The notes beneath the pieces are model-generated. The model made no database searches. It was given only the letters and a program-made list of their open reading frames with translations, and was not told the DNA's origin. Positions 1-64,000 of a DNA stretch of 64,000 nucleotides are shown here, one piece after another. A program made the translations under genes and the position numbers. The stretch is from Onishia taeanensis (lineage in GTDB: Bacteria > Pseudomonadota > Gammaproteobacteria > Pseudomonadales > Halomonadaceae). Where the stretch lies: contig NZ_FNCI01000002.1 of the NCBI RefSeq assembly GCF_900100755.1, forward strand, positions 124,001 through 188,000. Reading direction: 5' to 3'. The stretch's first letter is position 1. Every line of letters starts with the position of its first letter.

Positions 1-25
1 GGTTCGAATCCTCCCGGGCGCGCCA
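1..25 (+). tRNA. tRNA-Arg, 3' end only
   Basis: The first 25 bases are the T-arm end, acceptor 3' strand and encoded CCA of a tRNA cut by the window edge. They are identical to the last 25 bases of the complete tRNA-Arg(ACG) that follows, so this is most likely the upstream copy of a tandem pair. The anticodon is outside the window, so the isotype is inferred from that identity. Confidence 0.8.
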
Positions 26-112
26 TCTTCTCTCCAGCGTGAAAGTCATTTCTCGCCGGATGCTGGATTGCGGTCTAGATGGCTGTCTTCCAACACGAGC
101 AATACCCGATAC

Positions 113-189
113 GCGCCCGTAGCTCAGCTGGATAGAGTATCTGACTACGAATCAGAGGGTCGGAGGTTCGAATCCTCCCGGGCGCGCCA
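113..189 (+). tRNA. tRNA-Arg(ACG)
   Basis: A complete 77-nt cloverleaf. The acceptor stem GCGCCCG pairs with CGGGCGC before the discriminator G and an encoded CCA. The anticodon loop is CTACGAA, giving anticodon ACG, which reads CGN arginine codons after A34-to-inosine editing. The T-loop is TTCGAAT. A terminator hairpin follows within 10 nt. Confidence 0.97.
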
Positions 190-195
190 GATTTC

Positions 196-224
196 AACCC
201 GTCCTTTCGAGGGCGGGTTTCGTG
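196..224 (+). terminator. Rho-independent terminator of the tRNA-Arg unit
   Basis: A 10-bp hairpin (AACCCGTCCT pairing with AGGGCGGGTT, one G-T wobble) around a TTCG tetraloop, followed by a short T-rich tail. It lies 6 nt after the tRNA. Confidence 0.8.
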
Positions 225-735
225 TTTCTAGCCTCGCTATCCTTCGGTAGTCCAGGCTCCTTCCGTCGTTTTTGATATAGCACTTGATTCCTTCTTGATA
301 CCGCCCCGGCGTTACCAGCCCACACTGGTGATCCAGGCATGATCCCTCATGCGTCGTCTCCATCGCGAGCGGTGCATTTTTTGCCTACCTCTTTTGATGC
401 GTAGCATCGACCCGTTACTGCGCGCTCTTGGCGGTCAGGCTGTCGATGAAGGTCCTATACAAACCGCGCCCTACTCAAAGCGCTATTCAACGCCCTACTC
501 TTGAACTCGGGTCTTGGCGCTTACTGAGTGCCGTATAGCCGGACTAGCGTTTGGCGCGACGGGGCGCGCGCTTGCCGGCGCCGTCGGGCGAGACATTCGG
601 TGGCTGGCGGCTTGGGCGTGTTTCATTCCCAATGGAGTCACCGTGCCCGTCTAAAGTCGCTCTGTTTTTGGTGGTAATTTGACGATAAAGTGTCTATAAA
701 TTGTCATAACAAGAATTCAACAAGAGAGGACGCCA
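221..735 (+). other. Gene-free stretch before pxpA
   Basis: No convincing coding region is seen. A 10-mer CGCCCTACTC occurs twice (467-476 and 491-500). The last 60 bases turn AT-rich, with TTGACG at 679-684 and TATAAA at 695-700, but no pair has canonical spacing, so the pxp promoter is probably here without being resolved. The pxpA ribosome binding site AGAGAGGA is at 723-730. Confidence 0.5.
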
Positions 736-1491
736 ATGACCAGACTGCTGCTCAACGCCGATATGGGCGAAAGCTTCGGCCCCTGGAAAATGGGGCTAGA
801 TCACGAGGTCATGCCGGTCGTCGATCTGGCCAACGTAGCCTGCGGCTTTCATGCCTCGGACCCGGATACCATGCGTGCCACCGTCCGCCTGGCCGCTCAA
901 CACGACGTCACGGTCGGGGCGCACCCGGCGTATCCCGACCTGGTTGGTTTCGGTCGTCGCTCGATTGCCTGCTCGAGCGAGGAAATCGAGAATCTGGTGC
1001 TTTATCAGATCGGCGCGTTGGCCGCGATGTGCCGCGCCGAGGGGGCGCGGCTGGGCTATGTGAAGCCTCATGGCGCCCTCTACAACGACATGATGCGCGA
1101 TCCTGCCAAGCTCGCCGCCGTGATGCGTGCCCTCAAGGCCTTCGATGCCGACTTGCCGCTGATGGTGATGGCGACCCGCGACCCCTCGTCGGCCCGTTCC
1201 TTGGCGGCAGAGCATGGCCTTACCCTGTGGCTCGAAGCTTTCGCCGATCGCGCCTACGATGCCGAGGGGCGGCTGGTCAGCCGCCGTGAGCCCGGCGCCG
1301 TACATCACGACGCCGAGGTGATCGTCGACCAGGCTAAGCGAATCGCCACCGGCGCGCCCCTCACCGCTTCCGACGGCAGTGAGCTGGTACTCGAAGCCGA
1401 TACCCTTTGCGTGCACGGTGACAACCCGGAGTCGGTCGCCGCGGTCAAGGCGATCCGTCAGGCTCTGATGGATATCGAGGCCGCCTCATGA
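736..1491 (+). CDS. pxpA: 5-oxoprolinase subunit A (LamB/YcsF family)
   Basis: With PxpB and PxpC it forms the ATP-dependent 5-oxoprolinase that opens 5-oxoproline (pyroglutamate) to glutamate in the cytoplasm, a damage-clearance and glutamate-recovery step. The protein is 251 aa, normal for LamB/YcsF proteins. It shows the family's N-terminal [10 protein letters not shown] (residues 6-15), CGFHASDP (36-43), GAHPAYPD (61-68) and [10 protein letters not shown] further on. ATG follows AGAGAGGA by 5 nt. It is first in a three-gene operon and its stop overlaps the pxpB start (ATGA). Older databases call this family a lactam utilization protein. Confidence 0.95.
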
Positions 1492-2210
1492 GGCTGCCCC
1501 GTCTCGAGAATGCGGGCGTGGATGCCTGGTTGGTGCGCCTCTTCGACAGCATCGATGAAGCCAATATGCCGTGGCTGATGGCGCTGTGTCGCCGCTGTGA
1601 AGACGCCTTCGGAACGGCGCTGGTCGATCTGGTGCCATCCTATACCACCCTGCTGGTGCACTATGACGCCGCGCGGCTCTCGGCAGATGAGGCCCGCAGT
1701 TGCTTGGCGAGCATCCTTGCCGACCTGCACCCGGATGAAGACGCCGCGGCAGGTGCCATCAAGGAGCTGCCGGTCTGGTACGACAAGAGCGTGGGTCCCG
1801 AACTCGAACGCCTGATGGCGGCCACCGGACTCGACCGCCAGGCGCTGGTCGAGCTGCATGCAGGCCACGAATACCGTGTCTTCGCGCTGGGGTTTGCGCC
1901 GGGTTTCGCCTTCATGGGCAGCCTCGATGAGCGCCTTGCAATGCCCAGGCTCGACACCCCGCGTCAGCGGGTGCCGGCCGGTAGCGTCGCGGTGGCCGGG
2001 CGCCAGACGTCGGCCTACCCGCGCCAGTCTCCTGGGGGCTGGAATTTGATCGGACGCACGCCGCTCACGCTCTTCGATCAGCACCGCGAGGAGCAAAGCT
2101 ATCTGCAGGTCGGCGATCGGGTGCGCTTCAAGCCGGTGGATCGCGCCGAATTCGAACGCCTGGGCGGTGATACCCGACCCGTTGCCGCGACTCAGGAGGC
2201 GCGTTCATGA
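1488..2210 (+). CDS. pxpB: 5-oxoprolinase subunit B (KipI family)
   Basis: Second subunit of the PxpABC 5-oxoprolinase. Its family includes Bacillus KipI, named as an inhibitor of the sporulation kinase KinA, which is why many copies are annotated as allophanate hydrolase subunit 1 or kinase inhibitor. The 240-aa protein carries the family core [10 protein letters not shown] followed by [24 protein letters not shown] and [11 protein letters not shown] in its second half. It overlaps pxpA and pxpC by 4 nt (ATGA) at both ends, so the three subunits are probably translationally coupled for fixed stoichiometry. Confidence 0.95.
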
Positions 2211-3169
2211 GTGAGATGGCAATCACGGGTGCCGATGCACTGCGCGTGGAGAAAGCCGGGCCACTGGCCACCCTACAGGATGCCGGGAGATTCGGCGTGC
2301 GTCGGATGGGCGTGACCCAGGGCGGCCCGGCCGACCTGCACGCCTTCGCCTGGGCCAATTACCTGCTGGCCAATGCCTGGGGCGCGGCGGCGCTCGAGAT
2401 CACGCTTGGCGGCTTGGTCCTGGTCGCCGAGCGGGACCTGCGCTTGGCGCTGTGTGGCGCCGACCTGGGCGCCACTATCGACGACGAGCCGCTTGCGCCC
2501 TGGCAGGTCTTTACCCTGCACAAGGGACAGCGCCTGGCGTTCGGGACGCCGCAGGCCGGAGTGCGCGCCTACCTGGCCGTGCCCGGCGGTTTTATGGGCT
2601 CGCCGGTGCTTGGCAGCCTTGCCTGCGTGACCCGCGAGGGGCTTGGTGGACATAGCGGCGCGGGTACCCCGCTTGCTGAAGGTGAGCGCCTGTGCGTCGA
2701 TGTCGACGCATTGGCCGGCGCCTCAGCCGGCCAGGCGCGAGCCGTGCCCATGAAGGAAAGGCTCGACTATTTGGCGCCGGCGGTGCTGGGGCTGATTCCC
2801 GGCGCCCAGATCGCCGACTTCACCGGGCCGAGCCTGTTTCGTGCCTTCCACGCCGAGTGGCAGGTCGATGCCCGGGCGGACCGAATGGGCGTGCGGCTTA
2901 CCGGGCCAAGGCTCGAATGCCGGCTGGATGGCATGATCTCGGAGGGAATTGCGCTGGGGGCCGTGCAGGTACCGCCGGACGGTCAGCCCATCGCGCTGCT
3001 CAACGACCGCCAGACGGTCGGGGGCTATCCAAGGCTTGGCACCCTGACGCCCCTTGCCTGCTCGCGGCTTGCGCAGTGCAAGCCCGGGCAGGCGGTGCGC
3101 CTCGCTCCGGTGGCATTGGGCGCGGCGCAGAGCGAGTATCGACGCTTTCTCGCCGCCCTGCAGGCTTGA
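2207..3169 (+). CDS. pxpC: 5-oxoprolinase subunit C (KipA/biotin-dependent carboxyltransferase-like family)
   Basis: Third subunit of the PxpABC 5-oxoprolinase, homologous to KipA and to the carboxyltransferase-like part of urea amidolyase. The 320-aa protein has the characteristic start TLQDAGRFGVRRMGVTQGGP near residue 25. Later it shows LTGPRLECR and the segment SEGIALGAVQVPPDGQPI, then LLNDRQTVGGYPRLGT, as in family members. It ends the operon. The convergent dusC gene begins 41 nt downstream, with no obvious terminator hairpin between them. Confidence 0.95.
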   Translation: MSEMAITGADALRVEKAGPLATLQDAGRFGVRRMGVTQGGPADLHAFAWANYLLANAWGAAALEITLGGLVLVAERDLRLALCGADLGATIDDEPLAPWQVFTLHKGQRLAFGTPQAGVRAYLAVPGGFMGSPVLGSLACVTREGLGGHSGAGTPLAEGERLCVDVDALAGASAGQARAVPMKERLDYLAPAVLGLIPGAQIADFTGPSLFRAFHAEWQVDARADRMGVRLTGPRLECRLDGMISEGIALGAVQVPPDGQPIALLNDRQTVGGYPRLGTLTPLACSRLAQCKPGQAVRLAPVALGAAQSEYRRFLAALQA

Positions 3170-3210
3170 GGGGGCCGCCTGGCTCACGCTTTTCATGTGG
3201 CTTACGTCGC

Positions 3211-4257
3211 TCATGTCGCGAGGGCGGCGGCCGGTGGCCGGCAAGCCTGGTGAACGGCGCTTGCCGCCGGTGTGTGCTCGGCGAGGCCGGCCAGGAAAGG
3301 GTCCAGGCGAGTCTCGCGGCGCAGCGTCTGGAAGCGGCGGGCGGCTTCCGGGTCACGGGCGCGCATCTGATTCAGCCACTGCTTGAGCAACGAGACCACG
3401 ACGCGTTCCGGAAGTGTGCTACGCTGCAATGCAGCATAGGTGCAGAGAATATCGGCACGAACCGCCCAGGAGGTGGCGGGTAGGCGCTCGTTGGTACGCT
3501 GCCAGTGGCGGATGCGCGGGGCCAGGAAGGGGTCGGCGAGGGCGCCGCGTCCCAGCATCACGTCCGGACACCCTGACAGGGTGCGCGCCTTCCAGTAATC
3601 CTCGAGTGTCCAGATGTCGCCATTGGCGATCACCGGGATGCGCAGGGCATGACGGATGCGCCCGATCCACTCCCAGTGGGCCGGCGGGCGATAGCCCTCG
3701 TCGCGGGTGCGGGCGTGTACCACCAGCGAGGCGGCGCCGCCTCGCTCGGCGGCCAGCGCGCAGTCTAGGGCGCGTAGGCGGTCAGAGAAGCCCAGGCGCA
3801 CCTTGGCAGTGACCGGTACGGCGCCTTCCACGGCCTGATGCACGGCGGCCACGGCCCGCTCGAGGCGGCGCGGGTCGCGCAGTAGTGAGGCGCCGCCGTC
3901 GTGACGATTGACCGTCTTGGCCGGGCAGCCGAAGTTCAGGTCGAGGCTGACCGCCCCCAGGCTGACCGCTTGGCGCGCATTGGCGGCCAAGGCCGTCGGG
4001 TCCGAGCCCAGCAGTTGCAGGTGGACCGGAATGCCATGGGGTGTCGCGACCCGCGCCTGTGTCAGCTCCGGGCAGTGCTTGTAAAAGACGCGCGGCGGCA
4101 GACGCACGTCGACCACGCGCACGAACTCGGTCACCGTCCAGTCGAAGCCTGGGTGCTCGGTGAGCAGAGCGCGGGTATGGGCATCAATCACGCCTTCCAT
4201 GGGCGCTAGGCCGATGCGGCCTTCATGTAGTAAATTAACTACGTTCTGCTCAACCAT
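3211..4257 (-). CDS. dusC: tRNA-dihydrouridine(16) synthase
   Basis: FMN-dependent reductase that converts U16 of tRNA D-loops to dihydrouridine using NADPH. The 348-aa protein has the Dus signature APMEGVIDAHTR near residue 18, then TEFVRVVD (43-50) as in E. coli DusC, and the catalytic-cysteine motif NFGCPAKTVN with Cys111. VKVRLG-like, VHARTRDEGY and VIANGDIW segments of the TIM barrel follow. DusC rather than DusA or DusB is inferred from close motif-by-motif likeness to E. coli DusC, which is about 30 residues shorter; the extra length is mainly at the C-terminus. It is transcribed toward pxpC. Confidence 0.9.
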   Translation of the reverse strand: MVEQNVVNLLHEGRIGLAPMEGVIDAHTRALLTEHPGFDWTVTEFVRVVDVRLPPRVFYKHCPELTQARVATPHGIPVHLQLLGSDPTALAANARQAVSLGAVSLDLNFGCPAKTVNRHDGGASLLRDPRRLERAVAAVHQAVEGAVPVTAKVRLGFSDRLRALDCALAAERGGAASLVVHARTRDEGYRPPAHWEWIGRIRHALRIPVIANGDIWTLEDYWKARTLSGCPDVMLGRGALADPFLAPRIRHWQRTNERLPATSWAVRADILCTYAALQRSTLPERVVVSLLKQWLNQMRARDPEAARRFQTLRRETRLDPFLAGLAEHTPAASAVHQACRPPAAALAT

Positions 4258-4359
4258 GGTGTCATTGCATTATTGGTAGGTTCAGGCAGGTTATTGTACC
4301 AGTCGAATAGCATGCCCAGGGCAGTCATGGTTGGGCGCGACCGAGCAAGGGGATTTTAT

Positions 4360-4608
4360 ATGCAAGACTCGCTGATGCAGGAAGGCCTGATGCTGATGGC
4401 GTTTGGGATGGGCTTCGTCTTCGTCTTCCTGACGGTGCTGGTCATCGCCACCACCGGCATGTCCAAGCTGGTTGCCCGTTGGTCGCCGGTGCCGGCCAAG
4501 CCCGAAGCCGCGCGCACGCCGGCGCCAGCGGCCGCCGCCCAGGATGACGATCTGATGGTCGTGATCAGCACCGCCGTTCACCGCTATCGCCAGCGCCATC
4601 GTCGCTAG
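4360..4608 (+). CDS. oadG: Oxaloacetate decarboxylase gamma subunit
   Basis: Small membrane subunit that anchors and assembles the Na+-translocating oxaloacetate decarboxylase. I place the start at ATG 4360, preceded by AAGGGG, giving 82 aa. An upstream in-frame extension to 4273 has no ribosome binding site and no family match. One membrane helix spans residues about 10-28 (LMAFGMGFVFVFLTVLVIA). An Ala/Pro-rich hinge and a basic C-terminus follow, as usual for OadG. It heads oadGAB, with 66 nt to oadA. Confidence 0.9.
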   Translation: MQDSLMQEGLMLMAFGMGFVFVFLTVLVIATTGMSKLVARWSPVPAKPEAARTPAPAAAAQDDDLMVVISTAVHRYRQRHRR

Positions 4609-4674
4609 GCAGGCGGTCATCACATCACGCCGCTCGCCAGACAGAATCAACGATAAAGACAAGGATAAGCCGTT

Positions 4675-6498
4675 ATGAGTGAGACTCGACGCCCGTTGGG
4701 CATCACCGATGTGGTGCTGCGTGACGCCCACCAGTCACTGTTCGCCACGCGCATGCGTCTGGATGACATGCTGCCGATCGCCGAGAAGCTCGACCGTGTC
4801 GGTTTCTGGTCGCTGGAGTCCTGGGGTGGCGCCACCTTCGATTCCTGCATCCGCTATCTGGGAGAAGACCCCTGGGCCCGCATTCGCGCCCTCAAGGAAG
4901 CGATGCCCAATACGCCGCAGCAGATGCTGCTGCGCGGTCAGAACCTGCTGGGTTATCGCCACTATGCCGACGACGTGGTCGACAAGTTCGTCGAGCGCGC
5001 CCGCATCAACGGCGTCGATGTCTTCCGCGTTTTCGATGCCATGAACGACCCGCGCAACCTCGAGCGTGCCATCAAGGCCGTGCGTGCCAACGAAGGCCAT
5101 GCTCAGGGCACCATCGCCTATACCGTGAGCCCGGTGCACACGATCGATGGCTGGGTCGAGCTCGCCAAGCAGATCGCCGACATGGGCGCTGACTCCCTGG
5201 CGATCAAGGACATGGCAGGCCTGCTGGCGCCCTATACCGCCTTCGAGCTGGTCTCCAAGCTCAAGAAAGAACTGTCGATCCCCATCCACATGCAGTGCCA
5301 TGCCACCACCGGCATGTCCACGGCGACGGCCCTCAAGGCTGTCGAGGCCGGCATCGACAATATCGATACCGCCATCTCCTCGATGTCGATGACCTACGGC
5401 CACAGCCCCACCGAATCGGTGGTGGCGATGCTCAAGGATACCGAGCGCGACACCGGCCTGGATCTCGAGCTGCTCGAGGATATCGCGGCCTATTTCCGCG
5501 AAGTGCGCAAGAAGTACGCCGCCTTCGAAGGCTCGCTGAAGGGGATCGATTCACGGATTCTGGTCGCCCAGGTGCCCGGTGGCATGCTCACCAACATGGA
5601 AGGCCAGCTCAAGGAGCAGGGCGCCGGCGACAAGCTCGATGACGTGCTCAGCGAGATTCCTCGGGTCCGCGAAGACCTGGGCTTCATTCCGCTGGTGACC
5701 CCGACCTCGCAGATCGTCGGTACCCAGGCGGTGATGAACGTGATGATGGGTGAGCGCTACAAGTCGATCTCCAAGGAGGTTCAGGCGCTGCTCAAGGGCG
5801 AATACGGCTCCGCACCCTCCGACTTCAACCAGGACCTGCAGTCCCGGGTGCTGGAAGGCAATGAGCCGATCACCTGCCGTCCGGCCGACCGGCTGGAGCC
5901 GGAGTGCGAGCGCCTGACCCAGGAGCTCGAGGCCAAGGCCAAGGAAGAGGATATTCGCCTCGAAGAGGGCGAGCGGCGCATCGACGACGTACTGACCTAT
6001 GCGCTCTTCCCGCAGATCGGGCTCAAGTTCCTCAAGAACCGCGACAATCCCGAGGCTTTCGAGCCGGCGCCCAAGGCCCCGGAAGCCGGTGTGCCGGCCA
6101 CCAGCGCGCCTGCCAATTCGGGCGGCGGGGCGCCGGCGGCGGGTCCCGAGACCTACACCATTACCGTCAACGGCAAGCAGTATGTGGTCGAGGTCGCCGA
6201 AGGCGGCGAGATCGGCCAGGTTCAGGCCCAGGGTGACGCCGGCCAGGCGGCCGCTCCGGCTGCCCCAGCGGCGCCGGCCGCTTCCAGCGGTGAGACCGTC
6301 AGTGCGCCGCTGGCCGGCAATATCTTCAAGGTCAACGTCAAGCCGGGCGATCAAGTCGCCGAGGGCGACGTGGTGATTATTCTCGAGGCCATGAAGATGG
6401 AGACCGAAATCCGCGCGGCAAGCGCCGGCACTGTCTCTGCGGTCAATGTCAAAGAAGGCGACAGCGTATCCGTGGGTGATGCGCTGGTCGTCCTGTAA
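4675..6498 (+). CDS. oadA: Oxaloacetate decarboxylase alpha subunit (carboxyltransferase plus biotin carrier)
   Basis: Transfers the C4 carboxyl of oxaloacetate to biotin, leaving pyruvate; the carboxybiotin then goes to OadB. The 607-aa protein has three parts. The N-terminal carboxyltransferase barrel carries [13 protein letters not shown] (about 15-28), AIKDMAGLL with the likely carboxylated Lys, and [10 protein letters not shown] with metal-binding His. A conserved PYC/OADA domain runs to about residue 460. After an Ala/Pro-rich linker (about 465-540) comes a biotinyl domain with EAMKMETE, so Lys574 is the predicted biotinylation site. ATG is preceded by AAGGATAAG. Pyruvate carboxylase subunit B is similar, but the flanking oadG and oadB settle the assignment. 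Confidence 0.95.
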
Positions 6499-6510
6499 GG
6501 GCCCCGATTG

Positions 6511-7833
6511 ATGGATAAACTGCTGACTCTCTGGTACGGCTCGGGACTCTACAACCTGAGCCTTGGGCAGGCGGTGATGATCGTCATCGGCCTGCTGCTG
6601 CTTTACCTGGCGATCCACAAGAAGTTCGAGCCGTTGCTGCTGGTGCCGATCGGCTTCGGCGGCATACTGGCCAACATCCCCGAAGCCGGGCTCGCCCTGT
6701 CCGCCGCCGAGCAGGCGGCGCACCTGGCGCGTCCCGAGGTATTGGGGCGCATGGCCGATGCGCTGGGGATGAACCTGGATCCGACAACGCCGATCGAGAC
6801 CGCACGCCACGCCATCGCCTCGATGGTGCATGGCGATACGGCGCCGAACCTGGTGCGGGCCGCCCAGGACGTGGCTCAGGATGAGGGCTTCGCCAATGGC
6901 ATGCTCTACAACTTCTACAGTGTGGCCATCGCGTCGGGCATCGCGCCGCTGGTGATCTTCATGGGCGTGGGCGCCATGACCGACTTCGGTCCGCTGTTGG
7001 CCAATCCGCGCACTCTGTTTCTCGGTGCCGCGGCGCAGTTCGGCATCTTCGCCACCCTGATCGGCGCGGTGGGGCTGACCTCGCTTGGCTGGATGGACTT
7101 CTCGCTCAAGCAGGCCGCCGCCATCGGCATCATCGGTGGGGCCGACGGTCCGACCTCGATCTATGTGTCGAGCCTGCTGGCGCCGGAGCTGCTCGGGGCC
7201 ATCGCTGTGGCGTCGTATTCCTACATGGCGCTGGTGCCGCTGATTCAGCCGCCTATCATGCGGGCGCTGACCAGCGAAAAGGAACGCCGGATCGTCATGA
7301 CCCAGCTGCGGCCGGTGTCCAAGCTCGAGAAGATCTGCTTCCCGCTGGTGCTGTTGATCCTGGTGGTGCTCTTCCTGCCGGATGCTGCGCCGCTGCTCGG
7401 CATGTTCTGCTTCGGTAACCTGATGCGCGAGTGCGGCGTGGTCGAGCGCCTGTCGGATACGTCACAGAATGCGCTGATCAATATCGTGACCATTTTCCTC
7501 GGCCTGTCGGTGGGCTCCAAGCTGATCGCGGATCGCTTCCTGGCCGTCGAGACCCTGGGCATCCTGAGCCTCGGCATCATCGCCTTCGCAATCGGTACCG
7601 CCTGCGGCGTGTTGATGGCCAAGCTGTTGAACACCTTCAGCAAGATGGAGATCAATCCGCTGATCGGCTCGGCCGGCGTATCGGCGGTGCCGATGGCCGC
7701 GCGGGTATCGAACAAGGTGGGGCTCGAGTACAACCCCCACAACTTCCTGCTCATGCATGCCATGGGCCCGAACGTGGCCGGCGTGATCGGCTCGGCGGTG
7801 GCCGCCGGCGTGATGATCAAGTACCTGGGCTGA
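6511..7833 (+). CDS. oadB: Oxaloacetate decarboxylase beta subunit (Na+ pump)
   Basis: Integral membrane subunit that decarboxylates carboxybiotin and couples this to Na+ export. The 440-aa protein is strongly hydrophobic. It has the conserved [14 protein letters not shown] segment, in which Asp212 corresponds to the catalytic Asp of the Klebsiella enzyme, and the late [20 protein letters not shown] motif. I use ATG 6511, with AAGGG upstream; a TTG lies in frame one codon earlier. The gene ends the operon and is followed by a strong terminator. In a halophile such a pump can store decarboxylation energy as a sodium gradient (inference). Confidence 0.95.
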
Positions 7834-7860
7834 CTCGCGCGGTGACGACGCCGATGAATG

Positions 7861-7892
7861 AAAAAGCGGCGCCCTTAGGGCGCCGCTTTTTT
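7861..7892. terminator. Bidirectional terminator between oadB and yigZ
   Basis: AAAAAGCGGCGCCC pairs perfectly with GGGCGCCGCTTTTT around a TTA loop, giving A-tracts and T-tracts on both sides. It lies between convergent genes and can serve both. Confidence 0.92.
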
Positions 7893-7916
7893 GTGGCGGA
7901 AAGACGCCGGCTGGCG

Positions 7917-8534
7917 TCAGTCGCTCAGATGTTCGAGCTGTCCCTTGAGCCGGCTGTCCAGGGCACTGAGGTCCGTCTCTTGGTCGGCGGGCCAGCCCAC
8001 GGTCAGCACGACGCCATCGGCGCCGTAGTCGGCCTGCTCGACGGGAATGTCTTGCTCACTGAGCCAGGAGCGGGCCTCGGCCTCGCCGGCGAAGCCGAGC
8101 CTCATGCGTAGCGGGGTGCGCTGGGTGAAGTCGCGGGTCGGCAGTGTCTCGAGCGCCTGAGCCACGGCCTTTGAATAGGCCCGTGCCAGACCGCCGGTGC
8201 CGAGCTTGGTGCCGCCGAAATAGCGAGTAACCACGCAGCCCACCTGGCCGATGTCGGCGCCCTCGAGCACCTGAAACATGGGGCGCCCGGCGGTGCCGCC
8301 GGGCTCTCCGTCATCCGAGAAGCCGATGGCCTGTTGCTCACCCGGCGGGCCGGCGATGAAGGCGCTGCAGTGGTGGCTGGCGTTGGGGTGGCGAGCCCTC
8401 GCCTCGGCCAGCAAGGCCTCGAAACTCGCCGTGTCCGGGGCGTAGCAGGTCCAGGTCAAGAAGCGGCTCTTCTCGACCTCGAGTTCGGTTTCGCGCCAGT
8501 TGCCAAGGGGGAGATCGGGAATCGGGTAGCGCAT
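7917..8534 (-). CDS. yigZ: YigZ/IMPACT-family protein
   Basis: Member of the UPF0029/Impact family (E. coli YigZ, eukaryotic IMPACT, which modulates the translation kinase GCN2). The bacterial function is not settled. The 205-aa length is typical. It begins with an ELEVEKSRFLTW stretch and has the family core HHCSAFIAG, GFSDDGEPGGTAGRPM and VVTRYFGGTKLGTGGLARAYS in the N-terminal domain, followed by a C-terminal ferredoxin-like domain. Its ATG overlaps the stop of the upstream S24 peptidase gene by one base (TGATG). The pair therefore looks translationally coupled and, through the LexA box upstream, probably SOS-controlled. Confidence 0.92.
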   Translation of the reverse strand: MRYPIPDLPLGNWRETELEVEKSRFLTWTCYAPDTASFEALLAEARARHPNASHHCSAFIAGPPGEQQAIGFSDDGEPGGTAGRPMFQVLEGADIGQVGCVVTRYFGGTKLGTGGLARAYSKAVAQALETLPTRDFTQRTPLRMRLGFAGEAEARSWLSEQDIPVEQADYGADGVVLTVGWPADQETDLSALDSRLKGQLEHLSD

Positions 8535-9004
8535 CAGGCCGCCTGTGCCGGCTGGCGCACCACGCCCATGACCAGGCCAAGCACCTGGATGTCGTCGTTC
8601 TTGAGAAAGATCGGAGCCATCGTCTCGTTGGCCGGCTGCAGGCGCACGCCGGACTTCTCGATGTAGAGTTTCTTCAGGGTGACCTCTTGGTTGTTGATCA
8701 GCACCACGGCGGTTTCGCCGTTCTCGGCGCTTTCCTGGCGCTCGATGATGATCACGTCACCGTCGAAGATATTGCAGTCGATCATCGAGTCGCCGCAGAC
8801 CTTGAGCGCGTAGGTATTGCGTCGCACCATCCGCGACGGGATGAGCACGCTGGCCTGGTCGGGGCAAGCCTCGATGGGCAGGCCAGCGGCGACCTTGCCG
8901 AGCAGCTCGACCTCGACCATGTCGCTGGCCGTTATCTCCTCCCAGGCATTGCTGAGCGGCAGGTTGGGTAGACGGTGCAGATAATGCGGTGCGGTGTGCG
9001 GCAT
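8534..9004 (-). CDS. LexA/UmuD-type S24 peptidase lacking a DNA-binding domain
   Basis: A 156-aa protein that matches the C-terminal latent protease half of LexA and UmuD. It has an Ala40-Gly41 pair in GKVAAGLP as a likely self-cleavage site, catalytic Ser73 in CGDSMID and Lys111 in VTLKK. The LexA N-terminal winged helix is missing, and the first 30 residues resemble nothing I recognise. UmuD is the nearest described type (139 aa), but no umuC follows. ATG 9004 has GGAGAAGGATC in front. The perfect LexA box upstream makes SOS control likely. Its role is unknown: UmuD-like polymerase partner, decoy for RecA cleavage or anti-repressor are all open. Confidence 0.85.
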   Translation of the reverse strand: MPHTAPHYLHRLPNLPLSNAWEEITASDMVEVELLGKVAAGLPIEACPDQASVLIPSRMVRRNTYALKVCGDSMIDCNIFDGDVIIIERQESAENGETAVVLINNQEVTLKKLYIEKSGVRLQPANETMAPIFLKNDDIQVLGLVMGVVRQPAQAA

Positions 9005-9052
9005 GATCCTTCTCCCTTGGCGCGACGTCGAGATGAGCCCAGGGCTCAGTAG

Positions 9053-9068
9053 CTGTTGTTATTTACAG
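9053..9068. promoter_or_regulatory. LexA (SOS) box upstream of the S24 peptidase gene
   Basis: The sequence is CTGT, eight A/T-rich bases (TGTTATTT), then ACAG, a perfect match to the gammaproteobacterial SOS box half-sites. It sits 49 bp before the start of the S24 gene (minus strand) and about 170 bp before ccmA (plus strand). Position and gene content make the S24 gene the likely target. Confidence 0.85.
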
Positions 9069-9239
9069 TATTCTTGGCGGTGCCTATGCATCATAGCAAG
9101 GGCAGCGAGGCTCGCAAGAGAATCAGGCTACTACCGCCCCATGACAGGTCAATGCGACCTGCCGCCGCAAGCCCCATGCTGGCGAGAAATGGCCGCAGCG
9201 TGTACAGTGCCGAGCGGATTATCGACCCTGGGAGACCCC

Positions 9240-9884
9240 GTGAGTGCTCGCCTGCAAGCGCGAAACCTGAGCTGTGAACGCGATGGGCGCATGCTGTTTC
9301 GCGACCTTGATCTGGCGATCGGCCCCGGCGAACTGGTGCGTGTCGAAGGGCCCAACGGCAGCGGCAAGACCACGCTCTTGAAGATTCTCTCGGGACAGTT
9401 CGACGACTATCAGGGCGAGCTTCGCTGGGGCGATGCGCCGCTATCCCGTGTGCGGGAGGCCTTCCTGTCCAACCTCGTCTATTTGGGACATGCTACCGGC
9501 ATCAAGGCGGCGCTGACAGCGCTCGAGAACCTTGCCTGGTATCAGGCGCTGGCCGGCGATACGGGCAGCGAGGCGTCGCGCCTAGAGGCGCTGCAGGCGG
9601 TGGGCCTCATGGGGTTCGAAGACCTGCCGGTGGCCCAGCTCTCGGCGGGACAGCAGCGCCGAGTGGCGCTGGCACGCCTCGAGCTTACACCGCGTCCGCT
9701 ATGGGTGCTCGATGAGCCCTTCACTGCCATCGACAAGGCGGGCGTCGCTGCATTGGAGCAGCGCCTGCATGACCATGTCGCCGGCGGCGGTAGCGTGCTC
9801 TTGACCACCCATCATGACCTGACCGCTCAGGGGAGCGTGAAGCGCGTTCAGCTCGGTGAAGGAGGGGACGATGTCATCCTCTGA
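9240..9884 (+). CDS. ccmA: Cytochrome c maturation ABC ATPase CcmA
   Basis: ATPase of the CcmABCD complex, which releases holo-CcmE carrying heme for cytochrome c assembly. I start at GTG 9240 (GGGAG at 9230-9234), giving 214 aa and beginning with LQARNLSCERDGRMLF as in E. coli CcmA; the frame stays open upstream without family likeness. Walker A is GPNGSGKTT, the ABC signature QLSAGQQRRVALARL, and Walker B LWVLDEPFTAID. It heads the nine-gene ccm operon. The end overlaps ccmB by 14 nt. Confidence 0.95.
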   Translation: MSARLQARNLSCERDGRMLFRDLDLAIGPGELVRVEGPNGSGKTTLLKILSGQFDDYQGELRWGDAPLSRVREAFLSNLVYLGHATGIKAALTALENLAWYQALAGDTGSEASRLEALQAVGLMGFEDLPVAQLSAGQQRRVALARLELTPRPLWVLDEPFTAIDKAGVAALEQRLHDHVAGGGSVLLTTHHDLTAQGSVKRVQLGEGGDDVIL

Positions 9885-10602
9885 CAGGGGCGCGTCGAGG
9901 GCGGTCGAGATGGTGGAGCCCCGCGGCGGTCTCGGCGTGGCCATGGCTGCCATCGTCAAGCGCGACCTGACCCTCGCCGCGCGCCGGCGCAGTGATATCC
10001 TGAACCCTCTGGCGTTCTTTGCCCTGGTTATCACGCTGTTTCCGCTTGGCATCTCGCCACAGCCGGCATTGTTGGCCAGCATCGCGCCGGGGCTTTTGTG
10101 GGTAGCAGCGCTGCTGGCGACGCTTTTGTCGCTGGACACGCTGTTTCGCGCCGACTTCGATGATGGCAGCCTCGAGCAGTTGCTGCTCGCGCCGCAGCCG
10201 CTGTCGGCGCTGGTGCTCGGCAAGGTCGCCGTGCACTGGCTGATGACCGGGCTGCCGCTGGCGCTGATGGCACCGCTGCTGGGCCTGCTGCTGGCACTAC
10301 CGGCCGGCAGCTACGTGATTTTGTCGCTGTCACTGGCGCTGGGTAGCATCAGCCTGAGCCTGATCGGCGCCATCGGTGCCGCCCTGACGGTCGGCCTGTC
10401 TCGGGGCGGCGTACTGCTCTCGCTGCTGGTACTGCCGCTGAATATTCCGGTGCTGATTTTCGGCACCGGCGCCGTCCAGGCGGCCATCCTCGGCGACCCA
10501 GTGGGCCCGCACTTGGCGATCCTCGGCGCGCTGTGCTGCGGCGCGCTGATGCTGGCGCCCTTCGCCATCGCCGCGTCGCTGCGCATCAGTATCAACGGAT
10601 AA
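9871..10602 (+). CDS. ccmB: Heme exporter membrane protein CcmB
   Basis: Membrane component of CcmABCD. I start at ATG 9871 because GGAGGGG lies just before it, giving 243 aa; a GTG five codons upstream lacks this spacing. After about 30 polar residues come MAAIVKRDLTLAARRRSDILNPLAFF, six hydrophobic segments and the family stretch LDTLFRADFDDGSLEQLLLAPQPL. The N-terminus is some 20 residues longer than in E. coli. It overlaps the end of ccmA. Confidence 0.93.
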   Translation: MSSSDRGASRAVEMVEPRGGLGVAMAAIVKRDLTLAARRRSDILNPLAFFALVITLFPLGISPQPALLASIAPGLLWVAALLATLLSLDTLFRADFDDGSLEQLLLAPQPLSALVLGKVAVHWLMTGLPLALMAPLLGLLLALPAGSYVILSLSLALGSISLSLIGAIGAALTVGLSRGGVLLSLLVLPLNIPVLIFGTGAVQAAILGDPVGPHLAILGALCCGALMLAPFAIAASLRISING

Positions 10603-10615
10603 GGAATTTCGGGGT

Positions 10616-11356
10616 ATGTGGGCGTTCATTCACAAGGTCGGATCACCCAAGTGGTTTTACGCCATCAGCGGAAGGCTTCTGCCCTGGTGCTGGATCCTGG
10701 CGGTGGGCCTGATCCTCGTCGGCAGCCTATGGGGGCTCGCCTTTGCCCCGGCCGACTACCAGCAGGGCGACAGCTTTCGCATCATCTATGTGCATGTGCC
10801 GGCGGCCTTCCTCGCGCAATCGATCTTCGTTTCCATGGCGGTGGCGGCGCTGGTATTCATGGTCTGGAAGATCAAGGTCGCCGACATGGCCGCCGCGGTG
10901 ATGGCACCGCTGGGCGCGGTGATGACCTTCGTGGCGCTGTTCACCGGCTCGGTGTGGGGCATGCCCACCTGGGGCACCTGGTGGATATGGGATGCCCGCC
11001 TGACCTCGATGCTGATTCTGCTCTTCCTGTATTTGGGCGTGATCGCCCTGCGCGGGGCCTTTGCCAGCCGCGACAGCGGGTCCCGGGCCGCCTCGGTGCT
11101 GGCCATGGTCGGCGTGATCAATATTCCGGTGATCAAGTATTCCGTCGACTGGTGGTACACCCTGCATCAGAAGGCCTCCTTCTCGATCACCTCGCGTCCC
11201 TCGATGCCGGTTGAGATGTGGTGGCCGCTGCTGCTGATGGTGGTGGGCTTCTATGCTTTCTTCATCGCCATGACGCTGATGCGGACCCGCAGCGAGATCC
11301 TGCGCCGCGAGGCCGGCAAGCACTGGGTGCGTGAACTCGCCGCGGGAGGAGCCTGA
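10616..11356 (+). CDS. ccmC: Heme-handling protein CcmC
   Basis: Loads heme onto CcmE at the periplasmic face of the inner membrane. The 246-aa protein has six membrane segments and the tryptophan-rich heme-handling WWD domain (VWGMPTWGTWWIWDARLTS) in its middle. It also has a conserved His in the first periplasmic loop (IIYVHVPAA) and a second in WWYTLHQ. Lengths and motifs match CcmC of E. coli. The ATG is 13 nt after ccmB and the stop overlaps the ccmD start by one base. Confidence 0.95.
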   Translation: MWAFIHKVGSPKWFYAISGRLLPWCWILAVGLILVGSLWGLAFAPADYQQGDSFRIIYVHVPAAFLAQSIFVSMAVAALVFMVWKIKVADMAAAVMAPLGAVMTFVALFTGSVWGMPTWGTWWIWDARLTSMLILLFLYLGVIALRGAFASRDSGSRAASVLAMVGVINIPVIKYSVDWWYTLHQKASFSITSRPSMPVEMWWPLLLMVVGFYAFFIAMTLMRTRSEILRREAGKHWVRELAAGGA

Positions 11357-11556
11357 TGGCCTTCGATTCCCTCGACGCCTTCTTCGCCATGGGCGGTTAC
11401 GGCGCCTACGTGTGGTCGGCCTGGGCGGTCACGGCGCTGGCCATGGTCGGCAGCGTGGTGCATGCCCGGATCGAGCGCCGCGGCCTGCTGCGTGATCTTG
11501 AACGCCGGGCGCGCCGTGAGTCCGCCACCCAGAGGAAAGGCCGCGATGCATCCTAA
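11356..11556 (+). CDS. ccmD: Heme exporter protein CcmD
   Basis: A 66-aa single-helix membrane protein needed to release holo-CcmE from CcmABC. It shows the family pattern FFAMGGYGAYVWSAWAVTAL near residues 12-31, one hydrophobic helix and a basic cytoplasmic tail (ERRGLLRDLERRARRE). It starts one base inside the ccmC stop and ends 11 bases inside ccmE, so it depends on operon position for recognition. Confidence 0.92.
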   Translation: MAFDSLDAFFAMGGYGAYVWSAWAVTALAMVGSVVHARIERRGLLRDLERRARRESATQRKGRDAS

Positions 11557-12046
11557 GCGCAAGCAGAAGCTCTTCATCATTCTTGGCCTGATGACCCTGG
11601 CCGCGCTGGCGATCGGCCTGACCCTGTACGCCCTGCGCAGCAACATCAACCTGTTCTTCAGCCCTGTGCAGGTCGCTGCCGGCGAGGCGCCGGTCAACCG
11701 CACCCTGCGTGCCGGCGGCATGGTCAAGGAGAACAGCGTGGCCCGAGACGCCGATAGCCTGGATGTGACCTTCGTGATCACCGATTACGTCGAGGATCTC
11801 GAGGTACGCTACAGCGGCATCCTGCCCGACCTCTTCCGCGAGGGGCAGGGCGTGGTGGTGGTCGGCAAGCTCGATGGCGAGGGCCACCTGATGGCGAGCG
11901 AGGTGCTGGCCAAGCACGATGAGAACTACATGCCCCGCGAGGTCGCCGACGCCCTGAAGGCGGCCGGCTATTCCCCCGCCGACTATTCGTCCGCTGGCGG
12001 TGACAGCGCCCCCAAGGCCGGTAGCGCAAGCGACGCTGCCTACTGA
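11546..12046 (+). CDS. ccmE: Heme chaperone CcmE
   Basis: Periplasmic, membrane-anchored heme chaperone that binds heme covalently and passes it to CcmF/CcmH. The start is ATG 11546 (preceded by AGAGGAAAGG), giving 166 aa. An N-terminal helix (about 9-30) follows the basic MHPKRKQK. The OB-fold has VEDLEVRYSGILPDLFREGQG and the heme-binding motif LAKHDENYMP, with His124 for the covalent bond and Tyr128 as axial ligand. The C-terminal 35 residues are low-complexity, as usual. Confidence 0.95.
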   Translation: MHPKRKQKLFIILGLMTLAALAIGLTLYALRSNINLFFSPVQVAAGEAPVNRTLRAGGMVKENSVARDADSLDVTFVITDYVEDLEVRYSGILPDLFREGQGVVVVGKLDGEGHLMASEVLAKHDENYMPREVADALKAAGYSPADYSSAGGDSAPKAGSASDAAY

Positions 12047-12058
12047 CCCGGAGTTGCC

Positions 12059-14089
12059 ATGCTGATTGAGATGATTCCCGAACTCGGCCACTTCGCGCTG
12101 GTGCTGGCCCTGCTGATGGCCGTGGTGCAGGCGATAGTGCCGCTGGCCGGCTCAGCGACGCGCCGGCCGCTGTGGATGGCTTTCGCCCAACCCATGGCGG
12201 CGGGCCAGCTATTGTTCCTGCTGGTCGCCTACGTCTGCCTGACCGCCAGCTACCTGCTGGATGACTTCAGCGTCGCCAATGTCGCCAACAACTCCAATTC
12301 GATGCTGCCCTGGTACTACAAGGCCAGCGCCGTCTGGGGCAATCATGAGGGCTCGGTGCTGCTGTGGAGCCTGCTGCTCGGCGCCTGGGGGTTTGCCGTC
12401 AGTCTTTTCTCCCGAGACTTGCCGAGAGACATGCTGGCCCGGGTGCTGGGGGTAATGGGGCTAGTGAGCGCTGGCTTTCTGACCTTCGTGCTGATGACCT
12501 CCAACCCCTTCACGCGGGTGCTGCCGGTGCCGCCACAGGACGGCGCCGACCTCAATCCGCTGCTGCAGGACGTTGGCCTGATCATCCATCCACCGATGCT
12601 CTACATGGGCTATGTGGGGTTCTCGGTGGTGTTCGCCTTCGCCATTGCCGCCCTGCTCGGCGGCCGGCTGGATGCCGCCTGGACCCGCTGGGCGCGCCCC
12701 TGGACCAATATCGCCTGGGCCTTTCTAACGGTCGGCATCGCCCTGGGCAGCTGGTGGGCCTACTACGAGCTGGGCTGGGGCGGTTGGTGGTTTTGGGACC
12801 CGGTCGAGAATGCCTCCCTGCTGCCCTGGTTGGCCGGCACCGCGCTGATTCATTCGCTGGCGGTGACCGAGAAGCGCGGCTCCTTCAAGAGCTGGACCGT
12901 GCTGCTGGCCATCACCACCTTTTCGCTGTCGCTGCTCGGTACCTTCCTGGTGCGCTCGGGGGTGCTGACCTCGGTGCATGCCTTCGCCAACGACCCGTCG
13001 CGGGGCATGTTCATTCTCGCCTTGCTGGGTATTACCGTCGGCGTGTCGCTTGCGGTGTTCGCCCTGCGCGCGCCCCGAGTGAGCCATGCGGTGCGATTCA
13101 GTTGGCTGTCGCGGGATGCACTGCTGCTGATCAACAACATTCTGCTGGTGATCATGACCGTCACCGTACTGCTCGGCACCCTTTATCCGTTGGTGCTCGA
13201 TGCCCTGAACCTTGGCAAGATCAGCGTCGGCCCGCCGTACTTCAATACGCTGTTCGTGCCGCTGACCGTGATCCTCTGCGTGTTCATGGGCCTGGGCCCG
13301 CTGTCGCGCTGGAAGGCCATGCCGGGCCGCGAGCTGGCCCGTCGCCTCGCGGTGTCGGGGCTCGGGGCGCTTGCCATCGGCATCGTTGCCCCGCTGATCT
13401 ATGGCGGGGAATGGAATCTCTGGGTGTCGCTCGGGCTGGTGTCGGCACTCTGGGTGGTGCTGCCGCTGGTGCGTGACCTGATCGACAGGATGCGCCGGCA
13501 GGGCGCGCCGCTGGCTGCACTCAAGCGTCTGTCGCCGGCCTATTGGGGCATGGTGCTCGGCCATCTGGGGCTCGCCGTGACCATCATCGGCGTCACCGTG
13601 GTCTCGAACTACAACGTCGAGCGCAATGTGCGTCTCGACGTAGGCGAAAGCGTCAGCGTGGCGGGCTATGACTTCACCATGACCGAGCTCGGCCAGCAGC
13701 GCGGCCCCAACTACCTGGCCGATACCGCCACCATCGCCGTCAGCCGCGGCGGCGAGTCGCATCTGTTCACCATGCACCCGGAGAAGCGCGTCTATATCGC
13801 CCGGGGCATGCCGATGACCCAGGTCGCCCTGCGCCCCGGTCTCCTGCGCGATCTGTACGTGGCGATGGGCGAAGAGCTGGACGACGGCTCCTGGGCGCTG
13901 CGCATTCAGTTCAAGCCCTTCGTGCGCTGGCTGTGGCTCGGGGCGTTGCTGATGGCCGCCGGTGGGCTGGTGGCGGTGATCGACCGGCGCTATCGCCGGC
14001 GCGTCAAGGCCCGCAGCGCTCGGTCAGGGCGCGAGGGCACCGCACCTGATGGCGCATCACGGGCTGGCGCTGAGGAGGCTCGGGCATGA
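12059..14089 (+). CDS. ccmF: Cytochrome c heme lyase subunit CcmF
   Basis: Large membrane subunit of the heme lyase, which takes heme from CcmE and attaches it to apocytochrome c. The 676-aa protein has many membrane segments and the WWD motif WWAYYELGWGGWWFWDPVENAS near residue 235. The N-terminal NNSNSMLPWYYKASAVWGNHEGS and the conserved periplasmic histidines (IIHPPMLYMG, ALIHSLAVTEKRG) are present. ATG 12059 follows GGAG. Its last four bases overlap ccmG (ATGA). Confidence 0.96.
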   Translation: MLIEMIPELGHFALVLALLMAVVQAIVPLAGSATRRPLWMAFAQPMAAGQLLFLLVAYVCLTASYLLDDFSVANVANNSNSMLPWYYKASAVWGNHEGSVLLWSLLLGAWGFAVSLFSRDLPRDMLARVLGVMGLVSAGFLTFVLMTSNPFTRVLPVPPQDGADLNPLLQDVGLIIHPPMLYMGYVGFSVVFAFAIAALLGGRLDAAWTRWARPWTNIAWAFLTVGIALGSWWAYYELGWGGWWFWDPVENASLLPWLAGTALIHSLAVTEKRGSFKSWTVLLAITTFSLSLLGTFLVRSGVLTSVHAFANDPSRGMFILALLGITVGVSLAVFALRAPRVSHAVRFSWLSRDALLLINNILLVIMTVTVLLGTLYPLVLDALNLGKISVGPPYFNTLFVPLTVILCVFMGLGPLSRWKAMPGRELARRLAVSGLGALAIGIVAPLIYGGEWNLWVSLGLVSALWVVLPLVRDLIDRMRRQGAPLAALKRLSPAYWGMVLGHLGLAVTIIGVTVVSNYNVERNVRLDVGESVSVAGYDFTMTELGQQRGPNYLADTATIAVSRGGESHLFTMHPEKRVYIARGMPMTQVALRPGLLRDLYVAMGEELDDGSWALRIQFKPFVRWLWLGALLMAAGGLVAVIDRRYRRRVKARSARSGREGTAPDGASRAGAEEARA

Positions 14090-14613
14090 AGCGTCGTCTG
14101 TTGCTGGCCATTCCGCTGCTGCTGTTCATCGCCCTAGCGGCGCTGCTCTATCGCGGCCTGTCGCTGGATCCTTCATCCCGAGACTCGGCGCTGCTGGCGC
14201 GCGACTTCCCGGCCTTCAGTCTGTCCAGCCTCGAGGACCCCGAGGCGCGCCTGGATGCCTCGCTGCTCAAGGGCCAGGTGACCCTGGTCAACGTCTGGGG
14301 CGAGTGGTGCCCGACCTGCAAGCAGGAGATGCCGCAGCTGCTCGATCTCGCCGCGCGTGACGTGCGCTTGATCGGCGTCGACTACAAGGACAGCCGCGAG
14401 AAGGGCCGCGCCTTTCTCGAGGAGTTCGGCAACCCCTTCGAGGTCAACCTCTTCGACCCCGAGGGTGAGCTTGGCTTCGATCTCGGCGTCTACGGCGCGC
14501 CGGAGACCTTCCTGGTCGATGCCGATGGGGTGATCCGCTATCACCACACCGGCTATATCACTCCCGAGGACGTCACCGAGACCATCATGCCGGAGGTGCG
14601 CAAATGGCAATGA
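14086..14613 (+). CDS. ccmG: Periplasmic thiol:disulfide oxidoreductase CcmG/DsbE
   Basis: Membrane-anchored thioredoxin-fold protein that reduces the CXXCH cysteines of apocytochrome c or the CcmH disulfide. It is 175 aa with an N-terminal anchor (about 5-23) and active site WGEWCPTC, Cys75 and Cys78. GVYGAPETFLVD carries the cis-Pro loop. The CcmG-specific acidic residue is present in WGEWC. It overlaps ccmF (ATGA) and ccmH (10 nt). Confidence 0.95.
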   Translation: MKRRLLLAIPLLLFIALAALLYRGLSLDPSSRDSALLARDFPAFSLSSLEDPEARLDASLLKGQVTLVNVWGEWCPTCKQEMPQLLDLAARDVRLIGVDYKDSREKGRAFLEEFGNPFEVNLFDPEGELGFDLGVYGAPETFLVDADGVIRYHHTGYITPEDVTETIMPEVRKWQ

Positions 14614-15131
14614 CCGCTACCTCTCGCCTCGCGAGCCGCTGTCTCGGCCTTACGCTGCTCGCGGCGCTGTTGCTTGCACTGCTGATGGGGGCTTTCGCCG
14701 ATCCGGCCCGGGCGGCGGTCGAAGTGCGCGACTTCGACTCCCCGGTGACCGCCGAGCGCTACCGCTCGCTGACCGGCGCCCTGCGCTGCCCCAAGTGCCA
14801 GAACCAGGCGATCGGCGATTCCAATTCGCCGGTGGCCAAGGACATGCGCGAGCGGGTCGCGGCGCTGCTGCGCGAGGGCCGCAGCGACCGCGAGATTCAA
14901 GACTTCATGGTCGCTCGCTTCGGCGACTATGTGCTCTACAATCCGCGCCTGGAGGATCGCACCCTGCTGCTGTGGGGCCTGCCCGCCGCCCTTACGCTGC
15001 TCGGCGGTGTCTTGGTGGCGCTGATCGTGCGCCGCCGACGCCGTGCATCGGCCCGCGAGCTCTCGGCCGACGAGCGCGCGCGCCTGAATGCCCTGCTCAA
15101 TCGACCCCCTGATACTTCAGGAGATCACTGA
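14604..15131 (+). CDS. ccmH: Cytochrome c maturation protein CcmH (short type)
   Basis: Membrane-tethered thioreductant of the heme lyase. The 175-aa protein has a signal peptide (cleavage likely near ARAA, residues 35-38). The redox motif is LRCPKCQNQ, with Cys62 and Cys65, followed by KDMRERVAALL and VARFGDYVLYNPR. One C-terminal helix (about 122-142) and a basic tail complete it. E. coli CcmH is a fusion of this part with the TPR part; here the TPR part is the separate ccmI. ATG 14604 and ATG 14610 are both possible starts. Confidence 0.94.
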   Translation: MAMTATSRLASRCLGLTLLAALLLALLMGAFADPARAAVEVRDFDSPVTAERYRSLTGALRCPKCQNQAIGDSNSPVAKDMRERVAALLREGRSDREIQDFMVARFGDYVLYNPRLEDRTLLLWGLPAALTLLGGVLVALIVRRRRRASARELSADERARLNALLNRPPDTSGDH

Positions 15132-16448
15132 ATGACCCTACTCTGGCTTGCCCTGGCCGTATTGCTGCTGCCGGCGCTGTGGCTGCTGGCCCTGCCGCTG
15201 CGCCGCGCCAGTGCTTTCGCCACGGCCCAGCGCGACTATGAGGAGAGCGATCGCAGCGCCGAGCAGAACCTGGCGATCTATCGCCGGCGCCGGGCCTCCC
15301 TGGAGGCCGCCCGGGAACGCGGCGAGATCGATGATGCCCGCTTCGATGAGGATCTCCTGGAGCTCGAACGCAGCCTGCTCGAAGACACCGCCACCCAGGC
15401 CAGGCGCCCGCTCAAGCCTGCCGGCGCCGGCCGGCTGATGGTGCCGATCACCATGCTGGCGGTGGCCGTGGCGGCCTTCGCCTGGTACAGCCAGCAGGGT
15501 GCCACTGGTGATCTGGCCCTCTATGCCCTGCAGCAGGAGGTTCGCCAGGCCCCGAACGGCTCGCCGGCGATGATGATCAATCGCCTCGAAGAAGAAGCCA
15601 CCCGCCAGCCCGACAACCCCAACGTCTGGGCCTCGCTTTTTCCGCTGTACCGTGACGGCGGGCAGCTTCCACAGGCCGAGACCGCCCTGGAACGGCTGAT
15701 CGCCCTGGAAGGCCGCCAGCCGTCGCTGCTTGCCCAGCTGGCGCAGATTCGCTTCTTCGACGCCAACCGCACCCTGACGCCTGAGGTGCAGGCGCTGGTC
15801 GACGAGACCCTCGACAAGGACCCCCGCGAACCGACCATCCTCGGCATGCTGGGCATCGAGGCGTTCGACCATGGCCGCTATGAGGCCGCCATCGACTACT
15901 GGCGGCGTGCCGTGGCCGGCTTTAGCAACCCGGACACCGCCGAGTCGCTGCGCCAGGGCATCGCCGTGGCGAAATCGCGGCTGGGCCAGACAGCATCGAG
16001 TCAGGCTGCATCGGGCCAGGCAGCCACCAACCAGAGCGCCGCCAGCCAGCCGGCCGCCGCTGGCCCGGGTATCCGCGTGCGGGTTAGCTTGGATCCGCGC
16101 CTCGCCGAGCGGGTCGATGCCGGCGCCAGCGTCTTCGTGGTGGCCCGGGATCTGGCCGGCGAGAAGCCCCCGCTTGCCATCGTGCGCACCACGGTGGGCG
16201 AACTGCCGCTGACGGTACGTCTCGATGACGGTGACGCCATGAGCCCCATGGCCAAGCTCTCCCAGGTCGATCAGGCGCGCCTGGTGGTGCGGGTCTCGCC
16301 AAGCGGTCAGGCCGCGCCCCAGCCCGGTGACCTGGTCGGCGAGCACGCGGCGGTGCCTGTCTCAGCGGCAGGGGATGAAGACGCGGGCGCCCCGGTCGAG
16401 GTGACCATCGACCGGGTCGTCGCCACCAGCAACGAGGCCGACGACTAA
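15132..16448 (+). CDS. ccmI: Cytochrome c maturation TPR protein CcmI
   Basis: Apocytochrome c chaperone that brings the substrate to the CcmFH lyase. The 438-aa protein has a helix at the N-terminus, the family stretch QRDYEESDRSAEQNLAIYRRR, then a second helix near residue 105. TPR repeats (about 120-280) and a C-terminal beta-rich domain beginning around VRVSLDPRLAERVDAGASVFVVARD follow. A Ser/Ala/Gln-rich linker (about 285-310) separates the last two. It starts directly after the ccmH stop and ends 2 nt before smc. Confidence 0.92.
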   Translation: MTLLWLALAVLLLPALWLLALPLRRASAFATAQRDYEESDRSAEQNLAIYRRRRASLEAARERGEIDDARFDEDLLELERSLLEDTATQARRPLKPAGAGRLMVPITMLAVAVAAFAWYSQQGATGDLALYALQQEVRQAPNGSPAMMINRLEEEATRQPDNPNVWASLFPLYRDGGQLPQAETALERLIALEGRQPSLLAQLAQIRFFDANRTLTPEVQALVDETLDKDPREPTILGMLGIEAFDHGRYEAAIDYWRRAVAGFSNPDTAESLRQGIAVAKSRLGQTASSQAASGQAATNQSAASQPAAAGPGIRVRVSLDPRLAERVDAGASVFVVARDLAGEKPPLAIVRTTVGELPLTVRLDDGDAMSPMAKLSQVDQARLVVRVSPSGQAAPQPGDLVGEHAAVPVSAAGDEDAGAPVEVTIDRVVATSNEADD

Positions 16449-16450
16449 CC

Positions 16451-19400
16451 ATGCAGCTCAAGTCCATCAAACTGGTCGGCTTCAAGTCCTTCGTCGACCC
16501 CATCACCGTGCCCTTCGACGGCAACATGACCGCTATCGTCGGCCCCAACGGCTGCGGCAAGTCCAACGTCATCGATGCCGTGCGCTGGGTGATGGGGGAA
16601 TCCTCGGCCAAGACCCTGCGCGGCGAGTCGATGACCGATGTCATCTTCAACGGCTCCACCGGCCGTAAACCGGTCGGTCAGGCGTCCATCGAACTGCTGT
16701 TCGACAACCGCGACGGCAGCATGGGCGGTGTCTACGCCCAGTACGCCGAGATCGCCGTCAAGCGCGTGGTGACGCGCGACAGCCAGTCCAGCTACTTCTT
16801 CAACGGCCAGAAGTGCCGGCGCCGCGACATCGCCGACTTGTTCATGGGCACCGGCCTTGGGCCGCGCTCCTACGCCATCATCGGCCAGGGCATGATCTCG
16901 CGGCTGGTCGAGGCGCGCCCCGAAGAGCTGCGTTCGACCCTCGAAGAAGCCGCCGGCATCTCCAAATACAAGGAGCGCCGTCGCGAGACCGAGAACCGCA
17001 TGCGGCGCACCCAGGAGAATCTGGAGCGCCTCGACGACATTCGCGAAGAGCTCGACAAGCAGCTCGAACGCCTCAAGCGACAGGCCGACGCCGCCAAGCG
17101 CTACCAGACCCTCAAGCAGGAGGAGTACCGGCTCAAGGGCGAGCTGGCATTGCTGCGCGGCCGCGCGCTGCGCGCCGAGCAGAGCGAACAGGAGAGCCGT
17201 GTCCGCGAGCTCGAGACCGGCGTCGAGCGCGAGGTATTGGGAGCCCGCCAGTGCGAGACCCGGCTCGAACAGGCCAGAAGCGAGCATGATCGCCTCGCCG
17301 AAGAACTCGAAGGCCATCAGGCCCGCTTCTATGAAACCACCACCGCCATCGCCCGCCTCGAGCAGAGCCTCGAGCACGCCCGAACCCGCGAGCAGCAGCT
17401 GGCGCGGGATCTGGAGAGTGCCCGCGCCGAACTCGCCGACCTCGACCGGCTGAACGACAGCGACGGCGAGCGCTTGACCGCGCTGGACGAGCGCCTCGAA
17501 ACGCTGGGGCCCGAGCAGGAGGAAGTGGCCGAGGAACTGGCCCAGCTCGAAGAGGCCCTCGAGGAAGCCGAGGCCGCCAATACCGAACACAGCGAGCGCT
17601 GGGACGCCTTCAATGAGCGTCACCAGCAGGCGAGTCACGAAGCCGAACGCGCTCAGGACCGGGTTCGCAACCTGGAGCAGGGCGTCGAGACGCTGGCCGC
17701 CGAGGTGCAGCGCCGCCGTCAGCAGCGCGCCGAGCTCCCCGATGCCAGTGAGCTTCGCGAGCAGCGCGCCGAGTTTGCCGAGCGTCTGGCCGAAGCCGAG
17801 CTGGAGCGCGAAGCCCTGGAAGATCGCCGTCAGCAGGCGCTGGAGCGCCGCCAGCAGGCTCGCGACGAGCGTCGCGACGCCGAGGCGCGCCGGGAAGCCG
17901 AACGCCAGCGCCGCAACAGCCTGCAAGGCGAGCTTGCCTCCCTCGACGCGCTGATCGACGCCGCACTGGCCGATCACGACGAGGCCCTGGAAGCCCACCT
18001 GGCCGAGCATGGCCTGGGTGATGCGCCGCGCCTCGGCGAGCGACTGTCGGTGGAGGCCGAATGGGAGGACGTCGTCGGCTGGATTCTCGCCCCCTGGCTC
18101 AACACCCGGCTGGTCGACCTGGGCCGCGCCCGCCAGGCGCTGGATGCCGGCCCGGAGACTACCGCGCTCGGCGACCTGGCGCTGCTGGATGGCGACCTTG
18201 ATACCTCGAAGGTTAGTGGCAGCCAGGGCGGTGCCAGCCTGGCCGCCAAGGTGCAGGGTGCCGGTGCCGCGGCGCTGCTGCTTACCGGCATTCACTGCGC
18301 CGCCGACGAGCAAGAGGCCTGGTCGCGGGTCGCGAGCCTGCCGCCTGGGGAAAGTCTGGTGACGCCTGCCGGCCTGTGGCTAGGCAAAGGCTTCGTGCGC
18401 CGGCGGGGCGAGGCGCAGGGCAGTGACAGCTTGCTGACTAGCCGTCGCCGCCGGGACGAGGTCGCCGTGGAGCTCGATGAGGTGGGCGCTACCCTGGCCG
18501 CGTTGGACGAACAGCTGGCCGCGCTGGAGAGCCGCGATCAGGATGTCGAGGCGACCCTGGAGCAGTGCCGTCGCGACGAGACCGAACAGCAGGGGCGGCA
18601 TCAGCAGTGGACCCTCGCCGAGGCCAACCTCGCCACGCGCCTAGAGCACCTGGAGTCGCGTGCTCGGGAAATCGACGAAGAGCTCGAACGGATCGAAGAG
18701 CAGCGTGAGGAGCGTGCCCTGGAACTGGAAGAGGCCCGCGAAGCGTGGCAGGCCGCCATGGCGCGCCTAGAAGACGATAGCGCCGAGCGGGAGGGCCTCG
18801 AGCGTGCCCGCCGCGAGGCCCAGGAGCGGCTCGCCTCGCTGCGCACCCGCCAGCGGCCCTTGGCCCAGCGCGCCCAGCAGCTGGCGCTCGACCATCAGCG
18901 GCTAACTACCGAACGCGCCGGCCTCGGTCAGCAGCAGGGGCGCGCAGAGGAGTCCCGGGCCCGCCTGGAGGAGAAGTGCGCGGAGCTCGAAGAAAGCCGC
19001 GAGATGCTGCGCGAGCCTGAAGAGGAGAATCGCGAGCGCCTGGAAGAGCTACTGCACCAGCGTGACCGTGACGAACGCGCCCTGACCGAGTGCCGCGACA
19101 AGACCGCCGCCTTCACCGAACAGCTACGTGAGGATGAGCAGGCGCGCCAGCAGCACGAGCGAAACCTGGAAGGCATCCGCGAGCGGCTGCAGGAAGCGCG
19201 CATGCAGGTTCAGGCCCTGGCCTTGAAGGCCGACGCCCAGGACGAGCAGCTCGCCGAACTCAATCACGATGCCGATGCCCTGGCCGAGCACCTCGATCCC
19301 AACGCCACCGAATCCGCCTGGCGTGAGCGCCTCGACGGCCTGGGCGACAAGATCCGCCGGCTCGGCGCTATCAACCTGGCCGCCATCGAGGAATACGACC

Positions 19401-19975
19401 AGCAGGCCGAGCGCCGCGACTACCTGGAGGCCCAGCATGCGGAGCTGACCGAGGCCCTGGAGACGCTCGACCGGGCCATCCGCAAGATCGATCAGGAGAC
19501 CCGGACCCGTTTCAAGGAGACCTTCGATCAGGTCGATGCCGGCCTGCAGACGCTTTTCCCCAAAGTCTTCGGCGGCGGGGCCGCATGGTTGACGCTTACC
19601 GGCGATGATTTGCTCGAGACCGGGGTCGCCATCATGGCAAGGCCGCCGGGCAAGAAGAACAGCACCATTCATCTGCTGTCGGGGGGAGAAAAGGCGCTGA
19701 CTGCTTTGTCGCTGGTGTTTGCCATCTTCCAGCTCAATCCCGCACCGTTTTGCATGCTGGATGAGGTCGATGCGCCGTTGGATGATGCCAACGTGGGCCG
19801 CTATGCCAAGTTGGTGAAGGAGATGTCCGAGACGGTGCAGTTCATCTATATCACCCACAACAAGATCGCCATGGAAGCGGCGGAACGTTTGATGGGTGTG
19901 ACCATGCAGGAGCCTGGGGTTTCGCGCTTGGTATCGGTCGGTGTCGAGGAGGCAGCGGTGCTTGCCGAGGCCTGA
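16451..19975 (+). CDS. smc: Chromosome segregation protein SMC
   Basis: Condensin-type ATPase that organises and segregates the chromosome. The 1174-aa protein has Walker A GPNGCGKS (31-38), two long coiled coils and a hinge domain at roughly 505-660. The C-terminal head has LLSGGEKALTALSLVFAIF (about 1075) and Walker B MLDEVD (1102-1107). Coiled coils are very rich in Glu, Arg, Leu and Ala. It starts 2 nt after ccmI, unusually close for an unrelated function, so it may be read from the ccm transcript as well as from a promoter inside ccmI. No scpA or scpB is next to it. smc-zipA-ligA is a conserved gammaproteobacterial order. Confidence 0.97.
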   Translation: MQLKSIKLVGFKSFVDPITVPFDGNMTAIVGPNGCGKSNVIDAVRWVMGESSAKTLRGESMTDVIFNGSTGRKPVGQASIELLFDNRDGSMGGVYAQYAEIAVKRVVTRDSQSSYFFNGQKCRRRDIADLFMGTGLGPRSYAIIGQGMISRLVEARPEELRSTLEEAAGISKYKERRRETENRMRRTQENLERLDDIREELDKQLERLKRQADAAKRYQTLKQEEYRLKGELALLRGRALRAEQSEQESRVRELETGVEREVLGARQCETRLEQARSEHDRLAEELEGHQARFYETTTAIARLEQSLEHARTREQQLARDLESARAELADLDRLNDSDGERLTALDERLETLGPEQEEVAEELAQLEEALEEAEAANTEHSERWDAFNERHQQASHEAERAQDRVRNLEQGVETLAAEVQRRRQQRAELPDASELREQRAEFAERLAEAELEREALEDRRQQALERRQQARDERRDAEARREAERQRRNSLQGELASLDALIDAALADHDEALEAHLAEHGLGDAPRLGERLSVEAEWEDVVGWILAPWLNTRLVDLGRARQALDAGPETTALGDLALLDGDLDTSKVSGSQGGASLAAKVQGAGAAALLLTGIHCAADEQEAWSRVASLPPGESLVTPAGLWLGKGFVRRRGEAQGSDSLLTSRRRRDEVAVELDEVGATLAALDEQLAALESRDQDVEATLEQCRRDETEQQGRHQQWTLAEANLATRLEHLESRAREIDEELERIEEQREERALELEEAREAWQAAMARLEDDSAEREGLERARREAQERLASLRTRQRPLAQRAQQLALDHQRLTTERAGLGQQQGRAEESRARLEEKCAELEESREMLREPEEENRERLEELLHQRDRDERALTECRDKTAAFTEQLREDEQARQQHERNLEGIRERLQEARMQVQALALKADAQDEQLAELNHDADALAEHLDPNATESAWRERLDGLGDKIRRLGAINLAAIEEYDQQAERRDYLEAQHAELTEALETLDRAIRKIDQETRTRFKETFDQVDAGLQTLFPKVFGGGAAWLTLTGDDLLETGVAIMARPPGKKNSTIHLLSGGEKALTALSLVFAIFQLNPAPFCMLDEVDAPLDDANVGRYAKLVKEMSETVQFIYITHNKIAMEAAERLMGVTMQEPGVSRLVSVGVEEAAVLAEA

Positions 19976-20231
19976 ATACGGCGCAGCCTGGGCCGGGTCG
20001 GTAAAATGCGACGCTTGCACCCGGTTGTGAAAGCGGGTAACAAGACGGGATATATGAATGAGGTAGGTGACGCACGCGTAGGGTGATTACGTGGGTCATT
20101 CGACATGCTGTCAGGCAACGAATGTCGCTTGACAATCAAAAAAGACATGGCCCTTTTTTTGGTAATCGCGCTATGCTAATGGCTGTTAATCTTTCCGGCA
20201 TGGTGCCCCTAGCAGACAGGCAAGACGACTC

Positions 20232-21902
20232 ATGGAACTTAGAGAGTGGCTGATCATTCTGGGGTTGGCGCTGGTGACCATCATCGTGATCGATGGTGTA
20301 CGTCGCCTGCAGCGTCAGCGTCGCGTCCCTAGGCTGGATCAGGTCGATTCGACATCGACTGATGCAGACCCGGCAGCATACACCGACCCGGAGCAGGAAG
20401 CTCGGGATGCCGAAGTGCGCAGCGAGCTGCCCAATGGCGGGGCACGGGTCGTTAGGCCCGCCGCCTACGAGCCGCGTTCGAAACCCAAGCTTGAGCGTCA
20501 GGAGCACCCGGGCCCGTCCCGGGTGCTGTCCAGTTGGCGCCAGACCCAGGAAGCCCGGCCCCAAGAATCCCGAACAGGGGACACTCTTGGCCAAGGACGT
20601 TCGCAGGTCGGCGATGCCTCGGGTACCGAGACGTCCGGTCGTGCAGCGCCTCATCGCCAAGAGCCTCGCCCTCAAGAGCCGCGCTATCAGGATACCGCGC
20701 CGCTGCAGGAGGACGTCCCTCAGGCGCCGCGTGCGGATGCTGATCAGAAGGCCAATCAGCCGCAGGCCAAGCAGCCAGTGATGGGTGAGCCCAGCGAGAT
20801 CGATGACGCTGCCCATGCCCGGATGAATCTTGAACCGGAGGATGCGGTCGCGGCGGAGCATCAGGACGAGATGCTGTCCGGCATTGCCGCCGATCCCGCG
20901 GATCATGAAGGCTACCATCACGATGAAGAGCGCTATCAGCTGGTCGATTTTGACGGCATGTCCGATTCGCTGCGGGATCGTTCGGCCAGGGTCGGGGATT
21001 CGATGCAGCGCTTCGGCTCCTCGATTCAGAAGAAGATGGCGAGCCGTAAGGAGAAGCGCAAGAAGGACAAGCTGGAGCGCGAGCGTCAGAAGGCCGAGCG
21101 TCAGGCACGCGAAACCAGCCGCCGGCAGCAGGAGCAGGCCGAGCGTGAGCAGGAGGCCCGCCGCGCGGCCGAAGCCGCCGCACAGCGCGATGGCGACGAT
21201 CCGCTGTTTTCACCGCGGCTGTCTGCCCAGAAAAGTGCCCAGGCAAGCGCAGAGGCAAGTGATCGCGCACGCCTGGATGACAGGCGCCATCCTGAGCCAG
21301 AGGAAAGCGGTGATGAACGCTACGCCGCCTTCGATGCCTCTTACTATGCCGATGAAGCGGCCGGGCTAAGCGATGGTGCCGAGTCGCAGCATCCGACGTT
21401 GCAGCGCGCGCTGCGCAACGGCGTCAAGGTCGAACATGCCCGCGAGACCCTCAGCGGCGCCGAGGAAATCATCGTCATCAGCGTGATGTCTCGGGACGAA
21501 GAAGGCTTCTCCGGTACCGCACTGTTAGACCTGATGCTGGCCTGCGGCCTGCGCTATTGTCGCGACATGCAGATCTTCCATCGCTTCGAGACCCAGGACC
21601 CGCACAGCGAGCTGCAGTTCTCGATGGTCAACGTGATCAAGCCGGGAACCTTCCCGGTCGCCGACGGCGTCGATTTCACCACGCCGGGCATCAGTCTGCT
21701 GATGCCGCTGCCCGGGGCCCACGACAGCTCTGCGGCCTTCGAAGCCATGGTCGAAACCGCCATGGTCGTGGTGCGTCATCTGGGCGGCGAGCTGAAGGAT
21801 GAGAACCAGAGCGTGATGACCGCCCAGACCGTGGGCTTTGCCCGCGAGCGGGTGCAGGAGTTCGAGCGCCGCCACCGGCTGCACCGCACTCAGGCCAACT
21901 GA
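20232..21902 (+). CDS. zipA: Cell division protein ZipA with a long linker
   Basis: Inner-membrane anchor for FtsZ at the division ring. The 556-aa protein has an N-terminal helix at about 5-22 (EWLIILGLALVTIIVIDG) followed by basic residues. The C-terminal FtsZ-binding domain spans about residues 408-550 (EEIIVISVMSRDEEGFSGTALLDLM to the GFARERVQEFERRH end). The linker, about 380 residues, makes it much longer than E. coli ZipA (about 330 aa). It is Gln/Pro/acidic at first, then an Arg/Glu/Gln-rich probable coiled coil at about 266-320. The ribosome binding site is weak (AGGCAAGAC). Confidence 0.95.
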   Translation: MELREWLIILGLALVTIIVIDGVRRLQRQRRVPRLDQVDSTSTDADPAAYTDPEQEARDAEVRSELPNGGARVVRPAAYEPRSKPKLERQEHPGPSRVLSSWRQTQEARPQESRTGDTLGQGRSQVGDASGTETSGRAAPHRQEPRPQEPRYQDTAPLQEDVPQAPRADADQKANQPQAKQPVMGEPSEIDDAAHARMNLEPEDAVAAEHQDEMLSGIAADPADHEGYHHDEERYQLVDFDGMSDSLRDRSARVGDSMQRFGSSIQKKMASRKEKRKKDKLERERQKAERQARETSRRQQEQAEREQEARRAAEAAAQRDGDDPLFSPRLSAQKSAQASAEASDRARLDDRRHPEPEESGDERYAAFDASYYADEAAGLSDGAESQHPTLQRALRNGVKVEHARETLSGAEEIIVISVMSRDEEGFSGTALLDLMLACGLRYCRDMQIFHRFETQDPHSELQFSMVNVIKPGTFPVADGVDFTTPGISLLMPLPGAHDSSAAFEAMVETAMVVVRHLGGELKDENQSVMTAQTVGFARERVQEFERRHRLHRTQAN

Positions 21903-21930
21903 AGCGGCTTACGCTACCGCCGCCACCCTT

Positions 21931-21958
21931 CATATGGGCTCCCTCGGGAGCCCATATG
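21931..21958. terminator. Perfect palindrome after zipA, probable terminator
   Basis: CATATGGGCTCCC and its exact reverse complement are separated by only two bases, giving a 12-13 bp hairpin 29 nt after the zipA stop. The T-tail is poor (GTCGTTTAG), so termination efficiency is uncertain. Confidence 0.65.
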
Positions 21959-22027
21959 TCGTTTAGTAGCCGCCGTGTCGTTTGGGACCCGCCGCCGCTA
22001 CAATGTCCGTTTGCTTCCTAGACGTGA

Positions 22028-24390
<2,363 letters not shown>

Positions 24391-24411
24391 GCCCGGTTCT
24401 CGAGCGATAGG

Positions 24412-24450
24412 ACTGGTCGAGAGGGCTGGTTGAGAGGGCTGGTTGAGAGT
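24412..24450 (+). repeat. Three tandem 13-bp units
   Basis: Consecutive units ACTGGTCGAGAGG, GCTGGTTGAGAGG and GCTGGTTGAGAGT lie just after the YheU-like gene. The following bases contain further AGAGAGGGCT-like pieces. This looks like slippage-generated sequence; no function is apparent. Confidence 0.85.
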
Positions 24451-24527
24451 GGTGCTCTAGAGAGGGCTAGAGAGTTGATCGACAGAGCTTCGCAAGGACC
24501 CGCTCTCGCATCTTGAGGCCCGCAAAC

Positions 24528-24558
24528 GACAGCGGCCCCGCTTGGCGGGGCCTCTGTC
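24528..24558. terminator. Terminator-like hairpin between convergent genes
   Basis: GGCCCCGC pairs with GCGGGGCC over a TTG loop, extended by GACAG/CTGTC with one C-T mismatch. It lies between the ligA unit and the convergent 2-hydroxycarboxylate transporter. The T-tract is poor. Confidence 0.65.
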
Positions 24559-24646
24559 ATTGCAAGGGCGGCATTACGAGTTGGTCATTAGGCAGATGTC
24601 GTTGCCCGTGTGTGGCTTTGTAGGCCCGCCGTAAGACGAGCCTCGC

Positions 24647-25951
24647 TCAGCCTGCCAGCATTGGCACCAGGGCACTGGAGATCAGCAGAATCAGTGCGCC
24701 GCCCAGCCGTGAAGAGATCTGCGCGAAGGGCATCAGCGACATGCGGCGTGCCGCGGACAGCACCGCCACGTCACCGGTGCCGCCCATGTTGGCCATGCAC
24801 AGCCCGGCGGTGATCGCCGACTCGATGGGGTAGAAGCCCACCAGCTTGCCGACGATGCCCGCGCCGAAGGCGGCACCGGCGACCACGGCCAGCACGATCA
24901 GCACGTAGGTCAGGGAAATGGCGTCGATCACCTGGCCAAGGTCGGTGTAGGCGATACCGATGCCGAACAGCAGCGCGAAGGTCCAGTTCTTGGCCACGAA
25001 TTGGAACCACTGCGAGGCCGCCTCGTTGATGCGTTCCGGCACCAGGTTGAACACTTTGAACAGCGCCACCAGCACGATCATCAGGGCATAGGGATGCAGC
25101 GGGATGAAATCGCCGAGAATCTCGCCGGTGGTGAAGAAGGTCAGCGCCACCACCAGGCCGATGCCCAGCGTAGACGGGTCGAATACGCTCTTGCGATCTT
25201 CGATCTCGACGCCCGGCATCATCTGGCCGTTGCCGGTCAGGTTGGGGAAGCGATTGGCCAAGCCGTTGAGCAGCCCGGCGATGATGATGGCGAAGACGTT
25301 GCCCAGCGCCAGGGCCGGCACCAGAATCGAGATGTAGTAGCTGGCCGGCTGACCCAGTAGCTGCTCGTAGATCTGGCTCATCGGCACCGCGCCGGCGCCC
25401 ATGCCGCCGCCCATGATCGGCAGGGTGATGACCACCAGGGCATCCTGGGGCGAGAAGCCCAGCAGGGCGCCGACGGCCATGGCGAACAGGCCGGCAAACA
25501 GCACCGCACAGATCAGCGGCAGGGCGAAGCGCGAGCCGACCTTGACCAGCACCTTGGAGTCCATGCCAAGGATGCTGCCGGTGATCAGCGCCGCGATGTA
25601 GAAATTCAGAAAGCCGCCGCTCTTCATGAAGCCGGTGACGTTGTCGACTACATCGCTTGGCAGCCAGCCGAGATAGACCAGGGTGGCGGCACCGAAGATC
25701 GAAAGAATGGCGCCGCCGCCCAGGTAGGTCTTGATGATCGGCAGCCGGTCGCCGATGAAGCCCGTCAGCTCGCCGCATACCATCAGCACCAGAAAGGCGC
25801 CGATCATGCCGGTAGGCAGGGTGTCGGTGGCCAGGGCGACGATCATTACGCCGGCGATCAGGGCGAAGGCCCCCATCGGTAGGCCGAAGATGCGCGGCAG
25901 TGCGGAGCGACTGCTCGGCATCCCAGTCGCGGATTCGGTGGCGTAGCTCAT
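24647..25951 (-). CDS. 2-hydroxycarboxylate (citrate/malate) transporter, CitS/CimH family
   Basis: Secondary transporter of the 2HCT family, which takes up citrate, malate or related acids with Na+ or H+. The 434-aa, strongly hydrophobic protein has both family re-entrant-loop motifs, GGGMGAGAVPMSQIY in the middle and GGTGDVAVLSAARRMSLMPFAQISSRLGGA near the C-terminus. Exact substrate and ion cannot be read from sequence. ATG 25951 follows GGAGGATATAC. The divergent CitA/CitB-type two-component system and the nearby oxaloacetate decarboxylase fit import and breakdown of citrate or malate. Confidence 0.92.
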   Translation of the reverse strand: MSYATESATGMPSSRSALPRIFGLPMGAFALIAGVMIVALATDTLPTGMIGAFLVLMVCGELTGFIGDRLPIIKTYLGGGAILSIFGAATLVYLGWLPSDVVDNVTGFMKSGGFLNFYIAALITGSILGMDSKVLVKVGSRFALPLICAVLFAGLFAMAVGALLGFSPQDALVVITLPIMGGGMGAGAVPMSQIYEQLLGQPASYYISILVPALALGNVFAIIIAGLLNGLANRFPNLTGNGQMMPGVEIEDRKSVFDPSTLGIGLVVALTFFTTGEILGDFIPLHPYALMIVLVALFKVFNLVPERINEAASQWFQFVAKNWTFALLFGIGIAYTDLGQVIDAISLTYVLIVLAVVAGAAFGAGIVGKLVGFYPIESAITAGLCMANMGGTGDVAVLSAARRMSLMPFAQISSRLGGALILLISSALVPMLAG

Positions 25952-26275
25952 GTATATCCTCCAGGCCGCCAGGTAGCATGCGAGGGCGGCATCATAGTGC
26001 CTGAGCGGGGCCAGGCAGCGTCGTCAATGGGGTGTCCCTTGAGAGGTAGTCGGCACTTCTTGCCAAGGGGTAGGCCGAGGATAAGTCGCCCTGGCGTGGC
26101 GCCAAGCTTTGCAAAATTAACAAAGCGTTTTGAAACTAATGAAAGTCGAGGTGGGCGTGTTGATTCAGCAAGCGCAGACAGGGAATGCCACCAAGGTCGC
26201 AATTTGGCCCTGTCGCGCCTGGCGGGGAAAACAGTGCACTGGTCCGGTGGCGGCGCACGCCGACCGGAGATCGCC
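25952..26275. promoter_or_regulatory. Divergent control region of the transporter and the CitA/CitB-type genes
   Basis: This 324-base region holds no gene. Its most AT-rich part (26105-26145) contains an inverted repeat GCTTTG-N9-CAAAGC at 26106-26126, a candidate site for the adjacent CitB-type regulator or for catabolite control. I cannot assign -35/-10 boxes with confidence. The sensor kinase ribosome binding site GGAGA is at 26265-26270. Confidence 0.55.
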
Positions 26276-27925
26276 ATGAGCAGACCTCGCCTTAGCCTGA
26301 GTGCCCTGATTTCGCTGCTGGTGGCGGTGATGATCGTGCTGTCGCTAGGCCTGGCGCTGTGGCTGTTCATGGGGCAGCAGCGAAGCGCCCTGGAGCAGGC
26401 GCAGTCCACTCGCGTGACCGACCTGGCTCAGGTGGTGGCGGGCAGGGCCGACGTGCGCTCGGCACTGGCCAGGCGGCGCGATGACGCCAGCCTGGCGCCA
26501 GGCCCGCTCCAGGCCTCCATCGAGCGGCTGCGCCAAGAGCTGGGCGTCGATTTCATCGTGGTGATGACCGAGACCGCGCGGCGCCTGACCCACCCCGATC
26601 CGTCGCGTATCGGGCACTTCTTTCAGGGCGGTGATGAGGGGCCGGCCCTCGAGGGCGAGCGCTATGCGTCACGCTCCAAGGGCACCCTGGGCACCAGTAT
26701 CCGCGGTTTTGCACCGGTGCTTGGCGGTGACGGCGAGGTGATCGGAGCGGTGGCGGTCGGCGTGACCATGTCCTCGCTGCTGCCGACCCTTGAAGCCCAC
26801 CGTCATCAGATCGTGCTGGGCGTGCTGGCGCTGATGTTGGCCGCCGCCCTGGGGGCGGGCCTACTGGCGCGCTATATCAAGCGGGTCTTGCTGGGGCTCG
26901 AGCCTTACCAGATCGCGCAATTGGTCGAAGAGCGGCAGGCGATGCTGAGCTCGGTGCATGAGGGAATTCTGGCCGTCGATGCCGAGGGGCGCATCACGCT
27001 GGTCAATCAGGCCGCCCGGCGGCTGCTGCAGCGAGCGGGACTTAAAGCGCCGCAGCCGGGCATACCGCTTGCCGATTATCTGCCCGAGGCCGGCATGCTG
27101 GAGGTGCTGGCCGAAGACCGACCGTCCCTCGATCAACAGGTGGCGATCAATGATCAGGTATTGCTGGCCAACCGGGTGCCCATCCACCATCGCGGCCGGA
27201 TGATCGGTGCCGTGGCGACCCTGCGCGACAAGACCGACGTGCATCGGCTGGCCGAGGAACTGACCGGCGTGCGCCGTTACGCCGAGGCGCTACGCGCCAC
27301 CACCCATGACTTCAAGAATCGCCTGCACGTGATCACCGGCCTGGCGGCCCTCGGTGACCTGGTCGCCCTCAAGCGCTATCTGCGCGAGCTCAACGATGGC
27401 CAACGGGTGGTATCCGACGGCCTCAACGAGGCGATTCGAGACCCGGTGCTAGCCGGCTTTCTGCTCGGCAAGCGCAGCGAGGCCCGCGAGCGCGATATCA
27501 CCCTGACGCTCTCGGCCGAGCAGCCGCTGCCGGTGGCTGCCGATCCTGAGATGGGCCACACCCTGGTGACGGTGATCGGCAACCTGTTGGAAAATGCCTT
27601 CGAGGCGCTGGCGAGCAGCGAAGAGCGCCGGGTGAGCCTGACCCTTGATTATCAACACGACTGGCTGACCCTCGAGATTCAGGACACCGGGCCCGGTATT
27701 GCGCCGGCGCTTCAGGCGCGGGTCTTCGAGCGGGGGCTTTCCACCAAGGGGCAGGGGCGCGGCTTGGGGCTTGCCCTGGCCCGGGAGCGAGTCGAGGCCC
27801 ATCAGGGCGTGCTGTCGCTCTACAGTAGCGAAGGGCAGGGCACGCTGATCGAAGTCGCGCTACCCTATGCAGCGGCAACCGATGCCCCTTCATCACCTGA
27901 CGTTTCCCGACAGGAGGCACCATGA
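26276..27925 (+). CDS. CitA/DcuS-type sensor histidine kinase
   Basis: Membrane sensor for di- or tricarboxylates. I start at ATG 26276 behind CCGGAGATCGCC, giving 549 aa; the frame is open upstream but there is no family likeness there. Order: helix 1 (about 10-30), periplasmic Cache/PDC-like sensor domain (about 40-180) with SKGTLGTSIRGFAPV, helix 2 (about 182-202), cytoplasmic PAS domain, then the CitA/DcuS phosphoacceptor region THDFKNRLHVITGL with His344. The HATPase domain has NLLENAFEAL, DTGPGIAP and GLSTKGQGRGLGLAL. It overlaps the regulator gene by 4 nt. Confidence 0.92.
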   Translation: MSRPRLSLSALISLLVAVMIVLSLGLALWLFMGQQRSALEQAQSTRVTDLAQVVAGRADVRSALARRRDDASLAPGPLQASIERLRQELGVDFIVVMTETARRLTHPDPSRIGHFFQGGDEGPALEGERYASRSKGTLGTSIRGFAPVLGGDGEVIGAVAVGVTMSSLLPTLEAHRHQIVLGVLALMLAAALGAGLLARYIKRVLLGLEPYQIAQLVEERQAMLSSVHEGILAVDAEGRITLVNQAARRLLQRAGLKAPQPGIPLADYLPEAGMLEVLAEDRPSLDQQVAINDQVLLANRVPIHHRGRMIGAVATLRDKTDVHRLAEELTGVRRYAEALRATTHDFKNRLHVITGLAALGDLVALKRYLRELNDGQRVVSDGLNEAIRDPVLAGFLLGKRSEARERDITLTLSAEQPLPVAADPEMGHTLVTVIGNLLENAFEALASSEERRVSLTLDYQHDWLTLEIQDTGPGIAPALQARVFERGLSTKGQGRGLGLALARERVEAHQGVLSLYSSEGQGTLIEVALPYAAATDAPSSPDVSRQEAP

Positions 27926-28650
27926 GCGATCCCATCCGTGTGCTGATCGTCGAGGACGATCCCATGGTGATGCGCCTGAATCTCGAGTACCTCAACCGCC
28001 TGGACCACGTCACCCTGGCGGCCCAGTGCCGCGATGTACCCTCGGCGCTGGATGTACTGGAGCAGGGCGGTATCGATCTGGTGCTGCTGGATGTCTACCT
28101 GCGGGAGCGCAGCGGACTGGACATCGTGCGCCAGTTACAGCGCCAGGGGCGCGATATCGACGTCATTCTGATTACCGCGGCCTCGGAGGTCGAGACGGTG
28201 CGCCAGGCGCGAAAGCTCGGTGTTAGGGACTTTCTGGTCAAACCCTTCGAGTTCGAGCGTTTCCGGGATGCGGTAAGCGCCTGCGTCGCCGCCCGGGATT
28301 CGCTGCGTCACCTGCCCGCCGAGGCCTCTCAACGCGACCTGGACCGTCTGTTTGGCCGCTCGGGGTCGGGGCCGATACGCCATCCCGATGACCTGCCCAA
28401 GGGACTCACCGCGCCTACCCTTGCCCAGGTGGCGCGGGCGATCACCGCACAGGGCGATGCTCAGTTCGCCACCGAAGCGCTGGCGCCGGCCACCGGAATG
28501 TCGAGGGTCTCGCTGCGCAAGTACTTAAAGCACCTGGCCGAGACCGGCATTCTCGAGGAGTCGTTCCATTACGGTCAGGTGGGCCGTCCCTCGTTCAGCT
28601 ATCGCTGCCTCGACCACCAGGCGCTGGATGCCCTGGCCGCATCAGGGTGA
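27922..28650 (+). CDS. CitB/DcuR-type response regulator
   Basis: A 242-aa partner of the upstream kinase. The receiver domain starts VLIVEDDPMVM, has phosphoacceptor Asp57 in LVLLDVYLRERSG, and Lys in DFLVKPFEF. The C-terminal half carries the CitB-family helix-turn-helix (ATGMSRVSLRKYLKHLAETGILEE followed by GRPSFSYR). GGAGG precedes the ATG inside the end of the kinase gene. It probably activates the divergent 2-hydroxycarboxylate transporter in response to its substrate (inference from position). Confidence 0.93.
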   Translation: MSDPIRVLIVEDDPMVMRLNLEYLNRLDHVTLAAQCRDVPSALDVLEQGGIDLVLLDVYLRERSGLDIVRQLQRQGRDIDVILITAASEVETVRQARKLGVRDFLVKPFEFERFRDAVSACVAARDSLRHLPAEASQRDLDRLFGRSGSGPIRHPDDLPKGLTAPTLAQVARAITAQGDAQFATEALAPATGMSRVSLRKYLKHLAETGILEESFHYGQVGRPSFSYRCLDHQALDALAASG

Positions 28651-28677
28651 GCCTGGAAGGCAGCGCGAGTGACGGCC

Positions 28678-29343
28678 TCAGGGCGATGAACGACTGACGC
28701 CGGAGAGAAAGATCGCCGCGCAGCGCTTCGCCCGGGCATCGCACGCGGCCTCATCGAGTCGCAGGTCGCGGCCCAGCAGGGCATCGATGTGCCATTCACC
28801 GAGCAGCATGCCCATGAACATCCCGGCGGCTTCGCGCGGGTTTTCAAGGTCTAGGCGGCCACTGTCGACCTGGTCGCTTAGATAGGTGGCGAGCGCCTGG
28901 CGGGTCTGGTCGGGGCCACGGGTGAGGAACAGCTCGCCGAGTTCGGGCGTCCGCTCGGCCTCGAAGGCCAGGCCGCGTACCAGGCGAATCACTCCCGGCT
29001 CGAACACCAGCGCCAGCATGCGACGGCCAAGCTCGTACAGCACCTGCTCGGGCGCCTGGCGACTGCGTCGTCCCGCCTCTAGCACCTCCCAGGCGTTGGA
29101 GATATGGCGTTCCATGGCCGCGGTGAACAGCCCTTCCTTGTTGCCGAACTGCTTGTAGAGCGTCGCCAGTGAGCCGCCGGCGCGGGCCACCACCTCGTTG
29201 ACGCTGGCGCCGGCATAGCCTTGCTCGAGAAAGACATCCCGGGCGGCATCCAGCAGGCGTTCGCGCCGCGCTATCCCGCGCGGGGTAGGGCGGGCATCGG
29301 TCTTTTGCGGGTCGTTGGGGTCGGAAGGGGCTGAGCGGGGCAT
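28678..29343 (-). CDS. TetR-family repressor of the adjacent EmrAB-type pump
   Basis: A 221-aa regulator with an N-terminal TetR helix-turn-helix (RERLLDAARDVFLEQGYAGASVNEVVARAGGSLATLYKQFGNKEGLF, about 27-73) and a C-terminal ligand domain of the AcrR-like type (TetR_C 7-like, GRRMLALVFEPGVIRLVRG). It is divergent from emrA. The intergenic region has an inverted repeat AGTGTA-N8-TACACT that could be its operator. It likely represses the pump genes until an inducer binds; the inducer is unknown. Confidence 0.9.
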   Translation of the reverse strand: MPRSAPSDPNDPQKTDARPTPRGIARRERLLDAARDVFLEQGYAGASVNEVVARAGGSLATLYKQFGNKEGLFTAAMERHISNAWEVLEAGRRSRQAPEQVLYELGRRMLALVFEPGVIRLVRGLAFEAERTPELGELFLTRGPDQTRQALATYLSDQVDSGRLDLENPREAAGMFMGMLLGEWHIDALLGRDLRLDEAACDARAKRCAAIFLSGVSRSSP

Positions 29344-29449
29344 TCATATTCCTGTCGCGGCATATCTGCGGCATCTAGAGCGGCCACGGCTAAGAGGTCG
29401 GCGCTGGCGGAACCTGCCCGTGGCGCAAGGCATTCCGCGGTGGTCATGT

Positions 29450-29469
29450 AGTGTAGCATTCATTACACT
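29450..29469. promoter_or_regulatory. Probable operator between tetR and emrA
   Basis: A perfect inverted repeat AGTGTA-N8-TACACT, within the larger near-palindrome from 29447 to 29472. It lies 106 bp from the tetR start and 71 bp from the emrA start, as expected for a shared TetR operator. Confidence 0.65.
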
Positions 29470-29540
29470 GTAGGGCTTCCCTCCCGAAAAACCGACTTCC
29501 CACAGAAGCCCGTCGGGACGACATGCATTGAGGAGTGGCC

Positions 29541-30758
29541 ATGACAGCGGATGGCAATCAGGATAGCACCTCGGACCTGGGCGAAGGTTCGGTCGCTAAC
29601 CAGAGCGAGGGGCCGGCCACGGCCGCAGAGGCCCGAACCAGCGGGAAATCGAGCCGCAAGATTCTGGCCGTGCTGGTGGGCCTCATCGCCCTGGTGGCAC
29701 TTGGTTGGTGGGGCCTGCACTGGTGGCAGGTCGGGCGTTTCATCGAAGAGACCGACAATGCCTATGTGCACACCGACAGCGTGGCCGTGCGCGCCGAGCT
29801 GTCGGGGCGGGTCGCCGAGGTGGCCGTGGACGACAACCAGACGGTCACGAAGGGCGATTTGCTGGTGCGCCTGGACGCCGAGAGCTATCGCGACCAGGTG
29901 AGCCAGGCCGAGGCCCAGCAGGCGGTCGCGGCGGCCTCGATCGTTCAGTCCCGGCGCCAGGTCGAGCTGCAGCAGGCCTCCATTGATCAGGCCAATGCTC
30001 AAATCGAGGCCTCCCTGGCGGATGTCGAGCAGGCTCGCCAGCATCTTGAGCGCTCCTCGTCGCTTGCCGCCAACAATTATGGGTCACGCCAGCAGCGCGA
30101 AGACGACCAGGCGGCGCTGCGGGTCGCTGAGGCCAATCTGGCCAAGAGCCGTGCAGCGGTGGTCTCGGCCAAGCGCCAGCTAGCGGTCGCCGAGAGCGAC
30201 GTGACCCGCGCCGAGGCCAACTTCGATGCCGCCAAGGCGGATCTCGACTATGCCCGCCATCAGCTCGACAAGACGCGCATCCTTGCTCCCCGCGACGGCA
30301 TCGTCGGCAATCTGCAGGTCGAGGCCGGCACCCTGGCGCAGCCGTCGCTGACGCTCTTGCAGCTGGTGCCCATTGAGTCGGCCTATGTGGCGGCCAACTA
30401 CAAGGAAACCCAGCTCGAGCGGATTCGCGTTGGCCAGCCGGCCGAGGTGAGCCTGGATGCCTATCCGGACATCACCTTCGAGGGCGTTGTCGACAGCCTG
30501 TCACCGGCTACCGGCACCGAGTTCAGCCTGCTGCCCCAGGACAATGCCACCGGCAACTTCAACAAGATCGTGCAGCGGGTGCCGGTCAAGATTCGCATCA
30601 CCGGCCCCGTCGAATCGCTCGACCGCTTGCGTTCCGGGCTGTCGGCGGTGCCGGCGGTGGACACCCGCGATCTGGACCCCGGCAATGACCACCAGGCGTC
30701 CGACGATGACGTGGCCAAGGCGGCCACCACGCCTTCTGACGATCAGGCCGGCTCGTGA
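29541..30758 (+). CDS. emrA: EmrA-type membrane fusion protein (HlyD family)
   Basis: Periplasmic adaptor linking an MFS pump to an outer-membrane channel. I use ATG 29541 after AGGAG; a GTG two codons upstream is in frame but lies in the ribosome binding site. The 405-aa protein has an acidic N-terminal tail, one helix (about 37-57), the barrel-sandwich/lipoyl motif TDNAYVHTDSVAVRAELSGRV, an alpha-helical hairpin (about 120-230) and the second lipoyl half DKTRILAPRDGIVGNLQVEAG. The overlap with emrB is 4 nt. Substrates are unknown; the family exports hydrophobic toxicants. Confidence 0.92.
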   Translation: MTADGNQDSTSDLGEGSVANQSEGPATAAEARTSGKSSRKILAVLVGLIALVALGWWGLHWWQVGRFIEETDNAYVHTDSVAVRAELSGRVAEVAVDDNQTVTKGDLLVRLDAESYRDQVSQAEAQQAVAAASIVQSRRQVELQQASIDQANAQIEASLADVEQARQHLERSSSLAANNYGSRQQREDDQAALRVAEANLAKSRAAVVSAKRQLAVAESDVTRAEANFDAAKADLDYARHQLDKTRILAPRDGIVGNLQVEAGTLAQPSLTLLQLVPIESAYVAANYKETQLERIRVGQPAEVSLDAYPDITFEGVVDSLSPATGTEFSLLPQDNATGNFNKIVQRVPVKIRITGPVESLDRLRSGLSAVPAVDTRDLDPGNDHQASDDDVAKAATTPSDDQAGS

Positions 30759-32320
30759 GTAAAGGTGCCGGCAGCGCGGCCGCTCCCGCTCCGGCGGCGC
30801 CGGTCAGCGACATGCCGCCCTGGCGGCAGCGCATCGGCTTCATCGCCGCGGTGTTCGGCATGTTCATGGCGATCCTGGACATCCAGATCGTCGCCAGCTC
30901 GCTCAATGAAATTCAGTCGGGGCTCTCGGCCAGCGAAGATGAGATCTCCTGGGTACAGACCTCCTATCTGATCGCCGAAATCGTCATGATCCCGCTGTCG
31001 GGCATGCTGATGCGTATCCTCTCGACGCGGGTGGCCTTCACGCTGTCCTGCGCCGGTTTCACGCTGGCAAGCCTCGGCTGTGCCTTGGCCACCTCCATCG
31101 AGCAGCTCATCGTACTGCGCGCCATCCAGGGCTTCATGGGCGGGGCGATGATCCCGATCACCCAGGCGGTAAGCTTCTCGATCTTTCCCCGCCGGGTGAT
31201 GGGCAGCGTGCAGGCGGTAATCGGCATGGTGGTAACCATGGCGCCCTCCATCGGCCCCACCGTAGGCGGCTATATCACCGAGACGATGAGCTGGCACTGG
31301 CTGTTCCTGGCCAACGTGATTCCGGGCGTGCTGGTGTGCTGGGCCGCCTGGAGCTTTCTCGATATCGACAAGCCCAACCACGCGGTGGCGCGCAATCTCG
31401 ACCTGATCGGCCTGGTGCTGATCGCGGTGTTTCTGGGTTCGCTGGAGTTCGTGCTCGAAGAGGGCCCGGGGGATGACTGGTTCGCCAGCGACCGCATCAT
31501 CATCTTCAGCCTGACTTGCCTGGTCGCCGGGGTGTGGTTCTTTGCCCGCACCCTGAGAAGCGATCATCCGATCGTCGATCTGCGCGCCTTCGCCAACCGC
31601 AACTTCGCGATCGGCGCCGGGATGGGCTTCATCATCGGCATCGCCCTCTACGGGCTGGTCTACATCATGCCGCTGTTCTTCGGCTATGTGCGCGGCTACT
31701 CGAGCCTGCAGATCGGCGAGGTGATGTTCGTCACCGGGCTGACGATGTTCCTGTGCGCGCCGATTGTGGGCCAGGCCTCCAATCACATTGACCTGCGGGT
31801 GCTGCTGTTCTTTGGCCTTGCGCTGGTCGGCGTGGGTACCATGATGAACGCCAACCTCACCGTGGAGTCCGGATTCTGGCAGTTTTGCGTGCCGCAGATC
31901 GTGCGCGGCATGGGGCTGATCATGTGCATCATCCCGGCCTCGCGCATTGCCCTGGGCACCCTGCCGCCCGACGAGGTGGGCAACGCCAGCGGGCTCTTCA
32001 ACGTGATGCGCAACCTCGGTGGCGCCATGGGGCTGGCGCTGCTCGATACGGTGCGTGACATCCGCGAGGACTACCACTGGAACCAGCTGATCCCGGCCAT
32101 CGATACCGGCCGCGAGGTGGTGGTGGCGGAAATCGCCAAGTACGAGGCGATGCTCGCAGGCTCGGTGCCCGATGCCTACCACGCCGCCGTCGGCATGCTG
32201 GTGCAGCGGGTCTCCCAGCAGGCCCAGGTGCTGGCCTTCAACGACATCTTCACCTGGATGGGGCTGATCTACGTGTTCAGCGTGCCGCTGGTATTTCTGC
32301 TGCGCCGCCTGCAGGCCTGA
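30755..32320 (+). CDS. emrB: EmrB-type multidrug transporter (MFS, DHA2 family)
   Basis: Proton-driven pump of 521 aa with 14 predicted membrane segments. It shows MFS motifs FMAILDIQIVASSLNEIQ (helix 1, motif D1), SWVQTSYLIAEIVMIPLSGML, LRAIQGFMGGAMIPITQAV and the motif C segment VTMAPSIGPTVGGYI. The start is GTG 30755, inside the emrA stop (GTGA), 4-nt overlap. It works with the adaptor encoded just upstream; no outer-membrane partner is in the window, so TolC is presumably supplied from elsewhere. Confidence 0.94.
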   Translation: MSKGAGSAAAPAPAAPVSDMPPWRQRIGFIAAVFGMFMAILDIQIVASSLNEIQSGLSASEDEISWVQTSYLIAEIVMIPLSGMLMRILSTRVAFTLSCAGFTLASLGCALATSIEQLIVLRAIQGFMGGAMIPITQAVSFSIFPRRVMGSVQAVIGMVVTMAPSIGPTVGGYITETMSWHWLFLANVIPGVLVCWAAWSFLDIDKPNHAVARNLDLIGLVLIAVFLGSLEFVLEEGPGDDWFASDRIIIFSLTCLVAGVWFFARTLRSDHPIVDLRAFANRNFAIGAGMGFIIGIALYGLVYIMPLFFGYVRGYSSLQIGEVMFVTGLTMFLCAPIVGQASNHIDLRVLLFFGLALVGVGTMMNANLTVESGFWQFCVPQIVRGMGLIMCIIPASRIALGTLPPDEVGNASGLFNVMRNLGGAMGLALLDTVRDIREDYHWNQLIPAIDTGREVVVAEIAKYEAMLAGSVPDAYHAAVGMLVQRVSQQAQVLAFNDIFTWMGLIYVFSVPLVFLLRRLQA

Positions 32321-32354
32321 CCCGCCAAGGCGTTCGTTGACGCTTCCCATGCAA

Positions 32355-32391
32355 ACGCGGCCCCTGCCTCAGCAGGGGCCGCGTCGTTTTT
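32355..32391 (+). terminator. Rho-independent terminator after emrB
   Basis: ACGCGGCCCCTGC pairs with GCAGGGGCCGCGT (13 bp) over CTCA, followed by CGTTTTT. It lies 34 nt after the emrB stop and before the convergent HD-domain gene. Confidence 0.92.
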
Positions 32392-32433
32392 ATAACCTGC
32401 CGGTATCGAGGGGCAGGGCGCGTTATCGGTGCC

Positions 32434-33021
32434 TTACAGGTGGCGAACGCTTTCGTCGCCGACATACGCCGGGTCGAAGGCCGGGCGGCTGAAGATGCGC
32501 CGGACCATGGGCGCGAAGTGCTCCAGCGGCCGGGTAGGGTAGTCCGGGTCGAAGGAGGCCTGGTCCCAGCGCTCGCAGAAGTCGACGCAGCGCTGATACC
32601 AGGGATGGTCCTGATAGCGGTCGCGCTCCAGCGGATCACCGCCGAAGTGGTGAATGTAGTAGTAGTTCTGGAAGAGCCCGTGGTGCTCGATGATCCAGGT
32701 CACCTCGGCCCGCACATAGGGGCGGATGATGGACGCGGCATACTGCGAGTGATTGTGGGGGGCCAGGTCGTCGCCGAGGTCGTGGATCAGCGCCGCCACG
32801 ATCATTTCCTCGTCTTCACCGTCTTCCTCGGCACGGGTGGCGGACTGCAGCACATGATCGAGCCGCGAGACCCGGTAGCCGGAGAGGGTGTTCTCGAGCG
32901 CCTTCAGCGCCTCGAGGATACGCTCGGGCAGGCCCTCGACGAAGCGGTCCTCGAGCTCGCCGAGCATCAGGTACTCGTCCCTGGTGCCATCCTTCATCTG
33001 GGTGAACGTTACGGTATTCAT
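32434..33021 (-). CDS. tmpB: HD-domain mixed-valence di-iron oxygenase, TmpB/PhnZ-like
   Basis: A 195-aa HD-domain protein that generic annotation would call a phosphohydrolase. Candidate metal ligands are His56 (RLDHVLQSA), His80-Asp81 (LIHDLGD), His89/91 (APHNHSQ), His113/114 (WIIEHHGLF) and Asp153 (CERWDQAS). The pattern and the coupling to a TmpA-like oxygenase match TmpB, which cleaves (R)-1-hydroxy-2-(trimethylammonio)ethylphosphonate to glycine betaine and phosphate; PhnZ does the analogous step for aminoethylphosphonate. Its ATG overlaps the stop of the upstream gene (ATGA). The enzymatic assignment rests on family and neighbourhood, not on a residue known to me to be unique to TmpB. 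Confidence 0.75.
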   Translation of the reverse strand: MNTVTFTQMKDGTRDEYLMLGELEDRFVEGLPERILEALKALENTLSGYRVSRLDHVLQSATRAEEDGEDEEMIVAALIHDLGDDLAPHNHSQYAASIIRPYVRAEVTWIIEHHGLFQNYYYIHHFGGDPLERDRYQDHPWYQRCVDFCERWDQASFDPDYPTRPLEHFAPMVRRIFSRPAFDPAYVGDESVRHL

Positions 33022-34175
33022 GCGGCAGTCACGCTCTCGGTTGAAACGGTGGCTTGAAAGGCGCGCGCCTGCTTGACCATCGCCCGGAAGTGGCCGGTGG
33101 GGCCGTCGCGGTCGATGTAGCAGCCCTGCAGGTGGCGGAAGCCTTCGTTCTGATCGTAGGCGGTGCGGCCGTGCAGCACCCGGTTGTTGTCGAACATCAT
33201 CAGCTCGCCATCGCCCAGCGCAAACTGGATCTGATAGTCCGGGTGGGCGAACAGCTCGCCGAGGCGGCGCCGGGCACGATGAAAGGCCTTGGTGCTCTGC
33301 TCATCCATCAGCGGCAGGTAGTCCAGGCGCGGGCTGTAGTGCACGCCGTCCATCTTGCCCATGGCGTCGAGGTGGATCATCGGCCGGCGCTCGATCAGCT
33401 CGACCCCATCGTCGATGAAGCGAAAGCGTACCGGTACGGTCGACAGCAGGCGATAGCCCTCCGGGTCCTCGGTGCGCAGTTGATCGGCGACGGCCAGGCT
33501 GTCGACCAGCGTCGACAGGCCGCCGGTGGTCTCGTTGGTCAGGCAGTGCAGCAGTTGGATGCCGGGCACCGGGTCGCGATAGGGGTTGTCGGTATGCGGT
33601 GCCAGGGGCACGCTGCGATAAGCCAGATCATTGGACTCGGGGCGCGAGCAGACCTCGAAGTATTTGCCGAAGTTGGTCGAGCGAACGTGGCCAAAGGTTT
33701 CGCCAACATCGACCAGATGGCCGCCGTCGGTCGGCACATTCTTGAGAATGATCACGCCATGTTGCAGGTAGGCCTCGAGGGTGTCGCGGAAGTAGTCGTG
33801 ATCGTCGATCTTGTCCCAGTCTCTGGTGATGCTGGCGAAATCGATGCTGCTGTCCCACAGCCGCGGAGCCGGCAGGCCGTCGTCATCATCGAAGTCATCG
33901 ACGAAATGGCGCAGATCATAGCGCCCGCTATGGCCGTCGCTGAAGCTCAGGCGTACCTCCTGGTCGCCCATAAGCTTGGCTTCTACCAGCGTCAGGTCCT
34001 CATCCAGGTTGTGCGGGTTGAACAGGCGCTGCTGGGTGGCGGCGTCCAGGCTCTCCGGCTCCTGGCAACGTTCGCGAAGCCACAGGGCCGGCAGCTCGAT
34101 GCGCGTGCCAGCGGCGTTCGTGGCGAAGACCTTGGCGGGGGATTCTTGGACGTGAAAAGCGGGTTCTGACATCAT
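33018..34175 (-). CDS. tmpA: TmpA-like Fe(II)/2-oxoglutarate oxygenase (GBBH-like)
   Basis: Predicted to hydroxylate 2-trimethylaminoethylphosphonate at C1 for the HD partner to cleave. The 385-aa protein has an N-terminal DUF971-like domain and a TauD-type domain with the facial triad His194/Asp196 (APHTDNPY) and His335 (RVLHGRT), plus Arg347 for 2-oxoglutarate. The gamma-butyrobetaine hydroxylase family normally has a zinc-binding CXC-X2-C in the N-terminal WLR(D/E) region. Here WLRERCQEPES keeps one cysteine only, so zinc binding is probably lost. Carnitine synthesis is the alternative role, but the coupled HD gene argues against it. ATG 34175 or 34172 may be the start. Confidence 0.78.
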   Translation of the reverse strand: MMSEPAFHVQESPAKVFATNAAGTRIELPALWLRERCQEPESLDAATQQRLFNPHNLDEDLTLVEAKLMGDQEVRLSFSDGHSGRYDLRHFVDDFDDDDGLPAPRLWDSSIDFASITRDWDKIDDHDYFRDTLEAYLQHGVIILKNVPTDGGHLVDVGETFGHVRSTNFGKYFEVCSRPESNDLAYRSVPLAPHTDNPYRDPVPGIQLLHCLTNETTGGLSTLVDSLAVADQLRTEDPEGYRLLSTVPVRFRFIDDGVELIERRPMIHLDAMGKMDGVHYSPRLDYLPLMDEQSTKAFHRARRRLGELFAHPDYQIQFALGDGELMMFDNNRVLHGRTAYDQNEGFRHLQGCYIDRDGPTGHFRAMVKQARAFQATVSTESVTAA

Positions 34176-34201
34176 CTCGGCTCTGACGGAACGTGTGGGC
34201 T

Positions 34202-34227
34202 GGCATTTTACGCATCGCGAAAATGCC
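34202..34227. promoter_or_regulatory. Inverted repeat between tmpA and the LysR gene, probable operator
   Basis: Perfect GGCATTTT-N10-AAAATGCC. It sits 27 bp from the tmpA-like start and 42 bp from the LysR start. An interrupted dyad of this size in a divergent LysR promoter is typical of the regulator's recognition site. Confidence 0.65.
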
Positions 34228-34268
34228 GGGTAGGCGCGCCCATCTTATGCATCCCATAGAGTTGCCTT

Positions 34269-35210
34269 ATGGCCCAAATCGACGAGTCATTGCCTAGCCT
34301 CAAGGCACTCATCGCCTTTGAAGCCGCTATTCGCCTGGGCTCGCTGACCGCCGCTGCCAAGGCGCTCGGTGCCACCCAGCCGGCGATCTCCCAGCGCATT
34401 CGCGGACTGGAGAGCCAGGTAGGGCTGGTGCTCTTCGAGCGCAGTGGCGGCGGCCTCGCGCCGACCCGTGAGGCGCTGCGTTTCTATGATGACATCGCCC
34501 CGGCGCTCAACCGCATCGACAGTGCCGTTCACACGCTCAGGGCCCGCGCGTGCTCGACCCGCCAGCGGGTGCTGATTGCTGCCAACTTCGGCTTCGCGCA
34601 TCTCTGGCTGTTGCCCAGGCTCTCGAGGCTCGAGGCGGCCTTTCCGCAGGTGGATATCGAGGTGCTGGCCGTCGACCGGGACGATCAGGACCACCGCGCC
34701 GATATCGCCATTCACTGCGACCGGGATAGCGAACAGAACGATATCTTCACCCCGGAAGAGGTGTTCCCGGTCTGTAGCCCCGCCTTCGCCGCCCAGCATG
34801 GCCTGCTCGAGGGCGACACCCCGCCGCGCTGGTCGGCGCTACCGCTTCTGCATATGGATGAGCGCAATTCGCGCTGGCTCGACTGGCGGGAGTGGAGCGC
34901 CCTGGCCGGGGTGCCCTATGAGGATCCCTATGAAGAGCGGGGAGCCGTCTTCAAGTACAACAACTATCCGCTGCTGATCAATGCGGCCCAGGCCGGCAAG
35001 GGCATTGCCCTGGGTTGGGACCTGCTGGTCCAGGATGCGCTCGAGGACGGTAGCCTGATACCGCTGGCGCCGCCGGTTCGCCGCGAGAGCCACGGCTATA
35101 TCCTGCGCACCCGCTATGCCCACAGTGCCCTGATCGGCGAGATCATGCGCTGGGTCACGGCGGAAATCGGCCGCGATCCCGCCCGGGCCGGGGATGCACA
35201 ACGGGGGTGA
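34269..35210 (+). CDS. LysR-family regulator (GcvA-like) next to the phosphonate genes
   Basis: A 313-aa LysR protein with an N-terminal winged helix (LKALIAFEAAIRLGSLTAAAKALGATQPAISQRIRGLESQVGLVLFER, about 11-58). The periplasmic-binding-type effector domain contains LLPRLSRLEAAFPQVDIEVLAV and the GcvA-type NNYPLLINAAQAGKGIALGW. It is transcribed away from the tmpA/tmpB-like pair and probably controls it and itself. Related regulators accompany phosphonate-oxidation genes in other bacteria. The effector is unknown; the trimethylammonium phosphonate or glycine betaine are reasonable candidates. Confidence 0.88.
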   Translation: MAQIDESLPSLKALIAFEAAIRLGSLTAAAKALGATQPAISQRIRGLESQVGLVLFERSGGGLAPTREALRFYDDIAPALNRIDSAVHTLRARACSTRQRVLIAANFGFAHLWLLPRLSRLEAAFPQVDIEVLAVDRDDQDHRADIAIHCDRDSEQNDIFTPEEVFPVCSPAFAAQHGLLEGDTPPRWSALPLLHMDERNSRWLDWREWSALAGVPYEDPYEERGAVFKYNNYPLLINAAQAGKGIALGWDLLVQDALEDGSLIPLAPPVRRESHGYILRTRYAHSALIGEIMRWVTAEIGRDPARAGDAQRG

Positions 35211-35232
35211 AGGCCCGGCCTCGGTCTTGAAT

Positions 35233-35272
35233 CTGTCATGGCGGTTGCATCCAGCGGACACGGAACTGTCAT
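35233..35272 (+). promoter_or_regulatory. Pho-box array upstream of phoX
   Basis: Four PhoB half-sites in exact 11-bp register: CTGTCAT (35233), GTTGCAT (35244), CGGACAC (35255) and CTGTCAT (35266). The outer two match the 7-bp consensus perfectly and the inner two match at four positions each. The array lies 128 bp before the phoX start codon. PhoB activation under phosphate limitation is the natural reading. Confidence 0.75.
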
Positions 35273-35399
35273 CAAATCGAGAGACTATCCATGGTGCCGG
35301 TCAACGGCGTTGGTGCTCGCCGCGAGGCGAAGGCGTCGCCGTTCGACATGACCTCTATCCGTGATGATCTCGATCCGCTTGATGACCAAGGATGTTTCC

Positions 35400-37304
35400 A
35401 TGACTCAGTCCGTCGACACTAATCGCCGCCGTCTCCTCGGCTTCATGGCGGGAGCCCCCCTGCTGCCTCTCGCCGGAGGCCTTGCCAGCCTGGGCGCCAG
35501 CACCGCCGCCTTCGCCGAGAGCAAGGCGACGGTGACGTCCGTCAAGTTCCTGCCCATGGCAGCGCCTTCGTTGAGCAATCCGGCAGCGATGGCGACCACC
35601 ACCATCGGCTCGGCCATGCAGCTGAAGATGAGCGACGGCACCAGCCGTCAGGTCAAGCTGGCCTATCACCCCTTCTTCATCACCGGTGACCGCGTGCCCG
35701 ACGGCAAGGGCGATACGGTGGTCGCCGGCGGCTATTACGATATCGATAACCAGCCGATCCTGGATCCCACCGCCGGCAATCGTCAGTTCTTCTCCGACTG
35801 CCCGGATGGCACCAGCCTGCTGACGGTCGAGAACGCCCAGGTCGAGGGTGTGTATGGCAACCCGGTGTTCGCCGTGGTGCAGTTCGAGTACACCACCCGC
35901 AACGGTGCCGAAGAAGGGATGTACGGCCAGCTGCCCTCGCCGATCGCGGTACTGACGCTTGATCAGAACCCAGAAACCGGCGAGCTGTCACTGGTCAAAT
36001 ACCACAACGTCGATACCTCGGCGGTCAACGGCCTGTGGATCACCTGCGGTGCCAGCCTGTCGCCCTGGGGCACCCACCTGTCGAGCGAAGAATACGAGCC
36101 GGATGCCGCAGCGCCGGACGACACCTTCAAGAGCTTCTGCCGGCACCTGTTCGGCGACGAGAGTCGCGGCAACCCCTACGACTACGGCCACCTGCCGGAA
36201 GTGACCGTGAACCCCGACGGCAGCGGCACCCTCGTCAAGCACTACAACATGGGTCGCATCTCCCATGAGCTGATTCAGGTGATGCCGGACGAGCGCACCG
36301 TGCTGATGGGCGATGACGCCACCAACGGTGGCCTGTTCGTGCTCGTCGCCGATAAGCCGCGGGATCTGTCGTCCGGCACCCTGTACGTGGGCAAGTGGAC
36401 CCAGGTCTCGGGCAAAGGGCCCGGCGCCGGGGATATCAGCTGGATTCGTCTGGGCCACGCCAGCAGTGACGAGATCAAGGCCATGATCGACGACGGCATC
36501 CAGGCGGCGGACATCATGGACATCCGCACCGAGGATCCCAACGACGACGGCTTCACGCGCATTCCCTTCAGCGGCAAGGTCAACTGGGTCAAGCTGAAGC
36601 CGGGCATGGAAAAGGCCGCCGCCTTCCTCGAGACTCACCGCTACGCGGCTCTGATGGGCGCCTCGATGGGCTTTACCAAGATGGAAGGCACCACCGTCAA
36701 TGCCGCCGACAAGAAGGCCTACTCGGCCATGTCCTACGTCTACAAGACGATGACCGACGGCAGCAGCGATATCCATGTCGAAGGGCCGGTCGCCGGCGCG
36801 GTTTACGAGCACACCCTGCGCGGCGGACAGAAGGACAGCGATGGCCAGCCCATCGACAGTGAGTGGATGTCGGTGCACATGGCGGCGCCGGCCAACCTCA
36901 TCGGTGAGGACCTGGCCGAGGCCGATGCGCTGGGCAACACGGCGCATGCCGAACGCATTGCCAACCCCGACAACATCAAGTACTCCGAGGCGCTGCGCAC
37001 CCTGTTCATTGGCGAAGACAGCGGCAATCACGTCAACAACTTCCTGTGGGCCTACAACGTCGACAGCGGTGAGCTGACGCGTCTGCTGTCCTGCCCGGCC
37101 GGCGCCGAGTCCACCGGGCTGCAGGCCGTCGATGCGATCAATGGCTGGACCTACATCATGAGCAACTTCCAGCACCCGGGCGACTGGGATAGCCCCCTGC
37201 ACGACAAGGTCCGCGATACCCTGGATCCCTACGTGCGCGCCAACTTCAAGGACCGCTACGGCGCTGCCGTGGGTTATATCACCGGCATGCCCAAGCTGAG
37301 CTGA
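35400..37304 (+). CDS. phoX: PhoX-family (DUF839) phosphatase, Tat-exported
   Basis: Predicted Ca/Fe-dependent alkaline phosphatase that frees phosphate from organic esters in the periplasm. I start at ATG 35400 after AAGGA, giving 634 aa. A twin-arginine signal (TNRRRLLGFMAG, then a hydrophobic core) ends near STAAFAES, residue about 40. DUF839 features include LSPWGTHLSSEEY, GRISHELIQVMPDERTVLMGDDATNGG and LFIGEDSGNHVNN. DUF839 also contains proteins not proven to be phosphatases, so activity is inferred; the Pho-box array upstream and the phosphonate genes alongside support it. Confidence 0.85.
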   Translation: MTQSVDTNRRRLLGFMAGAPLLPLAGGLASLGASTAAFAESKATVTSVKFLPMAAPSLSNPAAMATTTIGSAMQLKMSDGTSRQVKLAYHPFFITGDRVPDGKGDTVVAGGYYDIDNQPILDPTAGNRQFFSDCPDGTSLLTVENAQVEGVYGNPVFAVVQFEYTTRNGAEEGMYGQLPSPIAVLTLDQNPETGELSLVKYHNVDTSAVNGLWITCGASLSPWGTHLSSEEYEPDAAAPDDTFKSFCRHLFGDESRGNPYDYGHLPEVTVNPDGSGTLVKHYNMGRISHELIQVMPDERTVLMGDDATNGGLFVLVADKPRDLSSGTLYVGKWTQVSGKGPGAGDISWIRLGHASSDEIKAMIDDGIQAADIMDIRTEDPNDDGFTRIPFSGKVNWVKLKPGMEKAAAFLETHRYAALMGASMGFTKMEGTTVNAADKKAYSAMSYVYKTMTDGSSDIHVEGPVAGAVYEHTLRGGQKDSDGQPIDSEWMSVHMAAPANLIGEDLAEADALGNTAHAERIANPDNIKYSEALRTLFIGEDSGNHVNNFLWAYNVDSGELTRLLSCPAGAESTGLQAVDAINGWTYIMSNFQHPGDWDSPLHDKVRDTLDPYVRANFKDRYGAAVGYITGMPKLS

Positions 37305-37318
37305 GCACACGCCTCACC

Positions 37319-37389
37319 GGGACGCCGCCGCGGCGTCCCTGCCTTCCGCATCGCCTAGGCCGGCGCCCTTCGAACGCGCCGGCCTAGGC
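37319..37389. terminator. Two successive hairpins after phoX
   Basis: First, GGGACGCCG pairs with CGGCGTCCC (37319-37339). Second, GCCTAGGCCGGCGC pairs with its exact reverse complement, 14 bp, over a 9-nt loop (37353-37389). Neither has a good T-tract, so they may end transcription weakly or protect the phoX mRNA end. Confidence 0.6.
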
Positions 37390-37521
37390 ATCCTGCATCC
37401 CCCGCACCATCCAAAGATCCCTAACCGAGTTTCCCGCTTCTCGCCATTAGCGGGTCGCGCGTCGCCACCGTGCGCCGTAGCACCTGAGCGCGGCCCTCTA
37501 GGTGATGGATCGTGAACCATG

Positions 37522-37535
37522 TTGATGCAGGTCAA
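37522..37535 (+). promoter_or_regulatory. FNR/ANR box upstream of cydDC
   Basis: TTGATGCAGGTCAA matches the FNR consensus TTGAT-N4-ATCAA at 9 of 10 positions. TAGACT 28.5 bp downstream of its centre fits a class II activated promoter (site near -41.5). The identical 14-mer precedes cydA. Confidence 0.8.
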
Positions 37536-37641
37536 AGGATGGAAAACCGCAACGCGTAGACTGGGCTCGAAATGGACGGCGGTGCGCCCGAGGGCATGTC
37601 GCGTCCCATAACGAGACTGACTCCCTGACTCCGGTTCTACG

Positions 37642-39438
37642 ATGCAAACCACTACGACCAAACCTCTCGGCTGGCTTAAGCAGGAAAGCCGCCGCGTGCG
37701 CACGCCCGTCACCTGGGCCATTGGCCTGGGGCTCGCCAGCGGCGTGCTGCTTATCGTCCAGGCGATGCTGCTTGCCCATGTCGCCGACGGCGCGATCTTT
37801 AAGCAGGCGCCGCTGGCCACGCTGTGGCCGGCCTTCGCCGCCATGCTGGCGATCCTTGTACTGCGCGGCGGGCTGACCTACGCCGTCGAACACTTCGCAT
37901 TCAGCGCGGCGAGCACCGTCAAGCTCGCGGTGCGCGAGCGCCTGATGCGCCAGTTGCAGGCGCTGGGGCTGGTCTGGCAGCGCGGCGCCCAGACCGGTGA
38001 CGTGGTCAACACCGTCACCGACGGCGTCGAGCATCTCGAAGCCTACTACGCACGCTACTTGCCGCAGACGGCGCTTGCCGCGCTGATCCCGCTGGCGATC
38101 CTGGCGGTGATCCTGCCCATCGACTGGGTCTCGGCGCTGATCCTGATGGTCACCGCGCCGCTGATCCCGGTGTTCATGATCTTCATCGGCAAGGGCGCGG
38201 AGAAGCTCAACCAGCGCCAGTGGCGGCGCATGGGCCAGCTCTCCGGGCACTTCCTCGATGCCCTGCAGGGGCTGACCACCCTCAAGGTCTTCAACCTGGG
38301 CCGACGCGAGGCGCGGCTGATCGAACGGCTCTCCGACGAGTACCGCACCAGCACGCTCAAGGTGCTGCGCCTGGCCTTCGTCTCGTCGCTGGTGCTGGAA
38401 TTTCTGGCCACCGTGAGCATCGCCCTGGTCGCGGTGCTGATCGGTTTCCGGCTGCTGTGGGGCGAGCTGGACTTCGAGTCGGGCTTTCTGGTGCTGCTGC
38501 TGGCGCCGGAGTTCTATCTGCCGCTGCGCAACATGGGCGGGGTCTATCACGCGCGCATGGAAGCCCTCGGAGCCGCTGAGCGCATCGTCGAGCTGCTCGA
38601 CGCGCCGACCCTCGAGTGGACCGGCACGCGGCGCGACGGTCTCGGCGCGGGACAGGTGCCGCGGGTCGAGCTGGCCGGGCTCGGCTACACATATCCCGCC
38701 GACGACGTCGCCAGCGATGATGATGCCACCGCCGACAAGGCACAGGCGCCGCGCAAGCCGGCGCTCGATGACGTCTCGCTGTGTATCGCCCCGGGCGAGA
38801 CGGTGGCGGTGGTCGGCCCCTCGGGGGCCGGCAAGAGCACCCTGGCGCTGATTCTGCTGGGCCTGCTGCGCCCCGACCGTGGCGCGGTCAGCGTCGATGG
38901 CGTGGCCCTGGACGAGATCGACATCACCGCCTGGCGCGAGTCGCTGGCCTGGGTGCCGCAGCAGCCACGGCTATTCTTCGGCACGGTGCGCGACAACCTC
39001 TGCCTTGAGCAGAACGTCGATGACGCCACGCTGTGGCGTGCGCTCGAGCAGGCCCAGGCGCGGGAGTTCGTCGCGAGCCTGCCCCAGGGGCTCGATACCC
39101 CGCTCGGTGAGCGCGGTGTTCGCCTCTCCGGCGGCGAGGCGCAGCGTCTGGCAATCGCCCGGGCACTGGTGCGCAACGCCAGCTTTGTGGTCGCCGACGA
39201 GGTCAGCGCCCATCTCGATGCCGACAACGAGCGCGCCCTGGTCAAGGCCCTGAAGGCGTTGGGCAAGGGGCGCAGCCTGGTCGTCATCGCCCATCGGCTG
39301 GACACCGTGCGCCACGCTGATCGCATCGTGGTGCTCGAGGACGGGCGCGTCCGCGAGCAGGGTAGCCACGACGAACTGCTCGCCGCTGGCGGGCTCTATG
39401 CCCGGCTGGTCTCGGGCGCTACCGGGGAGGCACTGTGA
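37642..39438 (+). CDS. cydD: CydD, ABC exporter half for cytochrome bd assembly
   Basis: With CydC it forms a heterodimeric ABC transporter that exports cysteine or glutathione (a heme role is also proposed) and is needed to assemble cytochrome bd. The 598-aa protein has six membrane helices with EKLNQRQWRRMGQLSGHFLDALQGLTTLK and an ATPase domain. Walker A is GPSGAGKSTL, signature VRLSGGEAQRLAIARAL, and the Walker B region FVVADEVSAHLD. The Walker B catalytic Glu follows an Asp in place (DE). It overlaps cydC by one base (TGATG). Confidence 0.94.
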   Translation: MQTTTTKPLGWLKQESRRVRTPVTWAIGLGLASGVLLIVQAMLLAHVADGAIFKQAPLATLWPAFAAMLAILVLRGGLTYAVEHFAFSAASTVKLAVRERLMRQLQALGLVWQRGAQTGDVVNTVTDGVEHLEAYYARYLPQTALAALIPLAILAVILPIDWVSALILMVTAPLIPVFMIFIGKGAEKLNQRQWRRMGQLSGHFLDALQGLTTLKVFNLGRREARLIERLSDEYRTSTLKVLRLAFVSSLVLEFLATVSIALVAVLIGFRLLWGELDFESGFLVLLLAPEFYLPLRNMGGVYHARMEALGAAERIVELLDAPTLEWTGTRRDGLGAGQVPRVELAGLGYTYPADDVASDDDATADKAQAPRKPALDDVSLCIAPGETVAVVGPSGAGKSTLALILLGLLRPDRGAVSVDGVALDEIDITAWRESLAWVPQQPRLFFGTVRDNLCLEQNVDDATLWRALEQAQAREFVASLPQGLDTPLGERGVRLSGGEAQRLAIARALVRNASFVVADEVSAHLDADNERALVKALKALGKGRSLVVIAHRLDTVRHADRIVVLEDGRVREQGSHDELLAAGGLYARLVSGATGEAL

Positions 39439-41231
39439 TGGGCGATCTGCGCTGGTGGCTGACCCTGGCCCGTCCCTATCTCGGTTACTTCGCGCTGGGC
39501 ATTCTGCTCAGCGTGGTGACCGTTTCCGCCAATATGGCACTGCTCGCCGTATCGGGCTGGTTTCTGGCCAGCATGGCAGCGGCGGGGCTGGTCGCGGCGG
39601 ACTTCAACTACTTCACCCCGGCGGCGTTGATTCGCGGCCTGGCGATCACCCGCACCGTCGGGCGCTACTTCGAGCGACTGGTCAGCCACGACGCCACGCT
39701 GCGACTGCTCACCGGCCTGCGGGTGTGGTTCTACCGCCAGGTGGAGCCGCTCTCGCCGCTGCAGTTGCAGGGCCTGCGCAGCGGCGACCTGCTGGCGCGC
39801 ATCCGTGCCGACATCGACACCCTGGATAGCGTCTATCTGCGGCTGCTGACGCCTGCGGTGGTGGCGCTGGTCTGCGTGACTGGGGCGGTGGCCGTGCTCG
39901 CCGTCTACAGCCCGGCGGTGGCGCTGGTCGATCTGGCGCTGCTGCTGGCGGCGGGGGCCTTATTGCCGGCGCTGGTCGAACGGCTGGGGCGGCGCCCAGG
40001 GACCGAGGCGGTCGAGATCGGCGCGGCGCTCAAGGCCGAGGTGGTCGATGCCGTCGAGGGTCTGGGCGAGCTGACGGTGTTCGGTGCCTTCGACGAACGC
40101 CGGCGCCGGGTGGATGAGCTGGGGCGGCGCTGGATCGCCTGTCAGGCGCGGCTGTCGCGGCTCTCGGGGCTGTCTCAGGCCGGGGTGCTGGTCTTCACTC
40201 ATCTGGCGGTGCTGGCCACCGCCTGGTTGATGGTGCCGCTGCTGCAGTCACCGGGGGTGGCGGCGGTGGACTTCGCGCCGGTGGTGCTGCTGGCGATGGG
40301 CTGCTTCGAGGCCGTGGCCCAGTTGCCCGGGGCCTGGCAGGCGCTGGGCCAGATGCGCGCGGCAACGCGCCGGCTGCGTGCCTTCGAGGCGCTGCGTCCG
40401 GGGGTGACCGAGCCCGAAGCGCCGGTTGAGGCGCCGGCCAATGACGCGCTGCGCTTCGTGGGTGTCGGCGTGCGCCATGCGCCTGAGGGAGCGGCGGCGC
40501 TCGATGGCCTCGATCTGGCCATCGCGCCCGGCGAGCGGGTCGCCCTGGTCGGGCCCAGCGGCGCCGGCAAGAGTACCGTCGCCCAGCTGCTGCTGCGGCT
40601 GGTCGAAGCCGAGCGCGGCACGCTTCACTGGGATGGCCGGCCGATCGGCGATTATCGCAGCGAGGACCTGCGCGCCCGCATCGCCTATGTGCCGCAGAAG
40701 GTCTATCTGTTCCACGCCTCGGTGCGCGACAACCTGCTGATCGGCGCCCCCGAGGCCGGCGAGGACGCGATGATCGAGGCCGCGCGGCTGGCCTGCCTGC
40801 ATGACGAGATCCTGGCACTGCCCGAGGGCTACGACACCCTGGTGGGCGAGGAGGGGCTCAAGCTGTCCGGTGGCCAGATTCGCCGGCTGGGCATCGCCCG
40901 GGCGCTGCTGCGCGACGCGCCACTGTTGATCCTCGACGAGCCCTGCGAGGGGCTGGACAACGCCACCGCGGCTCGGCTGTGGCGCAACCTCGACGGCTAT
41001 CTCGCCGGGCGCACCCTGCTGCTGATCAGTCACCACATGGCCTGGGTACGCGAGGTCGACCGGGTGCTGATGCTCGAGCGCGGCCGCCTGTTGGCCGAGG
41101 GCGATCATGCCACTCTTGCACGCGACTGCACCGACTACCGGCGCCTGGCCGGCGGTGGGCTTTCAGGCACCAGCAGTGACGATGAAAGCGCCTGCGACAC
41201 CCCGCCGCGGCCTGCCGAACTCTCCTCTTGA
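39438..41231 (+). CDS. cydC: CydC, ABC exporter half for cytochrome bd assembly
   Basis: Second half of CydDC. I start at ATG 39438 behind GGGGAGG; a GTG one codon upstream is in frame. The 597-aa protein begins LRWWLTLARPYLGYFALGILLSVVTVSANMALLAVSGWFL as typical CydC. It has Walker A GPSGAGKSTV, signature LKLSGGQIRRLGIARALL and Walker B LLILDEPCEGLD. It ends 7 nt before the FNR box that precedes cydA, so cydDC and cydABX seem to be two FNR-controlled units in series. Confidence 0.94.
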   Translation: MGDLRWWLTLARPYLGYFALGILLSVVTVSANMALLAVSGWFLASMAAAGLVAADFNYFTPAALIRGLAITRTVGRYFERLVSHDATLRLLTGLRVWFYRQVEPLSPLQLQGLRSGDLLARIRADIDTLDSVYLRLLTPAVVALVCVTGAVAVLAVYSPAVALVDLALLLAAGALLPALVERLGRRPGTEAVEIGAALKAEVVDAVEGLGELTVFGAFDERRRRVDELGRRWIACQARLSRLSGLSQAGVLVFTHLAVLATAWLMVPLLQSPGVAAVDFAPVVLLAMGCFEAVAQLPGAWQALGQMRAATRRLRAFEALRPGVTEPEAPVEAPANDALRFVGVGVRHAPEGAAALDGLDLAIAPGERVALVGPSGAGKSTVAQLLLRLVEAERGTLHWDGRPIGDYRSEDLRARIAYVPQKVYLFHASVRDNLLIGAPEAGEDAMIEAARLACLHDEILALPEGYDTLVGEEGLKLSGGQIRRLGIARALLRDAPLLILDEPCEGLDNATAARLWRNLDGYLAGRTLLLISHHMAWVREVDRVLMLERGRLLAEGDHATLARDCTDYRRLAGGGLSGTSSDDESACDTPPRPAELSS

Positions 41232-41238
41232 GCCGCCC

Positions 41239-41252
41239 TTGATGCAGGTCAA
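41239..41252 (+). promoter_or_regulatory. FNR/ANR box upstream of cydABX
   Basis: TTGATGCAGGTCAA, identical in all 14 positions to the box before cydDC. TACCCT at 41275-41280 lies 29.5 bp beyond the centre, a plausible -10 for a class II FNR promoter starting near 41287. Confidence 0.82.
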
Positions 41253-41363
41253 AAAGCCAGACCGGGCATTGGTTTACCCTGATTGTGTATCTTTCCCCGG
41301 TCTCGCTTGCGTCTCGCATCCGGCGCCGGTTTCTCAGCAGGGATCACAGAGAGCACTTCCGCC

Positions 41364-42944
41364 ATGCAAGAACTAGACACCGTCATCGAGTTGTCGCGGA
41401 CTCAGTTCGCGGCGACGGCGTTGTACCATTATCTCTTCGTGCCACTCACGCTGGGCCTGTCGGTCCTGCTGGCGACGATGGAGACCATCTACGTCATCAC
41501 CGGGCGCGATATCTATCGCCAGATGACGCATTTCTGGTCGAAGCTATTCGCCATTAACTTCGCCCTGGGCGTGGCCACCGGGCTGACCATGGAGTTCGAG
41601 TTCGGCACCAACTGGTCGACCTACTCGCACTTCGTCGGCGACATCTTCGGTGCACCGCTGGCCATCGAGGGCCTGATGGCGTTCTTCCTCGAGTCGACTT
41701 TCGTCGGCCTGATGCTGTTCGGCTGGGGCAAGCTATCCCGCGGCAAGCACCTGCTGGTGACCTACATGGTGGCGCTGGGGTCCAACCTCTCGGCACTGTG
41801 GATTCTGGTCGCCAACGGCTACATGCAGAACCCCGTCGGCTCGGTGTTCAACCCCGACACCATGCGCATGGAGCTGACCAGCCTGCCTGACCTGATCTTC
41901 AGCCCGGAGGCACAGGCCAAGTTCGTGCATACCAGCATCGCCGGTTACGTGACAGCGGCGATCTTCGTGGTGGGCATCAGTTCCTTCTACCTGCTGCGTC
42001 GCCGTCATATCGAGCTGGCCAAGCGCTCCTTCCGGGTCGCCGCGCTGTTCGGCGTGTTCGCCACGGTCGGCGTGATCTCGCTGGGTGACGCCCTGGGCTT
42101 CATCAACGGCAGCGCCCAGCCCACCAAACTGGCTGCCATGGAAGGGCTGTGGGAGACCGCCGAGGCGCCTGCTGGCTTCAATCTGATCGCCTGGCCCAAC
42201 CAGGAGGAGAAGCGCAACGACTTCGAGCTGCAGGTGCCCTATCTGCTCACCCCGCTGGTCACCCATACCTTCGACGAGTCGATTCCCGGTGTAAGCGACC
42301 TGGAAGTCGATGCCGAGGCGAAGATCCGCGATGGTATTCCGGCGCTGACCGCGCTGCAGACCCTGCGTGAGAACCCCGACGATGCCGAGGCGCGCGCCAC
42401 CTTCGAAGCCCATCAGGACAACCTGGGCTACGCGCTGCTGGTCCAGCGCTACGTCGAGGATGTCTCCCAGGCCACCGATGCCCAGATCGCCAAGGCGGCG
42501 GCCGATACCATTCCGCCCGTGGCGCCGGTGTTCTGGTCATTCCGTGTCATGGTGGTGACGGCCTTCCTGATGATGGCCTTCCTGATCCTCGCGGTCATCT
42601 ACTCGCTGCGCAACACCCTGCATCGCCATAACTGGTTCCTGCGCCTGGCGCCGTGGATGATTCCGGTGCCCTTCATCGCCAACGAGGCCGGCTGGATCGT
42701 TGCCGAGCTGGGCCGCCAGCCGTGGACGGTCTACGGTCAACTGCCGACCTGGTTGTCCGCTTCCACCCACAGCGTCGGTTACATGATCTTCTCGCTGGTC
42801 GGCTTCGTACTGCTCTACACCCTGTTCATCGTCATCGAGATGTACCTGATGGTGAAATTCATTCGCCTGGGGCCGAGCGAAGACACGCACGTGCCGCAAA
42901 CCGAACCGACCCAACGTCATTCATCCCAGTGGAGCGAGGCCTAA
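41364..42944 (+). CDS. cydA: Cytochrome bd ubiquinol oxidase subunit I
   Basis: Catalytic subunit of the high-affinity quinol oxidase, holding hemes b558, b595 and d. I start at ATG 41364, the point where family likeness begins (MQELDTVIELSRTQFAATALYHYLF), giving 526 aa, close to the 522 aa of E. coli CydA. His22 in ALYHYLF is the expected heme b595/d region ligand. LTMEFEFGTNWSTYSHFVGDIFGAPLAIEGLMAFFLES and GRQPWTVYGQLPT are diagnostic. The full-length periplasmic Q-loop suggests the long-loop E. coli-like class rather than the cyanide-insensitive CioA type. Confidence 0.96.
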   Translation: MQELDTVIELSRTQFAATALYHYLFVPLTLGLSVLLATMETIYVITGRDIYRQMTHFWSKLFAINFALGVATGLTMEFEFGTNWSTYSHFVGDIFGAPLAIEGLMAFFLESTFVGLMLFGWGKLSRGKHLLVTYMVALGSNLSALWILVANGYMQNPVGSVFNPDTMRMELTSLPDLIFSPEAQAKFVHTSIAGYVTAAIFVVGISSFYLLRRRHIELAKRSFRVAALFGVFATVGVISLGDALGFINGSAQPTKLAAMEGLWETAEAPAGFNLIAWPNQEEKRNDFELQVPYLLTPLVTHTFDESIPGVSDLEVDAEAKIRDGIPALTALQTLRENPDDAEARATFEAHQDNLGYALLVQRYVEDVSQATDAQIAKAAADTIPPVAPVFWSFRVMVVTAFLMMAFLILAVIYSLRNTLHRHNWFLRLAPWMIPVPFIANEAGWIVAELGRQPWTVYGQLPTWLSASTHSVGYMIFSLVGFVLLYTLFIVIEMYLMVKFIRLGPSEDTHVPQTEPTQRHSSQWSEA

Positions 42945-42947
42945 GCC

Positions 42948-44081
42948 ATGGATCCGTACATACTACTCAAAGTGACCTGGTGGGTGCTGCTGGGCGTGCT
43001 GTTGATCGGCCTGGCGGTGATGGTCGGCATGGACATGGGCGTTGGCGCGGCGCTGCGCTACTTGGGCCGCACCGACGGCGAGCGCCGCGCGGTGATCAAC
43101 ATGATAGCCCCGCACTGGGATGGCAATCAGGTGTGGTTCATCCTCGGCGGCGGCGCGGTGTTCGCCGCCTGGCCGACCATCTACGCCACCGCCTTCTCGG
43201 GGCTCTACGTGGTCATGCTGGTGCTGCTGTGGTCGATGATCGTGCGGCCGCTGGGCTTCGAATACCGCAGCAAGCTGCCCAGTGATCGCTGGCGCGGTGC
43301 CTGGGACTGGATGCTGTTCGTCTCCGGCGCGGTACCGATGATCGTCTTCGGTGCGGCGATGGGCAACATGCTCCAAGGCGTGCCCTTCCACTTCACCTGG
43401 AACATGATTTCCTACTACACCGGCAGCTTCATCAGTCTGTTCAACCCCTTCGCCGTGCTGTGTGGGGTGATGTCGCTGGCGCTGGCGCTCTACCAGGGTG
43501 GGACGATGGTGATGAACCGCGGCACCGGCGTCATTCGTGAGCGCGCTTGCCGGCTAGTTACCGTTGCCGGCCTGACAGCCCTTGCGGTGTTCACCATCTG
43601 TGGCATCTGGGTGTCGATGATGCATGGCTACGAGATCACTGCGGGTGGCGATCCCGCCGGCCCGGCATTGCCGCTCAACAAGACGGTGGAAACCGCGTCC
43701 GGTGCCTGGCTCTCTAACTACATGGCGCATCCGGCACTGTGGCTGGTTCCGGCAGCGGTCTACCTGGCCGTGCTGGGTGGCATCGCCTCGGCGCGTGCTG
43801 GCTTGTCGCACCTGGCCTGGTGGCTCGGTGCGCTGGCCTGGGCCGCCACCTTGGTCACGCTGGGCGCGGCGATGTTCCCGTTCCTGATGCCGTCCTCCAG
43901 CGAGCCTAGCCACAGCCTGACCGTGTGGGACGCCTCCTCGAGCCTGGGTACGCTGGGCTGGATGCTGGCATTCACCGTGGTCTTCATTCCGATCATCGCC
44001 ATCTATACCAGCTGGGCCTTCTGGGTCATGCGCGGCAAGGTGACGCCGGAATCGATCGCCCACGACGAACACGCCTACTGA
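42948..44081 (+). CDS. cydB: Cytochrome bd ubiquinol oxidase subunit II
   Basis: Structural partner of CydA, 377 aa with eight or nine helices. It opens with the family pattern KVTWWVLLGVLLIGLAVMVGMDMGVGAALRYLGRTD and contains APHWDGNQVWFILGGGAVFAAWP and PFLMPSSSEPSHSLTVWDASSS, all typical. It starts 3 nt after cydA and is followed 14 nt later by the small subunit gene. Confidence 0.96.
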   Translation: MDPYILLKVTWWVLLGVLLIGLAVMVGMDMGVGAALRYLGRTDGERRAVINMIAPHWDGNQVWFILGGGAVFAAWPTIYATAFSGLYVVMLVLLWSMIVRPLGFEYRSKLPSDRWRGAWDWMLFVSGAVPMIVFGAAMGNMLQGVPFHFTWNMISYYTGSFISLFNPFAVLCGVMSLALALYQGGTMVMNRGTGVIRERACRLVTVAGLTALAVFTICGIWVSMMHGYEITAGGDPAGPALPLNKTVETASGAWLSNYMAHPALWLVPAAVYLAVLGGIASARAGLSHLAWWLGALAWAATLVTLGAAMFPFLMPSSSEPSHSLTVWDASSSLGTLGWMLAFTVVFIPIIAIYTSWAFWVMRGKVTPESIAHDEHAY

Positions 44082-44095
44082 TTGCGGAGCGCACC

Positions 44096-44290
44096 ATGAA
44101 ACATGTCTTGATCTTTCTCTTCTGGTTGTTCGTCGCCGTGGTAGCGATCAGCCTGACCATTGTGCTTGGAGAGCGTGGCGCCTGGTACTTCGCCTGGGTG
44201 CTGGGCACGGTGATGATCGTGCTGATCGCGGCGGCGGGTACGGCGGTCATCGATGCCCGCTACGATGAGCATCACGACGACCAGTACTGA
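44096..44290 (+). CDS. cydX: CydX-like small subunit with an extra N-terminal helix
   Basis: A 64-aa membrane protein. Residues 30-51 (WYFAWVLGTVMIVLIAAAGT) match the start of CydX, the single-helix bd-oxidase subunit that stabilises the hemes, whose E. coli form begins MWYFAWILGTLLA. Here 29 residues containing another hydrophobic helix (about 3-24) precede it, so the protein probably has two helices. ATG 44096 has GCGGAGCG in front. No in-frame ATG, GTG or TTG lies just before Trp30, so the extension looks real. A YbgE-related origin for it is possible but unproven. Confidence 0.75.
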   Translation: MKHVLIFLFWLFVAVVAISLTIVLGERGAWYFAWVLGTVMIVLIAAAGTAVIDARYDEHHDDQY

Positions 44291-44314
44291 ACACTAGGTC
44301 GTTCAACCCGCACA

Positions 44315-44344
44315 CCGACGCCCCGGCCATGGCCGGGGCGTCGG
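44315..44344. terminator. Terminator after cydABX
   Basis: CCGACGCCCCGGCC is followed, after two bases, by its exact reverse complement, then CGTTTCG. It lies 25 nt after the cydX-like gene and before the convergent mnmC. Confidence 0.8.
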
Positions 44345-44367
44345 CGTTTCGGGCCCAGCCCAGCCGA

Positions 44368-46425
44368 TCAATCCTTGGTCTGTCCCTTGATCAGCTCGCT
44401 GATCAGCCGACGGCCGGGGTGCAGGTGGTCGGCCAGGGGGCGCTCTAGCGGCAGCGGCTCGTCGCAGAGGCGTGAGGCGATCACCTCGGCACAAAGGGGC
44501 GCGCTGGCAAGCCCGCGGGAGCCGTGGGCAGCGCTGATCCACAGCCCCGGATGATGTGACCCGGGGGTGTCGGGGATGCGCCGGGCGTCCTTGGCTAGCG
44601 TCGAGTAGGCCTCGCGCCATTGGGCAGCGTCCGGCACCGGGCCTGCATACGGGGTCTTGTCGGGGCTCGCCGCACGGATCGCCACTCGGCCATCGAAGTG
44701 TTCCGGCGTCAGGTCGACGCCGGCTTCTCTGAGTGCCGCCGTGAAGTGCGGCAGGCTCGCCTCCAGTTCGGCAAGATTCGCCGCATGATCGGCCTCGCGC
44801 AGCGCGGTGTCGGTGTCATGGGGCGCGAAGGTGGCGCCGAAGCTCAGGATGTCGTCTATTGCCGGGGGCACGTAGCCGCCGGCGCAGATCACCCGCGAGA
44901 GCCTAGGCAGTTCAGCCCCCTTGGGCAGCCTAACGGCGCTGACCTGACCGCGAATCGGTTGCAGCGGCAGCGCGGCGGTCTGTGCGAAACGGTTGGCCAG
45001 CGCCGCGGTGGCGATGACGACCTGATCGGCGACGAGGGTCTCGCCGTCCTTGAAGCTTATCGTCCAGCCTTCATCGGGTGCCGTGGGGCGAGCGCCTGGC
45101 GTGAGTTCGGTGACCTCGCCCCGATGCAGGGTGATGCCCGGTGTGGCGGCAAGGCGGGCGCATAGCAGATCTGGCCGCACCCAGCCGGCGCCGGCATAGT
45201 CGAGCCCCGGCGAGTCGATGGCCACTCCCGCGCGTGCGGATGCCGCCTCGGCGTCCACGCCTGCGACGACGTCATTGGGCAGCGCATGGTTGGCGAGAAA
45301 GAGCGCCTGGCGCTTGGCTTCGCGCTCGCTGGTGGCCAGTTGCAGCACGCCGCAGTCGTTCCACAGGGTGCGCTCGGGGTCGAGCATGGCAAGCCAGCGG
45401 CGGCTGTACAAAAGCCCGGCGAGATACATCCGGCTCTGGGCGTTGGTCTCGGCGGCCAGCTTGACGTAGAGCGCGCCCTGGCGATTGCCGGAGCCGCCGG
45501 CTCCTGGGGCTTCGCGCTCGATCAGCGTCACGTCCACGCCGCGTCGTGCCAGGGCCTGGGCCACCGTGGTGCCGGCGAGCCCGGCGCCGATTACCGCGAC
45601 ATGTCGAGCGGGCTTCGCTGAGGGCGGCGTGAACCAGGGCGTGTTTGGGCGCGGGTCATGGTGGGGTGGCGCGTCGATTTCGCCGGCGAGCATCTCGCGC
45701 TTGCGCCCGTGCCCGGGCATCTTGCGCCAGGCAAAGCCCGCCGCCTTGAGGCCGCGCTTGACCACGCCGGCGCAGGTGAAGGTGGCAAAGGTCGCGCCTG
45801 GCCGGCTGGCGCGGGCCATGGCGGTGAAGAGCGCGGGCTGCCACATGTCCGGGTTCTTGGACGGCGCGAAGCCATCCAGGAACCAGGCATCGACTTGGCC
45901 ATCAAGCTGACTTAGCCGCTCGGCGCTGTCGCCGAAGTGCAGGTCCAGGGTCACCCGCGCGCCAAGGTGCAGCCGGTGCACCCCGGCCAGCGGCGCCGGC
46001 CATTGGGCACTGAGGCAGGCGGCCTTGTCGTGAAATTCCGGCCAGGCGGTCAGCGCCCGCTCGAGATCGCTCCGGCTCATCGGGAAACGCTCGGTGGAAA
46101 CCAGGTGCAGCCGCGCCGAGGCCGGTGCGTGGCGCTCGAAGGCGGCCCAGGCACACAGCATGTTGAGGCCGGTGCCGAAGCCGGTCTCGCCGATCACGAA
46201 GGGCCTTGGGCCCTGCCAGGCCGCAAAGCGCTCGGGCAGGCGGTTGGCGTTGATGAAGACGTGCTCGGTCTCGGCGCGGCCGTCGTGGCGCGAGAAATAG
46301 ACATCATCGAAAGCGCTTGAGTGGGGCGCTTCGCTGTCGGCGTCGTCGCGGGGCCAGTCGAGGCGTGCGACGTCTAGGGCGGCCAGGGGAGGTAGGGGCG
46401 CGTGGCGGTCGTCGGCGGCACTCAA
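44368..46425 (-). CDS. mnmC: Bifunctional tRNA mnm5U34 protein MnmC
   Basis: Completes the wobble modification 5-methylaminomethyl-2-thiouridine: the FAD domain removes the carboxymethyl group from cmnm5s2U and the methyltransferase methylates the product. The 685-aa protein has an N-terminal Rossmann methyltransferase (FDDVYFS, VIGETGFGTGLNML, FLDGFAPSKNPDMW) and a C-terminal FAD oxidoreductase (VAVIGAGLAGTTVAQALARRG, GGSGNRQGALY, AAHGSRGLASAPL). The likely start is TTG 46425, with GGAG eight bases upstream; no better ATG is seen. Confidence 0.93.
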   Translation of the reverse strand: MSAADDRHAPLPPLAALDVARLDWPRDDADSEAPHSSAFDDVYFSRHDGRAETEHVFINANRLPERFAAWQGPRPFVIGETGFGTGLNMLCAWAAFERHAPASARLHLVSTERFPMSRSDLERALTAWPEFHDKAACLSAQWPAPLAGVHRLHLGARVTLDLHFGDSAERLSQLDGQVDAWFLDGFAPSKNPDMWQPALFTAMARASRPGATFATFTCAGVVKRGLKAAGFAWRKMPGHGRKREMLAGEIDAPPHHDPRPNTPWFTPPSAKPARHVAVIGAGLAGTTVAQALARRGVDVTLIEREAPGAGGSGNRQGALYVKLAAETNAQSRMYLAGLLYSRRWLAMLDPERTLWNDCGVLQLATSEREAKRQALFLANHALPNDVVAGVDAEAASARAGVAIDSPGLDYAGAGWVRPDLLCARLAATPGITLHRGEVTELTPGARPTAPDEGWTISFKDGETLVADQVVIATAALANRFAQTAALPLQPIRGQVSAVRLPKGAELPRLSRVICAGGYVPPAIDDILSFGATFAPHDTDTALREADHAANLAELEASLPHFTAALREAGVDLTPEHFDGRVAIRAASPDKTPYAGPVPDAAQWREAYSTLAKDARRIPDTPGSHHPGLWISAAHGSRGLASAPLCAEVIASRLCDEPLPLERPLADHLHPGRRLISELIKGQTKD

Positions 46426-46762
46426 AGCGTGGGCTCCGGAAATCGGCAGGATGAATCGGGGTCAGGCCAGTCGGCGCTGGGGTTATCCATAGCGGGGCTT
46501 ATTCATAACGAGGCTTATCGCCAGGCAGGGCTTTTCTAGAAAGTGCTGTTCTAGAAAGTGCTCTGCGTGAAAGCGTTGGCCCGAGCCACCATCATGCGAA
46601 CAGGTTTGGTTAAAAAATAACCAGTTTCGCCGACATGGCGTCTCGGCTGGCTTATGGCAAGGCGTCCGCGGGCTTTCAACAAACTTTTCCACAGCCACTG
46701 TGCAAAACTGGCTGTGGAAAAAACAGGTGGCGAAGGAGGGCGGTGGCGGTCTCCGATGCCGT
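46426..46762. other. Gene-free region with a DnaA-box cluster
   Basis: This 337-base gap lies between the 5' end of mnmC and the 3' end of yciI. It contains a 14-bp direct repeat TTCTAGAAAGTGCT at 46534-46547 and 46549-46562, an AT-rich dyad GGTTA-A5-TAACC at about 46608-46622, two near-DnaA boxes (46483, 46499) and the exact cluster at 46685-46721. No coding region is supported. Confidence 0.7.
46685..46721. promoter_or_regulatory. Three DnaA boxes at 14-bp spacing
   Basis: TTTTCCACA (46685-46693, plus), then TGTGCAAAA (46699-46707, minus) and TGTGGAAAA (46713-46721, minus) all match the relaxed DnaA consensus TTWTNCACA. Their starts are exactly 14 bp apart. The outer two also form a 13-bp inverted repeat, so a hairpin (mnmC-side leader or yciI terminator) is a competing explanation. 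Confidence 0.55.
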
Positions 46763-47062
46763 TCAGGGCAGCACTTTCTTGAACGGTTTGACGGTCACCT
46801 TGGCGTAGACGCCGGCGATCACGTAGGGGTCGGCGTCGGCCCAGGCCTGGGCGGTGGGCAGATCCTCAAACTCGGCGACCACCAGGCTGCCGCTGAAACC
46901 GGCATCGCCCGGGGTTTCGGCGTCGACCGCCGGGTGCGGGCCGGCCAGCACCAGACGGCCTTCGTCGCGCAGCTTCTCGAGGCGTGCCAGGTGATCGGGG
47001 CGGGCGGCCATGCGCCATTCGAGGCTGTTCTTCACATCTTCACTGATGATGGCGTAGAGCAT
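46763..47062 (-). CDS. yciI: YciI-family protein
   Basis: A 99-aa ferredoxin-like (dimeric alpha-beta barrel) protein of uncertain function. I start at ATG 47062, where likeness to E. coli YciI begins ([37 protein letters not shown]); the upstream frame is unrelated. The family His-Asp region (RPDHLARL), AGPHPAVD and [25 protein letters not shown] are all conserved. It is divergent from the RNase AM gene, as in genomes where yciI, rnm and yciO sit together. Confidence 0.95.
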
Positions 47063-47176
47063 CGCAGTTTCCTTCGATGGATGAGGCAGGAGGGCGCCGT
47101 CGCACCTGAAATTGACCGCAACCGGCGCGGCGCGCACCATGGTAGTCCTATTCTGACAAAGTCGCCTGCCGGCGTC

Positions 47177-48115
47177 ATGCCGATGAACGAGACTCCCGTG
47201 TCACCTGCCACACTCGCTGAACCCGCTTCCCCGGCGGTTACGTCGCTTGCCGATGCCCAGGGCATCGATTTTCACATGCACTCCACGGCATCCGACGGCG
47301 CGCTGTCGCCCGCTGCCTTGATGTCGCTATGCCACGAGCGGGGCATCAACCGGCTGTCGCTCACCGATCATGACACCCTGGATGGCGTTGCCGAGGCCCA
47401 AGAGGCCGCCGATGCACTGGGCATGACGCTGTTGCCGGGGCTCGAGCTGTCATCGCAATGGCAGGGCATGAATATTCATGTGGTGGGTCTTTTGCCACAA
47501 GGGGCACGGGGCAGCCTTGTCGCCGGCCTCGAGGCTCAGGCCAAGGCGCGAGTGACACGCGGCGAAGAGATCGCCCGGCGTATGGAGAAGCTAGGGCTCA
47601 GTGATGCCCTGGCCAAGGCGCGAGCCCAGGCCGGCAGCGATCGCCCGCTGGGGCGCCCGGACTTTGCGCGGGCGATGGTCGCCGATGGCCTGGTCAAGGA
47701 CATGGGCACGGCCTTCAAGAAGTACCTGGGCAGCGGCAAGCGAGGCGACGTCAAGGCCGGCTGGCCGTACCTGTCCGAGGTGGTCGAGTGGATCAACGAT
47801 GCCGGCGGCGTGGCGGTGCTGGCGCATCCGCTGCGCTATGGCCTGACCCGCCGCAAGCGCGGGCTGCTGCTGGATGCCTTCACCGCCGCCGGCGGCGAGG
47901 CCTGTGAGCTGGTCAGCGGTTTCCAGAACGCCGATGTGACCCGCGATCTGGCGCGCCAGCTCGATGAGCGGGGCCTGTATGGCTCGCTGGGCAGCGACTT
48001 TCACTTTCCCGGTGGGCCGGTGGCGCCGGGCAGCATGAGTCCTGTGCCGCGCACGTCGCTACGTCCTGTCTGGCAGCATCCCCGTCTGGCTGCGCTTTTC
48101 GCGGAAGCGGCCTGA
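47177..48115 (+). CDS. rnm: RNase AM / PHP-domain 5'-3' exonuclease
   Basis: PHP phosphoesterase (E. coli YciV/TrpH, renamed RNase AM) that matures rRNA 5' ends and degrades 3',5'-bisphosphate nucleotides and short RNAs. I start at ATG 47177, giving 312 aa; ATG 47183 is also possible. PHP motifs are [11 protein letters not shown] (about 31-41), [29 protein letters not shown] and GSDFHFPG near the end. A long open frame upstream carries no family likeness. Downstream yciO is in the same orientation, the E. coli order. Confidence 0.93.
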
Positions 48116-48157
48116 CCTGCGGTTTATCATCATGGATCACGCAACTCAGGAGAGAGC

Positions 48158-48781
48158 ATGACGCAATTCTTCCAGCTGCACCCCGAGAATCCCCAGAAGC
48201 GCCTGATCGACCAGGCGACCGAGATCATCCGTAAGGGCGGCGTGGTGGCTTATCCCACCGACTCCGGCTATGCGCTGGGTTGCCACCTGGGCGACAAGAA
48301 GGCCATCGAGAAGATCAAGTGGCTGCGCTCGCTGGATGACAAGCACAACTTCACCCTGGTGTGCTCGGACCTGTCGACGATCGGCACCTACGCCAAGGTC
48401 GACAACGCCGTCTTCCGGTTGCTGAAGACCCATACCCCGGGGGCCTATACCTTCATCCTCAACGCGACCAGCGAGGTGCCACGGTTGCTGCTGCATCCCA
48501 AGCGCCGCTCGATCGGCGTGCGGGTGCCGGATCATCGGATCACCCATGCGCTGCTCGAGGCGCTCGGTGAACCGATGATGAGTGTGACCCTGATCCCGGT
48601 CGGCGAGGAGTTGCCGATGACCGATGCAGAAGAGATCCGCGAGCGCTTCGGCGCCCATCTGGACCTGGTGATCGACGGTGGCGCCTGCCACCTGGAGCCG
48701 ACCAGCGTGATCGACCTGCGCGACCTGCCGCCGGTGATTGTGCGCGAAGGGCGTGGCGATCTGGCTCCCTTCCAGGTCTGA
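48158..48781 (+). CDS. yciO: YciO, Sua5/YciO/YrdC/YwlC family
   Basis: Double-stranded-RNA-binding fold related to the threonylcarbamoyl-AMP synthases TsaC/Sua5, though YciO itself does not replace TsaC efficiently and its cellular role is unsettled. The 207-aa protein has GGVVAYPTDSGYALGC, the KIKWLRSLDDKHNFTLVC segment typical of YciO, TPGAYTFILNATSEVPRLLLHPKRRSIGVRVPDH, and PTSVIDL near the C-terminus. ATG follows AGGAGAGAGC. Confidence 0.94.
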   Translation: MTQFFQLHPENPQKRLIDQATEIIRKGGVVAYPTDSGYALGCHLGDKKAIEKIKWLRSLDDKHNFTLVCSDLSTIGTYAKVDNAVFRLLKTHTPGAYTFILNATSEVPRLLLHPKRRSIGVRVPDHRITHALLEALGEPMMSVTLIPVGEELPMTDAEEIRERFGAHLDLVIDGGACHLEPTSVIDLRDLPPVIVREGRGDLAPFQV

Positions 48782-48789
48782 ACCGCTCG

Positions 48790-48822
48790 CCGGGGCGACG
48801 CCTATTGCTGGCATCGTCCCGG
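48790..48822. terminator. Hairpin between convergent yciO and channel genes
   Basis: CCGGGGCGACGCC pairs with GGCATCGTCCCGG, with one G-T wobble and one mismatch, over a 7-nt loop. It begins 8 nt after the yciO stop. There is no T-tract, so it is only a possible terminator. Confidence 0.45.
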
Positions 48823-48833
48823 CTTCCCGAGCG

Positions 48834-49805
48834 TTATGGTTTCTCTGCGCCTTTCTCAGGGTCATCCTCAGAGTCCTTTTCTGAGCCCTGCTCGTCGGCC
48901 TCTTGTTGTTCTAGCTCTTCTTGCTCTCGCTCGGCTTCTTCGCGACGCGCGATCTCGCGAGGGTCTTCGGTGTTTTCGTCGAGCCAGGTCCCACACTTCA
49001 TGCAGTACTTGGCTTTTTCCTCGTGACGGTCGTAGCCGCAGCCCGGGCAGGCTTCATCGGAGTAGCGGTCGGCACGGATAGAGCGAATCACTTCGGCCGA
49101 GAACACCCCGGTGGGAATGGCGATGATCGAGTAACCCATCAGCATTACCGTCATCGAGATGAACTGGCCCAGCGGCGTGGTGGGGGTAATGTCGCCATAG
49201 CCGACCGTGGTCAGGGTGACGATCCCCCAGTAAATGGACTTGGGAATGCTGGTAAAGCCGGCCTCCGGCGGCTCGATCATATAGACCAGTGAGCCGAAGA
49301 TGGTCACCAGCATGAAGACCGTGAACAGGAACAGCAGGATCTGATGCGAGCTGCGCTTGAGCGCCGCGACCAAAAGCCGGCCCTCGCCGACGAATTGCAT
49401 CAGCCTGAGCACCCTGAAAATCCGCAATACCCGCAGCAGACGGATCACCACCAGTGAATGCGCGCCGGGAAGCAGCAGCACCAGCCAGGTCGGCAGGATC
49501 GAAATGAGGTCGATGATGCCGTAGAAGCTTCGCAGGTAGCGGGCCGGTCGCTCCAGGCAGTAAAGGCGCACCAATAGTTCGATGGTGAAAAGCCCGGTGA
49601 AGCCCCATTCCGCTGCCGCGAACAGCTTGCCATAGGCGGCGTTATAGCTCGGTACGCTGTCGAGCAGCACCACCGTGACGCTAGCCAGGATCAGCACGAT
49701 CAGCGCGATATCGAAGCCCTTGGCCAGCCGGGTATCCGATTCGAAGATGACTTGAAAGATCCGGGTACGTAGGCCTTCGCCGGCGGGTTTGAGAGTGGGG
49801 AACAA
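48834..49805 (-). CDS. Voltage-gated-type potassium channel with a C-terminal zinc ribbon
   Basis: A 323-aa six-helix channel subunit of the Kv type. S4 holds regularly spaced arginines (IRLLRVLRIFRVLRLM, 121-136). The pore helix leads to the K+ filter TVGYGD (200-205) and S6 ends with MGYSIIAIPTGV. Unusually, a zinc-ribbon-like CPGC...CMKC module (Cys253, 256, 268, 271) follows S6, then a highly acidic Glu/Gln-rich tail. The start appears to be TTG 49805 with GGGAGG before it. The ribbon could mediate tetramer contacts or regulation (inference). Confidence 0.9.
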   Translation of the reverse strand: MFPTLKPAGEGLRTRIFQVIFESDTRLAKGFDIALIVLILASVTVVLLDSVPSYNAAYGKLFAAAEWGFTGLFTIELLVRLYCLERPARYLRSFYGIIDLISILPTWLVLLLPGAHSLVVIRLLRVLRIFRVLRLMQFVGEGRLLVAALKRSSHQILLFLFTVFMLVTIFGSLVYMIEPPEAGFTSIPKSIYWGIVTLTTVGYGDITPTTPLGQFISMTVMLMGYSIIAIPTGVFSAEVIRSIRADRYSDEACPGCGYDRHEEKAKYCMKCGTWLDENTEDPREIARREEAEREQEELEQQEADEQGSEKDSEDDPEKGAEKP

Positions 49806-49900
49806 GGGACCTCCCAGTCCTGGAGTTAAGAGCGGGCCTAAGGCGCAGGCACCGAAGCGATGCGCTTCAGGTGCGCGCGTCCGTTAGACCCGTGTACTGG

Positions 49901-50779
49901 TCAGGCTGGCGCATATAGGGCGCGGGCCAGCGCCAGCGCCGCCTGGCCGAAGGCTACATCGAGCCAGGCATCGTCCTTTGCTGCCCGATGGCTCAGGGCC
50001 GCGAGCAGCGTGGCGGCCGGGCTCGTCAGCCGATCATCGCCCAGGGCGACCAGCCGGTCCAGTGACTGGCGGGCCTCGTCCTTGAAACGGCTGTCTTGGC
50101 TGTCGGCCAGGGCGTCCAGCGCCAGGATGGCGCGCTCGAAGAGCGCCGCCGGATCGTCACCGGCCTCTGGCAGTGGCCACTGGCCTTCGCCCAGGGCTGC
50201 GCCGCGGGCCGCCTTGCTGGCCGTAGCGGGGCGCAGCGGCACCGTGGCGGCAAGCTCTTCGGCCAGCGCCCAGAGCGTCTCAGGGTCGCCGCCCTTGAGT
50301 TCGAGTTCCAGTTCGCGAATCGTGGCCCGGCGTCCGCCCGCCTGGACCTCGCCATCATCCAGTGCCACCTCGATGCGCCCCTGCTCGACCTCGACCAGCC
50401 AGGTGCGGCGGGCGAAGTCGGTGGCGAAGCGTGGCGCCAGGGCGGCGAGCGTCTCATCGCCCAGGGCCTGCATGGGCGCCAGCGCCTTGAGGCCATCGAG
50501 GTCCAGCCGGTTCTCGTCGATCGGCCATTCCCATTCGCCGCGCACCGACAGGCCACCCTGGCCGCTGCCGGTGGTCTTCAGGGTCTGCACTCGCCCCGTG
50601 CCGGTATCGCGTATGCGCAGCGCCACCCGCGCCGCTTCCAGGGCGCCATCCGGGGTGTCGTAGTAGGTGTTGGCAAGCGTACGGTCTGCGGCGGGGAGCG
50701 CCGCCAGACGCGGGTGACGGCGCAGTTGCTCGGGGCCTTCTGGCGCTAGCGCGAGCTTGAGTTCGATTTCCTGGCTCAT
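49901..50779 (-). CDS. CYTH-domain triphosphatase (YgiF-like, without full CHAD domain)
   Basis: A 292-aa protein with the CYTH tunnel-fold start EIELKLAL, then TYYDTPDGALEAARVALRIRDTG, QTLKTTG and a later ELELELKGGDPETLW and ASKAARG, as in inorganic triphosphatases such as E. coli YgiF. YgiF (433 aa) carries a C-terminal CHAD domain; here only about 90 residues follow the CYTH domain, so CHAD is missing or reduced. Its substrate is probably inorganic triphosphate. It is divergent from the PhoU-like/pit genes, a fitting polyphosphate or phosphate context. Confidence 0.85.
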   Translation of the reverse strand: MSQEIELKLALAPEGPEQLRRHPRLAALPAADRTLANTYYDTPDGALEAARVALRIRDTGTGRVQTLKTTGSGQGGLSVRGEWEWPIDENRLDLDGLKALAPMQALGDETLAALAPRFATDFARRTWLVEVEQGRIEVALDDGEVQAGGRRATIRELELELKGGDPETLWALAEELAATVPLRPATASKAARGAALGEGQWPLPEAGDDPAALFERAILALDALADSQDSRFKDEARQSLDRLVALGDDRLTSPAATLLAALSHRAAKDDAWLDVAFGQAALALARALYAPA

Positions 50780-50796
50780 GGCCGATGCTTCCTAGA

Positions 50797-50825
50797 ATGA
50801 CAAATTGGTGAATTCTTTATGACGT
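50797..50825 (-). promoter_or_regulatory. Possible Pho box over the phoU-like/pit promoter
   Basis: On the minus strand three 7-mers in 11-bp register read TTGTCAT, AATTCAC and ACGTCAT, against CTGTCAT. The last covers the -35 element of the phoU-like/pit promoter. The middle half-site is weak. Confidence 0.4.
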
Positions 50826-50847
50826 GAGTCGGTGCCACCACTATAAT
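50819..50847 (+). promoter_or_regulatory. Sigma-70 promoter of the phoU-like/pit operon
   Basis: ATGACG (50819-50824), a 17-bp spacer, then a perfect TATAAT (50842-50847). Transcription would begin near 50854, leaving a leader of about 30 nt before ATG 50884. Confidence 0.75.
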
Positions 50848-50883
50848 GTCGGCGCCATTTCCAACGCGAATCGCTTACCTATC

Positions 50884-51564
50884 ATGGTGACATCTAATCC
50901 GTTTTCGGCGATCTTCGGTCGCTCGCCCTTTCAGCCGCTGCTTTTGCATATCGTCAAAGTCAGCGAGTGCGCCGACGAGCTGCTGCCCTTCTTCGAGTCC
51001 ACCCTTAGCGGTGACTGGGCGGCGGCAGAACGCCACCGTGGCGCTATCACGCGCATCGAGCACGAGGCCGATGAACTCAAGACCGAGCTGCGTCTGAACC
51101 TGCCTAATACCATGTTCCTGCCGGTCTCTCGCTCAGACCTGCTGGATCTGGTCAGCGTGCAGGACAAGATCGCCAACAAGGCCCGCGATATCACCGGCAT
51201 CATGCTTGGCCGGCAGATGCAGGTGCCCGAGTCGCTGGCGCCGACCATGCGCGACTACCTGAGGACCTCGGTCGCCGCCGTGTCCCAGGCCCGCAAGGCC
51301 CTCGGCGAGCTCAAGGATCTGCTTGAATCAGGATTCGGCAGCAACGTCGCCGATGTCATGCAGAACCTGATTCGTGAGCTCCACGTCCTCGAGCATCAGG
51401 CCGACGACCAGCAGGTGGCCATTCGTCGCCAGCTGTTTCAACTCGAGAATTCGCTGCCGCCGGTCGACGTGATCTTCCTCTACAAGATCATCGATTGGGT
51501 CGGTGAACTCTCCGACGGTGCCGAGCGCGTAGGCAGCCGCCTGCAGGTGCTGACCGCTCGCTGA
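50884..51564 (+). CDS. PhoU-like DUF47 protein (TIGR00153 family)
   Basis: Helical-bundle protein that is the usual companion of Pit transporters and probably regulates phosphate uptake or binds metal at the membrane. I start at ATG 50884, just downstream of the promoter, giving 226 aa; a GTG start at 50824 would lie inside the promoter. Family features are NPFSAIFGRSPFQPL, AITRIEHEADELKTELR, FLPVSRSDLLDLVSVQDKIANKARD and ELHVLEHQADDQQ, the two E-X3-D-like metal-site segments of PhoU domains. pitA follows 119 nt later. Confidence 0.92.
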   Translation: MVTSNPFSAIFGRSPFQPLLLHIVKVSECADELLPFFESTLSGDWAAAERHRGAITRIEHEADELKTELRLNLPNTMFLPVSRSDLLDLVSVQDKIANKARDITGIMLGRQMQVPESLAPTMRDYLRTSVAAVSQARKALGELKDLLESGFGSNVADVMQNLIRELHVLEHQADDQQVAIRRQLFQLENSLPPVDVIFLYKIIDWVGELSDGAERVGSRLQVLTAR

Positions 51565-51683
51565 TTCTCCCTCGAACCCCCGCTTCCACGTCCAGGTGAG
51601 TGCCATCTTACGCACTCGCCAAGGATTGGCGCATCGAGGCGTGTCATGGCGGGTCTTCAGTCATCCCTAAGGATGTAGCTTTT

Positions 51684-52949
51684 ATGTCGATCATTGCGCA
51701 ACACGGCGACATCTTCATTATTCTGGCCTGTGTATTCGGCTTCTTCATGGCCTGGGGCGTTGGGGCCAATGACGTGGCCAACGCCATGGGCACGTCGGTG
51801 GGCTCAAGGGCCATCACCATCAAACAGGCGATCTTCATCGCCGTGATCTTCGAATTCCTGGGCGCTTGGCTCGCCGGTGGCCAGGTCACCGAAACCATCC
51901 GCAAGGGCATCATCGACCCGGCACTGCTCGAGAGCGATCCGCAACTGCTGGTCTACGGCATGCTGGCCTCCTTGCTGGCCGCCGGTACCTGGCTGCTGGT
52001 GGCCTCGATGCGCGGCTGGCCGGTGTCGACCACGCATTCCATCGTCGGCGCCATCGTCGGCTTCGCGATGGCAGGCCTCGGTCTGGAGGCGGTCGGCTGG
52101 GCCAAGGTCGGCCAGATCGCCGCTAGCTGGGTGGTCTCGCCGCTGATGTCGGGCTCGATCGCCTTCATGCTGTTCAAGTCCGTGCAGCACCTGATCTTCG
52201 AAAACCGCGATCCTTTCGCCGCCGCCAAGCGTTACGTGCCGATGTATGTGTTCCTGGTCGGCTTTATCGTCGCCATGGTGACGCTGACCAAGGGGCTCAA
52301 GCACGTCGGCCTCGATCTCAGTTTTGGCGTCAGCCTTGCCTACGCGGTGTTGATCGGCCTTGCGGTGATGGCGCTCGGCGGCGTGCTCGAGCGTCGCATC
52401 AGCCGTAACCGCACGGAGGATGATGCCTTCGGCTTCGGCGGCGTGGAGCGAGTGTTCGCCGTGCTGATGCTGTTCACCGCCTGTGCCATGGCCTTCGCTC
52501 ACGGTTCCAACGACGTCGCTAACGCCGTTGGCCCGCTGGCCGCCGTCATCAGCGTGGTCTATAGCCACGGTGATGTTGGCGGGGCTTCGCTGGTGCCCTG
52601 GTGGGTGCTGGTGCTGGGCGGCGGCGGCATCGTGGTCGGCCTGGTCACCTACGGCCACAAGGTCATCGCCACCGTCGGCACCGGCATCACCGAGCTGACG
52701 CCGAGCCGCGGCTTTGCCGCCACCCTGGCCGCCGCTACCACCGTGGTGCTGGCCTCGGGGACCGGCTTGCCGATCTCGACCACTCATACCCTGGTCGGGG
52801 CGGTGCTCGGCGTAGGTCTGGCGCGCGGCATGGCAGCGCTCAACCTGCGCGTGATCGGCACCATCGTCATGTCCTGGCTGATCACTCTGCCGGCCGGTGC
52901 CTTCCTGGCGATCATGTTCTTCTTCATGTTCAAGGGCATGTTCGGCTAA
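51684..52949 (+). CDS. pitA: Low-affinity inorganic phosphate transporter (Pit family)
   Basis: Proton- or sodium-coupled uptake of phosphate, probably as a metal-phosphate complex. I start at ATG 51684 after AAGGA, giving 421 aa. Both inverted-repeat signature motifs are present: FMAWGVGANDVANAMGTSVGS near residue 16 and AFAHGSNDVANAVGPLAAV near 273. VSTTHSIVGAIVG and ISTTHTLVGAVLG are the second pair. It has ten or so helices. The operon ends at a strong terminator. Confidence 0.94.
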   Translation: MSIIAQHGDIFIILACVFGFFMAWGVGANDVANAMGTSVGSRAITIKQAIFIAVIFEFLGAWLAGGQVTETIRKGIIDPALLESDPQLLVYGMLASLLAAGTWLLVASMRGWPVSTTHSIVGAIVGFAMAGLGLEAVGWAKVGQIAASWVVSPLMSGSIAFMLFKSVQHLIFENRDPFAAAKRYVPMYVFLVGFIVAMVTLTKGLKHVGLDLSFGVSLAYAVLIGLAVMALGGVLERRISRNRTEDDAFGFGGVERVFAVLMLFTACAMAFAHGSNDVANAVGPLAAVISVVYSHGDVGGASLVPWWVLVLGGGGIVVGLVTYGHKVIATVGTGITELTPSRGFAATLAAATTVVLASGTGLPISTTHTLVGAVLGVGLARGMAALNLRVIGTIVMSWLITLPAGAFLAIMFFFMFKGMFG

Positions 52950-53014
52950 GCGCAGTAATTTGCTGCTTCGCGCGACGCAAATGCCTCGCGCTTAGCGCGC
53001 TTGCCAGTCGTCAT

Positions 53015-53047
53015 AAGGCGGCACCGTGAGGCGGTGCCGCCTTTTTT
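53015..53047 (+). terminator. Rho-independent terminator after pitA
   Basis: AAGGCGGCACCG pairs with CGGTGCCGCCTT (12 bp) over TGAGG, running into TTTTTT. It lies 66 nt after the pitA stop. Confidence 0.95.
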
Positions 53048-53117
53048 CACCTTTGATATAGTCGTGGTTGGTGGGCTCGCTGCCCGATTTCACCCTCTAG
53101 CTGCCGGAGTGCGGCCC

Positions 53118-54431
53118 TTGAATACGCGCTTTCCCTTCGTCGATTGGTTTCGTCAGTCATCGCCCTACATCAATGCTCACCGAGGACGAACCTTCGTGGT
53201 GCTGATCGAGGGCGAGGCGATGGCGGCGGGTCATAGCGAGTCGCTGATTCAGGACCTGGCGCTACTGCATACCTTGGGTGTGCGGCTGGTGCTGGTGTTT
53301 GGCATTCGCCCCCAGGTCAATGCGGCGCTGGTCGAGGAAGGCATCACGCCGCGACTCGAGGAGGGCCGTTGGGTGGCGGATGACGCCATCATGGCGAGGG
53401 TCGAGCGCATCGCCGCCGAGCAGCGGCTGTGGTTCGAGGCCCGGCTGTCGCTGGGGCTGCCCAACACGCCCTTGCACGGCATCGAGCTGACGGCGGTTTC
53501 CGGCAACCTAGTGATGGCCAAGCCGCTGGGTGTGCGCAACGGGCTGGACTTCGCCCGCAGTGGCGAGGTGAGGCGGGTGCGCGCCGATGCAGTCGATGCG
53601 CTGCTCAAGCAGGGCTCGCTGGTGGTGTTACCGCCGCTTGGGTTCTCGAGTACCGGCGAGGTGTTCGACCTGGACGCCGCCGAAGTCGCCCAGCAGGCCG
53701 CGGTGGCGCTGGGCGCCGATAAACTGGTGCTGCTTGGCGATGCCGAAGGCCTGCATGACGCAAGCGGCGCCCTGCAGCGCCAGTTGACGCCGGCCGAGGC
53801 CGAGCCGCTGATGCAAGAGGCGGCGCCCGGCAGCGAGCTTGCTCGCCATCTGGCAGCGGCCTGTGCCGCGGCACGTCATGGTGTGGCCCGCACGCACCTG
53901 CTTTCCTGGCATGACAGCGACGCGCTGCTAGGCGAGCTGTTCACCCGCGACGGCGTGGGCACCATGATCACGCAGCATCGCTACGAGCAGCTGCGCGATG
54001 CCGAGCTAGGCGACGTCGGCGGCTTGCTCGAGCTGCTCGAACCCTTGGAGCGGCGCGGCATGCTGGTGCCGCGTTCCCGGGAGCGCCTGGAGCACGAGAT
54101 CGAGGACTATCTGGTCATCGAGCGCGACGGCATGATCATCGGCTGTGCTGCCCTGCATGAATATGCGGATGCCCAGATGGGCGAGCTGGCCTGCGTGGCC
54201 GTGCATGGCGATTATCGTGGCGGCAATCGCGGCGAGCGGCTCTTGGCCGACGTCGAACGTCGCGCCCGGCGCCGTGGGCTTTCGGCGATGTTCGCGCTGA
54301 CCACCCATACCGCCCACTGGTTTATCGAAAAGGGCTTCGGGCTCGCCGATATCCACGACCTGCCGCCGCTCAAGCGCGATGCCTATAACCATGCCCGCAA
54401 GTCGAAGATCCTGCTCAAACCCTTGAGTTGA
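53118..54431 (+). CDS. argA: N-acetylglutamate synthase
   Basis: First step of arginine synthesis: acetyl-CoA plus glutamate to N-acetylglutamate. The likely start is TTG 53118, with GGAG eight bases before; likeness to E. coli ArgA (443 aa) begins at FVDWFRQSSPYINAHRGRTFVV. The 437-aa protein has an N-terminal amino-acid-kinase domain (HTLGVRLVLVFGIRPQVNAAL, GNLVMAKPLGVRNGLDF) that normally binds arginine for feedback inhibition. A C-terminal GNAT domain (about 290-430) carries IIGCAALH, MGELACVAVHGDYRGGNRGERLL and HWFIEKGF. Confidence 0.94.
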   Translation: MNTRFPFVDWFRQSSPYINAHRGRTFVVLIEGEAMAAGHSESLIQDLALLHTLGVRLVLVFGIRPQVNAALVEEGITPRLEEGRWVADDAIMARVERIAAEQRLWFEARLSLGLPNTPLHGIELTAVSGNLVMAKPLGVRNGLDFARSGEVRRVRADAVDALLKQGSLVVLPPLGFSSTGEVFDLDAAEVAQQAAVALGADKLVLLGDAEGLHDASGALQRQLTPAEAEPLMQEAAPGSELARHLAAACAAARHGVARTHLLSWHDSDALLGELFTRDGVGTMITQHRYEQLRDAELGDVGGLLELLEPLERRGMLVPRSRERLEHEIEDYLVIERDGMIIGCAALHEYADAQMGELACVAVHGDYRGGNRGERLLADVERRARRRGLSAMFALTTHTAHWFIEKGFGLADIHDLPPLKRDAYNHARKSKILLKPLS

Positions 54432-54436
54432 TGACC

Positions 54437-54463
54437 GGCGGCGTGCCCTGCGGGGTCGCCGCC
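54437..54463 (+). terminator. Hairpin just after argA, possible terminator
   Basis: GGCGGCG pairs with CGCCGCC, with an inner CCC/GGG pairing, 6 nt after the argA stop. There is no T-run, so termination is uncertain. Confidence 0.45.
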
Positions 54464-54602
54464 CGCTTGCCTGGTGGATTAGCCTTTCGCCACGCCTGCC
54501 TCCTGCATGAGTGATGCGCTGGGAGTCTGCCGCTAGAGCCCTTTGGGAGCGTCCGTCGCGAAGCCCGTTGCGAGAGTCCGTGGTACGGGCTTGCAGCGCG
54601 AG

Positions 54603-54716
54603 TGTCGCCGCCAGCGACACCGGATTCGGCGGATGTCGCCAAAATAATACATTTTAAGTATTTGATTTATCGGTTATTTTTATTTTTCTGTGATATGGCG
54701 TCGCCAATTGGAGACG
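54603..54716. promoter_or_regulatory. Three candidate GlrR-binding dyads
   Basis: TGTC-N9-GACA (54603-54619), TGTC-N10-TACA (54634-54651) and CGTC-N10-GACG (54699-54716). The known GlrR site upstream of enterobacterial glmY is TGTC-N10-GACA. Spacing upstream of the sigma-54 promoter suits an enhancer-binding activator, and the glrR gene is 3 kb away. Confidence 0.5.
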
Positions 54717-54770
54717 GATGTGGCCGGCCATGAGTGCATTTTCGCCCCTTATGAGCGTCCCTGGCCAAGT

Positions 54771-54786
54771 TGGCACAGGTGTGGCG
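54771..54786 (+). promoter_or_regulatory. Second sigma-54-like promoter match
   Basis: TGGCACA-N4-TGGCG keeps GG and GC at the required 10-bp separation but departs from the TTGCW -12 element more than the downstream match does. It may be a decoy or an upstream start. Confidence 0.35.
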
Positions 54787-54824
54787 TTTTTAAGTCATTG
54801 AAAATAAAAGAGTATCAAGTTTTT

Positions 54825-54840
54825 TGGCACGCTCCTCGCA
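54825..54840 (+). promoter_or_regulatory. Sigma-54 promoter of the putative sRNA
   Basis: TGGCACG-CTCC-TCGCA against the consensus TGGCACG-N4-TTGCW: one mismatch, with the invariant GG (54826-54827) and GC (54838-54839) exactly 10 bp apart. Transcription would start near 54851-54852. Confidence 0.65.
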
Positions 54841-54851
54841 ATATGTAAATC

Positions 54852-55300
54852 GAGCAAGCAAGGGATTCGGTTCATCACGGCTCGAACCGTTTCCTGGCCG
54901 GCCTGTCAGGGCGCATTTACTACCCTGTGCATGTCACCCGATCGGGTCGGCCCGCGTCTGCTCCACGCGATGTGTGATTGATGTAGCGATGAGACGGGTA
55001 CCGCCGACAGGCATGGAATGGTACCGCTACGGGCAAGGATGCTCTTGGCAAGGATGCCTCGCCCCCTCGGGGGCTGAATCCGGCGGCGACGCAGTAAGCG
55101 GCGCTGCCACCTGAACGAAGAGGGGATGCGTCCTCACACAAGATGGTCAGCTTCTGGCGAGTGACGATACCGTCTTGTGACTTCGGGGCTTAGGCCCAGA
55201 AAGAATGTCGACCAGTCCGCCCAGACGCGTCTGCTCCCCCGACATTGTTTCACCTGAAGTTCCCTGCGTATTGGGCCGGCTATGCCGGCCCTCTTTTTTT
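54852..55300 (+). ncRNA. Putative GlrR/sigma-54-dependent small RNA, GlmY-like position
   Basis: A promoter-to-terminator unit of about 450 nt with no credible reading frame. Internal pairings include CGGTTC/GAACCG (54868-54889), CAGGG/CCCTG (54907-54927), GGTACC with GGTACC (54997-55025) and GCCCCC/GGGGGC (55061-55074) before the terminator. In enterobacteria glmY occupies exactly this place, upstream of glrK-qseG-glrR, and is driven by sigma-54 and GlrR. I see no clear sequence likeness to E. coli GlmY (about 184 nt), so homology is not claimed. The transcript ends are inferred. Confidence 0.45.
55273..55300 (+). terminator. Strong terminator with no protein gene upstream
   Basis: GGGCCGGC pairs with GCCGGCCC over TAT, followed by TCTTTTTTT. 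The nearest upstream coding gene, argA, ends 840 bases before, so this terminator most likely ends a non-coding transcript. Confidence 0.92.
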
Positions 55301-55507
55301 GCCTATGACTTTTGCGCCTACGACTTTTCGCATACGACTTGGCGTGGCTCAGCATGACCAGGTCGCGACCATGCCCAAGGTCTGGTTCATTTGTCCGACC
55401 GGCTTCGGTGTGCCGTGAAAGGTCGCGGTCGTTCCCGGCAACTCTGGTATCCTGCAGTGGTAAGCCCCATGACATCGTCCCAACTCCTTCTGCAAAGAAC
55501 TCTTGTC

Positions 55508-57028
55508 ATGACCACTCAGGTCTCGCGCCGTTGGCGCCCCCGTTCCCTGCTGCAGCTCGTACTGCTGGCCTTTCTAGTGGTAATGCTGCCGCTGGGCATC
55601 TTGATGTTTCAGGCCGGCCAGGCGCTCTCCGAACTGACCCGGCTCGCCGACGACAGCGCGCGCCAGGCGGTCGAAGAAACCCGCCGTGCTCGGGCCCTGT
55701 CGTCGCTCGCCGTGGAGATGGAGCGCAGTGCCCGCCAGTATGCGGTGCTCGAGGAGCCCGGCCTGCGCGAAATCTATACGCAGCGAGCCGACGAATTCGA
55801 GGCCATGCTGGCCAGGCAGCAATTGTTGTTGCCCGATAATGCCGACGCCCGGGCACTGGCCAGCCGCATCGATAGCCTCAAGACCCTGCTCGATGCCCCG
55901 GTAGAAGACATTCAGACCCGGCTCGATGAGTTCGTGCCCTTCGCTCAGCGCACCGAGGCCGTGCGTCAGGCGACCAACCGGCACATCGACGCCCGCATCG
56001 AGCGTATTCGCGAACAAGCCGGCGGCGTCCAGACTCGCCTATGGGTGCAGACCACGGCACTGGTCTCGGCGAGTCTGTTGCTGATGCTGCTGTTTACCTG
56101 GTTGATCATTCGCCCGATTCGCCAGCTCGAGCGGCGCATTCTGAGCCTGGGTAGCGCCGATCAGCCTGCGCCGTCGAAGGGGCTTCAAGGGCCGGCGGAA
56201 CTGGTGCAGCTCGACGAGCGACTCGACTGGTTGTCGGCTCGGCTGGGCGAGCTGGAGGCTCAGAAACGCCAGTTCCTGCGCCACATGTCCCATGAACTCA
56301 AGACCCCGCTGGCAAGCGTCAGGGAAGGCACGGCACTGCTGTCCGACGAGGTGGCCGGCGAGCTGACCACACGTCAGCACGAGATCCTCGAGTTGATTGA
56401 GGCCAGCGGTGAAGAGCTCCAGCGCCTCATCGAGCAGCTACTCGACTACAATTTGCTTCAGCACCACGCCGAAATCAGCGTCGATCGTTTCGATGTCACC
56501 GCGCTGATCAGGGAACTGCTGGCCAAGCATCAATTGGCCCTGGACGCCAAGGGCATGCAGGTGAACTGGCGCGACCGGCCGCTGGACTGGCAAGCCGATC
56601 GTACCGCCACCGGGCGCATCCTCGATAATCTCTTGTCCAACGCCATTGCCTATGGCGAGGACGGCGGGCTGCTCGAGCTGCGCGCCCAGCAGCGTGGCGA
56701 CCTGCTACTGCTGGAAGTGGCCAACAGCGGCGATGAGATTGGCGCTGAAGACCGCAAGCAGGTCTTCGACCCCTTCTATCAGGGACGCGCCCGACGCAAA
56801 GGGCCGCTCAAGGGATCGGGAATCGGCCTATCGGTGGCCGCCGACTGTGCCAAGGCCCAACAGGGTCATCTGGAGCTGGTCGACGACGCTCGCCTGGCGG
56901 TGTGTTTTCGCCTGACCTTGCCCTGGCAGGCCTGTAGTGTGCAGAGCGAACATCAGCAGGATACGAATACGATAATGATGCCGTCGCCGCAGCATCGTGC
57001 GGCAGACGCAGACGCAAGGAACTCATGA
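55508..57028 (+). CDS. glrK: Sensor histidine kinase GlrK (QseE)
   Basis: Membrane sensor that phosphorylates GlrR; the system controls cell-envelope and amino-sugar functions. I start at ATG 55508, where likeness to E. coli GlrK begins (RRWRPRSLLQLVLLAFLVVMLPLG), giving 506 aa. Order: helix 1 (about 14-34), periplasmic part with LAVEMERSARQYAVLEEP, helix 2 (about 180-200), HAMP-like region. The H-box is FLRHMSHELKTPLASVREGT with His262, and ATPase motifs are DNLLSNAIAYGE, VFDPFYQGRARRKGPLKGSGIGLSVAADC. It is co-directional with qseG, 3 nt away. Confidence 0.95.
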   Translation: MTTQVSRRWRPRSLLQLVLLAFLVVMLPLGILMFQAGQALSELTRLADDSARQAVEETRRARALSSLAVEMERSARQYAVLEEPGLREIYTQRADEFEAMLARQQLLLPDNADARALASRIDSLKTLLDAPVEDIQTRLDEFVPFAQRTEAVRQATNRHIDARIERIREQAGGVQTRLWVQTTALVSASLLLMLLFTWLIIRPIRQLERRILSLGSADQPAPSKGLQGPAELVQLDERLDWLSARLGELEAQKRQFLRHMSHELKTPLASVREGTALLSDEVAGELTTRQHEILELIEASGEELQRLIEQLLDYNLLQHHAEISVDRFDVTALIRELLAKHQLALDAKGMQVNWRDRPLDWQADRTATGRILDNLLSNAIAYGEDGGLLELRAQQRGDLLLLEVANSGDEIGAEDRKQVFDPFYQGRARRKGPLKGSGIGLSVAADCAKAQQGHLELVDDARLAVCFRLTLPWQACSVQSEHQQDTNTIMMPSPQHRAADADARNS

Positions 57029-57031
57029 CTC

Positions 57032-57589
57032 ATGCTGTACCGCACCCTGACGGGGCTGGTCGCCGTTTCGCTGCTGGCAGGATGCCAGTGGCTGCCGGCG
57101 CAAACGTCCTCCACGCCACCGACGCTGACGGAGCTGCCCTCCGGCTGTCAGGAAGAGTGGCCTAGCCTGACCGTGAACGCCTGCCAGACCGAGGCCTGGG
57201 TGGCCTTCGGGCTCGCCTCTCAACGCGGCGATCGTGACTGGCGTGACCGCCAACTGGCGCGCCTCGATGGCGACGATACCCAGGAGCGGCTGGTCCGCGC
57301 CGTGGTGCTGTCCTGGGGCACCGAGAGCGAATGGAACAAGGCCTCTGAACTCTACAAGGCCGACTTGGAAAAGGCGCCCGAGGAGTTGCAGCCGCTGCTG
57401 CGCTACTGGCTCAACGAGCTCGAAGGCCGCCGTGCCCTGTCGGCCAAGCTGGCCGAGCAACGTCAGTCGCGCCAGGCGCTGACCGAACAAAACGCCGCTC
57501 AGGCCGAGCAGCTGGAGGAGATGGCCCACAAGCTCGAGGCCCTGAGCGATATCGAGCAAAGCATCAACCTGCGACAGCAGGCCCCCTGA
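57032..57589 (+). CDS. qseG: QseG-like outer-membrane lipoprotein
   Basis: A 185-aa lipoprotein: signal MLYRTLTGLVAVSLLAGC with the lipobox cysteine at residue 18, no Asp at +2, so outer-membrane sorting is expected. The C-terminal third is a predicted coiled coil (about 135-180, rich in Glu, Gln, Leu). In E. coli QseG binds and activates the kinase encoded next to it, passing envelope signals. The gene lies between kinase and regulator exactly as in enterobacteria (glrK-qseG-glrR), which supports the call as sequence conservation is modest. Confidence 0.9.
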   Translation: MLYRTLTGLVAVSLLAGCQWLPAQTSSTPPTLTELPSGCQEEWPSLTVNACQTEAWVAFGLASQRGDRDWRDRQLARLDGDDTQERLVRAVVLSWGTESEWNKASELYKADLEKAPEELQPLLRYWLNELEGRRALSAKLAEQRQSRQALTEQNAAQAEQLEEMAHKLEALSDIEQSINLRQQAP

Positions 57590-57643
57590 GGCGCGATGCG
57601 CCGGGCGCCTGGCAAGCTTTGTCTGAATAGAAGGGAGATCACC

Positions 57644-59038
57644 GTGAAAGACGCCGCGCAATTGACCGGCGCCCTCAAGGGCAACAAATCCAGCGCCCAT
57701 ATCTTGCTGGTCGACGACGACGCCAGCCTGCTAAGGCTTCTGGGCATGCGGCTTGAAAGCCGTGGCTTTCACGTTACCACCGCCGACAGCGGCCGCATGG
57801 CGCTGGATCGCCTGGCCATCGAACGCCCGGACCTGGTGCTGTCGGATCTGCGCATGGACGAGATGGACGGCCTGGCGCTGTTTCAGGAAATCCAGCGCCA
57901 GGCCCCGGGCCTGCCGGTAATCATCCTCACTGCCCATGGCTCGATCCCCGATGCGGTGAGCGCCACCCGCCAGGGCGTGTTCAGCTTCCTGACCAAGCCC
58001 GTCGACCGCGACGAACTGTTCACGGCGATCGACGAGGCGCTGCTTCAGGCGCCGGCCGCCAGCGACGGCGACGACGCCTGGCGGTCGGCGATCATCACCC
58101 GCAGCCCGCAGATGGAGCGTATTCTCGACCAGGCCCGCATGGTGGCCGGTGCCGATGTCAGCGTGCTGGTCAGTGGCCCCTCGGGCTCCGGCAAGGAGCT
58201 GCTGGCGCGTGCGCTGCATGATGCCAGCCCGCGCGCCGACAAGCCGTTCGTCGCCATCAACTGCGGCGCGCTGCCCGAACAACTGCTGGAAAGCGAGCTG
58301 TTCGGCCACGCCAGGGGCGCGTTTACCGGCGCGATCAGCCAGCATGAAGGGCTCTTCCAGGCCGCCGATGGTGGCAGCCTGTTCCTCGATGAAATCGGCG
58401 ACATGCCGCTTTCCCTACAGGTGAAACTGCTGCGCGTACTGCAGGAGCGCCAGGTGCGGCCGCTGGGCTCGACCACCTCGGTGCCGGTCGATGTACGCAT
58501 CATCTCGGCCACGCACCGCGACCTGGACCGCGCCATGCATGAGGGCGACTTCCGGGAGGATCTGTACTATCGCCTCAACGTGGTTAACCTGCGCCTGCCG
58601 CCGCTCAAGGAGCGCGCCGAGGACGTGCCGCTGCTGGCCAAGCACCTGGTCAGCCAGGCCGCCGCCCGCCACAAGCCCTTCGTCAAAGGCTTCTCCACCG
58701 AGGCGCTAAACCTGCTGGCGTCTTCGTCCTGGCCCGGCAACGTGCGTCAGTTGGTCAACGTGGTCGAGCAGTGCGTGGCGCTGACCAGCGCGCCGATCAT
58801 CCCCGAAGCGCTGGTCGCCCAGGCGCTGGTGGCCGAGGAGAATGCGTTGCCGTCGTTCAATGACGCCCGTGCGAGCTTCGAACGGGGCTATCTGATCAAG
58901 GTGTTGAAGATCACCGAAGGCAACGTCACCCAGGCCGCACGCATTGCCGGGCGCAACCGCACCGACTTCTACAAGCTCCTGGGGCGCCACGAACTCGAAC
59001 CCAGCAGCTTCAAGGCCGTGGCCAAGAGTGACAGCTAG
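57644..59038 (+). CDS. glrR: Sigma-54-dependent response regulator GlrR (QseF)
   Basis: NtrC-type activator, 464 aa from GTG 57644 behind AAGGGAG; the open frame extends 16 codons upstream without likeness. The receiver domain has Asp68 in LVLSDLRMDEMDG. The AAA+ domain has Walker A SGPSGSGKEL, the sigma-54 contact loop GAFTGA, GGSLFLDEIGDMP, and ATHRDL. The C-terminal Fis-type helix-turn-helix has GNVTQAARIAGRNRTDFYKLL. The protein is close to E. coli GlrR throughout. Intact GAFTGA means it can act at the sigma-54 promoter upstream of glrK. Its end overlaps the convergent xseA by 4 nt. Confidence 0.96.
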   Translation: MKDAAQLTGALKGNKSSAHILLVDDDASLLRLLGMRLESRGFHVTTADSGRMALDRLAIERPDLVLSDLRMDEMDGLALFQEIQRQAPGLPVIILTAHGSIPDAVSATRQGVFSFLTKPVDRDELFTAIDEALLQAPAASDGDDAWRSAIITRSPQMERILDQARMVAGADVSVLVSGPSGSGKELLARALHDASPRADKPFVAINCGALPEQLLESELFGHARGAFTGAISQHEGLFQAADGGSLFLDEIGDMPLSLQVKLLRVLQERQVRPLGSTTSVPVDVRIISATHRDLDRAMHEGDFREDLYYRLNVVNLRLPPLKERAEDVPLLAKHLVSQAAARHKPFVKGFSTEALNLLASSSWPGNVRQLVNVVEQCVALTSAPIIPEALVAQALVAEENALPSFNDARASFERGYLIKVLKITEGNVTQAARIAGRNRTDFYKLLGRHELEPSSFKAVAKSDS

Positions 59039-60453
59039 TCGGCCTCGTTCTGGCGCTGTGGATCTTTGGCCTGATCCTTGGCTTGAGTGGCTGCCTGGTC
59101 CGGGGCCGGCGCCGACTTGAAGCGCCGCTTCACTTCCACCTTGAGCCTGCCTTCGCCCAGCCGGGCGGTCAGTTGCTGACCGGGCTGGGTATCCTGACTG
59201 CGCCGGATCACCCGGCCCTCATCATCGGCTAGAATCGAGTAGCCGCGCCCGAGCACGGCCAGCGGGCTGACCGCCTGCAGTTCCCGGACCAGCGACGACA
59301 GCCGCTGGCGATGTTCGGCGAGCTGGCGGGGCAGGGCCGCCATGAGCCGGTTGTCGGCCTGAGCGAGGCGCTGGCGAGCGCTATCCAACTGCTGGCGCGG
59401 GTCGAAGGCCTTCAGGCGGGCGCCGGCGTGTCGCTGGCGGGTGCGGGCTTCCACAAGCCGTGACTGCATGGCGCGCTGTAGGCGTCCTTCGAGCTGGCCA
59501 AGATGCGCGCGCTGCTGGGCGAGCCGCTCACCGGGATGACGCAGCCGGGCGCGCAGGTGATCCAGGCGCTGGGTCTCGGCGTCCAGCCGGCTGCGCTGGG
59601 CGCGGGCGAGGCGGGAAAGGGCGCTGTCGAGCCGCTGGCGCAGGGCCGTCTGGTCTGGCACCAGCCGTTCCGCCGCCGCCGAAGGCGTCGGTGACCGAGC
59701 ATCGGCGGCGAAGTCTGAAAGCGTGACGTCGGTTTCGTGGCCCACCGCCGAGAGCACCGGCAGCCGCGAATGGAAGATCGCCCGGGCCAGATGCTCGTCG
59801 TTGAAGGCCCAGAGGTCTTCGAGGCTGCCGCCGCCGCGCGTCACCAGAATGGCGTCACGCTCAGGGTCGAAGCGTGCGTCGCGGTTAGCCAGCGCCAGCG
59901 CCCGAATCATCGCCGGCGCCGCCTCCTTGCCCTGTACCGGCACCGGCAGCACGCTGACCCGGGAAAGCGGCCAGCGAGCGGCAAGCACCGCCAAGACATC
60001 GCGGATCGCCGCGCCGGTCGGTGAGGTCAGCACCAGCAGGTGTCGCGGCGGACAGGGCAGCGGGCGTGCATTGGCAAACACTCCCTCGGCGCCGAGCTGA
60101 TGCTTCAAGCGCTCGAAGGCCGCCAGCAGGTCGCCCTGGCCGGTCGGCTGTACCGCCTCGACGATCATCTGATAGTCGCCCCGGGGCTCGAAGATCGACA
60201 CCTTGCCGCGCAGGCGTACCCGATCACCGTCGTTCAGCGGGCTGCCCACGAAGCGCGCGCGATTGCGAAACAGCGCGCACTTCAGCTGGGCGCGCTCGTC
60301 CTTCAAGGTGAAATAGACGTGTCCCGAGGCCGGCCGCGCCACCCCGGAAAGCTCACCCTCGACCCAGCAGTCGCCGAAGTCGCGCTCCAGCATCAGCCGG
60401 GCGCGGCGGTTGAGTTCGCTGACGGAAAGGGGCGGGGTATCGGCCTGTGGCAT
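59035..60453 (-). CDS. xseA: Exodeoxyribonuclease VII large subunit
   Basis: Catalytic subunit of the single-strand exonuclease that works with XseB. The 472-aa protein starts with an OB-fold (LSVSELNRRARLMLERDFGDCWVEGELSGVARPASGHVYFTLKDE). The core is LLVLTSPTGAAIRDVL, VLPVPVQG, TRGGGSLEDLWAFNDEHLARAI and LPVLSAVGHETDVTLSDFAADARSPTPSAAAE, all typical. A coiled coil and GRGYSILAD-like C-terminal element follow, then a 40-residue Lys/Gln/Asp-rich tail. xseB is not nearby. Confidence 0.96.
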   Translation of the reverse strand: MPQADTPPLSVSELNRRARLMLERDFGDCWVEGELSGVARPASGHVYFTLKDERAQLKCALFRNRARFVGSPLNDGDRVRLRGKVSIFEPRGDYQMIVEAVQPTGQGDLLAAFERLKHQLGAEGVFANARPLPCPPRHLLVLTSPTGAAIRDVLAVLAARWPLSRVSVLPVPVQGKEAAPAMIRALALANRDARFDPERDAILVTRGGGSLEDLWAFNDEHLARAIFHSRLPVLSAVGHETDVTLSDFAADARSPTPSAAAERLVPDQTALRQRLDSALSRLARAQRSRLDAETQRLDHLRARLRHPGERLAQQRAHLGQLEGRLQRAMQSRLVEARTRQRHAGARLKAFDPRQQLDSARQRLAQADNRLMAALPRQLAEHRQRLSSLVRELQAVSPLAVLGRGYSILADDEGRVIRRSQDTQPGQQLTARLGEGRLKVEVKRRFKSAPAPDQAATQAKDQAKDPQRQNEAD

Positions 60454-60584
60454 GGCGGCGGCATCCTTGATCGAAACGCCGCTCAGCCTAACATGCCGGC
60501 GGCTGTTGGCTCTGGCACTTTGGGGCTCAATGTCAGTCGCGGCTAGTCAGGCGCTCTGGTTCGCCAGGCAATCGGTTCCCGCCC

Positions 60585-61652
60585 CTAGGCGACCGTCTGG
60601 CCGAGACGCTTGAGCAACAGCGGCAGGCAAAGCACCAACAGGGTGATGCGCAGCAGGTGGTGGGCGGTGACGAAGGCCGGGTCGATGCCCAGTGAAAGCG
60701 CCACCAGGCTCAGCTCCGGGGCGCCGCCGGGCATGTAGGCGAGCAGCGCGGCGGCAATCGAGATGCCGGCCAACTGCTGGGCGCCCCAGGCGGCGAGGCC
60801 TGCAATGACCAATAGCCCCAGGGCCTGAATAACCGCCATCGCCAGGGTGTGGCCGACCGTGGCAAGCGAGGTGCCGGTAAAGCGAACGCCCACCGACACG
60901 CCGATCAGCACCTGGGCCAGGGCGATCAGCGTGGGCGGCACCGCGGCATCGCTTACCCCGGAAAGGTGCAGCGCCGCCGAGGCCAGCGCCGGGCCGAACA
61001 GCAGGGCGTTGGGCAGTCGCAGGCGCTTGCCCAGCCAGGCGCCGACAAGCCCCGCCGCGACTAGCCAGGCGGTATCCATCGCCCCCGGGAGCCACAGCCA
61101 GTGCGCGATATCGGTGCGATTCTCCGGCATGCTGACATGGCCAAACAGCGGCAGTGCCAGCGGGATGGCCAGCAGCAGGATCAGAATGCGCACCGCATGG
61201 GTCATGCCGACCACCCGCAGGTCGGCACCGGATTCCAATGCCATCAGGGTGACCGCCGATACACCCCCTGGCACCCCGGCATAGAGAGACGTTTCCACCG
61301 AATAGCCGCCGATCTTGCGCGAGAACCACACCGAGAAGGCCATCATGACGGCGGTGGCCAGCAGCATGATGGCGAGACTCGCGCTCCAGGCCGCCACATC
61401 GATCTCGAGGCCCTGATGAAAGGCCGAGCCCAGCATGACCCCGATCACCACCAGCACGCCCTTGCGCCCGCGCCCGGGGGAGCGCAGCCGTGCCCCGCCA
61501 AGGCTTGCGATGGTGGTCGCGATCATCGCGCCCAGCAGCCAGGGCAGTGGTAGGTTGAGCTGGAAGGCGATGGCGCCGCCGGCAAGCCCTAGGCCAAGCG
61601 TGGGCAGAAAGCGGCACAGGGCGATGAAACGGGAGGTGAGGGGGGTATTCAA
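60585..61652 (-). CDS. AbrB-type membrane protein (duplicated AbrB domain)
   Basis: A 355-aa membrane protein with ten or so helices in two repeats (LNLPLPWLLGAMIATTIASL early, RLPNALLFGPALASAALHLSG in the second half, and SLYAGVPGGVSAVTLMA matching LLAYMPGGAPELSLVAL). Such proteins are variously annotated as ammonia monooxygenase, AidB regulator or AbrB regulator; none of these is demonstrated, and a transporter role is more plausible. I choose TTG 61652 because AGGAGGT lies nine bases before it; ATG 61673 would place that motif inside the coding region. It follows tctA and often accompanies tctABC. Confidence 0.85.
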   Translation of the reverse strand: MNTPLTSRFIALCRFLPTLGLGLAGGAIAFQLNLPLPWLLGAMIATTIASLGGARLRSPGRGRKGVLVVIGVMLGSAFHQGLEIDVAAWSASLAIMLLATAVMMAFSVWFSRKIGGYSVETSLYAGVPGGVSAVTLMALESGADLRVVGMTHAVRILILLLAIPLALPLFGHVSMPENRTDIAHWLWLPGAMDTAWLVAAGLVGAWLGKRLRLPNALLFGPALASAALHLSGVSDAAVPPTLIALAQVLIGVSVGVRFTGTSLATVGHTLAMAVIQALGLLVIAGLAAWGAQQLAGISIAAALLAYMPGGAPELSLVALSLGIDPAFVTAHHLLRITLLVLCLPLLLKRLGQTVA

Positions 61653-61751
61653 GCGTCGGTGACCTCCTGTCATGGTGTCAGGCCCCGCCGGGATAAGCGG
61701 GGCCCGATGAAACGCGAGCGATGACCCACAATGATGCTGATACGGAATGAC

Positions 61752-63266
61752 TCAGTCTTGCTGGGGTTCCTCGCGCGGCTTTTTGGACAATAGCTTGGGC
61801 ACTAGCCAGGGCAGCACCAGCAATGCCGCCGCGGCGATCCATAGGCCAAGCGAAATGCCCGACTGCCAGAGGATATCGATATCGCCGCCGCTGATCGATA
61901 GCGCCCGGCGCAGGTTCTGCTCCATCAGCCCGCCCAGCACATAGCCGAGAATGACCGGCGCCAGCGAGAAGCCCAGCTTGCGCAGCAGATAGCCAAACAC
62001 ACCGATGATCAGCATCAGATAGATGGCGGTCAGATCCGAGTGCAGCTGATAGACGCCGACGAAGGCCAGGATGGCGATGGCCGGCACCAGCACCCAGCGG
62101 GGTATGGTCAGCACCCGCGCGAACACCCCAGCCAGCGGCAGGTTGAGCGCCAGCAGCACGATGTTACCGATATACAGCGAGGCGATCAGGCCGCCGGCCA
62201 CTTCGGGACGTTCGGTGAACATCATCGGGCCCGGTGTGATGTTGTAGAGCATCAGCGCGCCGAGCAGCACGGCGGTGGTGCCGGAACCCGGAATGCCCAG
62301 CGTCAGCATCGGCACGAAGGAGCCCGCCGCCGAGGCGTTGTTGGCCGCCTCCGGGGCCGCCAGGCCGCGCATATCGCCCTTGCCGAAGGTGCCGTCCTTG
62401 TCGGAAAGGCGCTTCTCGGTGGTATAGGACACCGCACCCGCCACCGAGGCGCCGGTCCCCGGCAGTATGCCGATGATGAAACCGAGCACCCCTGAACGCC
62501 AGATGGCGCCCTTGCAGTAGAGCACTTCCTTGAGACTGACGAAGACGCGGCCCAGTGGCGGTATCTCGTCGTCGGCGTTCTTGCGATTGGCATGCTCGAG
62601 CATCAGCAGGATCTCGCTGATCGCGAACAGGCCGATGATCATTACCACGAAATCGATGCCGTCATAGAGCTCTGGCATACCGAAGGTGTAGCGCATCACG
62701 CCGGTGCCGGAGTCCACGCCCACGGTGGCCAGCAGCACGCCCAGCACCGCGCCGATGGCGGTTTTGACCGGATCCTTGCCCATCATCACCGACATCGACG
62801 AGAAGGCAAAGACCATCAGCGCGAAGAACTCGGCGGGGCCGAACATCACCGCCACTTCGGCGAGTAGCGGCGCGAACAGCGTCAGGCCGATGATGGCGAT
62901 GGTCGCGCCGATAAAGGAACTGACCGCTGACAGGCCCAGTGCGGGGCCGGCAAGGCCTTTCTTGGCCAGCGGGTGGCCGTCGAGCGTGGTCATGACCGCA
63001 CCAGCATCGCCGGGCACGTTGAGCAGAATGCTCGACATGCGGCCGCCATACTCGGAGCCGGTATAGATGCCGGCCAGCAGGATCAGAGCGGATTCGGCCG
63101 GCAGGCCCAAGGTATAGGCCAGTGGCATCAGAATAGCGATGCCGTTGATCGGCCCGATGCCCGGCAATGCCCCGAAAAGGGTGCCGAGCAGCGCGCCGAG
63201 GAAGGCCAGGCCCAGGTTGAGGGGCGTCAGCGCGACGCCGAAGCCCTGGATCAGGAAGTCGAACAT
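61752..63266 (-). CDS. tctA: Tripartite tricarboxylate transporter, large membrane subunit
   Basis: Large 12-helix permease subunit of a TTT-type transporter that takes a carboxylate from a periplasmic binding protein. The 504-aa protein shows the family motifs [63 protein letters not shown] and [21 protein letters not shown], and [26 protein letters not shown] 63266 follows AGAGGAA. It is downstream of tctB by 12 nt. Substrate (citrate, another carboxylate or an aromatic acid) cannot be told from sequence. Confidence 0.96.
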
Positions 63267-63278
63267 GGTGGCATTCCT

Positions 63279-63740
63279 CTAGGTAATAGCGGCAAGCCAG
63301 GTGCCGGTAGGCAGGCCGATACCCAGGCCTTCGGTGAACAGCACATAGCTGCATGCCGACATCAGCACACCGGTGATCAAGGCCTTGGTCCAGGTGGCAT
63401 CGAACAGCCGTGCCAGCGCGGCGACCACCAGCACCGAGGTGGGCACGAAGCCAAGGCGAGTGAACAGCAGGGCGTAGACCAGCAGCAGCCCCAGTACCAC
63501 CAGAAGCCGGATCGACAGCGCACGGTTCGGCCAGTGGCCGTCGGCGCCGGGTTTGAAAATCAGCACCAGCGACAGGCCGGCAAGCAAAATGGAGAGCCCC
63601 AGGGGGAAGGCCTTGGGGCCCACGGGTTCATAGCTGAAGGGGACGTCCAGTTGAATGGCCTGGACGGCGACGAACGCCGCCAGGCCGATCAAGACGATCC
63701 CCAAGAGCCGGTCAGCGACCGGCTTTTGGATATTGCTCAT
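63279..63740 (-). CDS. tctB: Tripartite tricarboxylate transporter, small membrane subunit
   Basis: Four-helix small subunit, 153 aa. It shows the typical pattern ADRLLGIVLIGLAAFVAVQAIQLDVPFSYEPVGPKAFPLGLSILL, then helices around 75-90 and 95-140. TctB proteins are poorly conserved; the call rests on this pattern, size and position between tctC and tctA. It overlaps tctC by 4 nt (ATGA). Confidence 0.92.
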   Translation of the reverse strand: MSNIQKPVADRLLGIVLIGLAAFVAVQAIQLDVPFSYEPVGPKAFPLGLSILLAGLSLVLIFKPGADGHWPNRALSIRLLVVLGLLLVYALLFTRLGFVPTSVLVVAALARLFDATWTKALITGVLMSACSYVLFTEGLGIGLPTGTWLAAIT

Positions 63741-64000
63741 TTCAGTCCCACTTCCTCGGCCAGGCTCTTGAAGTCGGCGACCTGGTCTTTCACATAGCTG
63801 TCGAATTCATTCCCGAAGCGAGACATCGGGAAGAGGCCGCGCGCCTGGCGAAGCTCGGCGAACTTCTCGGACTCGGACAGTTCGGTGAGGCGCTGAACCC
63901 AGGTGTAGTAGGCCTCGTCGTCGACCTCAGGGCCCATGTAATAGCCGCGCCAGATCGGCCACTCGACGTCGTAGCCTTGCTCCATAGCGGTGGGAATATC
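63737..64000 (-). CDS. tctC: Tripartite tricarboxylate transporter substrate-binding protein, C-terminal part
   Basis: The last 87 codons of a periplasmic solute-binding protein; the gene continues beyond the window. The segment IPTAMEQGYDVEWPIWRGYYMGPEVDDEAYYTW and the end FGNEFDSYVKDQVADFKSLAEEVGLK are typical of the C-terminal lobe of TctC/BugT proteins. It is first in the visible tctCBA order. Confidence 0.9.
   Translation of the reverse strand, partial: DIPTAMEQGYDVEWPIWRGYYMGPEVDDEAYYTWVQRLTELSESEKFAELRQARGLFPMSRFGNEFDSYVKDQVADFKSLAEEVGLK

Follow-up and report, generated by a model that had tools for sequence, protein, structure and literature searches.

A predicted sigma-54/GlrR-type small RNA in the glmY position of Halomonadaceae and its candidate pairing with flhD mRNA

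What lies in front of the glrK-qseG-glrR genes in bacteria outside the enterobacteria, the group in which the small RNA GlmY is described? The question is raised by a stretch of 64,000 nucleotides of Onishia taeanensis (contig NZ_FNCI01000002.1), referred to here as the window, in which argA extends to 54431 and the ATG inferred for glrK is at 55508. The gap of about 1.1 kb in between (54432-55507) is gene-free, as a first-pass annotation had stated, and was read there as a sigma-54/GlrR-type non-coding RNA gene in the glmY position. The histidine kinase gene that follows was named glrK by its position, and the next open reading frame, which has no family match, we take from the known gene order to be qseG. 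The third gene product is assigned to GlrR by the NCBIfam equivalog NF011695 (812.6 bits, with a cut-off of 763), and the GAFTGA motif, previously noted as intact, is visible in its translation. From sequence comparisons it appears likely that the gap contains the gene of a GlrR/sigma-54-induced sRNA, situated directly 5′ of glrK, that would repress flhD by base-pairing and would probably bind CsrA. The RNA apparently constitutes a new family. The features of the locus are collected in Table 1.

Table 1. Features of the argA-glrK region, in window coordinates
Feature	Position	Strand	Remarks
argA (N-acetylglutamate synthase)	53001..54431	+	upstream boundary of the gap
GlrR-type upstream site 1, TGTC-N9-GACA	54603..54619	+	exact; centre -214 from the -24 box
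GlrR-type upstream site 2, TGTC-N10-TACA	54634..54651	+	1 mismatch; centre -182
A/T-rich stretch between upstream sites and promoter	54640..54690	+	possible IHF site
Weak third dyad, CGTC-N10-GACG	54699..54716	+	2 mismatches; read from sequence
Sigma-54 -24/-12 promoter box, TGGCACG-N4-TCGCA	54825..54840	+	consensus match and conservation
Predicted sRNA, ~450 nt	54851..55300	+	start inferred from the -12 element
Hairpin GGTACC-GCC/GGC-CATGGA-GGTACC	54997..55025	+	CANGGA site 1; covarying
Hairpin GGGC-AAGGAT-GCTC	55031..55044	+	site 2, CsrA/RsmE-type ANGGAN loop; covarying
Hairpin GGC-AAGGAT-GCC	55047..55058	+	site 3, CsrA/RsmE-type ANGGAN loop; conserved
Long-range pairing, 5′ side, CCUGG type	55153..55157	+	3 of 6 pairs change on both sides
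Long-range pairing, 3′ side, CCAGG type	55221..55225	+	partner of 55153..55157
Invariant 3′ seed AGUUCCCUGCGUA, 13-mer just before terminator	55258..55270	+	flhD-leader complement
Intrinsic terminator GGGCCGGC-TAT-GCCGGCCC-T-run	55273..55300	+	8 G-C pairs and T-run
glrK-like sensor histidine kinase	55508..57028	+	HisKA, HATPase_c; named by position
qseG-position ORF	57032..57589	+	no family match
glrR, sigma-54 activator with GAFTGA	57596..59038	+	translation and NCBIfam

The predicted promoter box, TGGCACGCTCCTCGCA, is the sole match in the window to TGGCACGNNNNTYGCW at one mismatch or fewer, and it contains no mismatch, in agreement with its earlier description as near-perfect. Since whole-window shuffles yield 2.16 matches at this threshold, the box in one sequence alone is not decisive. 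In the related loci, a box score of 0.86 or more is reached in 66/66 gaps versus 8.2% of gap shuffles, and a score of 0.94 in 52/66 gaps versus 0.5%; in nine loci with several high-scoring boxes (L049, L050, L052, L053, L054, L068, L070, L086 and L090) the promoter was set by hand. The regions upstream of the 66 boxes contain 29 exact TGTC-N-GACA sites, compared to 0.8 in shuffles, and 21 of these have a spacer of ten nucleotides. GlrR-like dyads are exact in 23 of the loci, occur with at most one mismatch in 60, and are clustered at preferred distances from the -24 box, the -180 bin being the fullest (24 sites). Three such dyads had been proposed for the window; two are retained, whereas the third is weak, failing the one-mismatch cut in spite of its position near a cluster at -115. 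A promoter of the GlmY type, comprising a sigma-54 box and TGTC-N10-GACA sites, is thereby recognised at the sequence level. The GacA/UvrY-type motif TGTAAG-N6-CTTACA, allowing two mismatches, is absent from the sRNA promoter and is found in the window only at 57754.

The combination of promoter and terminator is present in 66 of the 67 fetched loci, which represent 17 Halomonadaceae genus groups; the exception, L075, has neither the gap nor the promoter-terminator unit. The terminator, correctly described before as strong, owes its standing above chance to this conservation and not to enrichment, as the gap holds one terminator-like site and its shuffles 1.7. The region was matched in 25/58 genomes, with an alignment that spans promoter to terminator in two other genera (G026, G011); the best-kept parts are the promoter and the segments at about 54955-55060 and 55250-55300, and not the gap as a whole. 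The fold of 54850-55302 has a z-score of -2.6, and the transcripts predicted in relatives range from 152 to 568 nt. The exact 3′ end of the sRNA is found in 79 of 90 GlrR-positive and in 0 of 31 GlrR-negative genomes of the family, 11 of the latter being assigned as the remaining, unlisted ones. Some genomes have further, short copies at other places that share this 3′ end. A strain of H. elongata (L206) is among those with the 3′ end. Within a set of 119 loci, 80 were looked at, and the other 39 yielded 29 matches that have a T-run and 11 that lack one. The conservation of promoter, dyads and terminator on which the first-pass annotation had made its proposal depend is thus found for all three elements, and together with the co-occurrence with GlrR it makes a sigma-54/GlrR-type non-coding RNA gene in the glmY position a well supported assignment, based on sequence comparison.

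Hairpins that are conserved, and that in part covary, are also observed in this RNA. The 47 aligned members share two ANGGAN hexaloops and one CANGGA sequence in an internal loop, and 10 of the 16 base pairs of this GGA module change on both sides, against a shuffled mean of 2.9. At site 1 the CA and the middle G are kept in 47/47 members and the other G and the A in 46/47. All four pairs of site 2 change on both sides, with the A and the GGA retained in 47/47, while the stem of site 3 is invariant and hence without covariation, its CA and GGA again being present in 47/47. For the long-range pairing and the terminator together, 6 of 13 pairs change on both sides versus 3.3 in shuffles. These counts apply to the alignable members, since alignments A1 (47/65 available loci) and A2 (47/66) leave out near-duplicates and members that are hard to align: A1 does not include the two g8 loci and five of the g15 loci (in several of these at least one GGA site is missing), and A2 does not include the g7 loci, L054, L055, L060 and L073.

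The A-N-GGA sequence with a free N corresponds to the motif given for RsmE/CsrA in passages of PMC7652899. On average, each RNA contains 3.0 CANGGA sequences, compared to 0.57 in shuffles, and two or more occur in 61 of the 66; L055, L057 and L090 have one, and L073 and L076 have none. In the window transcript, loop GGA occurs once versus 0.23 times in shuffles, whereas plain GGA is not enriched in this long form (5 versus 8.9). In all, the GGA sites per RNA are few. The genome has one csrA gene of canonical sequence, and the RNA probably binds its product.

The 13-mer AGUUCCCUGCGUA is exact in 66/66 units and is the sole part of the RNA for which this holds. Its complement, CGCAGGG, is located at the ribosome-binding site of flhD in 23 of 32 leaders from genomes that carry the sRNA and in 0 of 14 flhD leaders from relatives without it (Fisher 3e-6, computed over 46 leaders that are not independent, with the 14 negatives from three genus groups). 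A weak match (L534) among the 15 non-carrier flhD matches was omitted. The same heptamer occurs in 0/66 glrK leaders and in 0/22 glmS leaders, one of which has the shorter GCAGGG; the glmS count refers to leaders only, the 7-nt runs of glmS falling within the gene start. Across the 27 flhD leaders with CAGGG, conservation is confined to the seed complement. The nine carrier leaders without CGCAGGG comprise four G-U variants (g9, g20 twice, g1) and five with neither (g13, g8, g7, g15 twice). In O. taeanensis itself the match is only CGCAGGGG, of 8 nt with one G-U pair (shuffle p 0.04), with a duplex energy that 11/50 shuffles attain; over 28 leaders, only 15 have an energy attained by at most 1/50. 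In the predicted folds of 23 transcripts the seed is only moderately open (mean unpaired 0.46 versus 0.36 overall); the values for the window transcript are 0.34 versus 0.36.

The exact 10-mer CGCAGGGAAC occurs 6 times in the O. taeanensis genome and its reversed control 10 times; the frequency is uninformative, because the 10-mer is no commoner than the control. The lead to the target came from its positions before the flhD start and before a T2SSF/PilC-like start. An FlhD tree in which the g11 non-carriers fall among groups of carriers, a placement that would imply joint loss, was not relied on, as it is based on about 100 residues and was read without support values; in the accompanying search FlhC was found in 0/37.

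In a set of 15 genomes the seed complement precedes an ATG in 114 cases, compared to 40 cases for a single scrambled pattern. Three of the 114 are the sRNA itself and one is double; the 110 loci scanned gave 59 open reading frames of at least 60 codons, and the 40 control matches gave 24. Pfam was scanned for 43/59 of the former and 10/24 control frames, the remaining controls being judged by eye. By our reading, frames related to motility, pili, c-di-GMP or biofilm make up 19 of the 59 and 0 or 1 of the 24 controls (p 0.0005 or 0.004), in functional classes that were picked after inspection; collapsed to families, p is 0.018, or 0.08 counting one control. For 7 of the 59, including L433 (GGDEF) and L449 (secretin), no upstream stop is present in the fetched stretch, so that the site may sit inside a gene. 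Motility, pilus and c-di-GMP genes with similar sites are possible further targets.

The first-pass annotation had proposed either an analogue of GlmY or a different sRNA under the same control, and the latter fits better. A true GlmY orthologue or analogue, which would sequester RapZ as a decoy and thereby protect a GlmZ-like activator of glmS, would agree with the position 5′ of glrK and with the type of promoter and sites, which are those reported for E. coli glmY in parts of PMC6075780; second copies in some genomes recall the GlmY/GlmZ pair, and the member L073 is short, at about 152 nt. Against it, the covariance model RF00128 matches 0/38 relatives, the own genome included, with a positive E. 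coli control, and GlmY is rejected at the level of the model. Since the window region 50000-60000 has no Rfam match at gathering score either, and the glmS leaders, compared with the seed only, lack CGCAGGG, we judge this explanation quite improbable. In the Rfam search the best candidate, suhB/mmgR, lay at the terminator; it scored 21 bits of the 41 needed (E = 0.11) and was rejected. Seven related loci gave only sub-threshold matches; on L129 a match to RsmY (E = 0.17, 22.1 versus 57 bits) lies about 400 nt from the sRNA copy.

A different role, in which the RNA acts mainly as a CsrA-titrating sponge of the CsrB/RsmZ kind, with a 3′ element conserved for stability or for the binding of a protein and an flhD match of secondary importance, is unlikely, although it draws on the excess of CANGGA, on sites displayed in hairpins (two of three with covarying stems), on the canonical CsrA, and on the second copy L129 with its four GGA hairpin loops. 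Known Csr/Rsm sponges have more sites; plain GGA is not in excess in the long form, the seed persists without CANGGA or GGA sites in L073, in L076 and in short copies, L132 for example, and it is the seed alone that is exact in all 66 units, and it matches flhD. Still less probable is that the element is no separate RNA but serves the glrK-qseG-glrR operon as its leader or attenuator. The element ends 200 nt before glrK, and passages of PMC8745638 report glmY-qseEGF as one operon in Proteus mirabilis, but the strong terminator is conserved, the seed matches a gene elsewhere, and 11 copies that share the 3′ end and have a sigma-54-like box are separated from the copy at glrK by at least 25 kb or are placed on a different contig. 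As for a short protein gene, some members do have open frames of 96-115 codons; it is scarcely credible, as the core segment varies in length from 73 to 78 nt, with indels not divisible by three that break any frame, and the hairpins covary.

The preferred reading is that of a base-pairing sRNA directed at flhD. GlrR, bound at the TGTC-N10-GACA sites and presumably aided by an IHF-induced bend, would activate the promoter, from which sigma-54 polymerase would transcribe the gap into a non-coding RNA (about 450 nt here). The seed AGUUCCCUGCGUA would then pair with flhD mRNA at its ribosome-binding region, CGCAGGG(A), and block translation, possibly with a need for Hfq, so that active GlrK/GlrR would lower flagellar synthesis. 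The CANGGA hairpins would probably bind a CsrA dimer, which would either be titrated or be recruited to the complex.

More tentatively, and with rather less confidence than doubt, GlrK/GlrR might act as a motile-to-sessile switch in Halomonadaceae through a sigma-54 sRNA family with one 3′ seed, each RNA hitting flagellar synthesis twice: by the seed on the flhD ribosome-binding site (and also on flgE, pilus and c-di-GMP genes) and by ANGGAN hairpins that withhold CsrA, in E. coli a stabiliser of flhDC mRNA. The regulator would then be common to several bacterial families, whereas the RNAs found in the glmY position would differ between these families and be unrelated. In Halomonadaceae, the regulator, promoter type and gene order known from glmY appear to drive an RNA that does not match the GlmY model and apparently has a different job, so that it may be the regulator-sRNA slot that is conserved and not the RNA. 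The seed tracks a matching flhD site and both are absent where the regulator is absent, making the target testable at once and giving GlrR a candidate function in Halomonadaceae, in an sRNA that may join base-pairing with CsrA binding. No record of this RNA was found in the titles and abstract beginnings of open-access papers on Halomonas, Halomonadaceae or Chromohalobacter sRNAs, GlrR and CsrA.

With GlmY (RF00128) the RNA shares the gene position 5′ of glrK-qseG-glrR, the sigma-54 box and the type of upstream site. Unlike GlmY, it has no RF00128 match, is usually two to three times as long as GlmY is known to be, and possesses an invariant 3′ seed and CANGGA hairpins, with flhD as the apparent target and no seed complement at glmS. 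TGTC-N10-GACA is given as the consensus of the glmY sites in portions of PMC8745638 and PMC6075780. The proposed combination of base-pairing and CsrA binding resembles that of E. coli McaS, which pairs with flhD among other mRNAs, according to passages of PMC3634460 and PMC7652899. McaS is described there as CRP-controlled and as activating flhDC by opening the leader structure (PMC3634460). Here, control would be by sigma-54/GlrR, and pairing over the flhD ribosome-binding region leads one to expect repression, unlike for McaS.

Other E. coli sRNAs that lower flhDC, OxyS among them along with ArcZ and OmrA/OmrB, have other promoters, sizes and seeds and are not known to lie at the glrK locus. 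ArcZ and OmrA/OmrB pair upstream of and partly over the flhD Shine-Dalgarno sequence, as described in part of PMC3634460. CsrB/CsrC and RsmX/Y/Z carry ANGGAN loops that are recognised by CsrA-family proteins (passages of PMC7652899). Such loops also occur in the Halomonadaceae RNA, which differs in having about three sites, sigma-54 control, no GacA-type promoter box and no Rfam match at gathering score in window region 50000-60000. In the QseEF-GlmY system of Proteus mirabilis, which controls swarming, GlmY is an activator of cheA, and flhDC is reduced when GlmY is lost, as reported in sections of PMC8745638. The same two-component system, an sRNA and motility are linked in both cases, whereas in Halomonadaceae the sRNA is predicted to pair directly with the ribosome-binding region of flhD.

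In the window, the gap between argA and glrK contains no likely protein gene. The features claimed there by the first-pass annotation, a -24/-12 box with GlrR-like dyads upstream and a strong terminator, were all located. From one sequence alone, none of these elements is decisive, because terminator-like sites in the gap are not enriched over expectation and the promoter pattern, at one mismatch, is expected about twice per window by chance. The fold of the predicted transcript (approximately 450 nt) is more stable than those of 99 in 100 shuffles (z = -2.6).

Features of the argA-glrK gap and related loci (plain numbers are window positions)
Feature	Position	Remark
argA	53001-54431	upstream boundary of gap
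-24/-12 box	54825-54840	sequence match
GlrR-like dyads		upstream of -24/-12 box in gap; sequence match
Strong terminator	55273-55300	
glrK	55508-57028	downstream boundary of gap
csrA	G000:C20:123339-123494	window's own genome
Second copies away from glrK		L121-L124, L126, L127, L129, L130, L132-L134
Third copy	G019, C2:974130-974169	terminator hairpin different
Core match L131	G024:C18:78649-78735	conserved core matched
sar RNA-like match	L129:808-866	sub-threshold

A search with positions 54600-55320 gave matches in 25 of 58 genomes, the window's own genome included. The locus set was then defined as 67 loci, i.e., 60 fetched argA-glrK regions and seven same-genus loci (own genome among these). 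Conservation of promoter and terminator among relatives, proposed earlier as a check, is evident in 66 of the 67 loci, where a box with at least 0.86 of the maximum score is followed by a terminator; the sole exception (L075) has no argA-glrK gap. Boxes at this threshold occur in 8.2% of shuffled gaps, and boxes at 0.94 in 52/66 gaps versus 0.5% of shuffles. The 66 loci span 17 genus groups of the Halomonadaceae, with predicted transcript lengths of 152–568 nt; for nine loci with competing boxes the promoter was picked by hand. The exact 3′ end is found in 87/131 family genomes. Across 390 genomes of the order, AGTTCCCTGCGTA followed by a T-run is present in 13, every one of them from this family. 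Among the matches listed for a named collection, 60 of the 80 title-readable loci are from Halomonadaceae, all with the T-run; in the remaining 20 the T-run is missing, and these look fortuitous. Judged by comparative sequence analysis, the predicted sRNA locus is real, and its first reading is largely right.

The compensatory changes proposed as a further check were found in 47 aligned sequences. In the module of hairpins carrying three CANGGA sites (GGA module), 96.9% of cells are paired and 10/16 pairs are altered on both sides, versus 2.9 in shuffles; slid versions give 31–44% paired cells and 0–5 such pairs, and RNAalifold recovers nearly identical helices. Sites 1 and 2 have hairpins that covary; at site 3 the stem is invariant and thus uninformative. 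Covariation is also seen in a long-range CCUGG/CCAGG pairing together with the terminator (6/13 pairs versus 3.3 in shuffles). In the three sites, A and GGA are kept in 46–47 of the 47 sequences, while N varies; ANGGAN is described as the RsmE/CsrA motif in the available part of PMC7652899. CANGGA occurs on average 3.0 times per transcript versus 0.57 in shuffles, with at least two in 61 of the 66 transcripts scanned and none in L073 and L076. Against an RNA acting as a classical CsrA sponge stand the lack of enrichment of plain GGA and the small number of CANGGA sites. Binding of CsrA by the sRNA body is probable. The window's genome has a single csrA copy, located ∼0.5 kb outside the window on its upstream side.

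Regarding its relation to GlmY, none of 38 relatives matches RF00128, with the E. coli positive control detected, which speaks against identity as GlmY. Of the earlier proposal, a GlmY analogue or a different sRNA under the same control, the latter part fits better. The RNA in the glmY position appears to represent a new family, distinct from GlmY. Sequence evidence for control of its promoter by GlrR comes from site enrichment, spacing and co-occurrence with GlrR. The accessible parts of PMC8745638 and PMC6075780 give the published GlrR consensus as TGTC-N10-GACA, or else as TGT-N12-ACA, of which E. coli glmY has three sites. The GlrR-like sites of this type that the first-pass annotation wished to see conserved are abundant: upstream of the 66 promoters, 29 exact TGTC-N(7–12)-GACA sites occur in 23 loci versus 0.8 in dinucleotide shuffles, 21 of them with N10 spacing. 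At one mismatch, 181 sites (22.9 in shuffles) are present in 60/66 loci. Sites with N9–11 and at most one mismatch cluster near -180 (24), -115 (22) and -215 (11) from the box, and are absent from L049, L056 and L061. Among 121 family genomes, 90 encode GlrR at E ≤ 1e-120, and the exact 3′ end is present in 79 of these 90 versus 0 of the 31 GlrR-negative genomes. The 11 GlrR-positive genomes without it comprise three of genus group g8, seven of g15 and G078; fetched g8 and g15 members keep the seed, with a different terminator stem.

This seed, AGUUCCCUGCGUA, directly precedes the terminator and is exact in 66/66 units of box, seed and terminator. A search for its complement pointed, in one genome, to a site immediately ahead of the flhD start. 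flhD was found in 28/30 genomes carrying the sRNA and, in a second set of 30 genomes, in 18 (14/25 non-carriers, 4/5 carriers). Leaders of 32 carrier flhD genes (15 genus groups) were compared with those of 14 non-carrier genes (13 genomes, three groups). The longest run complementary to the seed averages 9.4 nt in carriers versus 4.7 nt in non-carriers. CGCAGGG occurs in 23/32 carrier flhD leaders versus 0/14 non-carrier flhD, 0/66 glrK and 0/22 glmS leaders, and GCAGGG in 26/32, 0/14, 0/66 and 1/22, respectively. In the 27 carrier leaders that hold CAGGG, conservation is limited to about ACGCAGGGA, columns upstream being near 0.3–0.5. Since the site starts 13–22 nt before the flhD start in most leaders, repression would be the expected outcome of pairing. 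Several observations speak against pairing. The window's own flhD leader offers just CGCAGGGG. Among the carrier leaders, the site is missing from five (g13, g8, g7 and g15 twice) and takes the form of G-U variants in four. Duplex energies are clearly better than shuffles in only 15/28 leaders, the non-carrier negatives derive from three groups, and in long transcripts the openness of the seed is only moderate. flhD, unforeseen in the first reading, is a likely target.

Other targets were sought with ACGCAGGGA-N(3–13)-ATG, which has 114 matches in 15 genomes; controls gave 38 (reversed) and 40 (AGGGA-keeping scramble). Among ORFs of at least 60 codons downstream of the sites, 19/59 were classed as motility, pilus, c-di-GMP or biofilm genes versus 0 or 1 of 24 control ORFs (Fisher p = 0.0005 or 0.004; 0.002 without flhD; 0.018 or 0.08 when collapsed to families), with classes picked post hoc, after the list was seen. 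The 19 comprise FlhD (4), FlgE (2), FlgG-like (1), MCP-like (1), T2SSF/PilC-like (3), secretin (1), pilus N-domain (1), Flp pilin (1), GGDEF (3), CsgG (1) and a transglutaminase-like protease (1); the T2SSF and secretin ORFs could instead belong to type II secretion. radC-like genes with a seed complement before the start were observed in L378, from the window's own genome, and L397.

Two copies of the exact 3′ end are present in 13/131 genomes, in tandem in two g9 genomes and separately in 11. The tandem loci, L049 and L050, carry successive promoter-seed-terminator units in the argA-glrK gap, the second spanning ∼210 nt, with its 5′ part differing and its 3′ end identical. The 11 separate copies lie at least 25 kb from the glrK copy or on a different contig, and have a sigma-54-like box (score ≥0.85) 97–277 nt before the seed end. 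Predicted folds place GGA in a hairpin loop in 9/11, and in none for L126, L132 and the two g9 second units. A GlrR-like site (one mismatch) lies upstream in 7/11, several near -180 and -115, a count without shuffle baseline. An aldo/keto-reductase-like ORF, named by eye, lies near L121, L130 and L133, and a similar downstream ORF near L122–L124 and L126; this recurrence suggests a second syntenic locus. In L131, the sequence retrieved shows no exact copy of the seed. The sub-threshold match in L129 is to sar, an antisense RNA of phage (E = 0.0043).

We conclude that GlrK/GlrR would induce a trans-acting sRNA. Through its 3′ seed this RNA would block translation of flhD, and its body probably binds CsrA; the effect on flhD, the binding of CsrA and a need for Hfq are inferred. 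In E. coli, according to the available part of PMC7652899, CsrA stabilises flhDC mRNA, and the effects of the seed and CsrA arms would therefore point the same way. In Proteus mirabilis, the accessible text of PMC8745638 describes the same regulator as governing swarming via GlmY, there as an activator, in contrast to the flhD repression proposed for the Halomonadaceae sRNA.
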